Shown piece by piece: positions 1 through 64,000 of a stretch of DNA of 64,000 nucleotides. How positions within the stretch are numbered: position 1 is the stretch's first letter; the number at the start of each line of letters is the position of its first letter. Made by a program: the position numbers and the translations under genes. The stretch is from Bacteroidota bacterium. GTDB lineage: Bacteria; Bacteroidota; Bacteroidia; Chitinophagales; LD1. The notes under the pieces are model-generated. The model was given only the letters and a program-made list of their open reading frames with translations, was not told the origin of the DNA and did not search any database. Location of the stretch: contig JAFDYQ010000008.1 in the NCBI GenBank assembly GCA_018267365.1, forward strand, positions 62,001 to 126,000. Reading direction: 5' to 3'.

Positions 1-1582
1 TAGCATAGCTGCCGGCCAGTGTAAACATCTGGTGCATCTGCGGGGCTATGAGCTTGATAATGGGCATGTACTGCCCGGTAGGTATTTTGGTGACACCGGT
101 AGCACCCGTACTCAGCACAGGAGGCGAGTAGGTGAACACCCGTCCATTGGCTGTATTTTGAGCAGATACGTAAGTACCATTGCCGATACCGACATCGGTA
201 AACACAATAGCGTAGTGCGCTCTAGCTGAGTCTGTACTATAAACATAGAATGTATCAGGCACATTCACAGTAGTGCCCAGCGCCGGCACGTAGACGGAGT
301 ACATGGTATCGTGGCGCTCATACAGCACACGGTTTACATCATAAGATGCGGTATCTACACCGGTATAGAAAGCCCGGTCTACACTATCTCCCAGCGAGGC
401 CAGAAACGCTTTCTTATTGTCATCGAGTGTCTGCTGCTGACTCTGGTTTTTGCTATCCTGCTCGGTATACATGTCAAAGACAATGTTGCCTTTCTTATTC
501 TTTGAGGTCCAGTCAAATCTGGCATCAGCCATGGTCCGCTGATAGCTGCGCTCCGAGTATTGAAACTCGACTATAATACGCAGATCTGCAGTAATAATAC
601 GGCGCGGAGTGAAGGTAACTGTGCCAAGATTGTAATCTATGACATAGTCTTGATTGGCACCGCGGGTCAGTTTCTGGCCGTTGATAAAGACCTGCTCAGA
701 GTTGGCCAGGATGATGATATAACTTTCTCCATCTGCGCCGAATAGCTTGTATGGTCCTTGATTGCCCTCAGTGATGGTGAGGGTATTGCGCGAAAACTTG
801 CCCTTGGATATACCCGCTGCTACATGTGTTTTCAGCATACCGTATTTCTTCAGGTCATAGAGTCCGTTGTAGCCGCCGCCTTGTGCCTTTTTGGTATATG
901 ACAGGAAATGATCCGGAGGCGAATACATATCAAAGTCGCCTACAATCACGGTATGGTTGCCCTTGCGCAGCTGGATGAAGATCTTGTCAAACTGTTGTAC
1001 CTGCTGTGTATTGCCTTCGGGCTGTATGGGAATATTATTGTCTGTGATAGCTGCTGTGACCTCCAGATCGCGGGCCAGCATACCCTGCATCTGAAGGTTG
1101 AAGGCAGAGTTGAGCACCACACTCTGATTGCTGCCAAACGATAGCCCGCGCGAAAAGTTTCCATTGTAGTCGAGTGACCCGAAATCAATAAGCTTGTCAG
1201 GAGATACTTCTGCCGGCACATAGGTAAATGGGGTCATGGTCCGATTGATATTCGCCTTGAGATATGCCCTGTAGTCTTTGTCAAAATATCTATTGGCAAA
1301 GGCGTAAGGGTAGGTGCGAAAGGACGCTCTGACTGAGTCGCCTGCCGGCTTCTTTTTCCAGATCAGCAGGGAGGCAAAGGGTAATAAATCGTAGGCGGAG
1401 GTATCGAGCACCTGCCCGTCCGGGCTGTGTAGCACGAGTGTGTGAGGTATGAGGCTGAGGCTGTCCAGCCGGACAGTATCTACATTCAGAGGGATGCTGC
1501 GGGTCCTGATATTGGAGGCATACTGCCCCCTGACCGTACCCAGCGCCATGCACATCAGGACCAATATGTAAATACGCCTCAC
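1..1582 (-). CDS. Large secreted/outer-membrane-type protein, N-terminal part (cut by the window edge)
   Basis: I do not recognise a named family. The reading frame is open from a GTG at 1582 to the left edge, about 527 residues, without a stop. The GTG start is chosen because it gives a good signal peptide (MRRIYILVLMCMALGTVRGQ); ATG codons at 1555 and 1549 would cut into it. The body is rich in beta-strand-like segments and contains a stretch around residues 125-200 with the flavour FSRGLSFGSNQ, then NIPIQPEGNTQQVQQFDKI, then VGDFDMYSP. I associate this pattern, from memory only, with large uncharacterised Bacteroidota outer-membrane proteins that share a module with SprA-like proteins. The C-terminal part lies outside the window, so a beta-barrel or sorting domain cannot be checked. 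Confidence 0.8.
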   Translation of the reverse strand, partial: MRRIYILVLMCMALGTVRGQYASNIRTRSIPLNVDTVRLDSLSLIPHTLVLHSPDGQVLDTSAYDLLPFASLLIWKKKPAGDSVRASFRTYPYAFANRYFDKDYRAYLKANINRTMTPFTYVPAEVSPDKLIDFGSLDYNGNFSRGLSFGSNQSVVLNSAFNLQMQGMLARDLEVTAAITDNNIPIQPEGNTQQVQQFDKIFIQLRKGNHTVIVGDFDMYSPPDHFLSYTKKAQGGGYNGLYDLKKYGMLKTHVAAGISKGKFSRNTLTITEGNQGPYKLFGADGESYIIILANSEQVFINGQKLTRGANQDYVIDYNLGTVTFTPRRIITADLRIIVEFQYSERSYQRTMADARFDWTSKNKKGNIVFDMYTEQDSKNQSQQQTLDDNKKAFLASLGDSVDRAFYTGVDTASYDVNRVLYERHDTMYSVYVPALGTTVNVPDTFYVYSTDSARAHYAIVFTDVGIGNGTYVSAQNTANGRVFTYSPPVLSTGATGVTKIPTGQYMPIIKLIAPQMHQMFTLAGSYA

Positions 1583-1711
1583 CAAAATGAATCTCTAAAA
1601 CGCGCTTTAGGGCTACAAATTACTAAACCAGAGGTAATAAAATGAAGTGATAATGAGGCTGTAATACACTATAGAATGTGAAGGCACCTGAAATCCAAAC
1701 AGCACTGACGG

Positions 1712-2641
1712 CTATATATGTGCCAGCATATCTGCTGTCATGCGCGGGAGGTCATATGCAGGCTGCCAGCCCCAGTCCTCACGCGCATAGCTATCATCTA
1801 TGCTTTGGGGCCACGACTCGGCTATCTGCTGGCGAAAATCGGGCTGATAAGTGATCTGAAAATCAGGGATATGCTTAGTGATCTCTGCAGCTACATCTTT
1901 GGGTGCAAAACTCATCCCGGCAAAGTTATATGATGACCGGATACGGATCTTGGCTGCGGGAGCCTCCATGAGCGCTATGGTACCCCGGATAGCGTCAGGC
2001 ATGTACATCATGGGTAGTATGGTATCTTCTTTGAGGAAGCACTCATACTGTTTCTTTTGCCTGGCTTCAAAGTATATGTCTACAGCATAGTCTGTGGTGC
2101 CGCCTCCGGCTTTGGTCTTATAGCTGATCAGACCGGGATAGCGGATACTGCGTATGTCGAGGCCCTTTTTCTGAAAGTAGTAGTCGCCCCAGCGCTCCCC
2201 TGCCTGCTTGCTGATGCCGTAGATGGTATTGGGCTCCATCACCGTATACTGCGGCGTATGCACTCTCGGAGTCGTGGGACCAAATACAGCGATAGTAGAT
2301 GGACAAAACACCTTTGACAGGCCCTCCTCCACGCTGACATCGAGGATATTTCTGAGCCCCTTCATATTGACCCGCCAGGCAAACTCCGGGTTCTTCTCAC
2401 CGGTAGCAGAGAGGATAGCGGCCAGATGATAGATCTGGGTCACTTGGTGCCTGCGCACTATATCGTGCAGGCCGGGCTTGTGCAGCACATCCAGCCGCTC
2501 AAAAGGGCCTTCGGCCAGCTCGCCGGTAGCATCCTTGAGATCGGTGGCGATCACGTTCTTGTATATCTTGCGTAGTGCGAGCACCAGCTCTGTCCCTATC
2601 TGCCCGCAGGCGCCTGTCACGAGTACCGTGTCACTTTCCAT
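1712..2641 (-). CDS. NAD-dependent epimerase/dehydratase family, probable L-threonine 3-dehydrogenase (SDR type)
   Basis: Extended short-chain dehydrogenase of 309 residues. The Rossmann glycine motif GACGQIG is at residues 10-16 and the catalytic YxxxK is Y141/K145, with S115 as the likely third residue. The length, the PSTIAVFGPTTPR segment and the YPGLISYKT segment match the SDR-type L-threonine 3-dehydrogenase known from Flavobacterium and animals, which oxidises threonine to 2-amino-3-ketobutyrate in the cytoplasm. A UDP-sugar epimerase is the alternative, but the short form and these segments favour threonine dehydrogenase. It is transcribed away from the YfhO gene; a TACATTTG box lies 24 bases upstream. 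Confidence 0.85.
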   Translation of the reverse strand: MESDTVLVTGACGQIGTELVLALRKIYKNVIATDLKDATGELAEGPFERLDVLHKPGLHDIVRRHQVTQIYHLAAILSATGEKNPEFAWRVNMKGLRNILDVSVEEGLSKVFCPSTIAVFGPTTPRVHTPQYTVMEPNTIYGISKQAGERWGDYYFQKKGLDIRSIRYPGLISYKTKAGGGTTDYAVDIYFEARQKKQYECFLKEDTILPMMYMPDAIRGTIALMEAPAAKIRIRSSYNFAGMSFAPKDVAAEITKHIPDFQITYQPDFRQQIAESWPQSIDDSYAREDWGWQPAYDLPRMTADMLAHI

Positions 2642-2664
2642 ATCCTATCCCAGAATTACGAAAT

Positions 2665-2672
2665 CAAATGTA
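2665..2672 (-). promoter_or_regulatory. Bacteroidota -7 box for the threonine dehydrogenase gene
   Basis: Read on the minus strand this is TACATTTG, a perfect TAnnTTTG box, ending 23 bases before the ATG at 2641. No clear TTTG is seen 19-20 bases further upstream, so the -33 element is weak or absent. Confidence 0.5.
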
Positions 2673-2828
2673 GAAATTAAATGATACGGCGTAGTTGTTA
2701 AGTAAGCTTAAGGCGTTAACAAGTTGATAATAACAAAGAAGGAAAGCGTTTGCTGACTGTACCCTCCCGAAAAGCGCCTCAAGCATTATCCAATTAATTT
2801 TATTTTTACCCTGACCAATCCATAAATC

Positions 2829-5297
2829 ATGGCAAAGACCAAACCTGAGATAAAAAACAAGGCCTCTAAGCCGGCATCTTCCGGTGCTCCTTCACCATTT
2901 ATGAAATATGTGCCATATATAGCCGCGCTGATCACATTTGTGGTGATCACGATGGTCTTCTTCGGGCCTATGCTGCTGGATAGCAAAGTGCTGCCTCAGG
3001 GTGATATCAATCAATATGATGGTATGTCTAAGGAGATCAGAGATTTTCGCGAGGCACACCATAGCGAGCCGCTGTGGACCAACTCCATGTTTGGTGGCAT
3101 GCCGGCCTTTCAGATATCTACATATTACAACGGCAACCTGGTGCAATATGTAGAGAAACTGCTGGGCATTGGCCTGCCGGAGTTTACCGGTTACCTCTTT
3201 ATAGCCTGCATCGGTTTTTATATCCTGCTACTGGTACTGAGCGTGAATCCCTGGCTGGCTATAGCCGGCGCGGTGGGCTACAGCCTGGCATCCTACAACC
3301 TGATCATCCTGGAAGCCGGGCATAACACTAAGATGCATGCCATAGCGCTGCTGCCATACGTGGTAGCGGGTTTTATGCTGCTCTGGCGAAAGAAATACAT
3401 ACTGGGCGCTGCGGTCAGTGCGCTGAGCTTCTCCATGCTGATCAGTGCCAATCACGTACAGATAGCATACTACCTATTTCTCACGCTGCTGATAGCAGGT
3501 GTAGTCTTTCTGATATTCTCAGTAGTAGAGAAGGACATCAAGCACTACGTATTGGCCTTTGGCATCTTTGGTGTGTGTGCAGGGCTGGGTGTATTGTCTA
3601 ATCTCAGCCTCCTGTGGACTACCTATGAGTACGGCAACTCTACTATACGCGGCAAATCAGACCTGACCAGCAACACGCAATCTAAAGGCGGCCTGGACCG
3701 CGACTATGCTTTCAGCTATAGCTATACCAAGGCGGAGGCATTCAACCTGCTCATACCAAACCTGATGGGCGGCTCGTCTCAGCAGCTGCTGGACGAAGAC
3801 GCCAAGACCGTACAGGCCATACGCGGGCAGACCCGCTATTTGCCTACCTACTGGGGTGACCAGCCATTTACATCCGGCCCGTCCTACATGGGTGCATTTA
3901 TGATATTCATCTTCGTGCTGGGCCTGATCATCGTAGACGGTCCATTCAAATGGTGGCTGGGTATCGCTACCCTGCTGGCAGTGATGCTGTCCTTCGGCTA
4001 TCACGTAGCCTGGTTCAATAATGCTTTCTTCGATTATTTCCCGGGGTATAACAAATTCCGGACGGTGACCATGTCTCTGATCATCTGCCAGCTCACCATA
4101 CCCCTGCTGGCCCTGCTCACCGCACAGAAGCTGCTAAACAAAGAAGTAAATAAAGAACGCGCACTCACAGGCATCTATATCGCAGCCGGCCTTACTGCCG
4201 GTATCTGTCTGATCTTTGCACTCTTTGGCGGCACACTGATGAGCTTCTCCGGTCCCGGAGATAAGAGCCTGCCTGCAGATATCCTTCCATTCCTGAGAGA
4301 AGACCGCAAGGACCTGATGCGCAGTGATGCCTTCCGCTCTCTCATTATCATATTGATAGGCGCGGGTGTGATATGGGCATTGGTACAAGAGAAGCTAAAT
4401 AAAAATGTCGCTATCGCAGCTATCCTAGTGATCTGCCTGGCAGACTATATCAGCGTGGGCAAGCGCTTTATCAATGGCGATATGTTTACAGAGAAGAATG
4501 AGCAGCAGAGCCGCTTTGCGGAAAGCCCTGCTGACCAGCAGATCCTGGCAGACAAGAGTCCCGACTACCGTGTATTTAATACGACTGTCAACTCCTTTAA
4601 TGATGCCTCGACCTCCTATCACCACAAATCTATAGGTGGCTACCACGCAGCCAAGCTACGCCGCTATCAGGAGCTGATAGAGAATCAGATCAGCAAAGGC
4701 AACATGGCTGTACTGGACATGCTCAACACTAAATACGTGATCCAGAAAGGTGCGGGCGGGCAGCCGGTAGCAGTACAAAACCCCGGTGCCTGTGGCAATG
4801 CCTGGTTTGTAGACAAAGTGCAGCTGGTGAACAATGCAGATGAAGAGATCAAAGCACTCGATAACTTTGATCCGAAGCAAACCGCATTTGTAGACAAGAA
4901 ATTTAGCAACGAGCTACAGGGCTACACTGGTGGCAAGGACTCTGCGTCTCAGATCACCCTGACCAGCTATGAGCCTAACCATCTGGTCTATCAATATACT
5001 GCACCAAAGCCACAGCTGGCTGTATTTTCTGAGATCTACTACCAGCCGGGCTGGAAAGCCACTGTAGATGGCAAAGATGTGCCGATAGTGCGGGCAGACT
5101 ATGTGCTCCGTGCGTCAATACTGCCGGCAGGCAGCCACAAGGTGGAGATGGTCTTCGAGCCCGCATCTTACTTCACAGGTGAGAAAGTGGCCTATGCTGT
5201 TTCTGCATTGATAATAGTGCTCTTTGCGGGAGGCATCTTCCTTGAGTTTAGAAACAATAAGAACCACGGCGGAGATGATCTGCCACACGCTGTCTAG
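2829..5297 (+). CDS. YfhO family membrane protein
   Basis: An 822-residue protein with about a dozen hydrophobic segments in the first 550 residues, starting with one at about residues 28-50, followed by a soluble C-terminal domain. The C-terminal YYQPGWKATVDGKDV segment and the SAGSHKVEMVFEP-like ending (here PAGSHKVEMVFEP) are typical of YfhO proteins, which are GT-C-fold membrane proteins thought to glycosylate cell-wall or exported polymers. The N-terminal 25 residues are rich in Lys and Pro and would be cytoplasmic. The next gene, a GT4 glycosyltransferase, starts 11 bases after the stop, so the two probably form an operon for a surface glycan. The exact substrate is unknown. Confidence 0.9.
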   Translation: MAKTKPEIKNKASKPASSGAPSPFMKYVPYIAALITFVVITMVFFGPMLLDSKVLPQGDINQYDGMSKEIRDFREAHHSEPLWTNSMFGGMPAFQISTYYNGNLVQYVEKLLGIGLPEFTGYLFIACIGFYILLLVLSVNPWLAIAGAVGYSLASYNLIILEAGHNTKMHAIALLPYVVAGFMLLWRKKYILGAAVSALSFSMLISANHVQIAYYLFLTLLIAGVVFLIFSVVEKDIKHYVLAFGIFGVCAGLGVLSNLSLLWTTYEYGNSTIRGKSDLTSNTQSKGGLDRDYAFSYSYTKAEAFNLLIPNLMGGSSQQLLDEDAKTVQAIRGQTRYLPTYWGDQPFTSGPSYMGAFMIFIFVLGLIIVDGPFKWWLGIATLLAVMLSFGYHVAWFNNAFFDYFPGYNKFRTVTMSLIICQLTIPLLALLTAQKLLNKEVNKERALTGIYIAAGLTAGICLIFALFGGTLMSFSGPGDKSLPADILPFLREDRKDLMRSDAFRSLIIILIGAGVIWALVQEKLNKNVAIAAILVICLADYISVGKRFINGDMFTEKNEQQSRFAESPADQQILADKSPDYRVFNTTVNSFNDASTSYHHKSIGGYHAAKLRRYQELIENQISKGNMAVLDMLNTKYVIQKGAGGQPVAVQNPGACGNAWFVDKVQLVNNADEEIKALDNFDPKQTAFVDKKFSNELQGYTGGKDSASQITLTSYEPNHLVYQYTAPKPQLAVFSEIYYQPGWKATVDGKDVPIVRADYVLRASILPAGSHKVEMVFEPASYFTGEKVAYAVSALIIVLFAGGIFLEFRNNKNHGGDDLPHAV

Positions 5298-5308
5298 ACG
5301 GTCGGCAC

Positions 5309-6604
5309 ATGAAGAGAGTTCTCATCATCACGTACTACTGGGTGCCCGCAGGTGGTGTGGCTGTGCAGCGCTTCCTGAAATTTACTAAATACCTGCGTGA
5401 GTATGGCTGGGAGCCGGTGATACTGACCGTAGAAAACGGTAGCTACCCATATACCGATGAATCACTGCAGACACAGGTGCCTGACGGCATAGAGGTACAC
5501 CGCACCAAAACTTTTGAGCCCTTTGAGCTATACAATCTGCTGCGTGGGCAAAAGGGCAAAACTGTACCGCTGGCCGTAGCCACCGCCTCGAACCCTTCGC
5601 TTTTCCAGCGGCTCTCCGCCTATATCCGGGCCAACTACTTCCTGCCTGATGCGCGCCGCGGGTGGAAACCATATGCTGTAAAGAAAGCATCGGAACTGAT
5701 CAGTAAAGGCGACATAGATGCTATCATCACCACAGGACCTCCGCATAGTACCCACCTGATCGGTCAGGAACTCAAGCATCGGTACGGACTACCCTGGCTG
5801 GCTGACTTTCGCGATCCGTGGACGGAGATATTCAATAATCAGTATCTGCCTTTCACCAAGGCATCTATAGTAAAGGACAAAGCCTACGAAGCATCCGTAC
5901 TACGGGACTGTGATATCGCTACAGTGATAGGCGAAGGTATGAAGACCGTCTTCCCGGCAGCCTATACCGGCAAAATGGAAGTGATCACCAATGGCTATGA
6001 CGAGGAGGATTTCACTCCGGGCCTGGCGCCGGAGCGCGACAAGTTTCGCATGCGCTATGTAGGCAATCTATTCTCGAATCAGAATATACCCGCACTATGG
6101 ACGGCCATAGCAGAGCTGCGCGCATCGCATCCTGACTTTCGCCGTGACTTTGAGCTGGAGGTGACAGGCAAAGCTGATGCGGCCGTGACGGAGGCGATAG
6201 CTGTGGCGCAGATCAGCGATTGTACGGTATTCAAACCATTTGTACCCCATAGCGAAGCTATCCGGCGCATGCAGACCGCTGCTCTGCTGCTCTCAGTGAT
6301 ACCAGATGTGGCCAATAACAAACTCATCATCACTGGTAAAGTATTTGAGTACATCGGCGCAGGCAGGCCTGTCTATATGGTAGGCCCCTCTGACTGTGAT
6401 GCCGCGCTCATCGTCTCCGCTGCGCAGGCAGGCACGATACACGACTATACAGAGAAAGATAAAATGAAAACGACACTACTGCAGGAGTACAAGGCATGGC
6501 AGAGTGGCAATACAGCTGTCACTACCTCCGGCAAAGAACGCTATAGCAGGCGCTATCTCACAGGCCGGCTGGCAGCACTGCTCACAGGCCTGATCACAAA
6601 ATAA
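5309..6604 (+). CDS. Glycosyltransferase, GT4-like (GT-B fold)
   Basis: A 431-residue cytoplasmic glycosyltransferase. The N-terminus MKRVLIITYYWVPAGGVAVQ has the GG(V)xxQR pattern of GT-B enzymes that begin by recognising a lipid or glycan acceptor. The second half shows the usual donor-binding region, with the KVFEYIGAGRPVYMVG segment near residues 345-360 carrying the conserved acidic residue. It belongs to a group often found in capsule, O-antigen and exopolysaccharide loci. It follows YfhO by 11 bases and ends just before a hairpin shared with the convergent porU2-like gene. Donor and acceptor cannot be read from the sequence. Confidence 0.88.
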   Translation: MKRVLIITYYWVPAGGVAVQRFLKFTKYLREYGWEPVILTVENGSYPYTDESLQTQVPDGIEVHRTKTFEPFELYNLLRGQKGKTVPLAVATASNPSLFQRLSAYIRANYFLPDARRGWKPYAVKKASELISKGDIDAIITTGPPHSTHLIGQELKHRYGLPWLADFRDPWTEIFNNQYLPFTKASIVKDKAYEASVLRDCDIATVIGEGMKTVFPAAYTGKMEVITNGYDEEDFTPGLAPERDKFRMRYVGNLFSNQNIPALWTAIAELRASHPDFRRDFELEVTGKADAAVTEAIAVAQISDCTVFKPFVPHSEAIRRMQTAALLLSVIPDVANNKLIITGKVFEYIGAGRPVYMVGPSDCDAALIVSAAQAGTIHDYTEKDKMKTTLLQEYKAWQSGNTAVTTSGKERYSRRYLTGRLAALLTGLITK

Positions 6605-6631
6605 AAACAGGGACCATTATCTGATCCCTGT
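6602..6631 (-). terminator. Rho-independent terminator for the porU2-like gene
   Basis: ACAGGGA (6607-6613) pairs with TCCCTGT (6625-6631). On the minus strand the stem is followed by a run of five T, so it ends the transcript of the leftward gene; it lies between two convergent genes and may serve both. Confidence 0.75.
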
Positions 6632-6651
6632 ACAATTAAAAGCTTTAGACT

Positions 6652-9600
6652 TTACCTCAAGATCACCAGTTTACCAAAGCCGTGCTTGAAGTACTGGTCT
6701 ATGTTTGTGTTATTGAAGAATTGGCCGTACTGGCTGCTGCTCATATTGTCAGCATACTTGTCATCTATCTTGGTGATGACGCGATAAAAGTAAGTACCAT
6801 TAGCCAGCTTATCGCCAAACTCATCACGCCCGTCCCACCAGTAGTCCGTACGGTTCACACCTATATGTATATCACCCAGCTCTGCCCGCTGTATCTCTTT
6901 GACCACGTGGCCTGTGATGGTCATGATCTGGATCTTCATATACTCCGGCACCTCGCTACCCGTGAGCGTAAATATAAACTGCGTACGCGTGGTGAATGGA
7001 TTAGGGTAGTTCAGCACATTGCTGATCATCGATTTGGTGATGACATTGAATGATATCTTGTAGTCGTAGTATACTCCGTTGATATTGGTGCCCTCGTACC
7101 TGCCGCTAGGACTATTACTGGAGAAATTGCCGCTGCGGTCTTTGTCACGTACAAGCAGGTCATAAACCCCATCCAGCATAAATGTAGGCTTGAAGGCTAT
7201 CTTGGCTGTATTGTTTTTCGATATATTGCCGGTAGCCGGATAGAAGGTCAGGATGTTATTATCATAGTTGATCAGTGTCGGTATGGTCTGGCCGGGATAG
7301 CGGATATACACTTGCGCCAGAGATGTATCGTTCAGCGCGAGTGTCTTGTTCTCATCTTTCATCTGTATCAGAATCTCAGGCTTGGCAGAGACGAGATCGT
7401 TATTCATGATGCGCCGCCCGTCAAAGGTTACGTCGAGCAGTGGATTGACCTTGTCAGATATACTTCTGAAGTTCAGGATCGCATAGTTGTTGAAGTGGTA
7501 CTGCTCAGGCTGGTGCAGGGCATCTATAGGGTTGGCCTCTATAGTGAGCTGATCCTGGCCTGGCAGGCGCGAGTCACTCATAGGATAGGTGAACTTCAAT
7601 ATCTGGGTATCAAAGGCGCGCAATGAGTCACTCTTGACTATAGTGGCAGGTATCAGGCCACTACCGCCGCGCAGGGTGTACTGCGTGCGCATACTATCCA
7701 TGCTGATCTCTGATACATTCTCCAGGGCCATCTCTACCTTCAGCGTATCACCGGTATTGAATGTATCTCTATTCTGCACAAAGTGTGCAGCGGGATTGAT
7801 AGCAGCCTCCGGTACTTTCTTGTATAGTACCCTCCAGTAGTAGAGCTGCGTAGGAGTGTGATTTATCGAGTCGTCCGTATTCAGCTTGAGGCGGATGTAT
7901 GGGAACTGCGAGGCATTGATAAAGTTGATAGCTGTATCAAGTGCGTTTGTAGTGTAGAGTCGCGTAGACAAACCGTTATTACTCACACCTATGATGTCTA
8001 CAGACTGATGATCGTTTGTCAGGTTCTCCTTTGCATTATACCTCCAGTGGAAGGAGCCCCAGTCCAGCGCGGGACCTATCAGCGGCGAGGCGAAACTGCC
8101 ACGCGGCCAGAGGACGCCATAGTCATAATCTTGCTCCGCAGCACTCTGATAGTTTATGCCCATCTTCTGTACACTCTTTGAGGGGTCACCCTTGACTGTG
8201 AAGAATATGTACGGGGCGGGCGGGTGAGCGCCAGACTTGAGCAGTCGCACACCGGTAGCTCCGATAGACGCCAGCTTATTCACGAGGCCGGTATCCATCC
8301 CTGCCCAGTTAGGCTGATTGACAGAGTACATGACAATGATACATCCACTGGGTATGGAGTCTATAAACCTGGCTATAGTGATAGGCCATGTAGCTCCGGT
8401 GGACGGCGTCTGTACAGCACCCTGGATATTAAAATCGAAACCATTGATAGCGTAATTATGGTTATTGGTGCACTGATAGTTTCCATACTTGTCACCTACA
8501 TTGCCTATAGAAGACTGGAAACTCTGCCACGGCTGGCCGGTAAGCGTGTCTATGACTGCAAATGTAAGGCCACCGCTATTCCCGTTGCCATATGCAAAGC
8601 CACACCCTCCCGTATTGTATCTATATTGAGTGACACTATTATAGTCCCACCTGATCTGAGCAGCCGGTATGGGACCGCCTCCCGCCTCAAATGCCCATGC
8701 AGAAAGAACATGCAGATTATTGATGTTCTTTACAAACTTAAACTCCCGGTCTGGGGCGAGGTACATGTTATCCTGATAGTTGTCGTGGCCATACTGATAG
8801 TAGTGGGACTGGTTCCAGCCGGGGTATTCATTCTGTATATATACAAATGAACTACCATGCCACCTGTAGCTCAGAGTATCATTGATAGAATCACGGCTCA
8901 CACGCCAGTAGTATACGGTACTATCTTTAAATTGGAATGGCACCCGCCAATGTAGCACCCCGCCACCCTGGTAGATATTGGCCTGGGCTATAGGATGGCG
9001 GAAAGTCTCAGCTGTGTCTATCTGTATCTTATAGTTGCGCGGAGCAGCAAATGGATCTACAGTAGAAGCTTTTAGCGTCACATTCTGATTAGGCACTATG
9101 GCAAACTCATAAGGGTAGACCGGTATGATATCATCTGACTGTATGGCAAAACTGAAATTTAGGTTGTCACCATTATTTGTCTCAGACATTTCATCTATCC
9201 GGTGCTCGTTCTCTACATAGACTGTAAATGTGTTTTGACCATAGCCAGTAGTGAGTGTAGGGAAGGTAGCGATCTTGACACTAAAGGTGTCCATATAGTA
9301 TGGCGCTTTGACCTTCCATGTATATATGAGCGTAGTATCAGACATAGGGCTGGACGGTGTAGGATACCTCCTCGTGATCCTGATCTGTATAGAGTCCTTG
9401 ATAGCCTTGCCGAGATTGGCTACTATCACTTTGGCCTGAAAGGTATCTACATTAGCATTGACCACCGGAGGGTCAAAGTAGAGCGAGTTTTGATCTATCT
9501 CATAGTCTGGCTTGGGATACTGATTGAGTATCAGCGCCGGGTCTCCGTGCAGCGTCATATCATAAGCAACCTGCATAGCCAGGTCCTCGCCACCATAGTT

Positions 9601-11901
9601 TACCGACATGGAATCCTGTGCATACTGTAGTGCCTTACCCCACGGCATGGTATATCCATTGCGGGTCAGGTACTGGTACACATAGAGGCCATATTCATAT
9701 AGTTCCAGAGAGGTAGAGCTTTTGGCAGTAGCTGTGAAGGCTACAGCACACTTGCCAGGAGTCAATACGGATGACTGACTGAATGTAGGAATATATGTAG
9801 TGGCACCTGTATACGCTATATCTGAGATATCTCCTGATTGGCAGCCGTTTGAGTAGATGATAGGGAGCTTTTCATAGTTGGTCCAGTTGGCCGGGTTATC
9901 TACACTAATGTCAAAAGCTGTACCGGCTGCATGGCCAAAGAAGGTCATAAGGGACGCTCCACTATCTATACTGGCACGGATAATATCAGCAGAAGAATTG
10001 TCTATAGGCTGTGAGGTGGTCTTATAGATAGTCTGCGTGCGCGCCCCCCATAGCGTGTCTGCTGCCAGATTAGCGTAGTCGCCCAGATAGGAAGCAAAGG
10101 TCTCCTGCTCATAGAAGCCCGACCCACCGGAGAAGTGCATATTATGTTTCATCCATAGCTTCTTCTCCTTGGTCTGATAGGGATCTCCTGCTTGTGCCTG
10201 TACAGACTCGTATTTCTGTACTTTCTCCAGATAATGTGCGACATCAGATGGCTGAGTGGCGGCCAGGCGGCCTATAGCTACGAGTGGATGGTCACTGCCA
10301 CGGCGGCAGGCCAGCAGGATGTCAGACGGGCCCGCTCCAAACGGAGTGATCAGATCGCGATCATAAGCGTATGCACTAGTCCTCACATCATCATATTCAC
10401 GCCCTTTGCCTATCAAAAACACAAACTCGGGTTTGCGGCCCCATTTATCTACCGCATATTCTATAAAATTGCGTGTAGCCAGTGGGGTCTTTTGTACCCC
10501 GTAGCCAAACTGGTTGATGATCTGGTCTATATCGTATATCTCAGTGGTATATTTAGCAGAGCGGTACACCCTATAGTCTTCTACCCTATCTGCCCCTGAG
10601 CTATCACGGCGCAAGGATGGGTGCGTAATGATGACAAATGTACTCTGTAGCTGTGTGTAATCCTGAAAAGTGATCGTATCCATACGGGATATGGTACCGT
10701 ATGTAGCTGCATCTGTACGAAAGTACAGTTCACGTTCGCCACTCGCTGCCGGCAGCACAAATTTCTTTGGCAATGTAGCGGGAGGATCTGTACTCCTGAT
10801 GATGTACCCATTAGTAATATCATAAAGTAATGGCTGTGCTGAAGTAGTCACTACATTGCTGATACGGAAGTACCTCTGGCCGCTACCCGGCGCCATACGC
10901 CAGAAAAAGCGATTGACACCGCCAAAGTCATATTTACGCGGATAGTAGACGAAAATATTCACAAGCAGGTTTTGCTGCGAACTGACTCCTGATAGCTCCT
11001 GAAAAGGAACAGAATTAGTTGCGCTAAGCATCGTCAATGGCAAAGTATCTGAGAATGGATGATGACTAAAACCACCACTGCTGTTATCAAATACAAAGTC
11101 GTTTATAGTCGTTCCATTCCATTTGATAGTAAAGTGATGGTTTTCATAAGAACGGGTGAATACGTTCCCTTTTACAATGGCTGGCGGCCCAGCGGTATAT
11201 ACCGATGGAGTAGCTATGGGTAGAGTCTGCGGTGAGTTGCTGACATTGACCCATCCCCCACCCCATGCCTCATCCAGATCATATGTAGATTTGTAAAAAT
11301 AATCAGGAGCACCGATTTGAGTTCCAAAGGTAAATTTACCCCCCGATCCCGGCGCTATTATGCCATTGGGCCCGTAAAACCAATAGAAGGGATGAATAAA
11401 ATACTGCTCCTCAGTGAGAGATGGTATAGCTGCCGTATCATTATTTACAAATTGAAAACGGCGGTTGCCCCCCCCTGCCCTTGTAGTCAGATAATAGATG
11501 GATGTATCATTGAATAAGCTGTACATCGTATGTGGCTGCATACCAGACTGGGGATAGAGCGCAGAGTCGGCATCTCCATAGTTTCTCCTGCCATAAAACT
11601 CTATATAGCTGGTGCTGTCCAATATGCCACTACCATTGGCTGATATATAGATCGGCACCTGGGCACCATTGTGATAGAGGGCAAAATCATTGAGATTGAT
11701 AGCACCCAGGTTAGGTATGGAGTTATTGAGGGTCGTATAGGGAATCCTGTATATACTATCAGATTTAGGGATCACCTTTATCTTATAGTATATATGGCCA
11801 GGGGTATAATCTATCCACTCATTGCCATAGGTGCCTACATGTTGCGCCATAGCGCCGCAGGCTAGGCAGATAGCGAGTATTAAGGTGTAAATTTTGCGCA
11901 T
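6652..11901 (-). CDS. porU2: C25-family peptidase, PorU2-like putative type IX secretion sortase
   Basis: A very large (1749 residues) secreted protein with a signal peptide at residues 1-20 (ending GAMAQ). A gingipain-type C25 peptidase domain covers roughly 420-790, with the catalytic His in TFFGHAAG (H657) and the Cys in YSNGCQSG (C687). A long stretch of beta-sandwich-like repeats follows, and the last 90 residues have a FlgD-like ending (YWWDGRDEFGD, then NGTYFYRV). PorU is the cell-surface sortase that cuts C-terminal signals of type IX cargo and attaches the proteins to lipopolysaccharide; the longer forms are called PorU2. It starts 9 bases after the PorV/PorQ-like gene. A plain secreted C25 protease is possible, but the context and architecture favour the sortase type. 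Confidence 0.85.
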   Translation of the reverse strand: MRKIYTLILAICLACGAMAQHVGTYGNEWIDYTPGHIYYKIKVIPKSDSIYRIPYTTLNNSIPNLGAINLNDFALYHNGAQVPIYISANGSGILDSTSYIEFYGRRNYGDADSALYPQSGMQPHTMYSLFNDTSIYYLTTRAGGGNRRFQFVNNDTAAIPSLTEEQYFIHPFYWFYGPNGIIAPGSGGKFTFGTQIGAPDYFYKSTYDLDEAWGGGWVNVSNSPQTLPIATPSVYTAGPPAIVKGNVFTRSYENHHFTIKWNGTTINDFVFDNSSGGFSHHPFSDTLPLTMLSATNSVPFQELSGVSSQQNLLVNIFVYYPRKYDFGGVNRFFWRMAPGSGQRYFRISNVVTTSAQPLLYDITNGYIIRSTDPPATLPKKFVLPAASGERELYFRTDAATYGTISRMDTITFQDYTQLQSTFVIITHPSLRRDSSGADRVEDYRVYRSAKYTTEIYDIDQIINQFGYGVQKTPLATRNFIEYAVDKWGRKPEFVFLIGKGREYDDVRTSAYAYDRDLITPFGAGPSDILLACRRGSDHPLVAIGRLAATQPSDVAHYLEKVQKYESVQAQAGDPYQTKEKKLWMKHNMHFSGGSGFYEQETFASYLGDYANLAADTLWGARTQTIYKTTSQPIDNSSADIIRASIDSGASLMTFFGHAAGTAFDISVDNPANWTNYEKLPIIYSNGCQSGDISDIAYTGATTYIPTFSQSSVLTPGKCAVAFTATAKSSTSLELYEYGLYVYQYLTRNGYTMPWGKALQYAQDSMSVNYGGEDLAMQVAYDMTLHGDPALILNQYPKPDYEIDQNSLYFDPPVVNANVDTFQAKVIVANLGKAIKDSIQIRITRRYPTPSSPMSDTTLIYTWKVKAPYYMDTFSVKIATFPTLTTGYGQNTFTVYVENEHRIDEMSETNNGDNLNFSFAIQSDDIIPVYPYEFAIVPNQNVTLKASTVDPFAAPRNYKIQIDTAETFRHPIAQANIYQGGGVLHWRVPFQFKDSTVYYWRVSRDSINDTLSYRWHGSSFVYIQNEYPGWNQSHYYQYGHDNYQDNMYLAPDREFKFVKNINNLHVLSAWAFEAGGGPIPAAQIRWDYNSVTQYRYNTGGCGFAYGNGNSGGLTFAVIDTLTGQPWQSFQSSIGNVGDKYGNYQCTNNHNYAINGFDFNIQGAVQTPSTGATWPITIARFIDSIPSGCIIVMYSVNQPNWAGMDTGLVNKLASIGATGVRLLKSGAHPPAPYIFFTVKGDPSKSVQKMGINYQSAAEQDYDYGVLWPRGSFASPLIGPALDWGSFHWRYNAKENLTNDHQSVDIIGVSNNGLSTRLYTTNALDTAINFINASQFPYIRLKLNTDDSINHTPTQLYYWRVLYKKVPEAAINPAAHFVQNRDTFNTGDTLKVEMALENVSEISMDSMRTQYTLRGGSGLIPATIVKSDSLRAFDTQILKFTYPMSDSRLPGQDQLTIEANPIDALHQPEQYHFNNYAILNFRSISDKVNPLLDVTFDGRRIMNNDLVSAKPEILIQMKDENKTLALNDTSLAQVYIRYPGQTIPTLINYDNNILTFYPATGNISKNNTAKIAFKPTFMLDGVYDLLVRDKDRSGNFSSNSPSGRYEGTNINGVYYDYKISFNVITKSMISNVLNYPNPFTTRTQFIFTLTGSEVPEYMKIQIMTITGHVVKEIQRAELGDIHIGVNRTDYWWDGRDEFGDKLANGTYFYRVITKIDDKYADNMSSSQYGQFFNNTNIDQYFKHGFGKLVILR

Positions 11902-11910
11902 AGGCTATGC

Positions 11911-13059
11911 TTATTGCACGGTCACTTCCGGCGTTTTCTTTTTGATATTAATGTCTAACCTGAGCGAGATGACGTGAGAGTACAGACCATTATTCTGAGA
12001 CGATCCCTGTATTGCAGTCAGATTGGTCAGTGTGTAGTCTATCGCTATCACTTTGATCCGTACACCCGCACCGATACTAGGAGATACGCTGTAGTTGTGC
12101 TTACCATTTTCAGCATAGTAGCGCTGTATATTTGACACGCCCACGCGGATATAGCCTATCCGGGCATAGTTCATCTCCAGGCCTGCTGCGAGATCCAGGC
12201 TGATAGGCTTGCCCGGCAGGAGCACATTCCTGCGGCCATCTGTGGTCAGTATCACGTCGACTTCGGGCAGTATGAAGAATTTGTCTTTCACATTGACCTC
12301 ATAGGCGCCGGCCAGGTTGATGGTAGGAGCTGCGTACTCTATAGAGTTTTGCGGCAGCTCATTATTGGTCTGGAGCAGCACCTGCTTCTGGTCATTGTTA
12401 AACTTGAAAGACCAGGCATCAAAGGTGGTGGTGATATCGCGCAGCATCAGTCCGGCTCTCCAGCCCTTCTTGCGGTACTGCAGTCCGAGGTCTATACCAA
12501 ATCCGGTAGCGCTGCCAAAAGGGCCTACGGAGCGGTAGATCACTTTAGCCGTACCGCCTACAGACAGGCCGGGCACTTTGTCAAACTTCTGAGCATAGTG
12601 CAGCATAAAGGCATAGTCTGCGGTAGAGAACTTAGTGATCTTGCTATAGTCTATCGTGCCGTCAGGGCCTATCAGGAAGAGTGTATTAGGAATATCGTCC
12701 ACACCAAAGCGGAAGAAGGAGAAGCCAAGCACACGCTTGTGATCATTGAAAGGTACCGCAAAGGAACCGTAGTCATATTTGGCGATGCCGGCAAAATACT
12801 CTGAGTGCATCAGCCCCACCTGAAAGGTATTGGGGATATTGGCCAGGCCGGCGGGATTGTAGTAGCCGGAGTAGACATCCTCCGTAGAGGCTGCTTGTGC
12901 ATTGCCCATACCTAGCCCACGCGCTCCTACGCCTATATTAAGGAAGTCATTGGTATACTTCCTGATCTCGCCTTGTGCAAATGTGTGCGAGCCTGCCAGT
13001 AAAAAACACAGTCCGTATAGTAGTTTCCTCATGCCGGGTTTCGGGGTTCCTTTTGTCAT
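11911..13059 (-). CDS. PorV/PorQ family outer-membrane beta-barrel protein
   Basis: A 382-residue exported protein. Mature sequence begins near residue 30 after SHTFAQ and carries the family signature IGVGARGLGMGNA followed by YSGYYNPAGLAN (about residues 41-75). The remainder alternates polar and hydrophobic residues as in FadL-like barrels. PorV carries type IX cargo to the sortase PorU and PorQ is an associated barrel; the gene order (barrel, then PorU-like) supports that link. The ATG at 13059 overlaps the upstream stop in a TAATG, suggesting translational coupling. An internal ATG at 13032 gives a tidier signal peptide and could be the true start. Confidence 0.85.
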   Translation of the reverse strand: MTKGTPKPGMRKLLYGLCFLLAGSHTFAQGEIRKYTNDFLNIGVGARGLGMGNAQAASTEDVYSGYYNPAGLANIPNTFQVGLMHSEYFAGIAKYDYGSFAVPFNDHKRVLGFSFFRFGVDDIPNTLFLIGPDGTIDYSKITKFSTADYAFMLHYAQKFDKVPGLSVGGTAKVIYRSVGPFGSATGFGIDLGLQYRKKGWRAGLMLRDITTTFDAWSFKFNNDQKQVLLQTNNELPQNSIEYAAPTINLAGAYEVNVKDKFFILPEVDVILTTDGRRNVLLPGKPISLDLAAGLEMNYARIGYIRVGVSNIQRYYAENGKHNYSVSPSIGAGVRIKVIAIDYTLTNLTAIQGSSQNNGLYSHVISLRLDINIKKKTPEVTVQ

Positions 13060-13718
13060 TATTTTACTTCCAGTAGTTTATGCCACCTATAACGCATTTC
13101 ACCTTCTATATTGTGGAGGGCACCGAGTAATTTTGCCCGGTCCTCATCCGTGAAATCCACGCCTATGGCCCTTTTTGTCGTTCTCACGATCCCTTCTGCA
13201 GCGCCATCCGTCCGGTCAAAGTACTGCAGGAATCTGATCTCCATAAACCGGTCAAACGCCAGCAGAGTTCTTGCCACCTGACTATCAGGCATGATACAGT
13301 TTAAATATACGCCCAATTTATCTCTTTCTACTGACTCCAGCAAGTCGTAATACACATTTACCAGACTGGCATCAGCGGCTATCAGTTGCCTGTCCAGCAT
13401 CAGCTCCACAGCTATGTGTGCCACAAAGGATAGCCTGTACCGGTCGCGGTCCAGGCCGCTATCTATCAGTGCATCCAGCGCATGAGCCCCGGCTTCCTCA
13501 AATGACGTTGATCCATGAAACTGTTTGTCCACGTCGTAGTGCCGCAGCACACCCGCGTGGATACGCGCAGTAATACCGGTCATGGTCCACTCATTTTTAC
13601 GGATGACGGCGTTATATGTTCGGGTGAAACCGGCAGATATATCGGGCAAAAGTGCTCCCACTATCCGGTACGGATCGGGCTCGTGCCGGTCCACGTAGTA
13701 GTGAGAAAGAAAGTGCAT
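13059..13718 (-). CDS. Acyl carrier protein phosphodiesterase-like protein (AcpH/DUF479 type)
   Basis: A 219-residue soluble protein. The opening MHFLSHYYVDR, the IVGALLPDI segment and the later RIHAGVLRHYDVDKQFHGS segment match the layout of AcpH-type proteins, which begin with xFLAHL, have GNFLGD and then a LHRxID motif. Here several of those residues are changed, so phosphodiesterase activity is uncertain. It is the first gene of a leftward three-gene unit with the PorV/PorQ-like and PorU2-like genes, overlapping the next start by one base. What an AcpH-like protein would do for type IX secretion is unknown; it may simply share the transcript. Confidence 0.55.
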   Translation of the reverse strand: MHFLSHYYVDRHEPDPYRIVGALLPDISAGFTRTYNAVIRKNEWTMTGITARIHAGVLRHYDVDKQFHGSTSFEEAGAHALDALIDSGLDRDRYRLSFVAHIAVELMLDRQLIAADASLVNVYYDLLESVERDKLGVYLNCIMPDSQVARTLLAFDRFMEIRFLQYFDRTDGAAEGIVRTTKRAIGVDFTDEDRAKLLGALHNIEGEMRYRWHKLLEVK

Positions 13719-13902
13719 CGCGTATAACTATTTCAAAACGAAAGTATATTTTAGCCCTGCAATAGCCGCAGCCATATCTCCACCGGATCTTTTCAGTGCA
13801 TGATTTAGCATACATAGATGACGTGTGGGCGTAGCACTGCTTACTCCGGTACAAAAGGCTATTTGTAACTATCTGATAAACAATAAACGATTTAATAGAA
13901 AG

Positions 13903-15177
13903 ATGGGATTTGTAGATGAACTGAAATGGAGGGGTATGCTGCAGGATATCATGCCCGGCACTGAGGAACTGCTAAATAAGGGTATGGTAAAAGGCTATAT
14001 CGGCTTTGACCCTACGGCAGATAGCCTAGGCGTGGGCAACCTGGTACAGATCATGAACCTGCTGCACCTGCAGAAAGCCGGCCACAAGCCGATAGCCCTG
14101 ATAGGCGGCGCCACCGGTATGGTGGGAGATCCATCCGGTAAAAACGAAGAACGCAACCTGCTGAATGAAGAAGTGCTGAACCACAACATAGCCTGCCAGA
14201 AAAGGCAGCTGGAGAAGTTTCTCAACTTCGGTGAAGGTGAGAATGCAGCCGAGCTGGTCAATAACTATGACTGGTTTAAGAATTTTACTTTCCTCGACTT
14301 TATCCGCGATGTGGGCAAGCACATCACGGTAAACTATATGATGGCGAAGGACTCGGTGCAAAACCGCCTGGAGAACGGAATGTCCTTTACAGAGTTTACC
14401 TATCAGCTGGTGCAGGGGTACGACTTCTACTACCTGTGGAAGAACCACGGCGTGATGCTGCAGCTGGGCGGCTCGGATCAGTGGGGCAATATCGTAACGG
14501 GCACCGAGCTGATCCGCCGCAAGGACGGAGGCGAGGCCTACGCACTCACTACAAAGCTGATCCGCAAGGCTGACGGTACTAAGTTTGGCAAGACGGCCAG
14601 TGGCAATATATGGCTGGACCCGGCCAAGACATCGCCGTATAAGTTCTATCAGTTTTGGCTCAATACATCTGACGAAGATGCCGCGACGTACATCCGCATA
14701 TTTACGCTGAAGAATAAAGAGGAAATAGAAGCGATAGAAGAAGCGCATAAGGCAGAGCCACACCTGCGCCGGCTGCAAAAGGCGCTGGCAGAAGATATCA
14801 CCATCCGCGTGCACTCTGAGGAGGATCTGAAGAGAGCCATCGCTGCCTCTGAGATACTCTTTGGCAACTCAACGGCAGACGCCCTGCAATCACTGAGCGA
14901 GCAGGATATACTGGATGTATTTGAAGGGGTACCTACTTTTGCTGTGACTAAATCGCAACTCAACGAAGGCGTGGAGGTACTCCACCTGCTCTCAGAATCT
15001 GCGAAGGTATTTCCATCAAAGGGAGAGGCACGCCGCAGCCTGCAGGAAAATGCGGTGAGCATCAATAAGGCCAAAGTGACACTGGAGTCTAAAGTATCTA
15101 CAACCGACCTGCTCAATGGCAAATACCTGATCGCACAAAAGGGCAAGAAGAACTACTACCTGCTGGTGGCAGAGTAG
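13903..15177 (+). CDS. tyrS: Tyrosyl-tRNA synthetase
   Basis: Class I synthetase of 424 residues that charges tRNA-Tyr in the cytoplasm. The HIGH-equivalent motif is LGVGNL near residues 42-47, and the KMSKS-equivalent is KFGKT near residue 230. Tyrosine-pocket residues appear in [10 protein letters not shown]. The C-terminal 65 residues form the S4 RNA-binding domain. An upstream in-frame extension to 13825 exists but begins at a non-ATG codon and adds 26 residues unlike the family; the ATG at 13903 ([11 protein letters not shown]) matches TyrS N-termini and is preferred. Confidence 0.97.
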
Positions 15178-15208
15178 TGATCCATAGAAATGTATTACCT
15201 TTATATCT

Positions 15209-15406
15209 ATGAGAGGTATAGAACACAATCTACCGGTACAGATCGAGCAAATACTGTCGTGGGTACGTCAATGCTCTACCGAGGAAAAACAAATGATCCT
15301 CCGGGAGCTGATGGATGATACGCAATCTCTGACGATGGTGAGCGAGCCTAGCCTGAGCAAAGATTGGTGTGATGCTGATGAGGATGAAGCCTGGAAAGAT
15401 CTATGA
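15209..15406 (+). CDS. Putative antitoxin of a PemK/MazF-type pair
   Basis: A 65-residue acidic protein without a signal peptide. Its C-terminus, LSKDWCDADEDEAWKDL, is of the type that short antitoxins use to cover a PemK/MazF-like toxin. It starts 31 bases after tyrS and its stop overlaps the toxin start in an ATGA, the usual arrangement for such pairs. The N-terminal half is helical and may dimerise, but no clear ribbon-helix-helix or AbrB DNA-binding motif is visible. The assignment rests mostly on the neighbour. Confidence 0.7.
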   Translation: MRGIEHNLPVQIEQILSWVRQCSTEEKQMILRELMDDTQSLTMVSEPSLSKDWCDADEDEAWKDL

Positions 15407-15723
15407 AAGGAGACGTAGTAATAATTCCATTCCCGTTTTCTGATTTATCAGGCGCAAAGAGGCGCCCCGCCTTAGTCATAGCCGATTGGGGAGGCGATGA
15501 TCTCATCCTCTGCCAGATCACAAGCAAGTCTAAAAACGATGGATATGAAGTAGAGTTGGATCCGTCGGGATTTACCTTCGGCAATCTGCCTGTGATTAGT
15601 AATATTCGTCCTAATAAAATCTTTACCGCTGCACGTACTACCATACTCACTACGCGTGGTCATATTTCGGATCAGAAGTACCGCCAAGTTTATCAGAAGT
15701 TGAAGCTTCTTTTTAAGCTATAG
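15403..15723 (+). CDS. PemK/MazF-like toxin, endoribonuclease family
   Basis: A 106-residue protein with the fold signature MKGDVVIIPFPFSD, then RRPALVIAD, and a C-terminal PNKIFTA segment, as in PemK/MazF proteins, which cut mRNA to slow growth. The ATG lies within the last codons of the antitoxin (ATGA overlap). The last 11 bases overlap the convergent pabB gene. Whether the toxin is active cannot be judged; the Arg in KRRPALV and the Thr/Ser of the active-site region appear intact. Confidence 0.85.
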   Translation: MKGDVVIIPFPFSDLSGAKRRPALVIADWGGDDLILCQITSKSKNDGYEVELDPSGFTFGNLPVISNIRPNKIFTAARTTILTTRGHISDQKYRQVYQKLKLLFKL

Positions 15724-17035
15724 TAGCATCCAGCGCAGCCAGTAGTCCTTTAGCCTTTAGCAGCATCTCCTCATACTCCGCGTGAGGGTCGGCATCGTAG
15801 GTGATGGCTCCACCTACCTGTATAGATAGATAGTGTGATGCTGCATCATAAAAGATACTCCGTATCACGACATTCAGGTCGCAGTCGCCACCCGGAGTGA
15901 AGTAACCGACGGAGCCGGAGTAGAGCCCGCGGCGCTGGTCTTCGTATGCCTCTATATTTTTCATCACCTCTACCTTGGGCGCACCTGTCATACTGCCCAT
16001 AGGGAAGGCATGACGGATGATATCTACCGGGTGCACGTCCTCTCCTACTGTAGCGGTGATGGTAGAGATCATCTGATGCACAGTAGCGAACTCATAAATA
16101 CCAAACAGCTCTTCCACTTTCACCGTACCGGTCTCAGCAGTGTGGGCGAGATCATTGCGCACGAGGTCTACGATCATAACATTCTCCGCGCGCTCTTTGA
16201 TGCTGTGCAGCAGCGCATCTTTGAGCTGCCGGTCTTCCTTGGGTGTAGCGCCCTTGCGCGTAGTGCCCTTGATAGGCTGCGAGATGATCTGTACGCCCTG
16301 CTTCTTCAAGAAGCGTTCGGGGCTGGCGCAGAGCATATACTTATCACCTAACCGGAAGAAAGAACTGAAAGGTGCGCGGGCTGTAGCATTCAGTGTCTCA
16401 AAAACACGGAGCGGATCTATCTCTGTCTGCTCCGCATAAAACTCGCAGCAGTAGTTCATCTCATAGAAATCTCCGGCTACGATCTGGTCTTTGATGCGGG
16501 AGACGTTGGCTAGGTATTTCTCTTTCGATGTACGCGGAGAAAGGGACAACGGACGATGGACGACGGACGACGAAAGTGCATTATCCGTGGTCCGTGGTCC
16601 GTGGTCTGTCACCATTATCCTTTCGTATAGGTCAAAAGCCTCGGGATAGTTGCGGTTAATGGTCACTTTGCCGGAACGACACTCTATGATGTAGCGTGGC
16701 TTAAAGAAATACATGAGTGGCCAGTGCATGCCGTCCTGATTAGCGCTCGAGAGCCGCTCGGTCTGATCTTTCAGCTCATACGTGAGGAAGCCGAAGACTT
16801 TGTCATTAATGTCAGCTGTGAATTTCTTTAACGCGTCAAAACTATCCGTGCGGTCTGCGCAGAAGTCCAGGGCATCTACGGCGAGTATCCACTCCACAGA
16901 GGCATACCTATCGAGCTGATAGTCGCAGCTATCGAGCAGGCATACCGTCTGAAACTGTGCTGCCCAGCGCAAGGCATGCCGCCGGAAAAGGGCGATATCT
17001 GATACGGGGAATGTGGTAGTATCTGCCAAAATCAA
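15713..17035 (-). CDS. pabB: Aminodeoxychorismate synthase component I / anthranilate synthase-like
   Basis: A 440-residue chorismate-using enzyme. The motif PIKGT at residues 254-258 contains the Lys (K256) that marks aminodeoxychorismate synthase rather than anthranilate synthase (PIAGT). Later conserved blocks are AENVMIVDLVRNDL and GSMTGAPK. It makes the p-aminobenzoate precursor of folate with a glutaminase partner that is not in the window. Residues about 142-164 are encoded by a periodic hairpin repeat (see the repeat at 16544-16611), between the N-terminal and catalytic regions. The start is a TTG at 17035; no ATG is available. The frame stays open back to the pgk stop, through a second repeat, so the original start may have been altered. 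Confidence 0.88.
   Translation of the reverse strand: MILADTTTFPVSDIALFRRHALRWAAQFQTVCLLDSCDYQLDRYASVEWILAVDALDFCADRTDSFDALKKFTADINDKVFGFLTYELKDQTERLSSANQDGMHWPLMYFFKPRYIIECRSGKVTINRNYPEAFDLYERIMVTDHGPRTTDNALSSSVVHRPLSLSPRTSKEKYLANVSRIKDQIVAGDFYEMNYCCEFYAEQTEIDPLRVFETLNATARAPFSSFFRLGDKYMLCASPERFLKKQGVQIISQPIKGTTRKGATPKEDRQLKDALLHSIKERAENVMIVDLVRNDLAHTAETGTVKVEELFGIYEFATVHQMISTITATVGEDVHPVDIIRHAFPMGSMTGAPKVEVMKNIEAYEDQRRGLYSGSVGYFTPGGDCDLNVVIRSIFYDAASHYLSIQVGGAITYDADPHAEYEEMLLKAKGLLAALDATIA
16544..16611. repeat. Hairpin made of heptad repeats, inside pabB
   Basis: The plus strand has four heptads of the type GGACGAC (GGACAAC, GGACGAT, GGACGAC, GGACGAC), a spacer of about 12 bases, then CCGTGGT three times and CTGTCAC. 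The two arms are imperfect complements. A related half-element with the same heptad on the other strand is at 22739-22766. The element is translated in frame as part of pabB (residues about 142-164, rich in Thr, Ser, Arg, Pro). Confidence 0.85.
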
Positions 17036-17039
17036 TACA

Positions 17040-17069
17040 AGATTCCTCCGCTGCGCTGCGGAATGACAA
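17040..17069. repeat. Short hairpin repeat between pgk and pabB
   Basis: The sequence GATTCCTCCGCTGCGCTGCG followed by GAATGACA forms a small hairpin (TCCGC with GCGGA). I recall near-identical motifs as dispersed repeats in many bacterial genomes. It fills most of the 42-base gap between the two genes. Copy number in this genome cannot be seen from here. Confidence 0.6.
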
Positions 17070-17077
17070 AATGCAAT

Positions 17078-18298
17078 TTATCCCCTGATAGCTTTGATAC
17101 CAGGTAGTTCCTTGCCCTCAAAATACTCGAGCAGGGCGCCGCCACCGGTAGAGACATAGCTCACCCGGTCTGCCAGGCCAAACTGATTGACCGCAGCTAC
17201 AGAGTCGCCACCGCCTACGAGGCTGAAGGCACCATTCTGCGTAGCAGCAGCCACGGCCTCTGCTACGGCCTTCGTACCTTTCTGAAACTTCTCCATCTCA
17301 AAGACGCCCATCGGGCCATTCCAGAGGATGGTCTTTGAATTTCTGATCACGTCAGAAAATTCAGCTATCGCTTTCTCACCTATATCGAGGCCCATCCAGC
17401 CATCAGGTATATTGTTATTGTCTGCCTCTTTACTATCTGCGTCGTTAGCAAATTTGTCTGCTATGATAGAGTCTGCCGGCAGGAGTATCCTACAGCCTTG
17501 CGCTGCTGCCTTTGCCAGCACCTCTTTGGCCGTGTCGAGGCGGTCATCCTCCACGAGCGAGTTGCCTATCTTGCCACCTTGCGCCTTGAAGAAGGTGTAC
17601 GCCATACCACCGCCTATGATGATGTTATCAGCCTTGGGGATCAGGTTTTCTATGATCAGCATCTTGTCGGAGACCTTCGCGCCACCGAGTATCGCTGTAA
17701 AAGGCTTCTCTGCACTGAGTATCACCTTGTCAGCATTCTTGATCTCGGCAGCCATCAGGTAGCCAAACATCTTTTTGTCATCGCTGTAATAATTGACCAC
17801 GATAGTAGTAGAGGCATGCGCGCGGTGCGCCGTGCCAAAGGCATCATTCACATAGACATCACCGTGCTTAGATAGCTTCTCTGCAAAAGCTGCATCGCCT
17901 TTTTCTTCCTCCTTGTAGAAGCGGAGATTTTCCAGCAGGATCACCTCACCCGGTTTGAGATCGGCAGAAAGACGGAATGCCTCCTCTCCTATACAGTCCC
18001 CGGCAAATTTTACCTCTGTACCCAGCAGCTCAGATGTACGGGCTACTACGTTTTTCAGCGTATGCTTTGCGTAGTCTACCGTGCCGTCTTCTTTCAGCTT
18101 CTTGAGCGGGCGGCCCAGGTGGCTCATCAGGATCACCGCGCCTCCATCCTTCAGTATCTTCTGTATGGTAGGCACCGCGGCACGGATGCGACTATCGTCA
18201 GAGACATGGTACTGCTTGTCCAGTGGCACATTGAAGTCTACTCTGATGAGTGCCTTGTGACCGGAAAAATTGAGGGAGTCGATAGTCTTGATGTCCAT
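17078..18298 (-). CDS. pgk: Phosphoglycerate kinase
   Basis: Cytoplasmic glycolytic enzyme of 406 residues that moves the phosphate of 1,3-bisphosphoglycerate to ADP. Signature [11 protein letters not shown] is at residues 17-27, substrate-binding SHLGRP near 59-64, and the nucleotide-binding GGGDSVAAV near 363-371. Length is slightly above the usual 390-400 because of an insertion ([11 protein letters not shown]) near residue 285. It stands directly upstream of pabB on the same strand with a 42-base gap and is divergent from tRNA-Glu. Confidence 0.98.
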
Positions 18299-18370
18299 TG
18301 CGTGTTGATAGTTTTGAGGTGGCTAAAATACTTTTTTGGATAAAAATGTATGGCATTCCACAGAAATTTC

Positions 18371-18378
18371 TACATTTG
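18371..18378 (+). promoter_or_regulatory. -7 box of the tRNA-Glu promoter
   Basis: TACATTTG is a perfect TAnnTTTG element, 29 bases before the first base of the mature tRNA. No matching TTTG lies at the usual 19-20 base distance upstream. Confidence 0.6.
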
Positions 18379-18407
18379 CGCTCCGCAACAACGGAAAACG
18401 AAAGTTT

Positions 18408-18479
18408 GCCGCGTTCGTCTATCGGTTAGGACACCTCCCTTTCACGGAGGTAAGAGGGGTTCGATTCCCCTACGCGGTA
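18408..18479 (+). tRNA. tRNA-Glu (anticodon TTC)
   Basis: A 72-base cloverleaf without an encoded CCA. The acceptor stem GCCGCGT pairs with ACGCGGT (18472-18478), with a G-T wobble at the first pair. The anticodon stem is CCTCC/GGAGG with the anticodon TTC at 18441-18443, and the T arm contains GGTTCGATTCC. The discriminator base is A. Confidence 0.96.
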
Positions 18480-18483
18480 CTTG

Positions 18484-18516
18484 AGCCAATCATAAAATAT
18501 GATTGGCTTTTTTATT
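18484..18516 (+). terminator. Rho-independent terminator after tRNA-Glu
   Basis: AGCCAATCAT (18484-18493) pairs with ATGATTGGCT (18499-18508) and is followed by a T-rich run. It sits 4 bases after the tRNA and 18 bases before the next small gene. Confidence 0.85.
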
Positions 18517-18533
18517 TATATCAAATCAAAACG

Positions 18534-18731
18534 ATGAAGTCGATCACTATCACTGCAAACACCAATGAACTTGACAACTCTCTGGTAGATACTGTCAAAG
18601 CACTATTCCCAAATAAAAATGTGCGCATCGTAGTGCTGGCTGACCAGGAAGAAGCCCCGCAGCTACGCATCCTGCCTGCTCCGGCTAAAAAGCGCGGCAG
18701 GCCTTCTAAAAAGGCTTCGTCCAAAGGCTAA
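18534..18731 (+). CDS. Small basic protein with an AT-hook-like tail
   Basis: A 65-residue protein that I do not recognise. The first 40 residues (MKSITITANTNELDNSLVDT...) look like a small alpha/beta domain similar in style to short Bacteroidota proteins of the antitoxin kind. The tail, KKRGRPSKKASSKG, contains GRP between basic residues, the core of an AT-hook that binds the minor groove of AT-rich DNA. The ATG at 18534 is used; a longer open frame runs back across the tRNA and is not coding. It lies after the tRNA terminator and is convergent with the TIGR03915-like gene. A nucleoid or regulatory role is inference. Confidence 0.65.
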   Translation: MKSITITANTNELDNSLVDTVKALFPNKNVRIVVLADQEEAPQLRILPAPAKKRGRPSKKASSKG

Positions 18732-18741
18732 TATTTTATCA

Positions 18742-19503
18742 TCACATCAGGGCCTTCTCGGTCAGATGCTTCCAGTACCGCTTTGGTACATGGCGGATAT
18801 GTAGTTTCATGTTCTTTCGGCTGGCTATGTTGGTACTTTTGAAATATTGCTGCCACAGCGTCTGGTACAGCCCCTCATTCTGATCCATCCATAGGATGCT
18901 GTCTGCGCCCTGACTCTCCTCACTGAAGGTGATGGTGATGGTCTCCACCTTTTGCAGATCATAGTAGATGCCAAAGCCACGGCGCAGGTCATAGATGATC
19001 CACTGCTGATCGGCATAGCGCTTCTCAAAGTGCTCGCGTATGAGCGGTATCACATTAAAGTCAGGCTCTATGCCATCGTAGAAGATGTTATCCTTCGTTA
19101 GCTTAAATCGGATAAAGGCTTTCATACGGTGCCGCTCGCGGTGCACCATGCAGTCTACACGCTGCATACGCAGCACGGCGAAGTTGGAGTAGTCTTTCTC
19201 GATATTATGGTCACTCGCCAGTGCGTGCCTGATATAGGCCAGCATGGTGTCCTCCTCCTGCAGTGTATCTGCCAGATAGGCGTGGTAGATGGCCTGCAGC
19301 CCCTCGTGCGAGAGTTTTTTTGATAAGCCTGCCAGTACTCTCTTGGCCTTGGCCTCATCTGTATCTATCTGAATGGTGCGTCCAAACATCACCGTGCCCG
19401 GTGCCTCCTTGCATATGTGGGCATCGGCCAGTTTGTATTCATAGACATAGAATACAGCGGAGAGAAATCCCTCAAACGTTTTATCATACACCAGCACATC
19501 CAT
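18742..19503 (-). CDS. Putative DNA repair protein, partner of a radical SAM enzyme (TIGR03915/DUF4130 type)
   Basis: A 253-residue soluble protein of the family that is nearly always found next to the radical SAM protein encoded just upstream. Recognisable parts are the opening MDVLVYDKTFEGFLSAVF and the basic C-terminal region KLHIRHVPKRYWKHLTEK. The family is assumed to act in DNA modification or repair, but the reaction is not known. The ATG at 19503 overlaps the upstream stop by one base (TGATG), so the two are probably translated together. Confidence 0.85.
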   Translation of the reverse strand: MDVLVYDKTFEGFLSAVFYVYEYKLADAHICKEAPGTVMFGRTIQIDTDEAKAKRVLAGLSKKLSHEGLQAIYHAYLADTLQEEDTMLAYIRHALASDHNIEKDYSNFAVLRMQRVDCMVHRERHRMKAFIRFKLTKDNIFYDGIEPDFNVIPLIREHFEKRYADQQWIIYDLRRGFGIYYDLQKVETITITFSEESQGADSILWMDQNEGLYQTLWQQYFKSTNIASRKNMKLHIRHVPKRYWKHLTEKALM

Positions 19504-20750
19504 CAGAAGATATTGAGCTGGGTTTGGTTCAGGAGAAATTTGCCGGAGGAGCCGGCCAGGATCATGCCTTTGATCTGCATCTCGGTCAGGTCTTTGGTCG
19601 GCTCGCTGAGGCCCGCACAGGTGATGAAGTGTCTGGCGCGGTTCATAGCGATACCCATTTTCTTCAGATGGTCCCAGGTGAGTTTGCCAAACTTGCGACC
19701 GCTCAAAATTTTGTGGATTGAGTTGAGCCCGATACCGGGTACGCGTAGCAGTAGCGACTTGTCAGCCGTATTGATATCCAGCGGAAAGATGGACATATTG
19801 CGCAGCGCCCAGCTGAGTTTGGGATCTATCTCCGCATCAAAAAACGGCACCGACTCTGGCAATAGCTCATCAGTGCTGAAACCATAAAAGCGCTGGAGCC
19901 AGTCGGCCTGGTAGAGCCTGTTCTCCCGCAGCAGCGGTACCTGAGAGCCGAGTGCGGGCAGGCGGTTATCATTGCTGATAGGTACATAGCCCGAGTAGTA
20001 GACGCGCTTCATTTTAAACTTGCTGTAAAAAGCAGAGGCTACCTTCATGATATCGCGGTCAGACTCTCCGGTGGCACCCACTATCACCTGCGTGCTCTGA
20101 CCCGCAGGGACAAAGGTCGGCACCTTCTTCAGCACCTTGCGCTCATCCTGATACTGCGTGATCTCATTTGTGATCTGCCGTATAGGTACGATCATGTCCT
20201 CGCGCTTCTTGTCCGGAGCGAGTAGCTTCAGGCCTTCATTGGTAGGCATCTCGATATTCATGCTGAGGCGGTCTGCATAGAGGCCGGCGGCATGCATCAG
20301 GTCTGCGCTGGCACCGGGTATAGACTTGAGATGGATATAGCCGTTAAAGTTATGCTCTGTGCGCAGCTTCTTTGCGATCAGCACCATGCGCTCCATAGTG
20401 TAGTCAGCATTCTTCATGATACCTGAGCTGAGAAAAAGGCCCTCTATATAGTTGCGCCTGTAGAAATTGATGGTAAGGTCTACCACCTCCTGCACGCTGA
20501 AGCTCGTCCTCCTGATATCATTGCTGCGGCGTGTGACGCAGTAGGCGCAGTCATAGATACAGATATTGCTCATCAGTATCTTGAGCAGGGATACGCAGCG
20601 GCCATCCTCTGTATAGGTATGGCAGATACCACTGCCGGTATCACCCAGACCTTTGCCTTTATTCTTGCGCGTACTGCCGCTGGAGGAGCAGGACACATCA
20701 TATTTAGCAGCGTCTGCCAGGATCTCCAGCTTGGCTTGTATTTTATCCAT
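19503..20750 (-). CDS. Putative DNA modification/repair radical SAM protein (TIGR03916 type)
   Basis: A 415-residue protein with the radical SAM iron-sulfur motif CxxxCxxC at C64, C68 and C71 (ICIYDCAYC). A helix-hairpin-helix of the DNA-binding kind (LLLRVPGIGLNSI) is near residue 330. It pairs with the downstream TIGR03915-type gene, overlapping its start by one base. The pair is widespread, and DNA is the suspected substrate because of the helix-hairpin-helix, but no reaction has been established to my knowledge. Confidence 0.9.
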   Translation of the reverse strand: MDKIQAKLEILADAAKYDVSCSSSGSTRKNKGKGLGDTGSGICHTYTEDGRCVSLLKILMSNICIYDCAYCVTRRSNDIRRTSFSVQEVVDLTINFYRRNYIEGLFLSSGIMKNADYTMERMVLIAKKLRTEHNFNGYIHLKSIPGASADLMHAAGLYADRLSMNIEMPTNEGLKLLAPDKKREDMIVPIRQITNEITQYQDERKVLKKVPTFVPAGQSTQVIVGATGESDRDIMKVASAFYSKFKMKRVYYSGYVPISNDNRLPALGSQVPLLRENRLYQADWLQRFYGFSTDELLPESVPFFDAEIDPKLSWALRNMSIFPLDINTADKSLLLRVPGIGLNSIHKILSGRKFGKLTWDHLKKMGIAMNRARHFITCAGLSEPTKDLTEMQIKGMILAGSSGKFLLNQTQLNIF

Positions 20751-20811
20751 ACCGCTAAATTAATTAGCATTTACTACAAATACTACAAATCATAGCAAGG
20801 TTTTTTCCACT

Positions 20812-20819
20812 TATATTTG
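20812..20819 (+). promoter_or_regulatory. -7 box abutting the glycerophosphodiesterase start
   Basis: TATATTTG is a perfect TAnnTTTG box only three bases before the ATG at 20823. If it is used, transcription begins at or next to the start codon and the mRNA is leaderless. A convincing -33 TTTG is not seen. Confidence 0.45.
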
Positions 20820-20822
20820 GGG

Positions 20823-21701
20823 ATGAAATCATCGCTTTTACTCTGCTCCGGCTTGTTGTTTTGCTTGACATCTTTCGGGCAAAAATTTGATATAGAGGGG
20901 CATCGCGGTTGCCGTGGCCTCCTGCCGGAGAATACAATTCCCGCCTTTATCAAGGCGGTGCAGCTGGGTGTAACCACACTGGAAATGGATGTGGTCGTAA
21001 CCCGCGATGGACAGCTGGTCATATCTCACGATCCTGTGCTAAACGATGTGATCATGACCAAACCCGATGGTACGCCCGTGACAGCTGAGGAGGCTAAAAA
21101 GCTGCGCATCTTTGATATGCCCTACGCTGAGATCAAGAAATACGATGCCGGCCTGAGAGGCAACCCGAAATTTCCCGATCAGCAAAAGATAGCAGTGTCT
21201 AAGCCACTGCTCAAAGAAGTGATAGATACCGTAGAGAAATATGTAAAGGCGCATAAACTGCCACCTGTTTATTATAATATCGAAACCAAGTCTACCAAGG
21301 AGGGCGATGACGTGTACAACCCAAAGCCAAACGTTTTTGCGCAGGCACTATACGATGTGGTGGCTGCCAAAAAGATAGTGCCGCGCTGTATCATCCAGTC
21401 TTTTGATCCACGTACGCTGCAGGAGATGAAAAAGATAGATCCGAATATTACTACGGCACTGCTGGTAGCCAATATCAACGGCTTTGACAAGAACATAGCA
21501 GAGTTGGGCTTTCCTCCTGCTATTTACAGCCCGGAATATCATCTGGTCAATAAGAAGCTGATAGCAAAATGCCACGCGCTCAATATCCGCGTGATACCGT
21601 GGACGGTGAATGATGAAAAGACGATGCGCAAGCTCAAAGACCTCGGCGCAGACGGGCTGATAAGTGACTATCCGGATAAAGCCATCAAGGCGCTTAAATA
21701 G
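20823..21701 (+). CDS. Glycerophosphodiester phosphodiesterase, secreted
   Basis: A 292-residue GDPD-family enzyme that splits glycerophosphodiesters into an alcohol and glycerol 3-phosphate. The signal peptide (MKSSLLLCSGLLFCLTSFGQ) predicts export to the periplasm. The catalytic HRGCRGLLPENT motif follows the signal peptide (about residues 27-38), then EMDVVVTRDGQLVISHD with the metal-binding Glu, Asp and second His. The ATG at 20823 is preferred over a TTG two codons earlier. A hairpin repeat begins right after the stop codon. Confidence 0.93.
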   Translation: MKSSLLLCSGLLFCLTSFGQKFDIEGHRGCRGLLPENTIPAFIKAVQLGVTTLEMDVVVTRDGQLVISHDPVLNDVIMTKPDGTPVTAEEAKKLRIFDMPYAEIKKYDAGLRGNPKFPDQQKIAVSKPLLKEVIDTVEKYVKAHKLPPVYYNIETKSTKEGDDVYNPKPNVFAQALYDVVAAKKIVPRCIIQSFDPRTLQEMKKIDPNITTALLVANINGFDKNIAELGFPPAIYSPEYHLVNKKLIAKCHALNIRVIPWTVNDEKTMRKLKDLGADGLISDYPDKAIKALK

Positions 21702-21703
21702 CA

Positions 21704-21786
21704 GCCCCTAAATCCCCAAAGGGGACTTTAACAGCAGCATTTGTTTGTATTAAAGCCTTCTCCTTTGGGGAAGGTTTGGATGGGGC
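21704..21786. repeat. Hairpin repeat element after the phosphodiesterase gene
   Basis: Imperfect inverted repeat: GCCCC...CCCCAAAGGGGACTTTAA on the left (21704-21731) and TTAAAG...CCTTTGGGG...GGGGC on the right (from about 21750 to 21786). The type is familiar as an intergenic element of Bacteroidota genomes. Its right arm contains the TTTG (21775-21778) used as the -33 box of the next gene. Confidence 0.75.
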
Positions 21787-21805
21787 AGGGCATTCATTAT
21801 ATTTG
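21775..21805 (+). promoter_or_regulatory. Promoter of the PKD lipoprotein gene
   Basis: TTTG at 21775-21778, a 19-base spacer and TATATTTG at 21798-21805: a full match to the Bacteroidota housekeeping promoter. The start codon is 21 bases further on. The -33 half lies inside the hairpin repeat. Confidence 0.8.
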
Positions 21806-21826
21806 TCATAAACGACCCAAACACTC

Positions 21827-22534
21827 ATGAAGAAAAGTCTAGGCCTCGCTGCTGCCCTCCTGGTCATAGCTGCTATCAGTTTCACCACTGCGTGCAAGAA
21901 GACACCACCACCTGATACCTGTATCGGATCGGTGCCGGATACGCTGTATGTGGGCCAGCAGGGCACCTTTATCAGCTGTACACAGGGCGAGCTGAAGTCT
22001 ACCCTGTGGGTCTGGGGCGATGGCGGCCGCGGCACGACTGATACTGCCTATCACACCTACACGCAGCCGGGCACCTATCAGTGTAGCCTGATCACCTCTA
22101 ACGGCACGGGCAATACTAAGAACTTCACCGTAGTGGTGATTCGTGCGGAGAATAACTGGACCTTCCAGTCAGCCTCCTATCAGTCCGGTACTGCCGCTGT
22201 GGTGAGCGACACCGTGCAGACTACCAACTTCACCGCCAATAATATCTCTAATGTGAGCAACCTCATCTTCGCCTTTGATACCCTGCCTACAGCAGATGGT
22301 ACGTATGATGTGATCGATGCGCAGTTTGGCACACAGGGCTACCATACGGTGGGTGTATTCATCTCCACTCCTAGCGGCGCTAACTACGTCTCTACCGGAC
22401 GCGATCACTCTGTAGCTGCTGTAACGCTGGTAGGTGGCAAGATCAATATCGCCCTCACCTCTACCATGATGGTGAATAGCGCCGTGCCTGCTGACAGCTC
22501 GGTGCTGACGGCCTCGGTGCGTCAGACACAGTAA
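21827..22534 (+). CDS. PKD-domain lipoprotein
   Basis: A 235-residue protein with a lipoprotein signal peptide; the lipobox ends at about C23 (SFTTAC, followed by KK). Residues 40-100 look like a PKD domain, with WVWGDGG and YTQPGTYQCSL as the typical WDFGDG and YxxPGxYxVxL features. The C-terminal half (about 105-235) is a beta-rich region that I do not recognise. It is anchored to a membrane and probably faces the periplasm or cell surface. It is preceded by a strong promoter and followed by a 300-base non-coding repeat nest. Confidence 0.85.
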   Translation: MKKSLGLAAALLVIAAISFTTACKKTPPPDTCIGSVPDTLYVGQQGTFISCTQGELKSTLWVWGDGGRGTTDTAYHTYTQPGTYQCSLITSNGTGNTKNFTVVVIRAENNWTFQSASYQSGTAAVVSDTVQTTNFTANNISNVSNLIFAFDTLPTADGTYDVIDAQFGTQGYHTVGVFISTPSGANYVSTGRDHSVAAVTLVGGKINIALTSTMMVNSAVPADSSVLTASVRQTQ

Positions 22535-22537
22535 GTT

Positions 22538-22565
22538 GATTTCGGATTTACGATTTCGGATTTCG
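22538..22565. repeat. Heptad direct repeat (GATTTCG)x4
   Basis: Four consecutive 7-base units: GATTTCG, GATTTAC, GATTTCG, GATTTCG, starting three bases after the lipoprotein stop. This is the first of three repeat elements that fill the 308-base gap 22535-22842. Confidence 0.85.
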
Positions 22566-22628
22566 GCAGTGTGGCGCTCTGGCTTCATTAAGTCGCCTTA
22601 TATGCTAGTGTGTCAAATACATTTTTGA

Positions 22629-22717
22629 ACCACATAGATCACAGTAGACACATAGTTTAATACAAAACAATAACGCACCAAGAGTTGCATTTCTATGTCT
22701 CTATGTTTCTATGTGGT
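22629..22717. repeat. Inverted repeat built from CTATGT octads
   Basis: The left arm 22629-22655 begins ACCACATAG; the right arm 22693-22717 reads CTATGT three times at 8-base spacing and ends ATGTGGT. The arms are imperfect complements around a loop of about 37 bases. Confidence 0.85.
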
Positions 22718-22738
22718 GAAATGCATTTTGTATTTCCC

Positions 22739-22766
22739 GTCGTCAGTCGTCCGTAGTCTGTCGTCC
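22739..22766. repeat. Heptad direct repeat (GTCGTCN)x4, half of the pabB-type hairpin
   Basis: Units GTCGTCA, GTCGTCC, GTAGTCT, GTCGTCC. The complement, GGACGAC, is the heptad of the hairpin inside pabB, so the two are members of one repeat family. Here only one arm is present. Confidence 0.8.
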
Positions 22767-22778
22767 CCAAAATCACAA

Positions 22779-22806
22779 GAGGCACCAAACTCGCGCCTGA
22801 TGCCTC
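22779..22806 (-). terminator. Probable terminator of the methyltransferase gene
   Basis: GAGGCA (22779-22784) pairs with TGCCTC (22801-22806); on the minus strand the stem is followed by a T-rich but interrupted tract. It closes the repeat-filled gap on its right side. Confidence 0.5.
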
Positions 22807-22842
22807 CTGTTTCTAAAACCCAATTAAAAGTTTGACCGCTGC

Positions 22843-24081
22843 TTAGCGTGCAGGGCCGTATAGATCTTTCCACGGACTCTGGTAGTCACGGTAGAATTCG
22901 ATAGGCTTGGTCAGGTCCATACGCAGGCCCGTATTAGGCCCGATATATTGATCGCGGTTGGTCTTGTCCAGGTTCTTGTGCGCGGTGATAGACCAGCAGG
23001 TAGAGCTGCCATGCGCGGCTATATCTACGCTCCAGCGCAGGAATAGCTGCCATACACGGAACCACTTCTGTCCGTAGTGCTTCAGGATATACTCCTCATT
23101 GCGCATCCAGTTGTAGTACCACTTGTGTATCGTGTGGCTGTAGTGTATACCCACATTCTCCAGGTGCGCTACCTCAAAGTTGGCATCTTGCAGCGACTCT
23201 ATGAGGAAGCCCAGCGGCGTAGACGCATCTGCACCCGGGAAGATATACTCACCCATAAACATGATCCACACCAGATCCTGATAGTGCGGGCCCTTCTTCA
23301 GGATACCCGGATTGGCACGGATACCTGCCTGCTGGATGTAGAATTTGCCATCGTCTTCCAGCCTGTTGTATATCATCTTGATAAAGCCGGGGAACTTTCG
23401 CACACCTACGTGCTCGCCCATCTCGAGACAGGATATTTTATTGAACTTCAGGTGAGCCGGTATATCGCGGTAGTCCATGCGCCATGCCTCAGCCTGCGCC
23501 TTGGTCATGCCGTGATCGGCTATCTGCTTATTGGCCCAGTCGGCACCCTCCTGTGCTATGGTCACACCGGTAGACTTAGAGCCGTAGTTCTTGGCCGCGT
23601 AGGCTATCAGCGTACCCCAGCCGCAGCCTATGTCCAGGTGGGTCTCGCCCGGTTTGAGGTCCAGCTTATTGCACACCATCTGCATCTTGCGGTCCTGTGC
23701 CTGCTCCAGTGTCTCATTGGCTGGGTCCATGAAAAATGCGCTCGTATAGATCATCCTCGGCCCCAGGAAGGAAGCGAAGAAGTCATTGCCACGGTCATAG
23801 TGATCGCGTATGATACGCTCATCCTGGCTCTTGGAGTGTATGGCCAGCTGCGGGAGAAACTTTGTAAACAACCAGTTGAAGTGATGCGCCGTGGCACTAT
23901 AGTTAAAGTAGGCCCCACGGGTGGCCATGAATTCTTCAAAATCGCCGTTGATATCGACTTTGCCTTGCGTAAAGTCTTCAACAAAATGGCCAAATGATGG
24001 GCGCGCTCCTGCCTTGTATCTGGCACGGGTGGCGTCTGTCTTGGGGACTATAAAGTCCAGGGCACTGCGGGTAGCTGACAT
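22843..24081 (-). CDS. SAM-dependent methyltransferase, cyclopropane fatty acid synthase family, sphingolipid C9-methyltransferase-like
   Basis: A 412-residue enzyme of the cyclopropane synthase family. The SAM-binding DIGCGWG motif is at residues 150-156 and the active-site block SCLEMGEHVG at 217-226. Several stretches (HYDRGNDFF, GPRMIYTS, PGADASTPLGF, IHKWYYNWM, GSSTCW) match, from memory, fungal and protist sphingolipid C9-methyltransferases better than E. coli Cfa. Unlike those, it has no N-terminal membrane segments. Activity on sphingolipids is inference; methylation or cyclopropanation of phospholipid chains is the alternative. The ATG at 24081 is preferred; an upstream extension to 24144 looks non-coding. 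Downstream is a repeat nest. Confidence 0.88.
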   Translation of the reverse strand: MSATRSALDFIVPKTDATRARYKAGARPSFGHFVEDFTQGKVDINGDFEEFMATRGAYFNYSATAHHFNWLFTKFLPQLAIHSKSQDERIIRDHYDRGNDFFASFLGPRMIYTSAFFMDPANETLEQAQDRKMQMVCNKLDLKPGETHLDIGCGWGTLIAYAAKNYGSKSTGVTIAQEGADWANKQIADHGMTKAQAEAWRMDYRDIPAHLKFNKISCLEMGEHVGVRKFPGFIKMIYNRLEDDGKFYIQQAGIRANPGILKKGPHYQDLVWIMFMGEYIFPGADASTPLGFLIESLQDANFEVAHLENVGIHYSHTIHKWYYNWMRNEEYILKHYGQKWFRVWQLFLRWSVDIAAHGSSTCWSITAHKNLDKTNRDQYIGPNTGLRMDLTKPIEFYRDYQSPWKDLYGPAR

Positions 24082-24229
24082 GAATTGGTTGTTGGTTGGT
24101 AAAATATGCCTGAACATAGGAAATCTGCCATCAGAGTATAGCAAGTATCGGTAGATGCGAGGTTTCTATCCCCCGTATCGGCGAATCAAGGACCAGACAG
24201 ATGATTTGTGGTCGTAATATGAAATAAGA

Positions 24230-24253
24230 AAGGGCACCCGTCAGGATGCCCTT
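24230..24253 (-). terminator. Terminator of the NmrA-type oxidoreductase gene
   Basis: AAGGGCA pairs with TGCCCTT around a loop of 10 bases; on the minus strand TTTCTT follows the stem. Confidence 0.7.
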
Positions 24254-24275
24254 GCCTTGATATCTGTATGCCTGA

Positions 24276-25169
24276 TCAGCTCGCTCTATACACCGCGGCA
24301 AATTCCTTTGCATAGTCTTGTAGCTTTACCTTGCCGTAGGTAGGAGTATGCTTTTTGAAATCTTCAAAGATGATACCTTCGCGCAGTGCCTTGTTCATTT
24401 GCATGAAGGCGGCAGCAATGCCTTTGGGCAGTCCCGCCTGCTCCAGGCCGCCCTGCATCTGCTCATCCGTATACTCCACATAAGGTAGCTCCGGCTTGCC
24501 GATGGCTGCTCCCAGCGTATGAGCTATCTCTGCCCAGGTGTGTGTATCGTCGCTGGCTATATACTCTACAGTCACGCCCGGCGTCGCGGCGGTGCCTACC
24601 GCCTTGGCAGCTGCGGCTGCGATGTCTGTAGGGTGTACCAGCACATGGCGAAAGTCTGCCGGCTGCGAACTGCCTATAATACCTCCGCTCTTGATCATGC
24701 CTATGAGGCCGAGCATATTGTAGTAGAAATAGCCTGGGCGCAGGACATGTATGCTCACGCCGCCGCTCAGCGGGCTGAGCACGCGCTCAAAATAGGCGGA
24801 ACCGTCTATTGGGCCCGTCCCCTCACCTCTATGCGCTCCGATGCTACTCAGCAATACAACGCGCCTGATGCCACTCTCCTTTACCGCCCGGGCGTAGACA
24901 TCGGCTATGCTTTTCTGATGGGCAAAGAGGTCAGGCACGGCCAGATTGGGCGGCATCATGAGGTAGGCGCTGTCAGCACCTCTGAGCACGGCAGTGACAA
25001 AGGCAGCGTCTGTCAGGCTGCCTACTGCGGCCTTGGCTCCCAGCGCCTCGATGTCTGCCGTGCGGGCTGTGCTGCTGGTCACTACGGTCACATCGTGGCC
25101 GGCGGCAGTGAGGATTTGAGTGAGTGGTCGGCTGATGTGGCCTGTAGAGCCGGTGATGATGATCTTCAT
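24276..25169 (-). CDS. NmrA-like NAD(P)-binding oxidoreductase
   Basis: A 297-residue atypical short-chain dehydrogenase. The N-terminus MKIIITGSTGHISRPL carries the glycine-rich nucleotide-binding motif; there is no YxxxK catalytic pair in the classical place. The relatives are NmrA/HSCARG and QOR2-type quinone oxidoreductases, which sense or use NADPH. It is divergent from an HxlR-type regulator, a frequent pairing for genes induced by electrophiles or quinones. The ATG at 25169 is used; the open frame upstream to 25214 reads into the regulatory gap. Confidence 0.85.
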   Translation of the reverse strand: MKIIITGSTGHISRPLTQILTAAGHDVTVVTSSTARTADIEALGAKAAVGSLTDAAFVTAVLRGADSAYLMMPPNLAVPDLFAHQKSIADVYARAVKESGIRRVVLLSSIGAHRGEGTGPIDGSAYFERVLSPLSGGVSIHVLRPGYFYYNMLGLIGMIKSGGIIGSSQPADFRHVLVHPTDIAAAAAKAVGTAATPGVTVEYIASDDTHTWAEIAHTLGAAIGKPELPYVEYTDEQMQGGLEQAGLPKGIAAAFMQMNKALREGIIFEDFKKHTPTYGKVKLQDYAKEFAAVYRAS

Positions 25170-25224
25170 TGTGTTTTGTGTTTTGATCGTTTGCTTTGGA
25201 ATATCCGGATGCAAATGTATCTTC

Positions 25225-25264
25225 GTACTTACTTTTCTACAAGTACTTACCCTAAAGTAGGTAC
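25225..25264. promoter_or_regulatory. Candidate operator between the HxlR and NmrA-type genes
   Basis: Two overlapping inverted repeats: GTACTT (25225-25230) with AAGTAC (25241-25246), and GTACTTAC (25243-25250) with GTAGGTAC (25257-25264, imperfect). They lie 56 bases from one start codon and 13 from the other, the place where an HxlR dimer would be expected to bind. Confidence 0.55.
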
Positions 25265-25277
25265 AAAACAGATCATC

Positions 25278-25646
25278 ATGAGCACACCGATCAAGGAGAC
25301 CAGCACTAACCAGCTGAACAAGAAATCAGAGCTAAATAAGTGCCCTGTGACCCACACACTGGACCGCATAGGCGGCCGATGGAAGACGATCATTCTCTAC
25401 CACCTCATGGCGGGTACGAAGCGCTACAGTGAGCTGCGCCGCTCTATACCGCCTATCTCTGAGAAAATGCTCATACAGCAGCTCAAAGAGCTGGAGGCCG
25501 ACGGCTTGGTGGAGCGCCGCGTACACCAGGTGGTGCCCCCGCACACGGACTATAGCCTCTCTGCCGTGGGTCAGGATCTGACCCCAGTGCTGAATGCTAT
25601 GGCGCAGTGGGGATTGAGACATGGAACGAGCCTGCCCGTAGCTTAG
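25278..25646 (+). CDS. HxlR family winged-helix transcriptional regulator
   Basis: A 122-residue regulator. It has the family core CPVTHTLDRIGGRWKTIIL (from C22), the recognition segment RYSELRRSIPPISEKML and the wing LVERRVHQVVPPHTDYSLS. A Cys just before the first helix (C22) is the redox-sensing residue in relatives such as YodB and HypR. It is divergent from the NmrA-type oxidoreductase, which it probably controls through the palindromes in the 108-base gap. The ATG at 25278 is used; a long frame extending upstream is antisense to the oxidoreductase. Confidence 0.93.
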   Translation: MSTPIKETSTNQLNKKSELNKCPVTHTLDRIGGRWKTIILYHLMAGTKRYSELRRSIPPISEKMLIQQLKELEADGLVERRVHQVVPPHTDYSLSAVGQDLTPVLNAMAQWGLRHGTSLPVA

Positions 25647-25743
25647 TGATTGTATATGTGCCACCGTAAAGAACTCAATGCCAATATCTTCATTGATCTG
25701 AACCTCGAATAAATACTGAGCCTTTCAGATTTAACAATGGTTT

Positions 25744-25775
25744 TTTGCTTCATAATTAAACGGATTTTACTTTTA
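25744..25775 (+). promoter_or_regulatory. Candidate promoter of the small lipoprotein gene
   Basis: TTTG at 25744-25747, a 20-base spacer, then TACTTTTA at 25768-25775 (one mismatch to TAnnTTTG). It ends 8 bases before the ATG, so the transcript would have almost no leader. Confidence 0.45.
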
Positions 25776-25783
25776 GCCTTCAT

Positions 25784-26164
25784 ATGAAACGATGGACCTA
25801 TCCCTGCATTATCCTGTCATTGCTGGCTATCAGCTCGTGCAGAAAAGACACCAATCCCGCCGATGCCCTGGCTGGCACCTACCGCAGTACTGACAGCTAT
25901 ACCACTACTATCAAATCCCGGGAGGATCACAGCATAGAGATAAGCTACTTTAACTATGGCATCGTATCACAACTCAGTGGCAGCAACGACTTTGCTTTTG
26001 ACGAGACAGATTCTATAAATGGCGCTCAGGAAAGATTTATAGGCGGAGGGCAAGTCAAAGACAATATCCTAACCTGGCAAATGTCGGTCACCATTACCAG
26101 CGGTAGCGGTACGAATAACCATTATGAGCACATTTATAGTTTCACCGGAGTGAGAGTGCCATAG
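25784..26164 (+). CDS. Small lipoprotein, unknown function
   Basis: A 126-residue protein with a lipoprotein signal peptide; the lipobox is ISSC with the Cys at about residue 19, followed by RKD. The mature part is predicted to be mainly beta strands, with alternating polar and hydrophobic residues and many Ser and Thr. It resembles, in size and layout, single-domain lipocalin-like lipoproteins of this phylum, but I see no diagnostic motif. It stands alone between the HxlR gene and a convergent broken TonB-like gene. Confidence 0.8.
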   Translation: MKRWTYPCIILSLLAISSCRKDTNPADALAGTYRSTDSYTTTIKSREDHSIEISYFNYGIVSQLSGSNDFAFDETDSINGAQERFIGGGQVKDNILTWQMSVTITSGSGTNNHYEHIYSFTGVRVP

Positions 26165-26278
26165 TAGGTGATCGGGTATATATCAGTCCAGCATTTACAG
26201 GTGTGATAATGTCATTTTATAGATCCGCAAGCTGGCTATACCTTCGTTCAATGATTTTTTGCGTAAGGCGCGAAGACG

Positions 26279-26686
26279 CTATTGTCTAAAAGTAGTATGC
26301 GGCAGTACAAACACTACTGGCATCGTATAGGTAGCTTCTACCGGTCGGCCATGCGCCCGTGCGGGGATAAAGGCAGGCAGCAAGCCAGCTATGCGCCGCG
26401 CCTCGCGGGCCAATGGGATGGACTTTGCTTTGACATGGATATCTGATAGCCTACCATCTGTATGCACCACAAAAGACACGTAGACAGTACCCTGCTGATG
26501 CAGGATAATGGCAGAGTCAGGATAATGGATACTGCGCTGGACGAACCGCAGCAGCGAGTCTCGCCCGGCGGGATAGTCCGGGGCCTGCTCATAGTACTCC
26601 TCCCTGTCACCCGAGGGTAAGATGCGCACCTGAGCCTTGCTCAGTCCTGATACCAGGATGACGACCTAAAGAAATATAAATCGCAT
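26279..26686 (-). pseudogene. TonB C-terminal-domain protein interrupted by an amber codon in its signal peptide
   Basis: From the ATG at 26686 the frame reads MRFIFL, then TAG (26668-26666), then VVILVSGLSKAQ and 116 more residues. The pieces on both sides of the stop make one normal signal peptide ending in KAQ. The rest (residues about 40-135) is a TonB C-terminal domain with GTVYVSFVVHTDGRLSD as its typical strand-turn-strand, the part that contacts TonB-dependent receptors. A GTG at 26629 could start a cytoplasmic version, without export. So the gene is either inactivated by a single change or affected by a sequencing error. Confidence 0.7.
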
Positions 26687-26784
26687 GAATCTAAGATGCC
26701 GTGGCCGCGTCTTTTTCATAAAGCATCTGGAGACAAGATGGAGATATGCCCAGGCAGACAGACAGTTTGCATGTAGGCAATGGA

Positions 26785-27006
26785 TCAGTCCAGCATATAC
26801 CACTGATTCTTTTCATCCACCGCATAGCTCAGGCTATTGCTCATCTCATGTACCTCGCGGCCGGTGGCGGGATCTGTGTAGGTCCTGCGCTCATAGATGG
26901 GTATGCCGTTATTCTCGCGGGTCAGGTACTGGATCAGGGCGGCCATAGTGGGCGGTATCTCGTGCAGCCACTGGTCCTCATACTCTCTGGTGAATCCTCT
27001 GCTCAT
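26785..27006 (-). CDS. Small hypothetical protein
   Basis: A 73-residue soluble protein that I do not assign to a family. It has normal amino-acid usage for a real gene, with an N-terminal helix (DQWLHEIPPTMAALIQYLTRENN) and a strand-rich second half (GIPIYERRTYTDPATGREV, then NSLSYAVDEKNQWYMLD). It lies on the same strand as the broken TonB-like gene (98 bases away) and the SUMF1-type gene (55 bases away). No signal peptide or membrane segment is present. Confidence 0.6.
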   Translation of the reverse strand: MSRGFTREYEDQWLHEIPPTMAALIQYLTRENNGIPIYERRTYTDPATGREVHEMSNSLSYAVDEKNQWYMLD

Positions 27007-27061
27007 ATCTGTTCTTTACCTGCTTGCGGCAAAAGCTATACCTAAACAACAAAACACTTTG

Positions 27062-27868
27062 CTACCAGATGATAGGCCGGAAGCCCACCATACTGTTTCC
27101 CTTCGCCGTGTTATAGTTCTCATGTTCGCTGATTTTGATTCCTTCCCGGCTACTCCAGTAGCTGCCCCCCTTCGTATAATCGTGGTCGGCGATCATTTCG
27201 GCCACATTACCAGCCATATTATACAACTTGTAACCATTCGGTAGATATGACTCTGCCGGAGCTGTGATATCGGCATGGTCATTAAATTTGGTCGTATCCA
27301 CTGGTGGAGTGTCCAGATCACCTACTCTGCGATAATTGGCCAGGTAGGTACCCTTATATTGTCCCTTTTCAGCCTTGGTGGTCTTGCCCTTCCAGGGATA
27401 GATGGCTGTGGAGTCCCCCCCACGCGCGGCATAGTCCCACTGCTCCTCGGTAGGGAGGCTCACGTGCAGGTTGCGGCCACCCTTTTTGATCTTACCAGCC
27501 AGCCACTCGCAGTAGAGATAAGCGCCTCTCTTTGAGACACAGACCATCGGATAGTGGTCATAGGCCTTTTGATGAAAATAGTTTTCAGCCCAGACCGGAT
27601 TGGGAACCGGTTGGTTCCACTGAGTACTATCCGGCCAGGCGGCTTTGAGTCTTGCTGTATCTCCACTGGCCCGCAGCGCATCCAGAAACTCCCGGTACTG
27701 TGCATTGGTTACTTCGGTAGCCGACATGTAAAATTGGGGGATCTCCTTGCCTTCCACCTTTCCCGCAGGGATGGTCACATAGCCCGTCACCCCTTCGCCA
27801 AATGATTTTTGGGCAAAAGAGGAGGCGCAGAGCAACAAAGTAATGAGGAATAGTAGGGATTGTTTCAT
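27062..27868 (-). CDS. SUMF1/FGE-sulfatase family protein, secreted
   Basis: A 268-residue protein with a signal peptide (ends SSFAQ, about residue 19) and a formylglycine-generating-enzyme fold. Typical blocks are FYMSATEVTNAQYREFL, LPTEEQWDYAARGGD, YNMAGNVAEMIAD and the end KGNSMVGFRPI. The catalytic Cys pair of true sulfatase-activating enzymes is missing near the C-terminus, so it is probably a binding or structural member. The type IX secretion/gliding proteins GldK/PorK share this fold, but the usual neighbours GldLMN are absent, so this is a separate relative. Confidence 0.85.
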   Translation of the reverse strand: MKQSLLFLITLLLCASSFAQKSFGEGVTGYVTIPAGKVEGKEIPQFYMSATEVTNAQYREFLDALRASGDTARLKAAWPDSTQWNQPVPNPVWAENYFHQKAYDHYPMVCVSKRGAYLYCEWLAGKIKKGGRNLHVSLPTEEQWDYAARGGDSTAIYPWKGKTTKAEKGQYKGTYLANYRRVGDLDTPPVDTTKFNDHADITAPAESYLPNGYKLYNMAGNVAEMIADHDYTKGGSYWSSREGIKISEHENYNTAKGNSMVGFRPIIW

Positions 27869-27908
27869 GGTTTAGTTTATTGGTATCAACGATAGTTTAA
27901 CTATTTTA

Positions 27909-28523
27909 TTATTTCTTCTCGTATTTCCAGTTGCGGGATTTGCCCTCGGCTATCCACTCAAGAGCGGTCTCCAGTCGCTTGGTGCGGGTAGGCTCGGTCT
28001 TGGCCTCTTCCAGCCAGCGTACATATTCCCTGCGCGCTCCTGCGGCCAGGGTCTCAAAACCCTTGTGCGCGGCCTTGTTCTTTTTGAGCGCAGCAGCGAG
28101 GTAGTCAGGTATGTCTATAGCTTTTGCCTGTACTTTTGGCCTGCTTAGCTTGACGCCGCTGTTTATAAGGGCCATTGCTTCTTTTATGTAACTTTTCAGT
28201 ATCCTGTCAGATGGCAGATCACCGACCGCTGTGAGCCGGCCTAGCTGACCGTGCGCTTCTTTGTTTTTGCCATCTTGCAGAATGCCTTCGGGGTCTTTCA
28301 TCTCCTTTTGCAGCCAGAATCCAAAGGTGCAGTGCTGCTTGAAGCCTGCCATCATACACAGGTTGCCGTCCTTGTACTCAAAGAAGAGGTGCCCCCATTT
28401 GATGGTCTCCTTTGCCTCAGGGCAGGTCTTATGTACCAGTGCTCTGATATGTTCCAATATAGGCTTAGCAAAGGGCTGAGCCTGGTCTATGTAGGTATCA
28501 AAGCGTGGATCAAGAGTAGCCAT
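27909..28523 (-). CDS. DUF1801/YdeI-OmpD-associated family protein
   Basis: A 204-residue cytoplasmic protein with two parts. Residues about 15-115 form a DUF1801 domain (ETIKWGHLFFEYKDGNLCMMAGFKQHC is a recognisable part, written here in two pieces: ETIKWGHLFFEYK and CMMAGFKQHC). The C-terminal 65 residues are the helical YdeI tail, with LAAALKKNKAAHKGFETLA and YVRWLEEAKTEPTRTKRL. The family is linked to antimicrobial-peptide or bacteriocin tolerance in enteric bacteria, but its biochemical role is unknown. It appears to be a single-gene unit with an AT-rich upstream region. Confidence 0.88.
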   Translation of the reverse strand: MATLDPRFDTYIDQAQPFAKPILEHIRALVHKTCPEAKETIKWGHLFFEYKDGNLCMMAGFKQHCTFGFWLQKEMKDPEGILQDGKNKEAHGQLGRLTAVGDLPSDRILKSYIKEAMALINSGVKLSRPKVQAKAIDIPDYLAAALKKNKAAHKGFETLAAGARREYVRWLEEAKTEPTRTKRLETALEWIAEGKSRNWKYEKK

Positions 28524-28617
28524 ATTAATTCTGATTAATCTAAAGTAAATTCTATTTATAATACAATAAACAAAACTGAATCAACATCTTAATTAAGGTG
28601 AGGCAAAGCAAATAAAA

Positions 28618-29694
28618 CTAGTCGTCCGCTATATCGGCTCGCTGCTCCATGGTCTGCCAGTAGCGGCGCCACTTATCCAGTACTCCGGCAAAATCTGCCG
28701 GCAGGGGCTGCTCAAAAAACATATTCTGACCGGTGGCGGGATGCACAAAGCCGAGCGTGGCGGCGTGGAGCGCCTGTCTGGGCATGATCTCAAAACAGTT
28801 ATTGATAAATTGCTTGTACTTGCTATAGACAGTCCCCTTAAGGATTTGGTCGCCGCCGTAGCGGGCATCGTTAAAGAGGGTATGCCCTATGTACTTCATA
28901 TGCACCCTGATCTGATGGGTACGTCCCGTTTCCAGTTTGCACTGTACCAAGGTCACATAGTTGAGCCGCTCCAGTACCTCATAATGCGTAACCGCATGTT
29001 TACCCTGATCGCCCTCCGGATATACCTCAAACTGGCGTCGGTCCCGGTGATCGCGTCCGATATTGCCGGTAATGGTGCCACGGTCTTCCTCCACATTGCC
29101 CCAGGCCAGTGCCTTGTACAGCCGCTGTATCGTTCTGTCAAAGAATTGCTTGCCCAGGTGTGCCAGAGTGTATTCGGTCTTGGCTATGACCATCAGGCCG
29201 CTAGTGTCCTTATCTATCCTGTGTACCAGGCCCGGACGGTATGACTGACCGGCACTAGGTAGATTTTCAAAGTGATACATCAGGGCATTGATCAGAGTTC
29301 CATTATAGTTGCCCAATCCGGGATGGCAGACCAGCCCCGGCTGCTTATTGATCACCAGCAGGTGGTCATCCTCATAGATGATGTCCAGTGGAATATTTTC
29401 CGGCAGGAGTCCATACTCATGCTCAGGTTTGGGGATGATGATCTGTATATCATCCAGCGGGCGGATCTTGTAGTTAGATTTGATGGGCTTGCCATTGACC
29501 AGTATCGAACCCGCCTCGGCAGCATTCTGGATACGTGTGCGGGATACATCAGCCCCTAGTCGGGTAGACAGAAACTTGTCTATACGGATAGTTTCCTGCC
29601 CTTTGTCTACCGTAAACCGGAACTGCTCGATCAGGTCTTCGGGCTGGTCCTCCCCTGTCGGGTCCAGTCTGATATCGTCATCTTCTTCTGCCAT
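28618..29694 (-). CDS. rluD: Pseudouridine synthase, RluA/RluD family
   Basis: A 358-residue enzyme that converts uridine to pseudouridine in RNA, most likely in 23S rRNA helix 69 if it is a true RluD. An acidic N-terminal tail is followed by an S4 domain (about residues 35-90, with RIDKFLSTRL) and the catalytic domain with HRIDKDTSGLM, where the Asp is the nucleophile. It starts two bases after the stop of the phosphoglucose isomerase gene, so the two genes share a transcript. Confidence 0.92.
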   Translation of the reverse strand: MAEEDDDIRLDPTGEDQPEDLIEQFRFTVDKGQETIRIDKFLSTRLGADVSRTRIQNAAEAGSILVNGKPIKSNYKIRPLDDIQIIIPKPEHEYGLLPENIPLDIIYEDDHLLVINKQPGLVCHPGLGNYNGTLINALMYHFENLPSAGQSYRPGLVHRIDKDTSGLMVIAKTEYTLAHLGKQFFDRTIQRLYKALAWGNVEEDRGTITGNIGRDHRDRRQFEVYPEGDQGKHAVTHYEVLERLNYVTLVQCKLETGRTHQIRVHMKYIGHTLFNDARYGGDQILKGTVYSKYKQFINNCFEIMPRQALHAATLGFVHPATGQNMFFEQPLPADFAGVLDKWRRYWQTMEQRADIADD

Positions 29695-29696
29695 TG

Positions 29697-30686
29697 CTAT
29701 TGAGCCACCGAGCTGAGATGCCCCTTCAGTGCGTCTATGACATTGACTTCTGTAGCATCTACACCGTGCTCCAGCGCCATGTAGTATGACAGCCAGTCAC
29801 CAAAATGTACATGGTAGAAGTACTGCTGCAGCAGGCTGTCGCCCTTGGCGCGCACCTCATAGAGCGCGCTGACATGGTCAGCTACAGTAGGCTTTATAAA
29901 GTCAAAACGCAGCACATTACGCGGATTTTCAAAGTCGGTACGGAGATACAGCGCCGCCAGTGTGTCATTCTTAAATCTCCAGCCCACCAGCTCATTGTGG
30001 TTTAGCTCCGGTATGACATTGATCCAGCAGTTGGACTTGGCATTTTCATTGATCTGCTGCTTCAGACGCAGGGCCACGCTTTTGATGCGGTCCTCGGCAT
30101 AAGCTATTACCGTTTTGTCACCTAATTTTTTGGCCAGTGTCTGACTTTCGGTTTTGATCTCAGCCTGATTTTGCATGAGAAACTCAGATATGCCGGCCAT
30201 CTCCTCGCCTACTGTCAGATCTATGAGGCCAAAACTATCCAGCACATAAAACAGTATGGTAGAGCCAAAACCCAGCGTGGTACGCGGAGGGAAGCCCCCT
30301 GGCAATTCTATAAAGTCAAAGCTATTGGCTGTAGCCAATTCCTTCAGTCTACCACCGGAGGCGATACAGACTGGTTTCAGGCCACGGCGTATAGCCTCCT
30401 CTGCGCAGCTCAAGGTCTCCTCCGTATTGCCGGAGTACGAGCAGAGGATCAGCAGGGTATCTGCATCCGCAAAGGCGGGCAGTTCATAGCCCTTGTTGAC
30501 TACTATCGGTACGGTGATCTCGGCTGCGGTGAGGTCTGTGACCAGATCGCCGCCTATGCCGGAGCCCCCGAGGCCACAGATGAGTACATTCTGTATAGAT
30601 GTCTCCCTAAGGGAGAGTTTGACATTTTCTGTGATCCTGATAGCCTCCAGGATATGCTGAGGGAAGGCCGCTATAAGTTTTTCCAT
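29697..30686 (-). CDS. Bifunctional phosphoglucose/phosphomannose isomerase (SIS domain)
   Basis: A 329-residue isomerase that interconverts glucose 6-phosphate (and mannose 6-phosphate) with fructose 6-phosphate. It has two SIS domains; the first carries CGLGGSGIGGDL near residues 37-48 and the sugar-binding SYSGNTEET near 89-97. The catalytic PELNHNE motif is near residue 226 and the general-base HGVDATEVN near the C-terminus. It heads a two-gene unit with rluD. The length fits the archaeal/bacterial bifunctional family rather than classical Pgi. Confidence 0.9.
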   Translation of the reverse strand: MEKLIAAFPQHILEAIRITENVKLSLRETSIQNVLICGLGGSGIGGDLVTDLTAAEITVPIVVNKGYELPAFADADTLLILCSYSGNTEETLSCAEEAIRRGLKPVCIASGGRLKELATANSFDFIELPGGFPPRTTLGFGSTILFYVLDSFGLIDLTVGEEMAGISEFLMQNQAEIKTESQTLAKKLGDKTVIAYAEDRIKSVALRLKQQINENAKSNCWINVIPELNHNELVGWRFKNDTLAALYLRTDFENPRNVLRFDFIKPTVADHVSALYEVRAKGDSLLQQYFYHVHFGDWLSYYMALEHGVDATEVNVIDALKGHLSSVAQ

Positions 30687-30805
30687 CGGGGATGATTGAT
30701 TTTTGGACTGGCAAATATAGCAATGCTGCGGTATAAGTCATGCCTCAGGGAGGTACCCCCTGCCAGTAGTGCAGGTCAGTAGCTATGCTGTGCAGGCCCT
30801 CTATT

Positions 30806-30834
30806 AAAAAAGATGCTGCCTGATGTAGCAGCAT
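30806..30834 (-). terminator. Terminator of the Pro/Tyr-rich small protein gene
   Basis: ATGCTGC (30813-30819) pairs with GCAGCAT (30828-30834); on the minus strand the stem is followed by a T run (30806-30811). Confidence 0.8.
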
Positions 30835-30862
30835 TCTTGTGATTCGTTTAGTACCAGTCTGG

Positions 30863-31126
30863 CTAGTATACTCTCTGTCTGATATAGTGGCCGGGCACCC
30901 ACTCGCGGCCATAGGGAGTATAGCGCCAGTGGGGCTGCACCCAAATATCTCTGTATACAGGGGCGGCATAGTAGGGCCGGTAGAAAGGTGCAGGTACGGG
31001 CATCGGCCTGACCGGGGCGCAATAAGGGCGTGGCGCATAATACCTGTGCCAGCCACGAGCGGCGGCATCTGTAGAAAGGGCAAGACCCGTAATAAGGATC
31101 AAAGAAAGCAGCATGAACCTTTTCAT
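30863..31126 (-). CDS. Small secreted protein rich in Pro, Tyr, Arg
   Basis: An 87-residue protein with a signal peptide (MKRFMLLSLILITGLALSTDAAA). The mature part is only about 64 residues and is full of Tyr, Pro, Arg and His, ending WRYTPYGREWVPGHYIRQ, similar in style to the WVPGHW-type repeats of small envelope proteins. It is flanked by its own terminator. The opposite strand also has open frames, but only this one has a signal peptide and a fitting terminator. Function is unknown. Confidence 0.75.
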   Translation of the reverse strand: MKRFMLLSLILITGLALSTDAAARGWHRYYAPRPYCAPVRPMPVPAPFYRPYYAAPVYRDIWVQPHWRYTPYGREWVPGHYIRQRVY

Positions 31127-31235
31127 AATCTGAAGTTTTGGTGCGTGAAATGTTGGATGCCAAAAGACAGTACAGGTTTAATGCCAGTACTGTGCTTACG
31201 GATTGTTATTAACATTTTTAATGAGGCCGCATCAA

Positions 31236-31272
31236 AACAAAAGAGCTACCCGGGCAGAGTAGCTCTTTTTAT
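31236..31272 (-). terminator. Terminator of the H1-like/DksA gene
   Basis: AAGAGCTAC pairs with GTAGCTCTT around a GC-rich loop; T-rich tails are found on both strands, so it can act in both directions. Confidence 0.8.
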
Positions 31273-31292
31273 AAATTTCATCAGGGATGCTT

Positions 31293-32405
31293 TTAGTCTT
31301 CTGAACCAAAACCCTCACCCTCCGAGCCCATATGGGCTGAAGATGGTGCGCTACCTGTACCGGAGTCATCAGATCCCTTGCGGTTCATCTTAGCCTCCAT
31401 ACTCAGGGTGGCGTGCGGTACTACCCGGAGCCTGTTTTTATCTATCAGTTTGCCGGTGGCGCGACAGATGCCGTAAGTTTTATTTTCTATGCGTACGAGG
31501 GCCATCTCCAGATCACGTATGAATTTATTGAGGCGGGCTATCTGGTTCATCAGATATTCCATCTCTGATGTGTCAGAGCCCTCCTCCATGTTCCATGATT
31601 TATTGCCCACCTGGCTTTCTGTGTGGCTCTCCAGAGAGTCTTTCAGATTGCTTAGCTCTTCACGAGAGGCGGCCAGCTTTTTGTCAATGATTTCTTTGAA
31701 TTCTTTCAGCTCCGCGTCGCTATATCTCAGCGTCGGAAACTCGTAATGCGTTTGCTCCATTTTTTCCTCTTCAGGCTTTTGAATTGTGATCAATGCTTTA
31801 GCCGGCAGTTCGGACCTTACGATCCGCTTACCTTCATATCTTTCTACTGGTTTGCTTCCTTTCCCTGACTTCTTAGACGATTGTCCTGCACTTTTGACCG
31901 GCGCAGCTACCTTCGTCTCTATGGTCTTAGGCTTTTCTACTGCTTTCACAGGTTGCTTGGCTGTCGGAGCAGCCTTCTTGGCTACCGGAGCGGCTACCTT
32001 CTTAGGCGCTGGAGCAGCTTTTTTAGCCACTGGCTTGGCTACCGGTTTTGCAGTTGGCTTCACCGCCTTTTTAGGTGCAGGTTTTACAGCCTTTTTCGCT
32101 AACGGTTTGGCTGCTTTCTTTATTGCTTTAGGTGGAGCTGGCTTGGATGCCTTTTTTGCTACAGGTTTTACAGCCTTCTTAGGGGTTGGCTTTACTACCT
32201 TCTTTGGTGCCGGTTTCGCCACCTTTTTTGGGGCAGCCTTCTTGGCTACCTTTTTGGGAGCAGCTTTTACAGCTTTCTTAGCAGCTGGTTTTGCAGTCTT
32301 CTTCGCGGCCGGTTTCGTTACCTTCTTTGCCACAGGCTTTGCCTTAGATGCCGGTTTGGTAGCTTTCTTTGCCGCAGATTTTACTGTCTTCTTGCTCTTT
32401 GCCAT
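31293..32405 (-). CDS. Histone H1-like Lys/Ala/Pro-rich protein fused to a DksA/TraR-type domain
   Basis: A 370-residue protein in two very different parts. Residues 1 to about 190 are a low-complexity chain of PAKKA-, APKKV- and KPVAKK-type repeats like eukaryotic H1 tails and bacterial AlgP/Hc1, expected to bind DNA. Residues about 215-350 are a DksA/TraR-like coiled coil and finger (KNKTYGICRATGKLI, then RLRVVPHATLS). Only one of the four zinc Cys is present, as I recall for Bacteroidota members. DksA-like proteins bind the secondary channel of RNA polymerase. The ATG at 32405 (MAKSKK) is chosen over an upstream start at 32462. A tether of a polymerase factor to the nucleoid is inference. 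Confidence 0.88.
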   Translation of the reverse strand: MAKSKKTVKSAAKKATKPASKAKPVAKKVTKPAAKKTAKPAAKKAVKAAPKKVAKKAAPKKVAKPAPKKVVKPTPKKAVKPVAKKASKPAPPKAIKKAAKPLAKKAVKPAPKKAVKPTAKPVAKPVAKKAAPAPKKVAAPVAKKAAPTAKQPVKAVEKPKTIETKVAAPVKSAGQSSKKSGKGSKPVERYEGKRIVRSELPAKALITIQKPEEEKMEQTHYEFPTLRYSDAELKEFKEIIDKKLAASREELSNLKDSLESHTESQVGNKSWNMEEGSDTSEMEYLMNQIARLNKFIRDLEMALVRIENKTYGICRATGKLIDKNRLRVVPHATLSMEAKMNRKGSDDSGTGSAPSSAHMGSEGEGFGSED

Positions 32406-32483
32406 GTCCATTAAATTTTGCGCGAAATTAGTTATTTTATTAAAAACCAATACAATAGCCATCTTGCCTTTTTAACGAAGGCG

Positions 32484-32491
32484 CAAATATA
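32484..32491 (-). promoter_or_regulatory. -7 box for the H1-like/DksA gene
   Basis: TATATTTG on the minus strand, between the LytTR regulator stop and the fusion gene, giving a leader of about 75 bases. No good -33 TTTG is seen. Confidence 0.5.
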
Positions 32492-32502
32492 AATTATTTG
32501 TG

Positions 32503-33207
32503 CTATAGTTTCAGCTTCTGGCGTACCTCGTCTTTATACACCTTGCCTATAGGCAGTGCGCTGCCGTCATTGAGAGATACCATATTCCCGCTCACAGCCC
32601 GTATCAGGGCCGTATTGAGGATATAGGATTTATGTATCCGGATAAACTGATCTGCAGGTAGCATCTTCTCCAGATTCTTCAGTGCCTCGAGAGTCACTAC
32701 AAAGTTCCCCTTATCCAGTATGATCTTGACATACTCGCCCAGGCCCTCTATGTACTTGATCTCTTTGAAAAATATCTTGACGATCTTGTAGTCAGACTTG
32801 ACCATGATATAGTCCGGCTTTTCTGTGATAGCAGTGGAGTCCTGATGTTTGTACTTCAGGTAGGCTTTGGCACGCTCCATGGCATGATTGAAGCGCTCAA
32901 AGGAGAATGGCTTCACCAGATAATCCACCACATCCAGATTGAAGGCATCGAGTGCCATGTCATGATTGGCCGTGGTGATGATCGTCACCGGCTTTACGGG
33001 CAGTTTTTTCAGCATCTCGATACCGGTCATACCAGGCATCTGTATATCCAGAAACATAAGGTCCACCTTTTCCTTTTCCAGCACGGCTACTGCTTCTGCT
33101 GCATTGCTGCACTTGGCCACAACCTCGCATTCTGATAGCTTGAGCGTAAAATTCTCCAGGATCTTTAATGATGGATATTCATCATCTACGAGCAGTGTAC
33201 GGATCAT
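32503..33207 (-). CDS. LytTR response regulator
   Basis: A 234-residue two-component regulator. The receiver domain (1-120) has the phosphorylation site D54 in MFLDIQMPGMTG and the conserved Lys in VDYLVKPFSFERF. The LytTR DNA-binding domain (about 135-234) contains IKYIEGLGEYVKI and FIRIHKSYILN. It follows the sensor kinase gene by 44 bases, so the two form a LytS/LytR-like pair. The targets are not known; related Bacteroidota pairs often act on neighbouring or envelope genes. Confidence 0.95.
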   Translation of the reverse strand: MIRTLLVDDEYPSLKILENFTLKLSECEVVAKCSNAAEAVAVLEKEKVDLMFLDIQMPGMTGIEMLKKLPVKPVTIITTANHDMALDAFNLDVVDYLVKPFSFERFNHAMERAKAYLKYKHQDSTAITEKPDYIMVKSDYKIVKIFFKEIKYIEGLGEYVKIILDKGNFVVTLEALKNLEKMLPADQFIRIHKSYILNTALIRAVSGNMVSLNDGSALPIGKVYKDEVRQKLKL

Positions 33208-33251
33208 GTGGCTGGTGTTTAGTGGATTGACGAATGAAGATAGATAAAAGT

Positions 33252-34319
33252 TTAGCGCGGCAAAGGAATTTTCATAGCAGCGGAGAAGATATTTTTCTCA
33301 TCCTCAAACTTGATCTGGCCGGAGGGCTCATAGTTGATCTGAAAGCGGCGTTTCAGGTTTTGTATACCTATACCGCCGGGGCCTTTGAGCGGCTCGAGAA
33401 TAGGTGATTTGCTGTTCTTCACACTAAAGTAGATGTACGAGCTACGCGCTACGCAGGTTATGTCGAGAAAGGCTTTCTTATTGGTGCCAAAGTCCCCATG
33501 TTTGAAAGCATTCTCCACGAGCGGCGTGAAGAGGTTCGGCACGATCATCTTGTCTTTCAGCTCCCCTTTCACCACAAAGCGGACATCTACCGGATCGGGA
33601 TACTTCAATTGAAAAAGTTCGATGATCGAGGATATGCACTTGACCTCACTCTCCAGCGCTACGAATGGATGGTTGCAATCGTAGAGCATATACCTGAGCA
33701 GTTCGGACAGCTTCAGGATCATGTCAGGTGTATTGGGGCTATTCTCCAGCGAGAGGCTATAGATATTGTTGATACTATTGAAGAGGAAATGCGGATTGAT
33801 CTGCTCGCGGAGAAACTTCAATTCCGCCTCAAACTTGATGGCTTTGAGTTCCAGCAGCTCCCGCTCAAAATAGTAGCGAGACATAGACATACGCAGCAGC
33901 GTACTGAGCATAAGGAAGATGAAGCAGGAAATGGCGATGAGCACTACGTACCGCACGTTGTATGTATACAGCTTGATGCTATCGGGCACAGAGAAAAACG
34001 TAACCTCGATGAAGTACTGCAGTGGTGTGGCCAGTATCATCATGCCTATCATGGCAAAAGCATACGACCTCAGGTCTCCCCGCTCAAAATACTCGGGCAT
34101 GATCCAGAGGAAGTTGATGTAAAACACGAGCGAGTTGAAGATCACGATCAGCAGGTTCCGCTGCAGCGCATACTGTAGGGGTAGGGACTGTGTCGCGATG
34201 AAAGTGAGAAATGCGAAATAGAGTACCCAGAAGATAATGTGCATGAGCACATTCATCCTGCCGGGGCGCACCCTATTGAGGCTGTCAGATATCTCGTTCA
34301 GCTTATTTTTCAGAGCCAT
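33252..34319 (-). CDS. Membrane sensor histidine kinase, LytS/YehU type
   Basis: A 355-residue kinase with four predicted transmembrane segments in the first 145 residues and no periplasmic sensor domain of any size. The His_kinase motif LREQINPHFLFNSINNIYSL contains the phosphorylated H177. The ATP-binding region includes PNLFTPLVENAFKHG and GPGGIGIQNLKRRF. It works with the LytTR regulator encoded immediately downstream. The signal it senses is unknown; it would have to act within or near the membrane. Confidence 0.95.
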   Translation of the reverse strand: MALKNKLNEISDSLNRVRPGRMNVLMHIIFWVLYFAFLTFIATQSLPLQYALQRNLLIVIFNSLVFYINFLWIMPEYFERGDLRSYAFAMIGMMILATPLQYFIEVTFFSVPDSIKLYTYNVRYVVLIAISCFIFLMLSTLLRMSMSRYYFERELLELKAIKFEAELKFLREQINPHFLFNSINNIYSLSLENSPNTPDMILKLSELLRYMLYDCNHPFVALESEVKCISSIIELFQLKYPDPVDVRFVVKGELKDKMIVPNLFTPLVENAFKHGDFGTNKKAFLDITCVARSSYIYFSVKNSKSPILEPLKGPGGIGIQNLKRRFQINYEPSGQIKFEDEKNIFSAAMKIPLPR

Positions 34320-34352
34320 ACCGCTAAAATATCAAAATAATCTGCCAGAGAC

Positions 34353-36188
34353 TTATTGCGCCACTGACACCATAGCCGCCGCAGCCCGTTGCTCCTTTTG
34401 CAGTTTCTTCAGTTCGCGCTTCTCCTGGCGGATATACCAGGCGCGCTTGAGATATGGATATTGATTGAGGTCGTCCTCGGTGAAGTCTGGTGGCAGATCA
34501 TCATGCTTGATCACGCGCTCTGCACGGGACTTGAGCATGGCCTTGGCCAGCTGGTCAAACTTGGTCTGGAGCGCAGCCAGGGTCCACTCGCCAAAGACGG
34601 TGTGCCCACCCTCATACATCTGCACCTGATATTCTTCAAAAGTAGTCACATAGCCTGAGTATCCATTGGCATACGGCACGAGGATCACCTGGCGCACCCC
34701 CTTATCCTTCAGCGTTTCCTCCAGAGACTTGCGCAGGCGCTTGGCAGCTATGGTAGTGATCTCAAAAGGAAAGGCTGCCAGTGCTATATTGCCTATGGTA
34801 AAGATCTGTAGCGGTAGTATCCGCGGTGTCCATGGGTGGTCCTTATAGCCGATCTTCTCAAAGAAATACTTGATGGAAGCCACACTTGGGTCGAGCCAGC
34901 TCGGAGTGATAAGGCGGTCTATATGCTTCGTACCCAGCACACGGCGCGCGTGCGTCTCGATCATCACATCCTTCTTGCCCTGTGTGCGGTATTTGCGGTC
35001 CACAGCTGCGCGGAATTTTTCATTCTTAAACTTACAGAGGATACGTTCATACACTTTGACCATGCGCGATACCGTACGGAAAACCCACAGTAGCGGCGGA
35101 GGCGCTCCCGGGCCGTCCATCAGTGCGCCGCCAAAGAATGCGACGCCCTGTGAGGCAGGCCCCGTTTGCGCATCAAACTGTCCATTGGCAAACTCCGGAT
35201 CACTGGTCACATTGGCAAAATTGACAAACAGCGTGTCATAGTCTATACCGCCTGCCACCTCAAAGCCCTTCTTCTCCGCATTTTCATAGATCTCTATTGC
35301 CTTCTCAGATTGTAGCTTGCCATTGTAGCGGGCACTCTCAAAGTCGTCCCTATACTTACCCTCCCAATACCCTCTTTGAAATTTGTGCTTAGGATTGTAA
35401 ATGAACCTTGGAGTCACATCTCCACAAGTTCCTTGCGCAAATGCGGCTACGAAATCAGTTTTCCCTTGCTTGGAGAAGTAGTCCTCGGTAAAGCGCGAAG
35501 CATAGCCCTTATTATCAGAGCAGACCTTGTTGTTGTCATTGGATATACTGGTAGTGTGCACACCAAACCAGTTTATCTCACCTATATCCTCGCCATCTTC
35601 TCCGGTAAACTTCAAAAGGAGCATCTCGCGGTTCACTGCCAGGTGCGCAGTCTCACGGGTAGCTTTTTCTTTCACCTCAGGGTTCTGATTGTACTGATCC
35701 AGAGAGCGGTTAAACGCCACTTCCTTGTCAGGCTCAAAGGTGCCCGCAGAGGCGGTGATGTGTCCTGGGCGTACAGTCCGCTCAGCAGCTTCTACGGCAT
35801 CTGCTATGCCCCGCACGAGCTTTTGATATACCTCCATCACAAAGCCCGGAGTGCTGATGTTGTAGAAACCGTAATAAGAATATCCACTAGGCCCGCTGTG
35901 CGTGTGCTGAGCCGTGAGCATGAAGTTGTCATCATCATAGCCGCAGTTTGGATTGCGGTGGCGCAACTCTTTGAGTACACCCTTTTTTAAAGCGATGGTG
36001 ATGAAGCCGAGTTCGCAGTTCACCAGACAGACCTTAGTACCTGCCTCTTCGTCTTTTATGATAAATGCCCTCGCAAATAACGGAGTCTCTATGGACTCCA
36101 TGGTATTGAAATACAGGCCGTAACCTAGCATGCCTACACCCTTTTTGAATGCTGTAATATCCGCTTTCGCCGCTCCTATCTGAAACAT
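34353..36188 (-). CDS. Neutral/alkaline non-lysosomal ceramidase family protein
   Basis: A 611-residue protein related to neutral ceramidases, which split ceramide into sphingosine and a fatty acid. The start IGAAKADIT and MLTAQHTHSGPSGYSYYG (H95, H97) are the family hallmarks, including zinc-binding His. Later blocks include FAQGTCGDVTPRF. No signal peptide is present, unlike the secreted enzymes, so it may be cytoplasmic. About 60 residues are missing compared with full-length ceramidases, chiefly at the C-terminal end, which instead is a Lys/Arg-rich helical tail. Bacteroidota make sphingolipids, so the substrate could be endogenous, but this was not tested. Confidence 0.85.
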   Translation of the reverse strand: MFQIGAAKADITAFKKGVGMLGYGLYFNTMESIETPLFARAFIIKDEEAGTKVCLVNCELGFITIALKKGVLKELRHRNPNCGYDDDNFMLTAQHTHSGPSGYSYYGFYNISTPGFVMEVYQKLVRGIADAVEAAERTVRPGHITASAGTFEPDKEVAFNRSLDQYNQNPEVKEKATRETAHLAVNREMLLLKFTGEDGEDIGEINWFGVHTTSISNDNNKVCSDNKGYASRFTEDYFSKQGKTDFVAAFAQGTCGDVTPRFIYNPKHKFQRGYWEGKYRDDFESARYNGKLQSEKAIEIYENAEKKGFEVAGGIDYDTLFVNFANVTSDPEFANGQFDAQTGPASQGVAFFGGALMDGPGAPPPLLWVFRTVSRMVKVYERILCKFKNEKFRAAVDRKYRTQGKKDVMIETHARRVLGTKHIDRLITPSWLDPSVASIKYFFEKIGYKDHPWTPRILPLQIFTIGNIALAAFPFEITTIAAKRLRKSLEETLKDKGVRQVILVPYANGYSGYVTTFEEYQVQMYEGGHTVFGEWTLAALQTKFDQLAKAMLKSRAERVIKHDDLPPDFTEDDLNQYPYLKRAWYIRQEKRELKKLQKEQRAAAAMVSVAQ

Positions 36189-36361
36189 AAATGCACTTTT
36201 GATCTTCTAACCTGACGTAAATGTACCTAGTAATATGCTATGTGACGGGTGTATTTCAATGAGATAGGGGTATAATTAAAACGTACGGCGCAGCCGGCAA
36301 ATTTGGTTGAAAACGGCAAAACGATGGTTGATTTATAACCAATAGGAGCGCCAGGTGAGCC

Positions 36362-36829
36362 CTATCGCAGCTTTGTGATATCTATTTTTTCATTCTCCTT
36401 GATCGTGATGGGGATCTTCACACCCAGGGCCCTCACTACCACGGTACCGGAGATGGTCATGTCTATCTGCTTGTTCTTGAGGATATTCATGATGCCTTTC
36501 ACTATATCATTCCAGTTCATATCAGGCTTGATCACCAGGTCCAGTGGCACATTAAACTCACTTACTTTATTGATCAGCACCGGCTTGAGCTGACCCGCTG
36601 TAGCGATGTGCTTACCTTCTACCTCTACATTCATCAGTATCTCATTCAGCCGGAAACGAAACTTATTGGGATTGTAAAACACAAGCTCGCCGCTGAGCCG
36701 GAAACCGTCCTTATCCAGCTTGTGTATGCCAAAATTATCTACCCGTTTATATACCGGAGGATAGACTTTGCACGAGGATAGCGCAAACAGAAACGTCACA
36801 ATGATCAACCCGCAAAGCTTCTTTCCCAT
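36362..36829 (-). CDS. LEA type 2-like lipoprotein
   Basis: A 155-residue lipoprotein (signal peptide MGKKLCGLIIVTFLFALSSC, lipid-modified Cys at residue 20). The mature part is a single LEA14/WHy-type beta-sandwich: FRLSGELVFYNPNKFRFRLNEI in two pieces (FRLSGELVFYNPN and FRFRLNEI) with the NPN motif, and an ending with VKIPITIKENEKID. LEA2 domains are small envelope or stress proteins of unclear function. It overlaps the upstream LEA-type gene by one base (TGATG); an ATG at 36835 is an alternative start. Confidence 0.85.
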   Translation of the reverse strand: MGKKLCGLIIVTFLFALSSCKVYPPVYKRVDNFGIHKLDKDGFRLSGELVFYNPNKFRFRLNEILMNVEVEGKHIATAGQLKPVLINKVSEFNVPLDLVIKPDMNWNDIVKGIMNILKNKQIDMTISGTVVVRALGVKIPITIKENEKIDITKLR

Positions 36830-37269
36830 CACCATATCTTTTTGACCTTTCCAGTGCACTCTACCGGAAAGGTATAATTGGCAAAGGTCACGTCCGAACC
36901 GCCAGTGCCCGTAATATGGACCGGAATGCTATCCGTAGAGGCGAGCAGTCGCCCCGATAGAGGAAACCGTACCTGAAAAGAGAAATCGAACCGCTCCTCC
37001 CCTTTTATAGCCGTTTTAAACTCATCGTGTATCACGCCCACTACCTCTTCATCCAGCGCGATAGTGACATCTACTTTGCCTAGGTTGGCGCGCATTTTAT
37101 TCGGATTGCGGAAAACGATATCGCCGCGCAGCTCATAGGTGCTATCAGCTATGCGTGCGATCTGCAGATGATCTGCCCCGATGCATTGCAGCGGACGCGG
37201 TTTATTGATATAGAAATATCCTGCTATGAAAATGAGCAGTATGCCGAGGATGACGAGTGTCTTTTTCAC
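36829..37269 (-). CDS. LEA type 2-like protein with an N-terminal membrane anchor
   Basis: A 146-residue protein with one hydrophobic N-terminal segment (residues 3-21) and no lipobox, so it is probably anchored in the inner membrane. The rest is a LEA14/WHy-like domain with YELRGDIVFRNPNK and the FPLSGRLLAS segment. It pairs with the lipoprotein gene downstream, an arrangement that suggests a duplicated domain placed in two membranes. It starts 12 bases after the acyl-CoA dehydrogenase stop, so the three genes share a transcript. Confidence 0.82.
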   Translation of the reverse strand: MKKTLVILGILLIFIAGYFYINKPRPLQCIGADHLQIARIADSTYELRGDIVFRNPNKMRANLGKVDVTIALDEEVVGVIHDEFKTAIKGEERFDFSFQVRFPLSGRLLASTDSIPVHITGTGGSDVTFANYTFPVECTGKVKKIW

Positions 37270-37281
37270 AGACTATCCTGA

Positions 37282-38433
37282 TTATTTCAGCACGCTGCGC
37301 GCGATGAGTTCTTTCATGATCTCATTGGTCCCGGCATAGATACGCTGCACACGGGCATCTGCCCATGCGCGCGCTACCTGGTACTCCCAGATATAACCGT
37401 AGCCACCGTGTAGCTGCACGCACTCGTCCGCTACCTTGCTCTGCAGGTCAGAGAGCCAGTATTTGCAGGAGGAGGCCATAGCAGCATCCAGTTTACCTTC
37501 ATTGTGCAGCTCCACGCAGCGGTCTGCAAACATACGGCCTATGCCTACCTCAGTAGCCATCTCAGCCAGCTTGAAGCGTGTATTTTGAAACTCATTGATC
37601 GCCTTGCCAAATGCCTGGCGGTCCTTGGTATATTGCACAGTCACATCCAGGCAGCCCTCCGCACCGGCTATAGCACCGAGGCCCACTACCAGGCGTTCCT
37701 GTATCAATTTATGCATGAGGTATTTGAACCCTTCACCTTCTTTGCCCAGCAGATTTTCCTTCGGCACCTCTACATTCTCAAAGAAAAGCTCGCAGGTGTC
37801 CTGTGCGTGCAGGCCCACTTTCTCAAAGGGTTTGCCCTTTGAGTAGCCTTTCATACCAGACTCCAGCAGCAGCAGAGATATGCCCTTAGCACCCTTGGTA
37901 GGGTCAGTCTTGACTGCTACCACGCATACGTCGCTCAGGTATCCATTGGTGATAAAAGTTTTCGAGCCATTTACTAGATAGTGGTCACCCTTGTCTACCG
38001 CAGTCGTACGCATACCCTGCAGGTCACTGCCGGCACCCGGCTCAGTCATAGCCACAGCGGCTATCGCTTCGCCTGAAACCATCTTTGGCAGCCATTTTTT
38101 CTTTACCTCCTCAGTGCCGTACTCCTCCAGATATGGGCATACGATATCAGAGTGCAGCGAGTAGCCCACTGCCTCAGATGCCAGGCCCAGGCGGCCCATT
38201 TCCTCCAGCACGATCGCATTGTAGCGAAAGTCCTTGATGCCAAGGCCACCATACTGCTCATCTACCTGCATGCAGAGGAAGCCCGCCTCGCCCAGCTGCT
38301 GCCAGCTCTCACGGGTCACCATCTGCGCTTTCTCCCATTTGGCATGGTTTGGCTCGATGTGCTTCTTGGTAAAATCTCTGACAGAGCTGGCAAACATCAG
38401 ATGCTCCTCTGTGTATAGCGTGCGTGGAAACAT
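37282..38433 (-). CDS. Acyl-CoA dehydrogenase (long-chain type)
   Basis: A 383-residue FAD enzyme of fatty-acid beta-oxidation. Signatures are AAVAMTEPGAGSDLQGM (about residues 133-149) and the C-terminal QLHGGYGYIWEYQVARAW with the later RIYAGTNEIMKELIA block, where the Glu is the catalytic base of many members. The opening MFPRTLYTEEHLMF resembles long-chain and acyl-ACP-type dehydrogenases. It heads a three-gene run with two LEA-type genes. The exact chain length is not readable. Confidence 0.92.
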   Translation of the reverse strand: MFPRTLYTEEHLMFASSVRDFTKKHIEPNHAKWEKAQMVTRESWQQLGEAGFLCMQVDEQYGGLGIKDFRYNAIVLEEMGRLGLASEAVGYSLHSDIVCPYLEEYGTEEVKKKWLPKMVSGEAIAAVAMTEPGAGSDLQGMRTTAVDKGDHYLVNGSKTFITNGYLSDVCVVAVKTDPTKGAKGISLLLLESGMKGYSKGKPFEKVGLHAQDTCELFFENVEVPKENLLGKEGEGFKYLMHKLIQERLVVGLGAIAGAEGCLDVTVQYTKDRQAFGKAINEFQNTRFKLAEMATEVGIGRMFADRCVELHNEGKLDAAMASSCKYWLSDLQSKVADECVQLHGGYGYIWEYQVARAWADARVQRIYAGTNEIMKELIARSVLK

Positions 38434-38549
38434 AGTTTTGAAAAATTTTAGTGCAATAGTAGCAAATAGTTACCTAACGGTGGTAGACTATATCTCACTG
38501 GACAAAAGTGCCGCGATGCACTATATTTACCTATCACAAAACATCTGAT

Positions 38550-39125
38550 ATGACCCGCCTCTTGTCTCTCAAAACGCTGGCACTCGCCGGTGTAGCCCTG
38601 CTACTGATAGCAGCCGGTGACGGCAGCAACCTGAAACTCTGGGACCCGGCCAATAAGCTGACCTGGGCAGACTATCGCGACACAGCGCTGACCGGTAGCA
38701 AGATCCGCGCAGCTATGACCAACTCAGGGATCGTTTTCAGCGTAAGGCAGCAGGATGAGGATGTGATAGTGACTTGCTATGCCCAAATGGACCGGGACAA
38801 ATCCTTCGTAGATACCGCCAAAAAACTACCGCGCATCCTCCAGCATGAGCAATATCATTTTAATATCACTGAATACTGGAGCCGCAAACTGAAGAAAGAT
38901 ATTGCTACAGGCCATTTCACAGTCAAGAATTTCAAACAAAAGGCAATAGACCTGCAGCAGGATGCCAATACCAAATGCAAAGAAATGCAGGTAGAGTATG
39001 ACACCGAGACCAAACACTCCATACTGAAAGACGAACAAAAAAAGTGGGAGCAGAAAGTGGATGAGCTCCTCAAAAAAACGGAACAGTACGGAGACAAGAA
39101 GGTCGCCCTTACGCTCGGGTCTTAG
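38550..39125 (+). CDS. DUF922-type putative zinc protease, secreted
   Basis: A 191-residue protein with a hydrophobic N-terminus (signal peptide or anchor up to about residue 27). It has KLTWADYRDTALTGSKIRAA in the typical position, a NSGIVFSV segment, and the ILQHEQYHFNITE motif, in which the His residues match the HExxH-like zinc site of DUF922 proteins. The C-terminal part is a charged helix. The ATG at 38550 is used. The last 17 bases overlap the convergent desaturase gene. Confidence 0.8.
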   Translation: MTRLLSLKTLALAGVALLLIAAGDGSNLKLWDPANKLTWADYRDTALTGSKIRAAMTNSGIVFSVRQQDEDVIVTCYAQMDRDKSFVDTAKKLPRILQHEQYHFNITEYWSRKLKKDIATGHFTVKNFKQKAIDLQQDANTKCKEMQVEYDTETKHSILKDEQKKWEQKVDELLKKTEQYGDKKVALTLGS

Positions 39126-40107
39126 CAGGTATGATGGCCATCCGGATGATAGACCAATAATTATACTCGAGATTGGCGTGGTCGTAGTAGCCCTTCCTTA
39201 GTAGTATATCATGCATCAGTGGCAGGTTGTACGATGGTGCTCCCATGCACAGATGGTGCTCCACATGATAGTTGACATGGTATGGGGCAAATAACATTCT
39301 TTCTACGAAATTGGCATAGGTCGTACGGGTATTGCGCTGCGGATCGGTGCGATCCTCTACTATGCAGTGCTCTGCCATAGAGCGCACGCGCAGGCTGAAA
39401 TTGTAGGTCGTAAACATCGCACCTATCCAGAGCAGGTATAGCCATGGTTTGCCTGTCAGAGCCAAAATGCCAAACAAGATCAGATTAGCCGTGAGCGGTC
39501 CCCACAGATTGCGGGCAGCATTGCTTAGGGTCCCTTTCCAATTCTTCCTCTCTTTGATCCGCTCTATGGCCCCGCCCAGATTGTATTTCAGTATTCCTAC
39601 GTGCATAGCTATCACACCTATCTGTGCCTTGACCCCTGTAGCTCCTACCAGGTCGCGCGCTACCTTGCGCACCATGCTGAAGGCTGTAGTAGGATATCCT
39701 TTGGTCAGACTCATGTCTGGATCATTATCGAGTCCCGTATACATATGATGCTCGCGATGGTATGGGCGATACTGATAGAGGTTTTGCAGAATGGGATAAG
39801 CTCCAAACCAGTTTCCCACAAAATCATTCAAGCGCCGTGAGGTAAAGACAGAATCATGGGAGCAATCGTGTAGCAATATGGCACAGGCCAGTTGCTTGCC
39901 GCCTAGGATAAACAACGCCAGGATGATGGTAAAGGGATTGGTCCATATACCAGCTATAGCAAAGGCAAAGGCGATCCAAAACCACGTATCAAGCACTCCC
40001 AATGCTGCACGCCAGTCAGACTTGCGCATTACGGCCTTCACCTCATCAGGAGTGAGATACTGTCGTAGCTGCGTGGTATACCACTGGAGGTGATTAGGAG
40101 CCATCAT
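39109..40107 (-). CDS. Membrane fatty acid desaturase
   Basis: A 332-residue di-iron desaturase. All three His boxes are present: HDCSH (80-84), HREHH (117-121) and NYHVEHH near residue 285, with four or more membrane helices between them. It would add a double bond to an acyl chain of a lipid or acyl-CoA in the membrane. The spacing is that of front-end/sphingolipid-type desaturases as well as of several phospholipid desaturases, so the substrate is open. Two adjoining ATG codons (40107, 40104) could start it. Confidence 0.9.
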   Translation of the reverse strand: MMAPNHLQWYTTQLRQYLTPDEVKAVMRKSDWRAALGVLDTWFWIAFAFAIAGIWTNPFTIILALFILGGKQLACAILLHDCSHDSVFTSRRLNDFVGNWFGAYPILQNLYQYRPYHREHHMYTGLDNDPDMSLTKGYPTTAFSMVRKVARDLVGATGVKAQIGVIAMHVGILKYNLGGAIERIKERKNWKGTLSNAARNLWGPLTANLILFGILALTGKPWLYLLWIGAMFTTYNFSLRVRSMAEHCIVEDRTDPQRNTRTTYANFVERMLFAPYHVNYHVEHHLCMGAPSYNLPLMHDILLRKGYYDHANLEYNYWSIIRMAIIPAKTRA

Positions 40108-40166
40108 ACGAATTTAAAGATTTTTAGCCTACCAGAGTCAATCGCTTTTAGCAGTTTTGACAATCG

Positions 40167-40673
40167 ATGAGGGACAATCATTTATATATACTCCTGACAC
40201 TTCTAGGCATGAGTTGTGCTGTGGCCCAGGCGCAACCCCTGCAGGCTGATTCTCTCTGGTGTGACAATCTGAACAACATCATTCGATGCGTGAGTATGGC
40301 CCAGGTATATGAGCCGGTGGGGCCGCGGTCTATAGATACCTTTGATATTGCGCCCTTTGCCCCTCAGGTCCACCTGACCACTACTGATAGCGAGATCATG
40401 CAGCGCCGGTACAAAAAAGTGACCTATACTACCGATCTCCGCAGCACTTACACTGATCGCAGCCTTGCCTCACTAATTATGGATCAGTGGTATGAGAAAT
40501 TCAAACACTGTCTGGATGGATGGGATACAGCGCGGATAGATAATCGCGATGGTAAGACAGAAGTAAAGGATTACTTCATCACCAATGGAGAAGATGAGAC
40601 GACGGTCCGCATCAGTCTACAGAGAGACTCCGCCTTTAGTGACGGCTACCATGTGAGAATTACCATATATTAG
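40167..40673 (+). CDS. Secreted protein, unknown function
   Basis: A 168-residue protein with a signal peptide ending VAQAQ (about residue 23). I recognise no domain; the mature part has two Cys (CDNLNNIIRC) ten residues apart near the N-terminus and then mixed alpha/beta segments. Its stop is five bases before the GTG start of the GT22-type gene, so the two are probably co-transcribed. Confidence 0.78.
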   Translation: MRDNHLYILLTLLGMSCAVAQAQPLQADSLWCDNLNNIIRCVSMAQVYEPVGPRSIDTFDIAPFAPQVHLTTTDSEIMQRRYKKVTYTTDLRSTYTDRSLASLIMDQWYEKFKHCLDGWDTARIDNRDGKTEVKDYFITNGEDETTVRISLQRDSAFSDGYHVRITIY

Positions 40674-40677
40674 CTGC

Positions 40678-42177
40678 GTGATAAAGGATATCATAGCCTC
40701 GCATCGCCGCACCTTTTTCAGTTGTATCACCATATCACTACTACTGTATCTGGTCTCCGCTTGGCATAGCGCTATATATTTGCATCCGGATGAGCACTAC
40801 CAGATCGTAGAGTTTGCGTCGTACAAGATGGGCATCACGCATGCTGACCAGATGGCCTGGGAGTTTGCCGAGCAGATCCGGTCTGGTGCACAGCCTTTAC
40901 TATGCTATGCTCTCCTGCGCAGCTTTGAGGCGCTACATATCACAGATCACTATAGCCAGTTATTTCTATTGCGGCTACTGTCCGGATTGCTCTCGCTACT
41001 ATCCCTTACTTTGCTGTGCATTACTGCTCTGCCCTTTATCAGGGCGGAGTACCGCCGCACCTTTATTATATCGAGCTTCCTTTTCTGGTATCCGTACGTG
41101 TATGGTGTACATTTTTCCTCAGAGACATGGTCGGCCTGCATGATTATGATGGCCATCTCCCTGCTGGTATGGCACTATCAGCGAAACAGTGAGAGAACTG
41201 CCTGGCTTTTCGCCGGCGTGGGAGGATTGCTGGGCCTCGCATTCCTCTTTCGCTTTCAGACAGCAGTGATCTCTCTGGGCATCCTTTGCTGGCTCCTTTT
41301 TATCAGAAAAGAAAGGCAGTCACTCCTCTATCTGATCAGCGCAGGTCTGCTGGTACTCGGTCTGGGTGCACTGACAGATAGATGGCTATATGAGGAGTGG
41401 GTCTTTGTGCCATGGCGGTATTTTGATGCTGCCTTTATACATCAGCATAGTGACTTTGGCGCGCAGCCGCTTTATTTCTTCCCTCTGTTTTTTATTCTGA
41501 TGCTCACTCCGGCGCTTGGCATCGTGGCGCTCATAGCGCTACCGGTGGCCTTTATCACACAGCCGCGCATTATTTATATATGGGCGCTCCTCCCCTTCAT
41601 CGTACTGCACATGCTGGTCCCGCACAAGGAATGGCGGTTCTTTTATCCTGTCATTTCTTTTATCCCTCTGCTGGTATTCCTTGCCTGGCAGGGTTGGAGA
41701 GACCGCGCGTGGCCTATGCCCTCACATATATTATCCATAGGCAAATGGTCTGTGGTAATCTTTGATATCATAGCACTGGCGCTTCTGATATTTTGGTCTG
41801 ATGTACGCTTTGATCAGAAAATATTTGAGCAGCGCATCCACCATCTGGCGCGTACCGGCACAGTGATGATCTATGAGACCTCTGCCCAGGTCAGTCCGTA
41901 CATACTGCCCAAAGCCACTATACCCAGAGACCTGTATCCGGAGTATCTGCGCGACAGCAGTGTGCATGAGATCTTAGTGTCAGATCTGGCCACAGTCACT
42001 CCGCATGGCGGAGATACGGTCACACTGATCTGCACGGATCAGTATGAATGGCCGCACGGCAAGAAAGGGCTTGTCGTCAGGCATACCCGCCCGGATATGT
42101 CGTGGCTACGCCATATAATAGGCGATGACATCAATAGAGAGATAGAGCTGAATAATTACTACCTTATCAGATTGTGA
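40678..42177 (+). CDS. GT22-like (PIG-B/Alg9-type) membrane mannosyltransferase homologue
   Basis: A 499-residue protein with about ten hydrophobic segments. The first luminal-type loop has HPDEHYQ (H36-E39), and a later loop has HKEWRFFYP (H316-E318), the two hallmarks of the GT22 GT-C family of eukaryotic GPI and N-glycan mannosyltransferases (PIG-B has HPDEHWQ and HKEFRF-type motifs, from memory). The enzyme would use a polyprenyl-phosphate sugar on the periplasmic face. The start is a GTG, five bases after the preceding stop. A convergent GT-C gene follows. Confidence 0.85.
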   Translation: MIKDIIASHRRTFFSCITISLLLYLVSAWHSAIYLHPDEHYQIVEFASYKMGITHADQMAWEFAEQIRSGAQPLLCYALLRSFEALHITDHYSQLFLLRLLSGLLSLLSLTLLCITALPFIRAEYRRTFIISSFLFWYPYVYGVHFSSETWSACMIMMAISLLVWHYQRNSERTAWLFAGVGGLLGLAFLFRFQTAVISLGILCWLLFIRKERQSLLYLISAGLLVLGLGALTDRWLYEEWVFVPWRYFDAAFIHQHSDFGAQPLYFFPLFFILMLTPALGIVALIALPVAFITQPRIIYIWALLPFIVLHMLVPHKEWRFFYPVISFIPLLVFLAWQGWRDRAWPMPSHILSIGKWSVVIFDIIALALLIFWSDVRFDQKIFEQRIHHLARTGTVMIYETSAQVSPYILPKATIPRDLYPEYLRDSSVHEILVSDLATVTPHGGDTVTLICTDQYEWPHGKKGLVVRHTRPDMSWLRHIIGDDINREIELNNYYLIRL

Positions 42178-42210
42178 CCTGCTGCGCTACTATAGGAGAA
42201 CAGAAGTAAG

Positions 42211-43686
42211 CTAGTTATTCTCCGATAATGAACGGAAGTAAACAGTCCGAAACCTCCAGAAAAAGGACATCGTGCTGATAAAGGTCAAAACAAGTATAAT
42301 GTAATAAGGCATAGTATCATGACGCGCAAAAGTCATGGTATCCTGGGCTACGGCCAGTCCCAGCATGACGAGCAGCCACTGCACAAACCGCACATCGCTC
42401 TCCTGCAGCAGCAGGGGCAGTATAAATAACAGGTACCAGGGATACAGCACGTGCGAGTAGAAAAGGAGAAACAAAAGAAGCAATCTGACATAATTTCTGC
42501 ACCAATTCATAAAGGTACGGTCGCCCCGCCAAAAGCGTAGCAAAACAACGATACTGACCACGAGCGCAAACACTTGTAAGATCATCTTGACAGCCAGCCA
42601 TGACCTGAGCTGTCCGTCAGAGACACCCGATGGACGCTGTATGCTGCTGTTTACTTCTTCATTGTGCCCAGTGACCACAGCCGGAGCGAAATACACGATA
42701 TCGCCTATTATTTCTGCAGCAGATTTAGCCGGATTCTGCAGGGCCAGAAATTTAAAAGGTACCGCAAAAGTATCTCCGGATGTATAATAAGGTAGATAAA
42801 GTAAACTAAGCATGGTAAACGTGATGATTAAACCAGCTGTAATACGCATGAAAAACTGCGACCAGCTGCTCCTGAGCAGAAAGACACCTCCGATCAGGAA
42901 AGGCAACATCAAAACATAGCTCATCTTTGCGCCTATCGCCAGGCCTGCAAATACGAAGGCCGCATACCACCTGCCTGACACCAGAGTGTAGAGCAAACCT
43001 GCCACCAGCGCTATAGCTATCGCATCGCAATGAAGCTGCCCGACACCTTGTATCATAAAGATCGGATTGAGCAGGATGAGTGCCAGCATCTGCGCACTGA
43101 GCCTGAGCAATGATCCCACCCGCAGCATAAACTCTATGAAGACAGCAGCCCATACTACTGCCAGGACCTTATACGCCACTATTGACATGATTACATTCCC
43201 ACCACCTGTCAGCGTAGCGATACGCGATGTAGTCAGACAGACAGGACCGTACACGCAGGGAGCCTGCCGCCACAGCGGCCCTACCAGAGAGAAGAACGAT
43301 GACACCCGCAGTGCCCCTGTATCGGTGTACACGTCTACCCCTTTATTAGCCGCATCTCCATATGACAGTAGGGAGAAAAGATCATTGCTCAGCATGGGCA
43401 GCATGAGCGAGTAGACCACTACCAGTGCATAGGCAGCTATTCGCAGCTGACTCATCGATAGCTCTCCACTACGCCATAGCCTGTAGAGCGCTACAGCGCT
43501 AGCAGCCAGCGCTGCCAGAAAACTAACGAAGGTGATCCACAGCGCTACGCCATCTATCGCATGACCATCTACCGCCACACCACCGGCTATAGTGGCTCGC
43601 AGCCATGATAGCAGCGAAAATATAAACGCTGATAGCATCATGGTTCTCAAGTAAGGCTGCCGGTACAAAAATGAAAAACTCTCCAA
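42211..43686 (-). CDS. GT-C membrane glycosyltransferase, MptB/GT87-like
   Basis: A 491-residue polytopic protein with about 12 hydrophobic segments. A short acidic loop after the second or third helix (SNDLFSLLSYGDAANKG) and the CVYGPVC segment resemble the DxYxY and YGP features of polyprenol-phosphomannose-dependent mannosyltransferases (MptA/MptB). The start is a TTG at 43686; the first ATG is 15 codons later and would begin right in the first helix. Its neighbour is an acyltransferase 12 bases upstream on the same strand. Donor and acceptor are unknown. Confidence 0.78.
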   Translation of the reverse strand: MESFSFLYRQPYLRTMMLSAFIFSLLSWLRATIAGGVAVDGHAIDGVALWITFVSFLAALAASAVALYRLWRSGELSMSQLRIAAYALVVVYSLMLPMLSNDLFSLLSYGDAANKGVDVYTDTGALRVSSFFSLVGPLWRQAPCVYGPVCLTTSRIATLTGGGNVIMSIVAYKVLAVVWAAVFIEFMLRVGSLLRLSAQMLALILLNPIFMIQGVGQLHCDAIAIALVAGLLYTLVSGRWYAAFVFAGLAIGAKMSYVLMLPFLIGGVFLLRSSWSQFFMRITAGLIITFTMLSLLYLPYYTSGDTFAVPFKFLALQNPAKSAAEIIGDIVYFAPAVVTGHNEEVNSSIQRPSGVSDGQLRSWLAVKMILQVFALVVSIVVLLRFWRGDRTFMNWCRNYVRLLLLFLLFYSHVLYPWYLLFILPLLLQESDVRFVQWLLVMLGLAVAQDTMTFARHDTMPYYIILVLTFISTMSFFWRFRTVYFRSLSENN

Positions 43687-43698
43687 GATCTATCGGTT

Positions 43699-44571
43699 TT
43701 AATCACTGTCCTTGCTCAGGACCACATCTACAAAGCGCTTGACCACATTATTACCCTTATCCTGCTCACGTATATCAAAGAGCTGCTTAAATTGTTTGAG
43801 AAGGGCTAGCTCCACTTTGCTTTTGATGAGTTCCTGCGTTTCCGGATCTTCATACAGGGCCTTGTACTTCTTAGTAGATATCCTCTTACCAAAACTAAAA
43901 TACAGCTTGACAGGCTTTGGTAGGATCGTATTACCGAAGCCTCTGACAAATGGCGGCAGCAATTCACCATCCTTGAAAACCGAATGTGCCAGTCCCGTCT
44001 GCTTCAGCAGTTTGCCGGCCCATGAGTTTTCCAGTATGTCATTGGAATCTTTTACCACATCATAGGCATCCTCAGCCCCCACAGCAGCTACGGGTATGAT
44101 GTCGTAGCCATATTGCATGGCCATTCTTACAAATCCGGTACGGTCCTGCCACTTCAGCTCATATGCTTCTCCTTTCTTCTTGCAGACTTCCCTCGTTCCT
44201 CCCGGAAACACCAGCAGGCTCTCGCCGCGCTCCATCACCTTGCCGCAGTTGACACGGGAGGCTTCGAGTGCCCCCAGTTTTTTCTCCAGGAGATCCCTCC
44301 ATAGCGGTATCTGAAAATGTCTTCTGTCTGCCAGGGCCCGCAGGAATATCCCCTTCTGAATATATAGCTCTATGGCAAAGGGATAGCCATCCAAGACACC
44401 TATGACGGCATGGTTGGACACAAATAATGCCGGGCGCGAGGCATCTACCTCATCTATACCATGAAACTCGGGTGTAAAATACCTCTTGAATGGTTTGATA
44501 AACTGCTTGGCAAAATCCCTTGAAGGTGGATCAAAATCCATTTCCGGGTGCGGCTTGGTTGTTTCTTTCAT
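43699..44571 (-). CDS. Lysophospholipid acyltransferase family protein (MGAT-like)
   Basis: A 290-residue acyltransferase. FVSNHAVIGVLDGYPF holds the NHx4D-like active-site motif, and LLVFPGGTREV is the phosphate-binding block typical of the DGAT2/MGAT branch. Such enzymes move an acyl chain to a lysolipid, a glycerolipid or a wax alcohol. It starts 77 bases from the hybrid kinase gene and is followed by the GT-C gene 12 bases after its stop, suggesting a common lipid or glycolipid pathway. No signal peptide. Confidence 0.87.
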   Translation of the reverse strand: MKETTKPHPEMDFDPPSRDFAKQFIKPFKRYFTPEFHGIDEVDASRPALFVSNHAVIGVLDGYPFAIELYIQKGIFLRALADRRHFQIPLWRDLLEKKLGALEASRVNCGKVMERGESLLVFPGGTREVCKKKGEAYELKWQDRTGFVRMAMQYGYDIIPVAAVGAEDAYDVVKDSNDILENSWAGKLLKQTGLAHSVFKDGELLPPFVRGFGNTILPKPVKLYFSFGKRISTKKYKALYEDPETQELIKSKVELALLKQFKQLFDIREQDKGNNVVKRFVDVVLSKDSD

Positions 44572-44648
44572 ATTCGTCAGAAAGACGCAAATTATAATTT
44601 AAGCCCTGAATAAGGAAATAGATCAGTGCAGATGCTGTGTACCCGCTG

Positions 44649-46364
44649 CTATTCTGCAGGCAGTGTAAAGTAGAAACTACTGCCGAATCCCTCATGAGAT
44701 TCTACCCATATGCGGCCGTTATTGGCTTCCACTATATTTTTGCAGATGGCCAGGCCATTGCCCGCACCGCTATACTCGTCCACACGATTTAGCTTACGAA
44801 ATGGCTCAAAGATAGCCTGGTGGTACTTGGCGTCTATACCAATACCGTTGTCCTTCACACAAAACTGCCACTCCGCACCTTCACGGCGTGCGAGTATCTC
44901 CACATATGGCCGCTTATCTTTTTTCTGAAACTTCAGCGCATTATCTATCAGATGATATAATAGTTTACGGACATCATCGGCATCGGCTTTGACTGCCGGC
45001 ATCTCTGACACATTTACCATAGCATCTGAGGCGTCTATCACGGGCTTCAGTTGCTTTAGCACCTCTTGTACCTGATTCATCATATTTACACGCACCGGTC
45101 TTACTATCCGGTCGCTCATATTCATCAGCAGCTTCATATCTGCCAGCATCCGCTCAGCCCGATTGATCTCATCAGTGATAGTCTCCGCATAGGTCAGCAG
45201 CTTCTTACTATCCGTACCCTTCTTTAGCCCCTCGGTGAGCAGCTGCAGATAGCTGACAGAGGTCCTCACAGGCTCTCGCAGGTCGTGCGATGCTATCTCC
45301 ATCAGGCGGTGCGGGCTGAGTAGCTGCGTACTGTCCTGGCCGGGCGCTGCCAGGCTACATACAGTGATAGTATCCTCTCCGGCAGCCACACTCTTGCGCA
45401 GCAGCTCCAGTGGTGCGGTGAGGCTGGCTCCGCCTATCGTCTTGACCAGGTCAGGGCTCGGAGCTGCCACCAGATTGATATGCTCGCCGCGATCCGTCGT
45501 GATAAAAGCCTCCAGTGGCTCACCTCTGAGGTCTGCACGGTCTGCTCTTATGAGTTGGATAAAGGAGTCATTGGCCGCATGTATCCTGTCATTGACCAGC
45601 AGTACAAAAGGCAACGCGCAGGCCTGGATCAGATCATTGAGCAGCGCCGTTTTTTCCTGCAGCGCCATAGATGACTGCACAGCATTTTTGGCCAGTCGGA
45701 TCACCGTGGCTTCTGTGCCCTCCCATCGCTGCGGGGCTATATGCAGATCATATGAGCAGGATTGGACCTCGACAGTAGCTTTTACTTCTTTCTGCACAGC
45801 GCCCAGGCTGATAAATCTGCGCAGCAGGGCTATCACATCACTATCAGCCAGCAGCCGCCTGCCGGCACGGTTCACGTATATCACATCCCCACCGCCATTG
45901 GCTACGAGTACAGCCTCGCCCACCCTGTCCAGCAGGCTACGGTGTGTATCACCCGGCTGCCGCGAGCCTGCGCCTGTAGCTGCATTAGCTTTGATAGCCG
46001 AGAGTATGGCCTTGGGCAGATAGAAGTAGTTCAGTTTGTTTTTCAGCAGATAGTCTGCAGCGCCCGCAGTTTGTATCTTATCGCGAAGCGTATCCCCGTT
46101 AGACGCCGATAGCACCAGCAAGGGGATATGACGCTCGCTAAGGATCGTGCGCATCTGTGCAAAGAGTGCTTCGCGGTCTACAAAGGCCGCATCTATCAGC
46201 ACGGCATCCGGAGGTGTGAGAGCTATGGATGTCTGCCCTTGAGTCAGGTCATGTCTGATATCTAAGGCAAAATCTCCCTCGCCCGATGCACGCAGGTACC
46301 GGCGTACCTCATCGGCTACGCTTTTATCCTTCTCTATCAGGAGTATATGGTATGATTCCGCCAT
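44649..46364 (-). CDS. Hybrid sensor: receiver domain, PAS-like regions and histidine kinase
   Basis: A 571-residue cytoplasmic protein. Residues 1-125 form a receiver (phosphoacceptor D in DAVLIDAAFVD), 140-330 contain one or two PAS-like folds, and 345-571 are a kinase. The H-box is ASHDLREPVRTS, followed by the N-box LIDNALKFQKKD, G1 VKDNGIGID and G2 GAGNGLAICKN. The receiver at the N-terminus means it is probably controlled by another kinase. There are no membrane segments. A TATATTTG box lies about 50 bases upstream. Confidence 0.9.
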   Translation of the reverse strand: MAESYHILLIEKDKSVADEVRRYLRASGEGDFALDIRHDLTQGQTSIALTPPDAVLIDAAFVDREALFAQMRTILSERHIPLLVLSASNGDTLRDKIQTAGAADYLLKNKLNYFYLPKAILSAIKANAATGAGSRQPGDTHRSLLDRVGEAVLVANGGGDVIYVNRAGRRLLADSDVIALLRRFISLGAVQKEVKATVEVQSCSYDLHIAPQRWEGTEATVIRLAKNAVQSSMALQEKTALLNDLIQACALPFVLLVNDRIHAANDSFIQLIRADRADLRGEPLEAFITTDRGEHINLVAAPSPDLVKTIGGASLTAPLELLRKSVAAGEDTITVCSLAAPGQDSTQLLSPHRLMEIASHDLREPVRTSVSYLQLLTEGLKKGTDSKKLLTYAETITDEINRAERMLADMKLLMNMSDRIVRPVRVNMMNQVQEVLKQLKPVIDASDAMVNVSEMPAVKADADDVRKLLYHLIDNALKFQKKDKRPYVEILARREGAEWQFCVKDNGIGIDAKYHQAIFEPFRKLNRVDEYSGAGNGLAICKNIVEANNGRIWVESHEGFGSSFYFTLPAE

Positions 46365-46412
46365 GTGGAGGACAGACTATCCGGGCAATATAAAAGCCAA
46401 AAGCGCTTTTGT

Positions 46413-46420
46413 CAAATATA
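46413..46420 (-). promoter_or_regulatory. -7 box upstream of the hybrid sensor gene
   Basis: TATATTTG on the minus strand, 48 bases before the ATG at 46364. A matching -33 TTTG at the standard distance is not visible. Confidence 0.45.
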
Positions 46421-46496
46421 AATGCAGATAGACCAATGATTTAGCTAAAGTGCTACCGCCTGTGGATAAAGCTATAATCCACGCCCATACAATGCT

Positions 46497-47384
46497 TTAG
46501 GCTTTGGGGTGAGCCTGTTTATAGATATTCTTGAGTTTGTCTATAGTATTGTGCGTATAGACCTGAGTGGCAGCCAGGCTGGCATGGCCGAGCAGTTCCT
46601 TCACCGCATTGATATCAGCGCCGTTATTCATCAGGTGTGTGGCGTAGGTATGACGCAGCACGTGGGGGCTCTTTTTATCTATAGTCGTGACCAGGTTGAG
46701 GTACTTTTTTACCGTGGCATAGACACGAGACGCGTTTAGCTGCCTCCCTTCATCATCTACGAAAAGATATAGCGACGGGTGTGCGATATGCGCATTCTTG
46801 TGTGTTATGTATTCCTTCACCGCATCGCGCAGCTCCGGCTGTATGGGTATGATGCGCTCCTTATTGCCCTTTCCGAGTACCTTCACCTGAGAGTGGTAAG
46901 AGTCTAGGTCTGTCTCTCGCAGGCCCAGCAGCTCAGAGCGGCGCATACCTGTACCGTAGAGCAGCTCCAGTATGATACGGTCACGTGCCCCCTCAAAACT
47001 CTCCGGAAACTCTACCTCCTTCATCAGCTTGTCTATCCCATTCTTCTCTACAAATACCGGCAGCCGTTTGGCTGTCTTTGGTGCCAGCACTTTGGCGAGC
47101 GGACTTTTCTTCACCACTCCTTTCCGCATCAGAAACTTAAAGAAAGACTTCAGCGTAGACAGTTTCCTGTTGATACTGCGGGGGCTGATCTCTTTTTCCA
47201 TCATGCTCACCATCCATGAGCGGATCTCCAGGTGCGTGGCCAGCTCTATCTCCTCCTTTTGGTACTCAGTTTTGAGGTAGTAGTACAGCTGCTCCAGATC
47301 ATTCTGGTACGACTCCAGCGTATGCGGCGAGTAGCGGCGCTCATACTGTATGTAGCTCAGAAAAGATTGAATGTGCGGTGACAT
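46497..47384 (-). CDS. xerD: Tyrosine recombinase XerC/XerD
   Basis: A 295-residue site-specific recombinase that resolves chromosome dimers at dif. An N-terminal SAM-like DNA-binding domain (1-90) is followed by the catalytic domain with R148, K172, H241, R244, H267 and the nucleophile Y276. The HVLRHTYATHLMNNGAD stretch is characteristic. It stands alone with 130-140 base gaps on both sides, as is common for the single Xer protein in this phylum. Whether it is called XerC, XerD or XerA cannot be decided from sequence alone. Confidence 0.93.
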   Translation of the reverse strand: MSPHIQSFLSYIQYERRYSPHTLESYQNDLEQLYYYLKTEYQKEEIELATHLEIRSWMVSMMEKEISPRSINRKLSTLKSFFKFLMRKGVVKKSPLAKVLAPKTAKRLPVFVEKNGIDKLMKEVEFPESFEGARDRIILELLYGTGMRRSELLGLRETDLDSYHSQVKVLGKGNKERIIPIQPELRDAVKEYITHKNAHIAHPSLYLFVDDEGRQLNASRVYATVKKYLNLVTTIDKKSPHVLRHTYATHLMNNGADINAVKELLGHASLAATQVYTHNTIDKLKNIYKQAHPKA

Positions 47385-47526
47385 GATATGAAAATACGGC
47401 GATACTGCACCTCATGGTACTCACTTGTAAACGCTAACTCTCTATGCCGTATTATAAAAGAGTCTGTTTTGCTGATCCGACTGATAGATTATTCGACTAC
47501 ATTTATCGGCACAATGCAAAGTCGCT

Positions 47527-48495
47527 ATGCTATATAGGAAACTGGGCCAGACCGGTATTGATATCAGCCAGCTATCACTCGGCACCATGACAGTACTCAA
47601 AGGCGGTACTGTAGCCGAGAAACTGAGCCTTTATGATGCTGCTTATGAGAGAGGAGTCAATTACTTTGACACCTCTGACAACTATGAGAACGGTGAATCG
47701 GAGAGATTTCTGGGCAAATTTCTGAAAGATAAAGACAGGTCAAAAATTTATGTAGGTACCAAGTGCTTTTTCCCAAAGCCGGAATATCCGGCGGGAGGGC
47801 TCAGCCGGGAAAACATCACGCAGACAGTAGAGCGGTCACTGCAAAGAATGGAGACGGACTACATAGATATTTTCTACTGCCACAGATATGATCCCAATAC
47901 TCCTGTAGAGGAAACTATCACAGCTATTCAGTCGCTGATAGAGCAGGGCAAGATACGACACTGGGGTGTCAGCAGCTTCAGCACGGCACAGCTGTGCGAG
48001 ATATACTATACCGCACGAGAGATGAAGTGCGGGCTGCCGTCCGTAGCGCAGTACCCTTACAATCTTTTTAACCGAACCATAGAGATGGACCTAAAAGAGG
48101 CCATCAGCAAACTGACCCTCGGTGTGATAGGATACTATCCACTGGCACAAGGTGTCCTGACGGGCAAATACAGTAATAGTAGCAATACTGACAATCGTGC
48201 ATCAGATCCCTTATTGAAAAAACAAATGTGGGACCTGACGGAAATCAAACTGACCAAAGTCAGTCGTTTTTTGCAGCTGGCCGCAGATCTCGGCGTCTCG
48301 CCCGCAGCGCTGGCGCTGCGCTGGTCTCTGCACTACGATGCGGTATGCAGCACGCTATCTAACGTGAATAACTTTAATCAGTTAGAGGAAAATCTGCAGT
48401 TTATTTCAGTAGATTTATCCCCAGAGGTGACAGCAGCACTGGAAGGGATTTTTCACAATGCTCCTGCCAATCCATACACAGGTCAAAAATTTTAG
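47527..48495 (+). CDS. Aldo/keto reductase
   Basis: A 322-residue NADPH-dependent oxidoreductase of the potassium-channel-beta/Tas-like subgroup. The start MLYRKLGQTGIDISQLSLGT, the FDTSDNYENGESE segment (catalytic Asp and Tyr), KCFF with the Lys and YCHRYDPNTPVEET with the His are present. It would reduce aldehydes or sugars. The next gene, a 2-oxoglutarate-dependent oxygenase, begins 6 bases after the stop, so they are one transcript and may act on the same metabolite. Confidence 0.93.
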   Translation: MLYRKLGQTGIDISQLSLGTMTVLKGGTVAEKLSLYDAAYERGVNYFDTSDNYENGESERFLGKFLKDKDRSKIYVGTKCFFPKPEYPAGGLSRENITQTVERSLQRMETDYIDIFYCHRYDPNTPVEETITAIQSLIEQGKIRHWGVSSFSTAQLCEIYYTAREMKCGLPSVAQYPYNLFNRTIEMDLKEAISKLTLGVIGYYPLAQGVLTGKYSNSSNTDNRASDPLLKKQMWDLTEIKLTKVSRFLQLAADLGVSPAALALRWSLHYDAVCSTLSNVNNFNQLEENLQFISVDLSPEVTAALEGIFHNAPANPYTGQKF

Positions 48496-48501
48496 CGCGA
48501 T

Positions 48502-49320
48502 ATGAATGTATCTTATCAGATAGATGATGAAGTGATCACACTGGAGCTCGATGGTGATGTCGTATCCGGCGGCAATGAAGTACTGCTGGCGAAGGATATA
48601 GACCTTCTGGCCAAGACAGACTGGAAGGAAAGCGGATATACGATCGTGCCTTTTCTGAAGGATGAAGACTTTGCAAAGGTAAAGGCAGGAATCACTAAGC
48701 TGATAGCAGGTATCATAGAGTCATGTGGTGGTAAGGTAGATGACAAGTTTACTCTGGCCCGCTATCATCTCTATGTGGATGATGCCCTGCACCTGGAGGT
48801 AGCCAAGGCTATCAAGGACGGCTGGCTCGTGTCGGAGTTTCCCATAGATATGCAGATAGTCAATGATCGCATGTCTGAGCTACTGAATGAGAAAGTATGT
48901 ACTGATCTCAAAGGTTCTAAGTATGACAGCTTCTTCCTGCGTATAGTGCGCCCTAAGCGCTATACAGACAATAATCCGCCTCACCGTGATGTTTGGCTGG
49001 ACCGCCTGCGCCACGCTATGAATATCTATGCACCACTGAGCGGTAGCAATAAGAATAGCGCCCTGCCTATACTACCGGGCAGTCAGTACCTGATGGAGTC
49101 AGAGATACAGCGTACCGCCGATGGCGCACAGCTCAACGGCACTCAGTATACAGTGCCATGTGTCGTCTCTGTGAAAGGTGAGATACCTAAGATGATACGC
49201 CCCTCTCTGACAGAGAATGAAGTGATGCTCTTCACACCATATATGGTGCATGGCGGAGGCTACAATCTGAATGAAGACGAAACGCGCACCTCACTGGAGG
49301 TTCGATTCTGGAAGGTATAA
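48502..49320 (+). CDS. PhyH-like 2-oxoglutarate/Fe(II) oxygenase
   Basis: A 272-residue soluble protein. The iron-binding triad appears as H161 and D163 in PPHRDVW and H250 in YMVHGGGYN, with a following Arg (TRTSLEVRFW) for 2-oxoglutarate. This is the pattern of phytanoyl-CoA dioxygenase-like hydroxylases. The overall sequence is divergent and I do not know its substrate. It follows the aldo/keto reductase by six bases, and the neighbour on the other strand is a glycosyltransferase, so a surface-sugar or lipid role is possible. Confidence 0.78.
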   Translation: MNVSYQIDDEVITLELDGDVVSGGNEVLLAKDIDLLAKTDWKESGYTIVPFLKDEDFAKVKAGITKLIAGIIESCGGKVDDKFTLARYHLYVDDALHLEVAKAIKDGWLVSEFPIDMQIVNDRMSELLNEKVCTDLKGSKYDSFFLRIVRPKRYTDNNPPHRDVWLDRLRHAMNIYAPLSGSNKNSALPILPGSQYLMESEIQRTADGAQLNGTQYTVPCVVSVKGEIPKMIRPSLTENEVMLFTPYMVHGGGYNLNEDETRTSLEVRFWKV

Positions 49321-49333
49321 AACTGATATAGTT

Positions 49334-50479
49334 TCAGACTTTTCTGAAGGTAAGAAATAGCTCCTCCAGATTGGTTATCCATTTCTTTACATTGCGCATC
49401 TCCTGGATGTATTGGTACTGAGCCAGAGATAGCTTATCTGCCTCTACTTCGTTTTGCAGTATATCTACCGTCCGGGCCGCAAAGGCATTGATATTGGTAT
49501 ACATCGGAAACTCCTCCATACCCTTCTCTGCTGTATGGCTAAAATCCCAAAACAACTGTGGCAGCCCTATGCTACAAATATCGAAACCCGCAAAGCCCCC
49601 GGGTATACCATAGAATCCATGAAACCATACCACATTTAGCTTTTCATCGATCGCCGTCTTCTTCAGGTCTTTCTGGTGGCCCCGAAATTTGACTTTATCC
49701 TTTAGCCCCAGGTGGCGGATGTATTTTGAAATGCCCTCCTTCTGTGGGTCGCCCGTACCAAAGATATGTAGCTCTGCATTAGGTACACGGTCTAGCAATA
49801 CATGAAAAGCATAAATGAACGGGTCTAGCGGCTTAGTATAGGTCAACCTCGTAAATACGCCGATCTTTGGCGCATCCGTTTTGTGAAAGTGCCACTGACG
49901 TCCCCCATCGCTCAGATTGATAGAGAGCGGTAGGAAGGTATGGCGGAAATCTTTAAATTCTGTAAGCTCTATTTTGATCTCATCATCCTTGAAGCCAGAC
50001 ACAAAATGATAGATGGTGGATTTGTCATAATCCTTATAGTTCTCCGGCTTTTGGAATGTGCTATTATGAAGGTTTATCAGGCTTTTATCCTTTTGCCTTT
50101 GGGTCATCTTGCGCGCCAGAATCGGATAGGTATATTCTCCTACAAAGAACAAAACATCATAACTATCCAAAAAGGAATGCAAAGCAGAGTGCTCATGAGG
50201 AAAAGGGGCATTCAATAGCTTGCGCCGTATACGCTGAGACAGCGTGGGGATAAAAGGCCTGGCTATATCATCCAGAAAAAAGACCTTAGTGCCTAGCTCT
50301 ATATGCTTGTTATAGTAATAGTCTTCCCACTCAGGGTTATGCCCCAGCGGCAGCAGGCAGAGCATATCCAGCTCAAAGAGATCCTTATTGATGCAGCTAT
50401 CCATCTCATAGGTGAACCGCTGCGCACCCGCCTGATAAAACTCCGACACTACAAACAAGACCTTGACCTTTCCCTTCAT
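49334..50479 (-). CDS. Glycosyltransferase, GT4-like
   Basis: A 381-residue cytoplasmic enzyme starting MKGKVKVLFVVSEFYQAG (ATG at 50479; the open frame upstream to 50539 is not used). The second half shows the donor-site features of GT-B enzymes: VFTRLTYTKPLDPF, LHIFGTGDPQKEG and GGFAGFDICSIGLPQLFWD. The conserved ExxxxxE is degenerate. It is a lone gene convergent with the 2OG oxygenase gene (13-base gap). Substrates are unknown. Confidence 0.82.
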   Translation of the reverse strand: MKGKVKVLFVVSEFYQAGAQRFTYEMDSCINKDLFELDMLCLLPLGHNPEWEDYYYNKHIELGTKVFFLDDIARPFIPTLSQRIRRKLLNAPFPHEHSALHSFLDSYDVLFFVGEYTYPILARKMTQRQKDKSLINLHNSTFQKPENYKDYDKSTIYHFVSGFKDDEIKIELTEFKDFRHTFLPLSINLSDGGRQWHFHKTDAPKIGVFTRLTYTKPLDPFIYAFHVLLDRVPNAELHIFGTGDPQKEGISKYIRHLGLKDKVKFRGHQKDLKKTAIDEKLNVVWFHGFYGIPGGFAGFDICSIGLPQLFWDFSHTAEKGMEEFPMYTNINAFAARTVDILQNEVEADKLSLAQYQYIQEMRNVKKWITNLEELFLTFRKV

Positions 50480-50578
50480 GCTACTACTTGACTTAAAAAA
50501 ATATTTCGCGACAATATAGTGAAACAGAAGTAGGAGCACAATGAGATATGCCTAACCATTCTACTTTGAGTGATGCAA

Positions 50579-50613
50579 GCAAAAAAGCCCGTCCCGGTTT
50601 GACCGGGACGGGC
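50579..50613 (-). terminator. Terminator of rpsU
   Basis: A perfect 11-bp stem, GCCCGTCCCGG (50587-50597) with CCGGGACGGGC (50603-50613), loop TTTGA; on the minus strand a run of T follows. It ends the rpsU transcript. Confidence 0.93.
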
Positions 50614-50650
50614 TTTAATATATTTAAATCAAGACGAGAGTCAGTAGTGA

Positions 50651-50845
50651 CTATGCCTCCTCAGAGCGGCGCATGGTCTGCACGTAGGCAGCCTTCAGCA
50701 CCTCACTCCTGCGGCGTACAGACTTCTTAGTATATGCCTGACGGCTGCGGAGCTCGCGCAGGAGACCTGCTTTCTCGAACTTCTTCTTATACTTCTTCAG
50801 CGCTCTGTCCAGTGATTCTGATTCTCTTGTGTCAATGATTAACAT
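50651..50845 (-). CDS. rpsU: 30S ribosomal protein S21
   Basis: A 64-residue basic ribosomal protein of the small subunit. The motif SLDRALKKYKKKFEKAG and the C-terminal RRRSEVLKAAYVQTMRR are diagnostic. It is monocistronic, with its own promoter and strong terminator. S21 works near the anti-Shine-Dalgarno region of 16S rRNA, and in Bacteroidota it is known to help hide that region, in keeping with the lack of Shine-Dalgarno sequences here. Confidence 0.97.
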   Translation of the reverse strand: MLIIDTRESESLDRALKKYKKKFEKAGLLRELRSRQAYTKKSVRRRSEVLKAAYVQTMRRSEEA

Positions 50846-50867
50846 TCGTCTTTTTTATTTTGAGGCC

Positions 50868-50898
50868 CAAAAATACGCCTTTTTCTGAAATCTGCAAA
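50868..50898 (-). promoter_or_regulatory. Promoter of rpsU
   Basis: On the minus strand TTTG (50898-50895), a 19-base spacer and TATTTTTG (50875-50868), a full match to the Bacteroidota consensus. The leader is about 17-20 bases. Confidence 0.9.
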
Positions 50899-50963
50899 TA
50901 AATTCTCCACACTTCGGTAGATAGCCCTTTCGGCTGTTCTCATCCAGCCCAGCCTCGGCCACT

Positions 50964-52121
50964 TTAGATATTCCCCTTCATGATCTCGCGGCTGATCACC
51001 AGCTTCTGGATCTCTGAGGTACCCTCACCTATAGTGCAGAGCTTAGAGTCACGATAAAATTTCTCTACCGGGAAGTCCTTCGTATAGCCGTATCCACCAA
51101 ATATCTGGATGGCATCCGTAGATATCTGTACAGAGATTTCTGAGGTATAGTATTTAGCGATAGCTGACTCGCGGGTCATTGGCTTCTTTTCATTCTTCAG
51201 ATATGCCGCCTGCATAGTGAGCAGCTCTCCCGCCTCGATTTTGGTGGCCATATCAGCCAGCTTGAAGCCGATAGCCTGAAAGTTTGCGATCGGCTGGCCA
51301 AACTGTTGGCGCTCCTTTGCATATTTCACGGCGGCCTCATATGCCCCTACTGCGATACCGAGGCCCAGAGAGGCGATAGAGATACGGCCACCATCCAGGA
51401 TCTGCATAGCCTGCTGGAAGCCACGGCCCACACCAGCCTCACCGCCTACCACATTCGCATCCGGCACGAAGCACTCGTCAAATATCACCTCTGCAGTCTC
51501 AGAGGCGCGCATACCGAGTTTGTTTTCTTTTTTACCCGCTTTCAGGCCGGGATTGCCACGCTCTATGATGAATGCGGTCATACCCTTAGAGTCCAGCAGC
51601 TCTCCTGTGCGTACTATAGCTACTACTACATCACTAGAGATGCCGTGAGTGATCCAGCACTTAGTGCCATTCAGCACCCAGCCGCCATCTACCTTCTTGG
51701 CAGTACACTTCATGCGCATAGCGTCAGAGCCGGTGTTTGGCTCCGTCAGGCCCCAGGCGCCTATGTGCTGGCCGGCGGCGAGTTTAGGCAGGTATTTCTC
51801 CTTTTGCTCCTTAGTACCGTGGTAGTAGATATGGCCCGTGCAGAGCGAGTTGTGCGCTGCCATAGAGAGACCTATAGATCCGCACACCTTAGATATCTCT
51901 ACGATAGCAGTCACATATTCAAAGTAGCTGAAACCCGATCCACCGTACTCCTGTGGGATATAGATACCCATCAGGCCCAGGTCGCCCATCTTGTGAAACA
52001 GATCCTTAGGAAAGTGCTGGGATTCGTCCCACTCCATCATCTTGGGGCGGATCTCTTTGTCCGCAAAGTCGCGGCATACCTGAGCGATCATCTTCTGGTT
52101 GTCATTCGGAGCGAAATTCAT
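50964..52121 (-). CDS. Acyl-CoA dehydrogenase (short/branched-chain type)
   Basis: A 385-residue FAD enzyme with [17 protein letters not shown] near residues 128-144 and the C-terminal [19 protein letters not shown] and [13 protein letters not shown] blocks; the Glu of GTSEIQ region and the catalytic Glu (YxxE) follow butyryl/short-chain enzymes. It belongs to beta-oxidation or branched-chain amino-acid breakdown, feeding electrons to ETF. The ATG at 52121 ([10 protein letters not shown]) is used; the frame continues upstream to 52295 without homology. It is the second acyl-CoA dehydrogenase in the window, not closely related to the first. Confidence 0.93.
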
Positions 52122-52315
52122 ATTCAGCGTGTATTGATTGGGTAATGGTGTTTTAGAAATCGGGAGCGAATATAGCTTTTTCCCGGCTAGAGCGTTGCGG
52201 AAGTTGAGGAAATTATCCCCGAATATATGGTGGCATTTCCCACAGCCGAATATAGATACAATAAATTGATTATCAAAAATATAAATAGTTGGCATAGGTT
52301 ATGAAATATGCTTCT

Positions 52316-52370
52316 CAACTTTGTGAAACGCGCCCAATCCGAAAAGCGATATGAGTAGGATCACATAAAA
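52316..52370 (+). promoter_or_regulatory. Promoter and leader element of the first paralogue gene
   Basis: CAACTTTG at 52316-52323 (one mismatch to TAnnTTTG) followed, after 14 bases, by TCCGAAAAGCGATA and TGAGTAGGA (52338-52370 as a whole). The same element, 22 of its first 23 bases identical, is found before the fourth paralogue at 53995-54028. Confidence 0.65.
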
Positions 52371-52381
52371 CTATAAGCAAC

Positions 52382-52873
52382 ATGAAAGCAATAATCATTA
52401 CTATACTATCGGCCATGCTGTCGGTATGTAGCTTTGCACAAACCATCCCTTCCACTCCGCAGCCGCTGGAGCAGACTGCCTCCGTGGTCAAGCTCCATAA
52501 GACCGAAAAAGCCGCTCTTTACTATCATGATTATACAGTATCGGATTGCAGCAAATACCATAAAATGAAAGTGGCAGGCATCGTATTGGCCTCAGTAGGT
52601 GCGGCTATGATCATGACCGGTGGTATCATGGCTGCTGTAGACTATCGTACGGTTTATGTCAATGACCCGGGCCGTGGCCCTTATCGTCCTATACACCCCC
52701 TGCGTGCCGCCGGTGGCGCTTTTGTGGCAGTAGGCGCATTGAGTGTCGGGGCGGGTATACCACTGGCTATTATAGGTGGAGTCAAAGGGCATAAATACTG
52801 CCGTGGTGGCTATGCGCCGAGCTCCTACTTACCTGGTAGGGGCGATGGGACAGGTCTGGCCTATAATTTTTAA
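52382..52873 (+). CDS. Paralogue 1 of a four-gene family: signal peptide, Gly-rich two-helix hairpin between two Cys
   Basis: A 163-residue protein of no family I can name. Signal peptide 1-20 (ends CSFAQ). C56 opens the conserved block CSKYHKMKVAGIVL, which leads into the first Gly-rich hydrophobic helix (about 64-85, with MTGGIM). A Pro-rich loop follows, then the second helix (about 108-133) with the invariant AGIPL, and C140 in KGHKYC. The C-terminus ends GDGTGLAYNF, with a final Phe as in outer-membrane strands. The three genes downstream encode the same layout. Export is clear; membrane location and function are unknown. A disulfide between the two Cys is possible. Confidence 0.82.
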   Translation: MKAIIITILSAMLSVCSFAQTIPSTPQPLEQTASVVKLHKTEKAALYYHDYTVSDCSKYHKMKVAGIVLASVGAAMIMTGGIMAAVDYRTVYVNDPGRGPYRPIHPLRAAGGAFVAVGALSVGAGIPLAIIGGVKGHKYCRGGYAPSSYLPGRGDGTGLAYNF

Positions 52874-52935
52874 GCTATTCAAAGGGGCAGCCTTCTGCTG
52901 CCGCCTTGAGAAAGTCTATAATTGAATCCGTTCAC

Positions 52936-53367
52936 ATGAAAGTTTTGATCATCTCATTCGTCTTAATCAGCACGCTGATGACTTACGCACAAGGAGGGCA
53001 AATCGCGTCCTGGCAGCGCAGGTCAGCAGTCCGGGTGGACTATGATGCATCCTACTATACCGCGCCTGATTACACAGCATCGGCTTGTGAGAGATACAAG
53101 GGCATGAAGACCTGTGGGATCGTGCTCACCGCCATCGGTGGCGGGCTGATGGCTACAGGCATCGGTATAGTGGTAGCATCTAATAGTGGTCATATCTATG
53201 GCGGAGCTGAAAACCGCTATTTCAGAGGTACGACTCCGCTGGTGGCGGGCGGGGCAGCAGCTCTGGCGATCAGCAGTCTCAGCCTTAGCGCAGGGATACC
53301 TCTGACTGTCTTCGGGCAGATGAAGCAAAAAAGGGTGTGCAGTCACGCAACTGTCAGGGACTTTTAG
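52936..53367 (+). CDS. Paralogue 2 of the four-gene family
   Basis: A 143-residue protein, the shortest of the four. Signal peptide 1-19 (ends LMTYAQ); the ATG at 52936 is chosen because it yields this peptide, while an in-frame start 10 codons earlier does not. C51 begins CERYKGMKTCGIVL; the second helix carries AGIPLTVFGQMKQKRVC ending at C135. The two Cys are 84 residues apart, as in paralogue 1. The tail is cut short to SHATVRDF and lacks the GTGLAxxF ending. It starts 62 bases after paralogue 1. Confidence 0.8.
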   Translation: MKVLIISFVLISTLMTYAQGGQIASWQRRSAVRVDYDASYYTAPDYTASACERYKGMKTCGIVLTAIGGGLMATGIGIVVASNSGHIYGGAENRYFRGTTPLVAGGAAALAISSLSLSAGIPLTVFGQMKQKRVCSHATVRDF

Positions 53368-53425
53368 CTGTCTTTTCAGAGTCTGTCAGTGGCTGTCATT
53401 CGTAGATATTTTTTAACTTCAAGTC

Positions 53426-53935
53426 ATGAAAACTTTTATTCTCATTCTGACGCTATTGATCTCCGTCTTGCATGGGTATTGCCAGAGTGAAATGACCGTA
53501 CCACAGCAGCAGCTACCATCTGCTCAGCCTGAGTCTGTGATGCGTTTGCGCACCGCCCCTGATCCGTACACACACCAGTACAATGAGAACTTTCAGGATA
53601 TGTGCATTCGCTACAAGGCGGTAAAAACAAGTGGATTAGTTCTGTCTGTGCTGGGAGGCGGGCTGATTGTGACCGGTGCAGCGCTTTTACCACATATACA
53701 CACACTGCCGGGACAGGTCACTGAATACGCCCAGACAGTAAATACCCGTCAGCGCACGGCTGCCAAGGCTGCCATAGTAGTGGGTGCACTATCTGTAGCA
53801 GCGGGCATACCTATGATCACTTTTGGAGCGATACGCTCCCGCCGCGCTTGTGGCAGCCCGGCCCGGGGCAGGTCAGGAGCTAAGCTTAACCTGCAGACCG
53901 GAGAAAACGGCGCAGGTATGGCATTACAGTTTTGA
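53426..53935 (+). CDS. Paralogue 3 of the four-gene family
   Basis: A 169-residue protein. Signal peptide 1-20 (ends HGYCQ). C60 begins CIRYKAVKTSGLVL, the first helix has GGGLIVTGA, and the second has ALSVAAGIPMITFG, then IRSRRAC at C142. The C-terminus, LNLQTGENGAGMALQF, matches that of paralogue 4 (LELHSGENGTGLALKF). The loop between the helices (HIHTLPGQVTEYAQTVNTR) is unique to this copy. It begins 58 bases after paralogue 2. Confidence 0.82.
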   Translation: MKTFILILTLLISVLHGYCQSEMTVPQQQLPSAQPESVMRLRTAPDPYTHQYNENFQDMCIRYKAVKTSGLVLSVLGGGLIVTGAALLPHIHTLPGQVTEYAQTVNTRQRTAAKAAIVVGALSVAAGIPMITFGAIRSRRACGSPARGRSGAKLNLQTGENGAGMALQF

Positions 53936-53974
53936 TCCGTACCAGTACGGATTTTTTTGTATTATCCCTTTCAT

Positions 53975-54028
53975 TATCTTAGCTCTACGCGGATTCCGAA
54001 AAGCGATAAGAGTAGGAGCAACCTAAAA
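53975..54028 (+). promoter_or_regulatory. Promoter and leader element of the fourth paralogue gene
   Basis: TATCTTAG at 53975-53982 (one mismatch to TAnnTTTG), 12 bases, then TCCGAAAAGCGATA and AGAGTAGGA (53995-54028). It is a near-copy of the element before paralogue 1. Confidence 0.6.
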
Positions 54029-54039
54029 ATTAAACTCAA

Positions 54040-54555
54040 ATGAAGTCATTTACCCTCGCCCTTTTTGCGGCACTTTGTACACTTTTCTCTTATGCTCAGA
54101 GCAGTGAGCCGGCATCAGTCATGGTGCAGCCCACCATGCACCATTCAGCAGAATTTCTCAATACCGAGCTGCCTACCCTGGCCTCGCTCAATAAGTCGGC
54201 CTCGTACGCAGACTATGCAGCTGCAGCCCAGGCGAGCGATGCTAAATGTGGCAAATACAAGAAACTAAAAACTGTCGGTATCATCCTGTCTGCTGTGGGC
54301 GGTGGCCTGATCGTGACAGGAGCTGTGATGGCAGGTGTAGCCGTGCACAATGCAGTAGCGGGAAATGGGTCTGTGAACAATGTGGGCCTTGCGGCTGGCG
54401 GCTATGTGATGGTCGTCTTTGGTGTATTCTCGGCTGGTGCAGGCATCCCACTGGCCGTGATAGGCTCCGTGAAACAGAAGAAATACTGCTCCGGCTCCTC
54501 TTCTCTCGAGCTGCACTCAGGAGAGAATGGCACAGGACTCGCCCTGAAGTTCTGA
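54040..54555 (+). CDS. Paralogue 4 of the four-gene family
   Basis: A 171-residue protein. Signal peptide 1-20 (ends FSYAQ). C70 begins CGKYKKLKTVGIIL; helix 1 has GGGLIVTGAVM and helix 2 has SAGAGIPLAVIG, then KQKKYC at C150. The C-terminus is LHSGENGTGLALKF. The N-terminal region before C70 is longer than in the others and rich in Ala, Ser and Tyr. It is 104 bases after paralogue 3, has its own leader element and is followed by a strong terminator, so it may be transcribed separately as well as with the others. Confidence 0.82.
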   Translation: MKSFTLALFAALCTLFSYAQSSEPASVMVQPTMHHSAEFLNTELPTLASLNKSASYADYAAAAQASDAKCGKYKKLKTVGIILSAVGGGLIVTGAVMAGVAVHNAVAGNGSVNNVGLAAGGYVMVVFGVFSAGAGIPLAVIGSVKQKKYCSGSSSLELHSGENGTGLALKF

Positions 54556-54577
54556 CCCACTACTCAAAGAAACCATA

Positions 54578-54608
54578 CAAAACCCTGCCATCCGGCGGGG
54601 TTTTGCTT
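54578..54608 (+). terminator. Terminator of the paralogue array
   Basis: CAAAACCC (54578-54585) pairs with GGGTTTTG (54598-54605), with an inner GCC/GGC stem, and is followed by a T-rich stretch. Confidence 0.85.
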
Positions 54609-54663
54609 TTAGTGTAAGAAAAATATATTATTCTATTCTATATTTGGTTTAATAATAATACTT

Positions 54664-55959
54664 ATGACTATTGATGAGATCAATCGCCTAGAACTGGTTG
54701 TACAACAATTGGAACAAATTTCAATTGAAGAAACGCTAAGGCAGTTTCGAAGTAACTTAAAGGATGATGATATACTCCTAGAAAATTTTACTAAACAGAA
54801 AATCGTAAATACTTTTAATAAAACAGTACATAATTTCCGAGGAATTCTGAATGATAATTACGTATTATTTTTACCTGGTCCATTTCACGCTGGAGTAAAT
54901 AACCACAACATCATCAATGATTTATCTGGCTTAAACAGTTCACTTCGAGGAAATGATATGACAGGAGCTGCTGTGAATCTACGATTTACTGTTGACTACC
55001 AGATTCTTTATAATTTTTGGGATAGGTATGAAAGTATTAATCTACGAACCGATCTAACTCAGATAGAAAACTACAGAGATCGTCTCCAAGTTATATACAA
55101 TCAAGTTCAAAAAGATAATGCGCAATATAAAAGTGTTCTGACTTTATTTGAAGAATTTAAAAAAGACTTAAATACACTTATATCAAATAGTCGGATTGAC
55201 TTCGAAACAATTAGCAATAACAAAACAGTTTCTGAAAATTACAGGAATGAGCTTACGACCCTAAAAACAGAAAGTGAAGTCAATAAGGATGCGATAGCAA
55301 CAATTAGAAATGAGCAAGGACTTTTACTCGAAGACATGCGCTTGAAAGAAAACGAGCTTGGTAACCTTGTAAAAACCTTAACAGAATCTCAAAGCAAGTA
55401 TAATTTGGCTATAGACGCTATTAATAAGGATGTAGAATATATTTTGGGCAAGAAAAACGAAATTGACAACTTAACGGGTCAAGCTGCGGATGGAGCTTTA
55501 GGCCATACCTTTAATAAAAGGACTGCGGATCTCAAAAAGAATTCCCAGACATGGATGTGGGCTGTTATTTTTTCAGGAGTTGTCCTTGTAATTTGGTTAT
55601 TCGTTATTTTTTATTTTTTAGCGCCCCAAAGTGGTAATGTTTGGTTAGATTTTCTTATCAACATTGCTAGGTCTTCACCGGGCTGGCTACTTATAGGTTT
55701 TTGCATTTCTCAATATACTAAGGAAAGAAACTTGGAGGAAGAATATGCTTTCAAGGCGGCAGTAGCAATGACCATCAGTGCTTACACGGATAAACTAGGC
55801 AGTGGAAAAGACGAAATGCTCCGAGAAAGCACTCAAAAAGTCTATGAATTGCCTTCTTCTTTGATTGATAAACACAAAACTCCTGAATCGCTAATCCCGA
55901 AAAACCTCGCAGAGACTATCAAAGCTTTAGGTGAGGCTATAAAATCGGCAAAGGCTTGA
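54664..55959 (+). CDS. Coiled-coil membrane protein with two C-terminal transmembrane segments, AT-rich
   Basis: A 431-residue protein that I do not recognise. Residues 1-130 are mixed and may form a globular domain. About 135-285 are strongly helical and charged (coiled coil, many Glu, Lys, Asn). Two membrane segments lie near 297-317 and 335-350, separated by a short loop (LAPQSGNVWLDF). After these comes a conserved-looking RNLEEEYAFKAAVAM stretch and a soluble tail. No signal peptide; the N-terminus should be cytoplasmic. Base composition is visibly AT-rich compared with all neighbours, with many AAT, ATT and AAA codons, so recent acquisition is likely. Function is unknown. Confidence 0.85.
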   Translation: MTIDEINRLELVVQQLEQISIEETLRQFRSNLKDDDILLENFTKQKIVNTFNKTVHNFRGILNDNYVLFLPGPFHAGVNNHNIINDLSGLNSSLRGNDMTGAAVNLRFTVDYQILYNFWDRYESINLRTDLTQIENYRDRLQVIYNQVQKDNAQYKSVLTLFEEFKKDLNTLISNSRIDFETISNNKTVSENYRNELTTLKTESEVNKDAIATIRNEQGLLLEDMRLKENELGNLVKTLTESQSKYNLAIDAINKDVEYILGKKNEIDNLTGQAADGALGHTFNKRTADLKKNSQTWMWAVIFSGVVLVIWLFVIFYFLAPQSGNVWLDFLINIARSSPGWLLIGFCISQYTKERNLEEEYAFKAAVAMTISAYTDKLGSGKDEMLRESTQKVYELPSSLIDKHKTPESLIPKNLAETIKALGEAIKSAKA

Positions 55960-55968
55960 TAATCCACT

Positions 55969-56979
55969 TTAGTGGACCCGCATCTCGTCCAGCTTTTTGC
56001 GGTAGAGGGCTGCTACCTTGTTCTGCTCATCTAGTGTCCGTGAGAAGACCGAGTAGCCACTCATGTCAGGATTGGCGCAGAAGTATAGAAATTCTGTATC
56101 ATCATGGTTCAGCACTGCCTCTATAGATTTCTTCTTAGGCATACAGATGGGGCCGGGAGGCAGGCCGGGATACTTATAAGTATTGTAGGGTGAGTCATAC
56201 TCCTTATGTCGGTTGGTCACCCGCCGGGCGTCAAAGTCTCGCAGGGCAAATACCAGCGTAGGGTCGGCCTGCAGCGGCATATTGATGCGCAGTCTGTTCA
56301 AATATACAGATGCCACAGTCGGCAGTTCTTTGTCAAAGATGCACTCCTTCTCTACGATAGAGGCCAACGTGATGATCTCTGATGGTTTATAGCCTAGCGC
56401 AGCAGCCTTTGTCATCCGCGCTCCCTGCCAGTATTTGTCATAGTAGGTATCCATCCGCTCGGTAAATCCTTCTATGTGCGTATTCCACTTAAACTCATAG
56501 TTGTCGGTGAGGAAGTGTGTCAGGATCGTATTGGTATCCAGACCATAACCTTTGCAAAACTCAGGGTCGTTCAGCTTTGCCAGAAATGCTACGGAGTCTA
56601 TCTCCAGCGTGCGTCCTACCAATCCGGCAAATTCTTCTTTGGTCCTGATATTATATATCACCAGTTTCACGGGCGTCTGCCTGCCGCTCTGGAGCATATT
56701 GAGTATCTCGCGGTTGTTCATATGCCGTGTGAATACATAATGCCCGGGCTTTACTGTCTGGTAACCTTTGATGCGTGCCGCGTACTCAAAGCTCGGTATA
56801 CTTTGCAGTATCTGTTTGTCTCTGAGCAGAGCCAGCACATCTGACACTTTGGAGCCTGTAGGGATATTGACAAATGGCTGGGATTCTGAAGGGGTAATAT
56901 TATTCTTGAGGAAAAGCCACCAGCCGGCGGCGCCTGCAGCGATAGCTACCACGAGCAGGGCAATGAGGATCTTGCGCAT
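55969..56979 (-). CDS. mltG: Endolytic transglycosylase MltG
   Basis: A 336-residue inner-membrane enzyme that cuts nascent peptidoglycan strands. One N-terminal membrane segment (residues 4-23) is followed by a LysM-like region and the YceG domain with the catalytic Glu in LASIVEKE, the SVYLNRLRINMPLQADPT block and LPPGPICMP. The ATG at 56979 (MRKILIALL) is used; a 41-residue upstream extension is rich in Cys and Gly and not typical. It is convergent with the AT-rich gene (9-base gap) and divergent from the futalosine hydrolase gene. Confidence 0.94.
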   Translation of the reverse strand: MRKILIALLVVAIAAGAAGWWLFLKNNITPSESQPFVNIPTGSKVSDVLALLRDKQILQSIPSFEYAARIKGYQTVKPGHYVFTRHMNNREILNMLQSGRQTPVKLVIYNIRTKEEFAGLVGRTLEIDSVAFLAKLNDPEFCKGYGLDTNTILTHFLTDNYEFKWNTHIEGFTERMDTYYDKYWQGARMTKAAALGYKPSEIITLASIVEKECIFDKELPTVASVYLNRLRINMPLQADPTLVFALRDFDARRVTNRHKEYDSPYNTYKYPGLPPGPICMPKKKSIEAVLNHDDTEFLYFCANPDMSGYSVFSRTLDEQNKVAALYRKKLDEMRVH

Positions 56980-57027
56980 GCGGCTAAGATAGGAAACGGC
57001 TCTCAGATTTCGATAGCCCCATAGCCT

Positions 57028-57058
57028 CTTGCAGGAGCCATGATTTCCCCTACATTTG
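57028..57058 (+). promoter_or_regulatory. Promoter of the futalosine hydrolase gene
   Basis: CTTG at 57028-57031, a 19-base spacer and TACATTTG at 57051-57058. The ATG is only five bases after the box, so the mRNA is expected to have almost no leader. Confidence 0.65.
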
Positions 57059-57063
57059 CCGCC

Positions 57064-57759
57064 ATGAAACTGCTCCTTTGCGTACACCGCCTCAGCGATC
57101 ATCAGCCCCTGCTGGATGTGATGACGCAGCAGTCAGGGCAGCCGCTCAGTCCTCAGCCGGATCCGCAGTCTGCTACTTATTTCTTTCAGACGCGGTATAT
57201 GCAGCACGAGATAGATATCTGTGAGACTGGCTATGGTGCCTTTCAGACCGGATACAAACTCACTAAGGCACTAGCTAAACAGCGCTACCACCTGGCGCTC
57301 CGCGCCGGCATGGCCCATAGCTACAAAACGGACATACCCGTAGGCACGATAGTCAATGTGATCAAAGACAAACCCGGAGACCAAACATATGTAGATGGAG
57401 TCCCGGCAGATCTATACGAGGCAGGCCTGCTATCTATAGAGAGCTTCCCCCACTACAGGGAGGCCTTTATCAATATGAACAACAGCTACATGAATGTCAT
57501 GCTGCCCTTCAATAAAGTAGTCTCGCTCACCACCGGCACCTACGGCGAACCGACAGGCTACGAAACCCGCCGTGACAAGTATAAGGCTGACATAGAGACG
57601 CGCGATGGCCTCAGTTTTGTATATGCCTGTATGTATGAGCGCCAGCCCTTCTATCAGCTCTGCTGTGTAGAGCGCAATCTGGCCACCGGTGAGAATGATA
57701 GACCTAAAGCACTAGAACATCTAAACAACACGCTGCTGGATATCCTGCAAAAACTATAA
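57064..57759 (+). CDS. mqnB: Probable futalosine hydrolase
   Basis: A 231-residue member of the PNP/UDP nucleosidase family. Family segments include ICETGYGAFQTGYKL and the LALRAGMAHSYKTDIPVGTIVNV block (in two parts LALRAGMAHS and IPVGTIVNV), with an acidic residue in VYACMYERQ as the likely substrate contact. In Bacteroidota such a protein is usually MqnB, which releases hypoxanthine from futalosine in menaquinone synthesis. Other mqn genes are not in the window, so an MTA/SAH nucleosidase-like role is the alternative. The ATG at 57064 is chosen. The next gene begins 6 bases later. Confidence 0.75.
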   Translation: MKLLLCVHRLSDHQPLLDVMTQQSGQPLSPQPDPQSATYFFQTRYMQHEIDICETGYGAFQTGYKLTKALAKQRYHLALRAGMAHSYKTDIPVGTIVNVIKDKPGDQTYVDGVPADLYEAGLLSIESFPHYREAFINMNNSYMNVMLPFNKVVSLTTGTYGEPTGYETRRDKYKADIETRDGLSFVYACMYERQPFYQLCCVERNLATGENDRPKALEHLNNTLLDILQKL

Positions 57760-57765
57760 AAGATC

Positions 57766-58380
57766 ATGCTCCTACGCATCCGCCCGGACAATATAGACGA
57801 CCGCCTCATCAATCAGGTAGTACACTGCCTCCAGCGCGGTGGCATCATCATCTACCCTACTGATACGGTGTATACTCTCGGGTGTGACCTGACGCACCGT
57901 GACGCCTATGAAAAGCTATGCAAGCTGAAAGGGCTGAAACCCAACAAGGCCAACTTCTCTATAGTATGCTACGACCTCAGCCACATATCAGACTATACGC
58001 TGAATGTGAGCAATCCCTGCTTCAAACTCATGAAGCGCTGCCTGCCCGGTCCTTATACCTTTATATTAAATGCCAATAACACCGTAGCCAAGATATACGG
58101 CTACGCCAAGAAGACGATCGGTATCCGCGTGCCGGACAATGCCATAGCGCGCACCATAGTAGATGCGCTAGGTGCTCCTATCCTCTCCGCCTCTATCAAA
58201 AATGAAGACACCATCCTGGAATACATCACCGACCCGCAAGAGATATATGAGCTGTATGATGGTATAGTAGATATCGTGATAGACGGCGGCATGGGTGGCA
58301 ATATAGCCTCCACCATCATAGACTACTCAGGGTCAGAGCCGGTCCTCGTGCGCGAGGGCAAAGGTCCTTTTGAGGAGTAA
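57766..58380 (+). CDS. YrdC/Sua5-family protein (threonylcarbamoyl-AMP synthase-like)
   Basis: A 204-residue cytoplasmic protein. The motif GGIIIYPTDTVYTLGCD near residues 25-41 and the KKTIGIRVPDN and GAPILSASIKN blocks (usually APSAN in true TsaC) are present. TsaC makes threonylcarbamoyl-AMP for the t6A modification of tRNA. The SIKNED variation and lack of the Sua5 C-terminal domain point to the YciO subgroup, whose function is less certain. It lies six bases after the futalosine hydrolase gene. Confidence 0.88.
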   Translation: MLLRIRPDNIDDRLINQVVHCLQRGGIIIYPTDTVYTLGCDLTHRDAYEKLCKLKGLKPNKANFSIVCYDLSHISDYTLNVSNPCFKLMKRCLPGPYTFILNANNTVAKIYGYAKKTIGIRVPDNAIARTIVDALGAPILSASIKNEDTILEYITDPQEIYELYDGIVDIVIDGGMGGNIASTIIDYSGSEPVLVREGKGPFEE

Positions 58381-58417
58381 TAGACCTAGCATATTATTCG
58401 CTATTCTTTAGTCCCTC

Positions 58418-59386
58418 CTAGAAATCCCTATCCCTGATCATTTTGGCCATCGTGTACAGATTGGCCTTCTGATTATCTGCTATTGATATGTCGGCCAGGG
58501 ACTGCAGCGCTTCTTTGTAGAGTTCATCAGCTTTAGCCAGCGTCTTCTCGCTGATCTGGTATTTTGCATAGAGTGCCTTGACACCTGCCACTTTTTTCGC
58601 TTCATCACCTTCGGTGAAAAGCAGGAGCAGTGCCCTGCGGTCATCCGCACCGGCCTCCAGTAGCAGTGTGATCAGCAGCAGCGTCTTCTTATTCTGAATG
58701 ATATCGCCACCCACTTTCTTGCCTACCTTCTCATTATCGCCAAAGGTATCCAGCCAGTCATCCTTGATCTGGAATGACAAGCCCAGCTTCAGGCCAAAGT
58801 CATACAAACGTGCCTGATCCTCCGCTGATGCACCACCTATGATAGCACCCGTCTGCAGGGAGCATGCCAGCAGTACGGAGGTCTTGTAGCCTATCATCTT
58901 CAGGTACTCATCTACCGTCACATCCAGCCGCTGCTCAAAATCCATATCCATCTGCTGCCCCTCCAATATCTCGATAGCAGCCTTTGTAAAGACATGAAAG
59001 AGCGAAGGCAGCATAGCCTCCGGTGATTGGGCCAGGTATTTATAGGCATAGGCAAATAGCGCGTCACCCGAGAGGATGCCCGCGTTCAGCCCAAACTTCT
59101 CATGCACGGTATCCACACCACGGCGTAGCGTAGCATCATCCATGATATCATCATGCACCAGAGAGAAATTGTGAAAAAGCTCCATAGCATGCGCTGCACC
59201 CAGCGCCTGCTGCACATCTCCGCCAAAGGCGTCACAGGCTATCAGCAGCAGCAGCGGACGTATCCTCTTGCCGGGTATGGCCATGATATGCTCCATCGGC
59301 TCGTACAGCCCGGTAGGCTGCAGGCGAAAGTCGGCCACGGAAAAACTATTGTTATATCTGACAGACAGATCTTTGATACTCAGCAT
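58418..59386 (-). CDS. Polyprenyl diphosphate synthase
   Basis: A 322-residue isoprenoid chain-elongating enzyme. The first Asp-rich motif is LVHDDIMDDATLRRG (about residues 79-93) and the second is IKDDWLDTFGD near 210-220. It condenses isopentenyl diphosphate units in the cytoplasm. Residues before the first motif (MELFHNFSLV) are medium-sized, compatible with a geranylgeranyl or longer product; menaquinone side chain or carotenoid routes are both possible. The ATG at 59386 is used instead of a TTG three codons earlier. Confidence 0.92.
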   Translation of the reverse strand: MLSIKDLSVRYNNSFSVADFRLQPTGLYEPMEHIMAIPGKRIRPLLLLIACDAFGGDVQQALGAAHAMELFHNFSLVHDDIMDDATLRRGVDTVHEKFGLNAGILSGDALFAYAYKYLAQSPEAMLPSLFHVFTKAAIEILEGQQMDMDFEQRLDVTVDEYLKMIGYKTSVLLACSLQTGAIIGGASAEDQARLYDFGLKLGLSFQIKDDWLDTFGDNEKVGKKVGGDIIQNKKTLLLITLLLEAGADDRRALLLLFTEGDEAKKVAGVKALYAKYQISEKTLAKADELYKEALQSLADISIADNQKANLYTMAKMIRDRDF

Positions 59387-59540
59387 ATTTCGCAACTAGG
59401 ATAGGGTGCTCTCTACAGGTGATAGCACGGGTTTCAGGGTCCAAAGTAACATAAATGACATGGACTATTTGTTAAACAGTTTTTCCACATAGTTTGTTCC
59501 TGACTGGAATAATTATTTTCAGACCGCATAGAATTCATCG

Positions 59541-59548
59541 CATCTTTG
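59541..59548 (+). promoter_or_regulatory. -7 box for the 59575 gene
   Basis: CATCTTTG, one mismatch to TAnnTTTG, 26 bases before the ATG. Confidence 0.4.
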
Positions 59549-59574
59549 TCAAAACACTAAAACAATAAAGCAAC

Positions 59575-60078
59575 ATGAAAAAACTCTTCACGGTTTTTGC
59601 ACTCCTCTTTTTTGCGGCAGGCGCCTTCGCCCAGGAGACCAATGTGACATCTTTCAGAAATATGCCTTGGGGTGCATTTCGTGACAGCATGTATGTAAAG
59701 GATCAAAAGGTCGAATTTGTAAAAGATAAAAGCTCCCTGACCAAAAATGCCTATATCATCCCTAACGATGATATGACGATCGGAAACGTGAAACTCAACA
59801 AGATCGACTATATCTTTAATGATGAGGGCCGCTTCGTAAAGGTTTACCTGGAGGGTCCGAAAGAACAATCTGAGCAGATGAAATTCATCCTGGACTACAA
59901 GTTCGGCACTTTCAAGAATGAAAGCCGCGTGGACAACGTATCCTACAAGCAGTGGCTCGTCAAAGATGTGACCTTCACCCTCGGCGAATATGATTACCTG
60001 AAGTTTGAAGTAAAGATCGAAAGCAACTGGCAGGCATCAGAGGCATACAAGAAGAATACCTCTGTAGATGACTTCTAA
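59575..60078 (+). CDS. Secreted protein, unknown function
   Basis: A 167-residue protein with a signal peptide (MKKLFTVFALLFFAAGAFAQ). The mature part has a FRNMPWGAFRDSM opening like a periplasmic domain of the type NxxWGxs, followed by repeated strand patterns (YIFNDEGRFVKVYLEG, then LKFEVKIESNW). I recall similar short proteins in this phylum without a function. It has its own terminator and stands between divergent and co-directional unrelated genes. Confidence 0.8.
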   Translation: MKKLFTVFALLFFAAGAFAQETNVTSFRNMPWGAFRDSMYVKDQKVEFVKDKSSLTKNAYIIPNDDMTIGNVKLNKIDYIFNDEGRFVKVYLEGPKEQSEQMKFILDYKFGTFKNESRVDNVSYKQWLVKDVTFTLGEYDYLKFEVKIESNWQASEAYKKNTSVDDF

Positions 60079-60111
60079 AATATAATTGCCCTACCAAACT
60101 AAACAACTCTG

Positions 60112-60138
60112 CAAAGCCCCGTCAAGGGGCTTTGTTAT
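60112..60138 (+). terminator. Terminator after the 59575 gene
   Basis: CAAAGCCCC (60112-60120) and GGGGCTTTG (60126-60134), loop GTCAA, followed by TTATT. Confidence 0.9.
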
Positions 60139-60141
60139 TAA

Positions 60142-60171
60142 ACCTCTCCCAACCCACTCCACAGGAGAGGT
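60142..60171. repeat. Small inverted repeat, remnant of a hairpin element
   Basis: ACCTCTCC (60142-60149) and GGAGAGGT (60164-60171) around a loop CAACCCACTCCACA. It resembles the hairpin family at 21704-21786, which also contains a CCTTCTCC/GGGGAAGG-type arm. Confidence 0.55.
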
Positions 60172-60195
60172 CTTATAGCTATAATACCAAATATA

Positions 60196-60537
60196 ATGAC
60201 CGAACTCTCCCTTTTCCGCATAGACATCTACTCCCGTCAGCCCCATGTACTGAAGGACTTTTATGAAGAGGCCATGGGCCTGCGGCTCACTCATACTACT
60301 GATGGTGGCAGCACCTATGATCTAAGCGGTGGCCGCATGCAGCTCGTCATCACGCGCTCCGTGCATGAAGTACGAAATCGCATCCGCATCTGCTTTCAAA
60401 CCCCGGACTTCAAAGGCTTTAAGCAGATGTTGACGATCAAGAACATACCCGTCACCCCTACCAAAGTAAAAGAGGGCCGCTTCTTCTTTGAGCTAAAAGA
60501 TCCGGATGGAAATGAGGTGGCAGTGTATCAGGTCTGA
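60196..60537 (+). CDS. VOC-family (glyoxalase-like) protein
   Basis: A 113-residue single VOC domain: SLFRIDIYSRQPHVLKDFYEEA begins the first beta-alpha-beta unit (given in parts SLFRIDIYSRQ and LKDFYEEA) and FFFELKDPDGNEVAVYQV ends the second. Such proteins bind a metal and act in glyoxalase, resistance or dioxygenase roles. The metal-binding residues are not clear here: the typical first His is replaced. It is convergent with cytidine deaminase (13-base gap). Confidence 0.87.
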   Translation: MTELSLFRIDIYSRQPHVLKDFYEEAMGLRLTHTTDGGSTYDLSGGRMQLVITRSVHEVRNRIRICFQTPDFKGFKQMLTIKNIPVTPTKVKEGRFFFELKDPDGNEVAVYQV

Positions 60538-60550
60538 TACACAATTGCGA

Positions 60551-61033
60551 TCAAAGATCCGAACCCGAGAAATGCAGTGGTAAAAGATCTTTCACAGAAC
60601 CTAGTTTATACACCGGTCCCGTATCGCCTGCCAGGATGATCTCTATATTCTTCCCACCCCGCGCCTCAAACTCCAGCAGCGTCTGCCGGCATTGGCCGCA
60701 GGGGGCCTTGGGAGAGTCCGATGGGTGTGCCGCCGCTCTGGTGGTGATAGCTATCTTGCTGATCGCTACGCCCGGATACACCGATGAGCAGGCACTGAGC
60801 AGTGCTACCTCGGCACAGACACATACCGGATACGATGCATTTTCCTGATTGGCGGCAGAGAGTGTGGCACCGTTAGATAGCAGCGCAGCACTACCTACAC
60901 GAAAATTAGAATATGGCGAATGAGACTTGTCCAGCGCCTGACGTGCCTCCTCCAGCAGCTCGCGTTCATCCACTCTTAGTTCATCCGGGGTATCGTACAC
61001 TTTTATAGTGAGTGATATCTGTTTTTCACGCAT
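60551..61033 (-). CDS. cdd: Cytidine deaminase
   Basis: A 160-residue zinc enzyme that turns cytidine and deoxycytidine into uridine forms for pyrimidine salvage. The zinc site is CAE (C73-E75) and PCGQC (C112 and C115), and the substrate residues lie in SPYSNFRVGSAALL. The ATG at 61033 (MREKQIS) is used; 14 more upstream codons are open but not typical. The N-terminus is about 20 residues longer than E. coli-sized tetrameric enzymes of the Bacillus type. Confidence 0.92.
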   Translation of the reverse strand: MREKQISLTIKVYDTPDELRVDERELLEEARQALDKSHSPYSNFRVGSAALLSNGATLSAANQENASYPVCVCAEVALLSACSSVYPGVAISKIAITTRAAAHPSDSPKAPCGQCRQTLLEFEARGGKNIEIILAGDTGPVYKLGSVKDLLPLHFSGSDL

Positions 61034-61120
61034 ATCGTGAAGATAAGGAAAAAACTGCCATGGGCGCATCACCACATCACTTCATCCCCAACGCTACTAT
61101 GCCCCTCGCCTCCTCGTCCG

Positions 61121-63043
61121 TCAATATAGCCGCTTCAGCACTACTTGTTGCTTTTGCAGATTCTCTACTTTGCGCAGAAACTTAGACAGCTCCAGGGCCT
61201 CGCTGACTGTAAAGTAGGTCTTGTCTATCACCAGGCTCTGCTTCAGAGAGAAATTGGTAGTGTTATTGTGAAATTCGCGCTCAAAGTGTACGTTACCATT
61301 CACTGCTGATAGCTGCACATTGTTGGGTAATAAATATATCTCATAACGCTCAGGATAGCTAAACTCGCTCACCAGGTCATACTGCTGCCGGTATCCAAAA
61401 TTGACCGGAGACTTGCGATCTGCTGTGATCGTGAAAAGCGTATCAGGCACGGCAAACGCCGTAGGAATGATACCATACAGGTTATCATTTTTGATAGGTG
61501 GCATCCGTATGTCAAACTCCTGTGCCAGAGGCAGGGTATCTACCCACTCATTGGCTACGATGAAGTGCTTCATGCGCAATGCCTTATTGCCCCGCTCAAA
61601 GTAGTTTCTTATCCCCTTCAGGCTGTCATGCTCATAGATGGTCACATGCTCAGCCTTGGCATAGCCGGTACTGTTTACATAGACATTGGTCAGGTAGGAG
61701 CTATCGCCGGTCAGGTGGCCTAGCAGGATCACGTTATTATAGTATTGCGTCCTTTTGTCTTGTATATATACCCACCTGTGGGGGTCCATAGAGATGAGGA
61801 GCCCCCATGTATTGAGCAGGGTACCGGGCAGCATAGGATAGTCATAGTATTTGGCAGTGGCATCGAGTACTACCGAGCTATCACCTATGAATACATGCGC
61901 CACCGTCCGGTCAAAGTCTGTCAAAGACGTAGCAAGGGTATCTACCCTGCCGTGCTCAGGGGTACTGACCAGTAGCGGGGCAGCATCGTAGCCATACTCT
62001 ATGAGCAGTCGCACCAGCGCCAGATTGATCTCCGTAGAGTTGCCCTTCTTGTCCAGCCATACTTTGGCCAGAGGACGCGCAGAGAGGCTATCCCGTCCAT
62101 CCCAGGTGATATGCCTCCGCACCAGGTCGTAGATACGGGCCAGTTTCTCCTGATCATCCGTCAGTGAGCGTATCCGCTTGTCAAAGTCTGATTTGATAGG
62201 TAGCTCCGCGCTCAGGCGCGGCAGATAGTCCGGGCGTACAGATAGGTCCTCTACTATTTTGTTTACCTGCTTATTAGCCAGGTCTTTTTTCACCTCCCCA
62301 GCCGTAGAGATCGATGCGATATATATGGATAAGTGCTCCAGATTTTCGGGCGAGTAAAGGCTAAATGACTCTCCCTGCCATGACGGTAGTTGATTGAATT
62401 GATATTCTGACTCGCGCACTTTGGTGGGCTGCATTTCACCGTTCAGGTGGGTCTGGCGGGCCGTCTCGCGGCTCTCATTGATATCAGGTGTATAGCCTCC
62501 CACCAGCGTGGCCTGCAGATGGACCGCCTCAGGAGTACTCATGCGAAACTCCGAGTGCTCGGTAGGATATTGCGATTGAAACCGCCATGCCGGCAGTTTC
62601 TCCTCATAGGGTATGTTTATACTATAAGATACTTTTAGCAGCATGCCGCGCCTGATACGGATGGGAGCCTGCTCCAGGTGCAGGGTAGCAGGACGTGTCA
62701 CCTCTCTCGTCACTGCGGCCTTGGTAGTCTGGTCTATATCTACGGTAGAGATGCTCAGTCGTGTGTAGCGAGCCAGCGAGGAGCACTGATAGAAAACCAG
62801 CTCCGAGAGGCCTTTGTCTACCTTGTGGTCATGAAAGAACTTGATAGTGAGCTGACGGTCCAGCCGGATCGAGTAGTCATTATTTACGGATATGTCCCCC
62901 TTATCGCTCAGTACCATTACCTCCGCAGTAGGTTCAAAAGAACAGACATTCATCAGCAGGCCGCGCCGGTCTGTGGCGTCGTCCTGACATATGGCGCCAA
63001 GACCCATGCCAAGGACCGCCAGCAAAAACAATAACTTTCTCAA
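61121..63043 (-). CDS. DUF3857/transglutaminase-like domain protein, secreted
   Basis: A 640-residue protein with a signal peptide (ends GAICQ, about residue 20). Residues about 40-230 form a DUF3857 domain (YSIRLDRQLTIKFF; YSINIPYEEKLPAWRF). About 280-400 are a transglutaminase-like region, with an LARIYDLVRRHITWDG core and later GRDSLSARPLAKVWLDKKGNSTEIN (in two pieces), where the usual catalytic Cys is replaced by a Ser or Thr in NSTE. So it may not be catalytic. The C-terminal part is beta-rich. The start is a TTG at 63043. Confidence 0.85.
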   Translation of the reverse strand: MRKLLFLLAVLGMGLGAICQDDATDRRGLLMNVCSFEPTAEVMVLSDKGDISVNNDYSIRLDRQLTIKFFHDHKVDKGLSELVFYQCSSLARYTRLSISTVDIDQTTKAAVTREVTRPATLHLEQAPIRIRRGMLLKVSYSINIPYEEKLPAWRFQSQYPTEHSEFRMSTPEAVHLQATLVGGYTPDINESRETARQTHLNGEMQPTKVRESEYQFNQLPSWQGESFSLYSPENLEHLSIYIASISTAGEVKKDLANKQVNKIVEDLSVRPDYLPRLSAELPIKSDFDKRIRSLTDDQEKLARIYDLVRRHITWDGRDSLSARPLAKVWLDKKGNSTEINLALVRLLIEYGYDAAPLLVSTPEHGRVDTLATSLTDFDRTVAHVFIGDSSVVLDATAKYYDYPMLPGTLLNTWGLLISMDPHRWVYIQDKRTQYYNNVILLGHLTGDSSYLTNVYVNSTGYAKAEHVTIYEHDSLKGIRNYFERGNKALRMKHFIVANEWVDTLPLAQEFDIRMPPIKNDNLYGIIPTAFAVPDTLFTITADRKSPVNFGYRQQYDLVSEFSYPERYEIYLLPNNVQLSAVNGNVHFEREFHNNTTNFSLKQSLVIDKTYFTVSEALELSKFLRKVENLQKQQVVLKRLY

Positions 63044-63143
63044 AATGATTTACCTATACGACCGCAAGAAATAAAATAGTACGAAAAAAGGCCGCAATAG
63101 ATGCGCCATTATTGTAAACAGTGGAGCTGTGGGTGTACCATTC

Positions 63144-63361
63144 CGGTTCAAAAACAATCCTGTGCCTTATTTGCACGTCGGTTAAAAAACAATTCAACAA
63201 GGCTCTTTTGATTTAGATTTATCTGTAGCCGCTCACCCGCGCTTCGGTTCAAAATCAATTTTACCTTAATCTCATAAGCCAATAAAGATCAAATACTTAA
63301 ATAGTCCTCATCGGTTCAAAATCATTTCCAGCAATTTCCCCTCTCAGTCGAAAAACAACTC
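63144..63361. repeat. Degenerate repeat with a roughly 33-bp period upstream of rdgB
   Basis: The gap 63044-63384 contains no gene. It holds a 17-base motif CGGTTCAAAAWCAATTC-like at 63144, 63179, 63245, 63312 and 63345 (last copy CAGTCGAAAAACAACTC), plus a weaker copy at about 63279. The distances are 35, 66, 67 and 33, i.e. one or two units of about 33. The spacer sequences are unrelated. No stable hairpin is seen. Confidence 0.7.
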
Positions 63362-63384
63362 CTTTAATCCCTATCTTCACCCAC

Positions 63385-63966
63385 ATGAATATAATTTTTG
63401 CCACCTCCAATGCCCACAAGGTAGAGGAGATCCGCGCCGTCCTGCCCCCTGGCTTTACCGTCCAAAGTCTCAAAGACATCGGCTTCACAGAGGAGCTGCC
63501 CGAGACACAAGCGACCATCGAAGGCAATTCGCTTCAAAAAGCTCAAACCCTGTCTGAAAAGCTGAACGGGGTAACCTGCTTCTCTGAGGATACGGGCCTG
63601 GAGATAGATGCGCTGGATGGTAGACCGGGCGTCTACTCAGCCCGCTATGCCGGACCATCGGCCACTTTTGCGGACAATGTAGCCAAAGTGCTGGCCGAGA
63701 TGGCGGGTCAGGCAGACCGTCGGGCCAGATTCAAGACGGTGATCACATACTATACACATGGCCGGTCCGTTCAGTTTACAGGACTATGTGAGGGGACTAT
63801 CCTTAGCACGCCTCGCGGCACCGAAGGCTTTGGTTATGACCCGATTTTCATACCGGAGGGATGCAACCTTTCCTTTGCCGAGATGCGTCTAGAAGATAAG
63901 AACCAGATCAGCCATCGCCGCAGAGCTGTAGACCAGTTTCTGGCGTATCTGAAAAGGTCCGGATAG
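63385..63966 (+). CDS. rdgB: dITP/XTP pyrophosphatase (RdgB/HAM1)
   Basis: A 193-residue house-cleaning enzyme that removes non-canonical purine nucleotides from the pool. It begins with MNIIFATSNAHKVEEI (substrate-binding Thr/Ser-Asn-x-x-Lys), continues with CFSEDTGLEIDALDGRPGVYSARYAG (parts FSEDTGLEID and GRPGVYSARY), GTEGFGYDPIFIPEG, and ends with ISHRRRAVDQF. It is complete and ends 34 bases before the window edge. The preceding 340 bases are non-coding and periodic. Confidence 0.96.
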   Translation: MNIIFATSNAHKVEEIRAVLPPGFTVQSLKDIGFTEELPETQATIEGNSLQKAQTLSEKLNGVTCFSEDTGLEIDALDGRPGVYSARYAGPSATFADNVAKVLAEMAGQADRRARFKTVITYYTHGRSVQFTGLCEGTILSTPRGTEGFGYDPIFIPEGCNLSFAEMRLEDKNQISHRRRAVDQFLAYLKRSG

Positions 63967-64000
63967 TTTCGCATTTGTCCACGAAAAATATTATATTCGT

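Follow-up and report, generated by a model that had tools for sequence, protein, structure and literature searches.

A tandem array of predicted exported helical hairpins with a heptad glycine ladder in a Bacteroidota genome

Introduction

What do four short adjacent genes encode when their products match no catalogued protein family, and are they recent variants of one another or duplicates of long standing? The question is raised by a locus of a Bacteroidota bacterium, located in the stretch of 64,000 nucleotides that was analysed here (the window); all the features placed in it below are on the forward (+) strand. An initial annotation had seen the four genes as a tandem array of diverged paralogues forming an undescribed secreted family, with a helical hairpin and a possible disulfide, and had read the local duplication as a need for variants. 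We find that the array is one branch of a larger dispersed family, that it is old, and that it follows a precise structural rule. At a probability of about one half, its products would be exported two-helix hairpins, clamped by a disulfide and seated in a membrane of the cell envelope, with a structural or stress-related role.

Four adjacent genes

The first gene, p1 (52382-52873), is predicted to encode an exported hairpin protein of 163 residues, with orthologues in the related genomes G004 and G005; its two cysteines, Cys56 and Cys140, are specified by the codons at 52547-52549 and 52799-52801. It is followed by p2 (52936-53367; 143 residues, with a short tail), carrying Cys51 and Cys135 (53086-53088 and 53338-53340), the natural start of which is the ATG at 52936 rather than the upstream TTG chosen in the listed set of open reading frames. 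Then come p3 (53426-53935; 169 residues; Cys60 and Cys142, at 53603-53605 and 53849-53851) and p4 (54040-54555; 171 residues; Cys70 and Cys150, at 54247-54249 and 54487-54489), for which a structure model was made. The cysteine spacings of 84, 84, 82 and 80 residues had been given exactly, and the features ascribed to the four reading frames are all there: a signal-peptide-like N-terminus, ending in A-Q or similar, the C-x-[KR]-Y block, the AGIP motif and the second cysteine. Alignment of the four proteins leaves 18 invariant columns, among them C, Y, K, spaced glycines, AGIP, the second C and a terminal F. This last residue, noted earlier in three of the four, closes all four window copies and is sometimes replaced by L or Y in orthologues of p1 and p2.

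None of the four has a credible match in Pfam, NCBIfam, PHROGs, PADLOC or the sequences of the PDB, where the weak matches fall far under the cut-offs and cover hydrophobic stretches only, and a search of plasmid and viral contigs gave no match to the family either. The proposal that these proteins are undescribed thus stands: no characterised family turned up, and we are dealing with a real, uncatalogued family branch of Bacteroidota.

Signals for transcription are less telling. Downstream of p4, a hairpin of 12 pairs with a T-rich tail (54578-54605) is tentatively an intrinsic terminator, such sites being about as common as in shuffled sequences, and a sigma-70 scan gave no excess of sites. 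Before p3 (53395-53425), a TAGATA-TTTT stretch is conserved across the three genomes (TAATTTTG in G004) and suggests a separate promoter for this gene. Between p4 and mltG lies a gene for a 431-residue coiled-coil protein with a transmembrane stretch (54664-55959); the corresponding site in G004 and G005 lacks this gene, which carries a TATATTTG box of its own.

An old array under purifying selection

The order p1-p2-p3-p4 is kept in the sister genome G005 (UBA1941), and p1-p2-p3 in G004 (SZAS-56), as expected from an array that does not owe its existence to chance. In both genomes it is always flanked by the gene for an acyl-CoA dehydrogenase and by mltG, while in G002 a single member adjoins mltG at the end of a contig. 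These flanks, together with a glycosyltransferase-like gene, make up the neighbourhood of the array; housekeeping in nature and kept in three genomes, none of the neighbours indicates a function.

Orthologues share 63-78% of their residues, paralogues 34-39%, and in a tree the orthologues group by their position in the array. The ratio dN/dS of orthologues is about 0.10-0.26, a rough figure since dS mostly exceeds 1. Taken together, identity, tree and dN/dS mark p1-p4 as old duplicates under purifying selection; they evolve fast, the neighbouring proteins that were compared being 87-99% identical. The idea that duplication answers a need for variants is not supported, as the duplications are older than the split between the species. 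That four paralogues have been kept for so long suggests divided roles, or a hetero-oligomer.

A larger, dispersed family

The source genome holds about 11 copies of the family, that is, some seven dispersed members beyond p1-p4, and in the genus's three best-assembled genomes a broad profile (A4) detects 9-11 copies. The same profile matches the majority of genomes from this bacterial family, 28 of 99 genomes sampled in the order and 12 of 149 sampled in the class, counts taken at an E-value of 0.001, so that some may be matches of composition. It found nothing in about 75 genomes from other classes of the phylum, on which the specificity of the family rests. Homology drawn from a profile only is risky for glycine-rich helices, as members shuffled by blocks still score up to 39 bits; sequences of at least 40 bits were therefore the only ones treated as safe relatives. 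The four genes do form an uncatalogued group, as had been proposed, yet not an isolated one: they belong to a single cysteine-bearing branch.

Genomes of the same bacterial family contain further members, some of them in tandem, such as four long forms within positions 2814-6714 of locus L082. The longer members have an additional domain, small and of beta type, on the N-terminal side of the hairpin. In the model of a long form (mean pLDDT 60.5) this domain resembles Sm-like or Hfq folds, with a best E-value of 0.03, and is followed by two long helices.

A glycine ladder in both helices

In the family alignment both helices carry glycines at a period of seven residues, and the two series stand in exact antiparallel register. 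The ladder of p4 consists of G80, G87 and G94 in helix 1 (54268-54345) and of G121, G128, G135 (that of AGIP) and G142 in helix 2 (54391-54477); that of p1 of G66, G73 and G80 in helix 1 (52568-52633) and of G118, G125 (AGIP) and G132 in helix 2 (52715-52789). At the six main rungs, G80, G87, G94, G128, G135 and G142 in the numbering of p4, glycine accounts for 75-100% of the residues in 36 diverse members. Glycine pairs seven residues apart number 325 against 117 in shuffled sequences (z 23.7), and pairs fourteen apart 200 against 75 (z 17.1), both z values being inflated by the relatedness of the sequences; at distances of three and four, glycine pairs are depleted, with 60 pairs where 133 are expected at a distance of four. 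The SlyB-type glycine zipper, with its GxxxG spacing, was considered for these helices and is ruled out by this test.

The antiparallel register can be read directly from residue numbers, since facing rungs add up to a constant: 66+132 = 73+125 = 80+118 = 198 in p1, 61+127 = 68+120 = 188 in p2, where the third rung is a serine, 70+134 = 77+127 = 84+120 = 204 in p3, and 80+142 = 87+135 = 94+128 = 222 in p4. Such constancy is in part a product of the alignment, yet the raw numbers show it as well. What had been noticed as a hydrophobic segment rich in glycine is indeed rich in glycine and, more specifically, a heptad ladder running through both helices. The two cysteines sit at a fixed height on this ladder, with sums (196, 186, 202 and 220 for p1 to p4) that are always the glycine sum minus 2, so that their spacing varies only with the length of the loop.

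The family can therefore be defined by a testable rule, a rung-for-rung heptad glycine ladder with an all-or-none cysteine pair, in place of a vague richness in glycine.

A cysteine pair gained and lost as a unit

Among the 60 members scoring at least 40 bits, to which this test was restricted, 22 have both cysteines, 37 have neither, and a single, poorly aligned one has one. The members with cysteines make up one clade, within which one protein has lost both together, and 19 of the 22 end in F. That protein is encoded in G008 (locus L015, 1501-1986, +), next to another member of the family (1994-2440, +). A disulfide would be expected to leave just this pattern, with both residues gained or lost together, and the two cysteines are probably linked in this way, a reading based on their distribution in sequences. 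The possible disulfide of the initial annotation is thus strengthened in that the pair behaves as a unit, and narrowed in that it is limited to one clade; likewise, cysteines and AGIP are both conserved in the orthologues, the cysteine pair being clade-specific in the wider family. As most of that family does without cysteines, the fold does not depend on the clamp.

An RNA element before two of the genes

The account first given of the array had missed an RNA element before p1 and p4. The DUF805b cis-regulatory RNA (RF02914) is found at 53986-54018, 21-22 nucleotides before the ATG of p4, with 37.2 bits against a gathering score of 35.6. A DUF805b-like copy at 52329-52361, about 21 nucleotides before the ATG of p1, remains below the Rfam cut-off (17.0 bits, E 0.005). 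The two share a core of 22 bases, CCGAAAAGCGATANGAGTAGGA, with a one-base difference, and both stems can form in the p1 copy; no other site in the genome comes within three mismatches of this core. The p4 element has an orthologous copy in G005, and that of p1 is kept in G004 and G005. No such element was found before p2, p3 or any other family member recovered. Just before the p4 element, TATCTTAG (53975-53982) is a possible but weak -7 box of the TAnnTTTG kind, a box present at only 11 of 95 of these RNAs.

DUF805b turned up in 28 of the 30 genomes searched in the bacterial family, and in no genome of a control set of 14. Most of the 95 copies collected in this way lie 15-25 nucleotides before an ATG, and a hydrophobic N-terminus is seen in 56 of the 84 proteins encoded downstream, compared with 44% of background reading frames, by a crude measure in which paralogues are not independent. 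The copies pair as an H-type pseudoknot in 96.7% of cells, as against 71.1% in shuffles, with a covariation of 0.546 against 0.114. Stem 1 shows compensatory changes at all four pairs; in stem 2, where the two inner pairs are fixed by the search pattern, the outer pair switches between G-C, U-A and A-U. The Rfam model as printed comprises stem 1 only. From its place before the ATG, we would guess that the element is a leader controlling translation. Two members of the family are thereby tied to an orphan RNA element, the role of which can be tested with a simple reporter, given its presence in 28 of 30 genomes and its near-fixed distance to the start codon.

At three loci (L202, L222 and L237, in G007:C7, G006:C168 and G040:C49) several DUF805b RNAs are clustered, some as back-to-back double copies, each preceding a different gene, including genes for secreted cysteine-rich and tail-fibre-like proteins. 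A longer DUF805-type RNA (L187 and L236; L179 and L184) precedes genes that, named by eye, are aquaporin-like, rhodopsin-like or DUF805-like. Judged from this variety of downstream genes, the targets of the RNA clan would be diverse membrane and exported proteins.

Topology and rival explanations

An AlphaFold2 model of p4, built with 14 sequences, has helices at residues 47-106 (60 residues) and 113-153 (41 residues), with a mean pLDDT of 62.7 and an unstructured tail (pLDDT about 43); it agrees, with modest confidence, with the hairpin first proposed. The two hydrophobic segments are about 19-21 residues long, with a mean hydropathy of about 2. Over 53 members, the mean net charge is +2.75 before helix 1, -0.32 in the loop and +2.83 after helix 2. 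Should the signal peptide be cleaved, as its form suggests, the flanks would be periplasmic, which goes against the positive-inside rule for a hairpin of the inner membrane and favours the outer one.

The preferred reading would then run as follows. The core of each protein would be one antiparallel pair of long hydrophobic helices, the glycine stripes of which face each other rung for rung and allow very close packing as a left-handed pair. At the open end of the hairpin, the two cysteines, at equal height in p1-p4, would form a disulfide clamp in the oxidizing periplasm. With its positive flanks and near-neutral loop, the hairpin would enter a membrane from the periplasmic side, more likely the outer membrane than the other, as charges along the sequences lead us to infer. 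The N-terminal linker, which is variable, would stay in the periplasm together with the GxGLxLxF tail, and both would contact partners. The F-ended tail bears some resemblance, and only that, to the way in which outer-membrane strands end; no barrel can be made from one terminal strand by itself. Most likely the protein would be a structural or stress-related component of the envelope, working in the manner of small hairpin proteins such as SlyB and unrelated to them. Production of p1 and p4, and not that of p2 and p3, would be set by the pseudoknot in their 5' leaders, an element also present before genes for other proteins, mostly exported ones, in this bacterial family.

The hydrophobic segments could suit the inner membrane as well, and the charge bias could have other causes. 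Two-helix proteins with a cytoplasmic loop, acting as small partner subunits of an inner-membrane complex, are accordingly a possible though doubtful explanation: segments of this length and hydropathy suffice for stop-transfer after Sec export, but flanks at about +2.8, periplasmic after cleavage, and a loop at about -0.3 are the reverse of the positive-inside rule. It is rather improbable that the proteins are soluble periplasmic hairpins, or four-helix bundles made of two of them, for in its core each helix consists almost entirely of Ala, Gly, Ile, Leu and Val and is uncharged over some 20 residues, even though the predicted helices, at 60 and 41 residues, far exceed the thickness of a membrane.

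The best fold match of the p4 model is the hydrophobic hairpin of AhlB/SmhB (Foldseek probability 1.00, E 0.13, Z 10.7), which brings to mind secreted pore-forming or antagonistic proteins whose hydrophobic hairpin inserts into other cells, in the way of the Cdz bacteriocin or of component B in tripartite alpha pore-forming toxins. The alignment covers the hairpin only, of a low-confidence model, and the tool itself warns that a Z below about 13 may reflect, for helical pairs, a common arrangement; we set it aside as a match that may be generic to helical pairs. Nor do immunity-like or secretion genes lie beside the array, with its conserved housekeeping flanks. Cdz is a two-protein bacteriocin with GxxxGxxxG repeats and type I secretion (PMC5380434), whereas here the GxxxG spacing is depleted, glycines being seven and not four residues apart, the signal peptides of p1-p4 are of the Sec type, and no type I secretion genes accompany the four genes. 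An antagonistic role is, in our opinion, very unlikely.

A bolder scheme would unite all of this: heptad-glycine hairpins forming oligomeric envelope assemblies specific to Bacteroidota, to which long forms add a ring-forming Sm-like periplasmic domain, the cysteine branch a disulfide clamp and tandem copies hetero-oligomers, with DUF805b as the translational pseudoknot switch of their envelope regulon. As a whole, we deem it unlikely.

Comparison with known systems

The N-terminal domain of the long forms resembles YgdI/YgdR and LA_0442-type domains (NF047433), with E-values of 3e-4 for one member and 0.006 for another, both below the cut-off, and it is missing from p1-p4. As for the RNA, the p4 leader passes the Rfam cut-off for DUF805b and the p1 copy does not; the genes downstream, here and in relatives, are mostly not those of DUF805-like proteins.

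SlyB and the other glycine-zipper two-helix outer-membrane lipoproteins (PF05433) come close in being small and exported, with a glycine-rich pair of hydrophobic helices, and SlyB assembles in the outer membrane into ring-shaped complexes, inside which barrel proteins may be encapsulated (PMC13067283). By contrast, p1-p4 have a glycine spacing of seven instead of four, a cysteine pair and an F-ended tail. PF05433 gave no match to them at E-values up to 10, nor to eight family members at up to 1, and was found in only one of 20 relatives; no lipobox ([LVI][ASTVI][GAS]C) is present in their signal regions. SlyB is absent from the fold-search list, which counts neither for nor against a relation.

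The nearest likeness for the ladder is found in tetraspanins, where heptad glycines (GG7) of TM1 and TM2 allow left-handed close packing of the helix pair (PMC1190194). There, too, a glycine at every seventh residue brings two helices together; here, by contrast, one protein amounts to a single hairpin, with three to four rungs on both helices, and we claim no relation in sequence. In kind, then, these proteins, as predicted small hairpins of the envelope, are ordinary; what is new in them is their structural rule.
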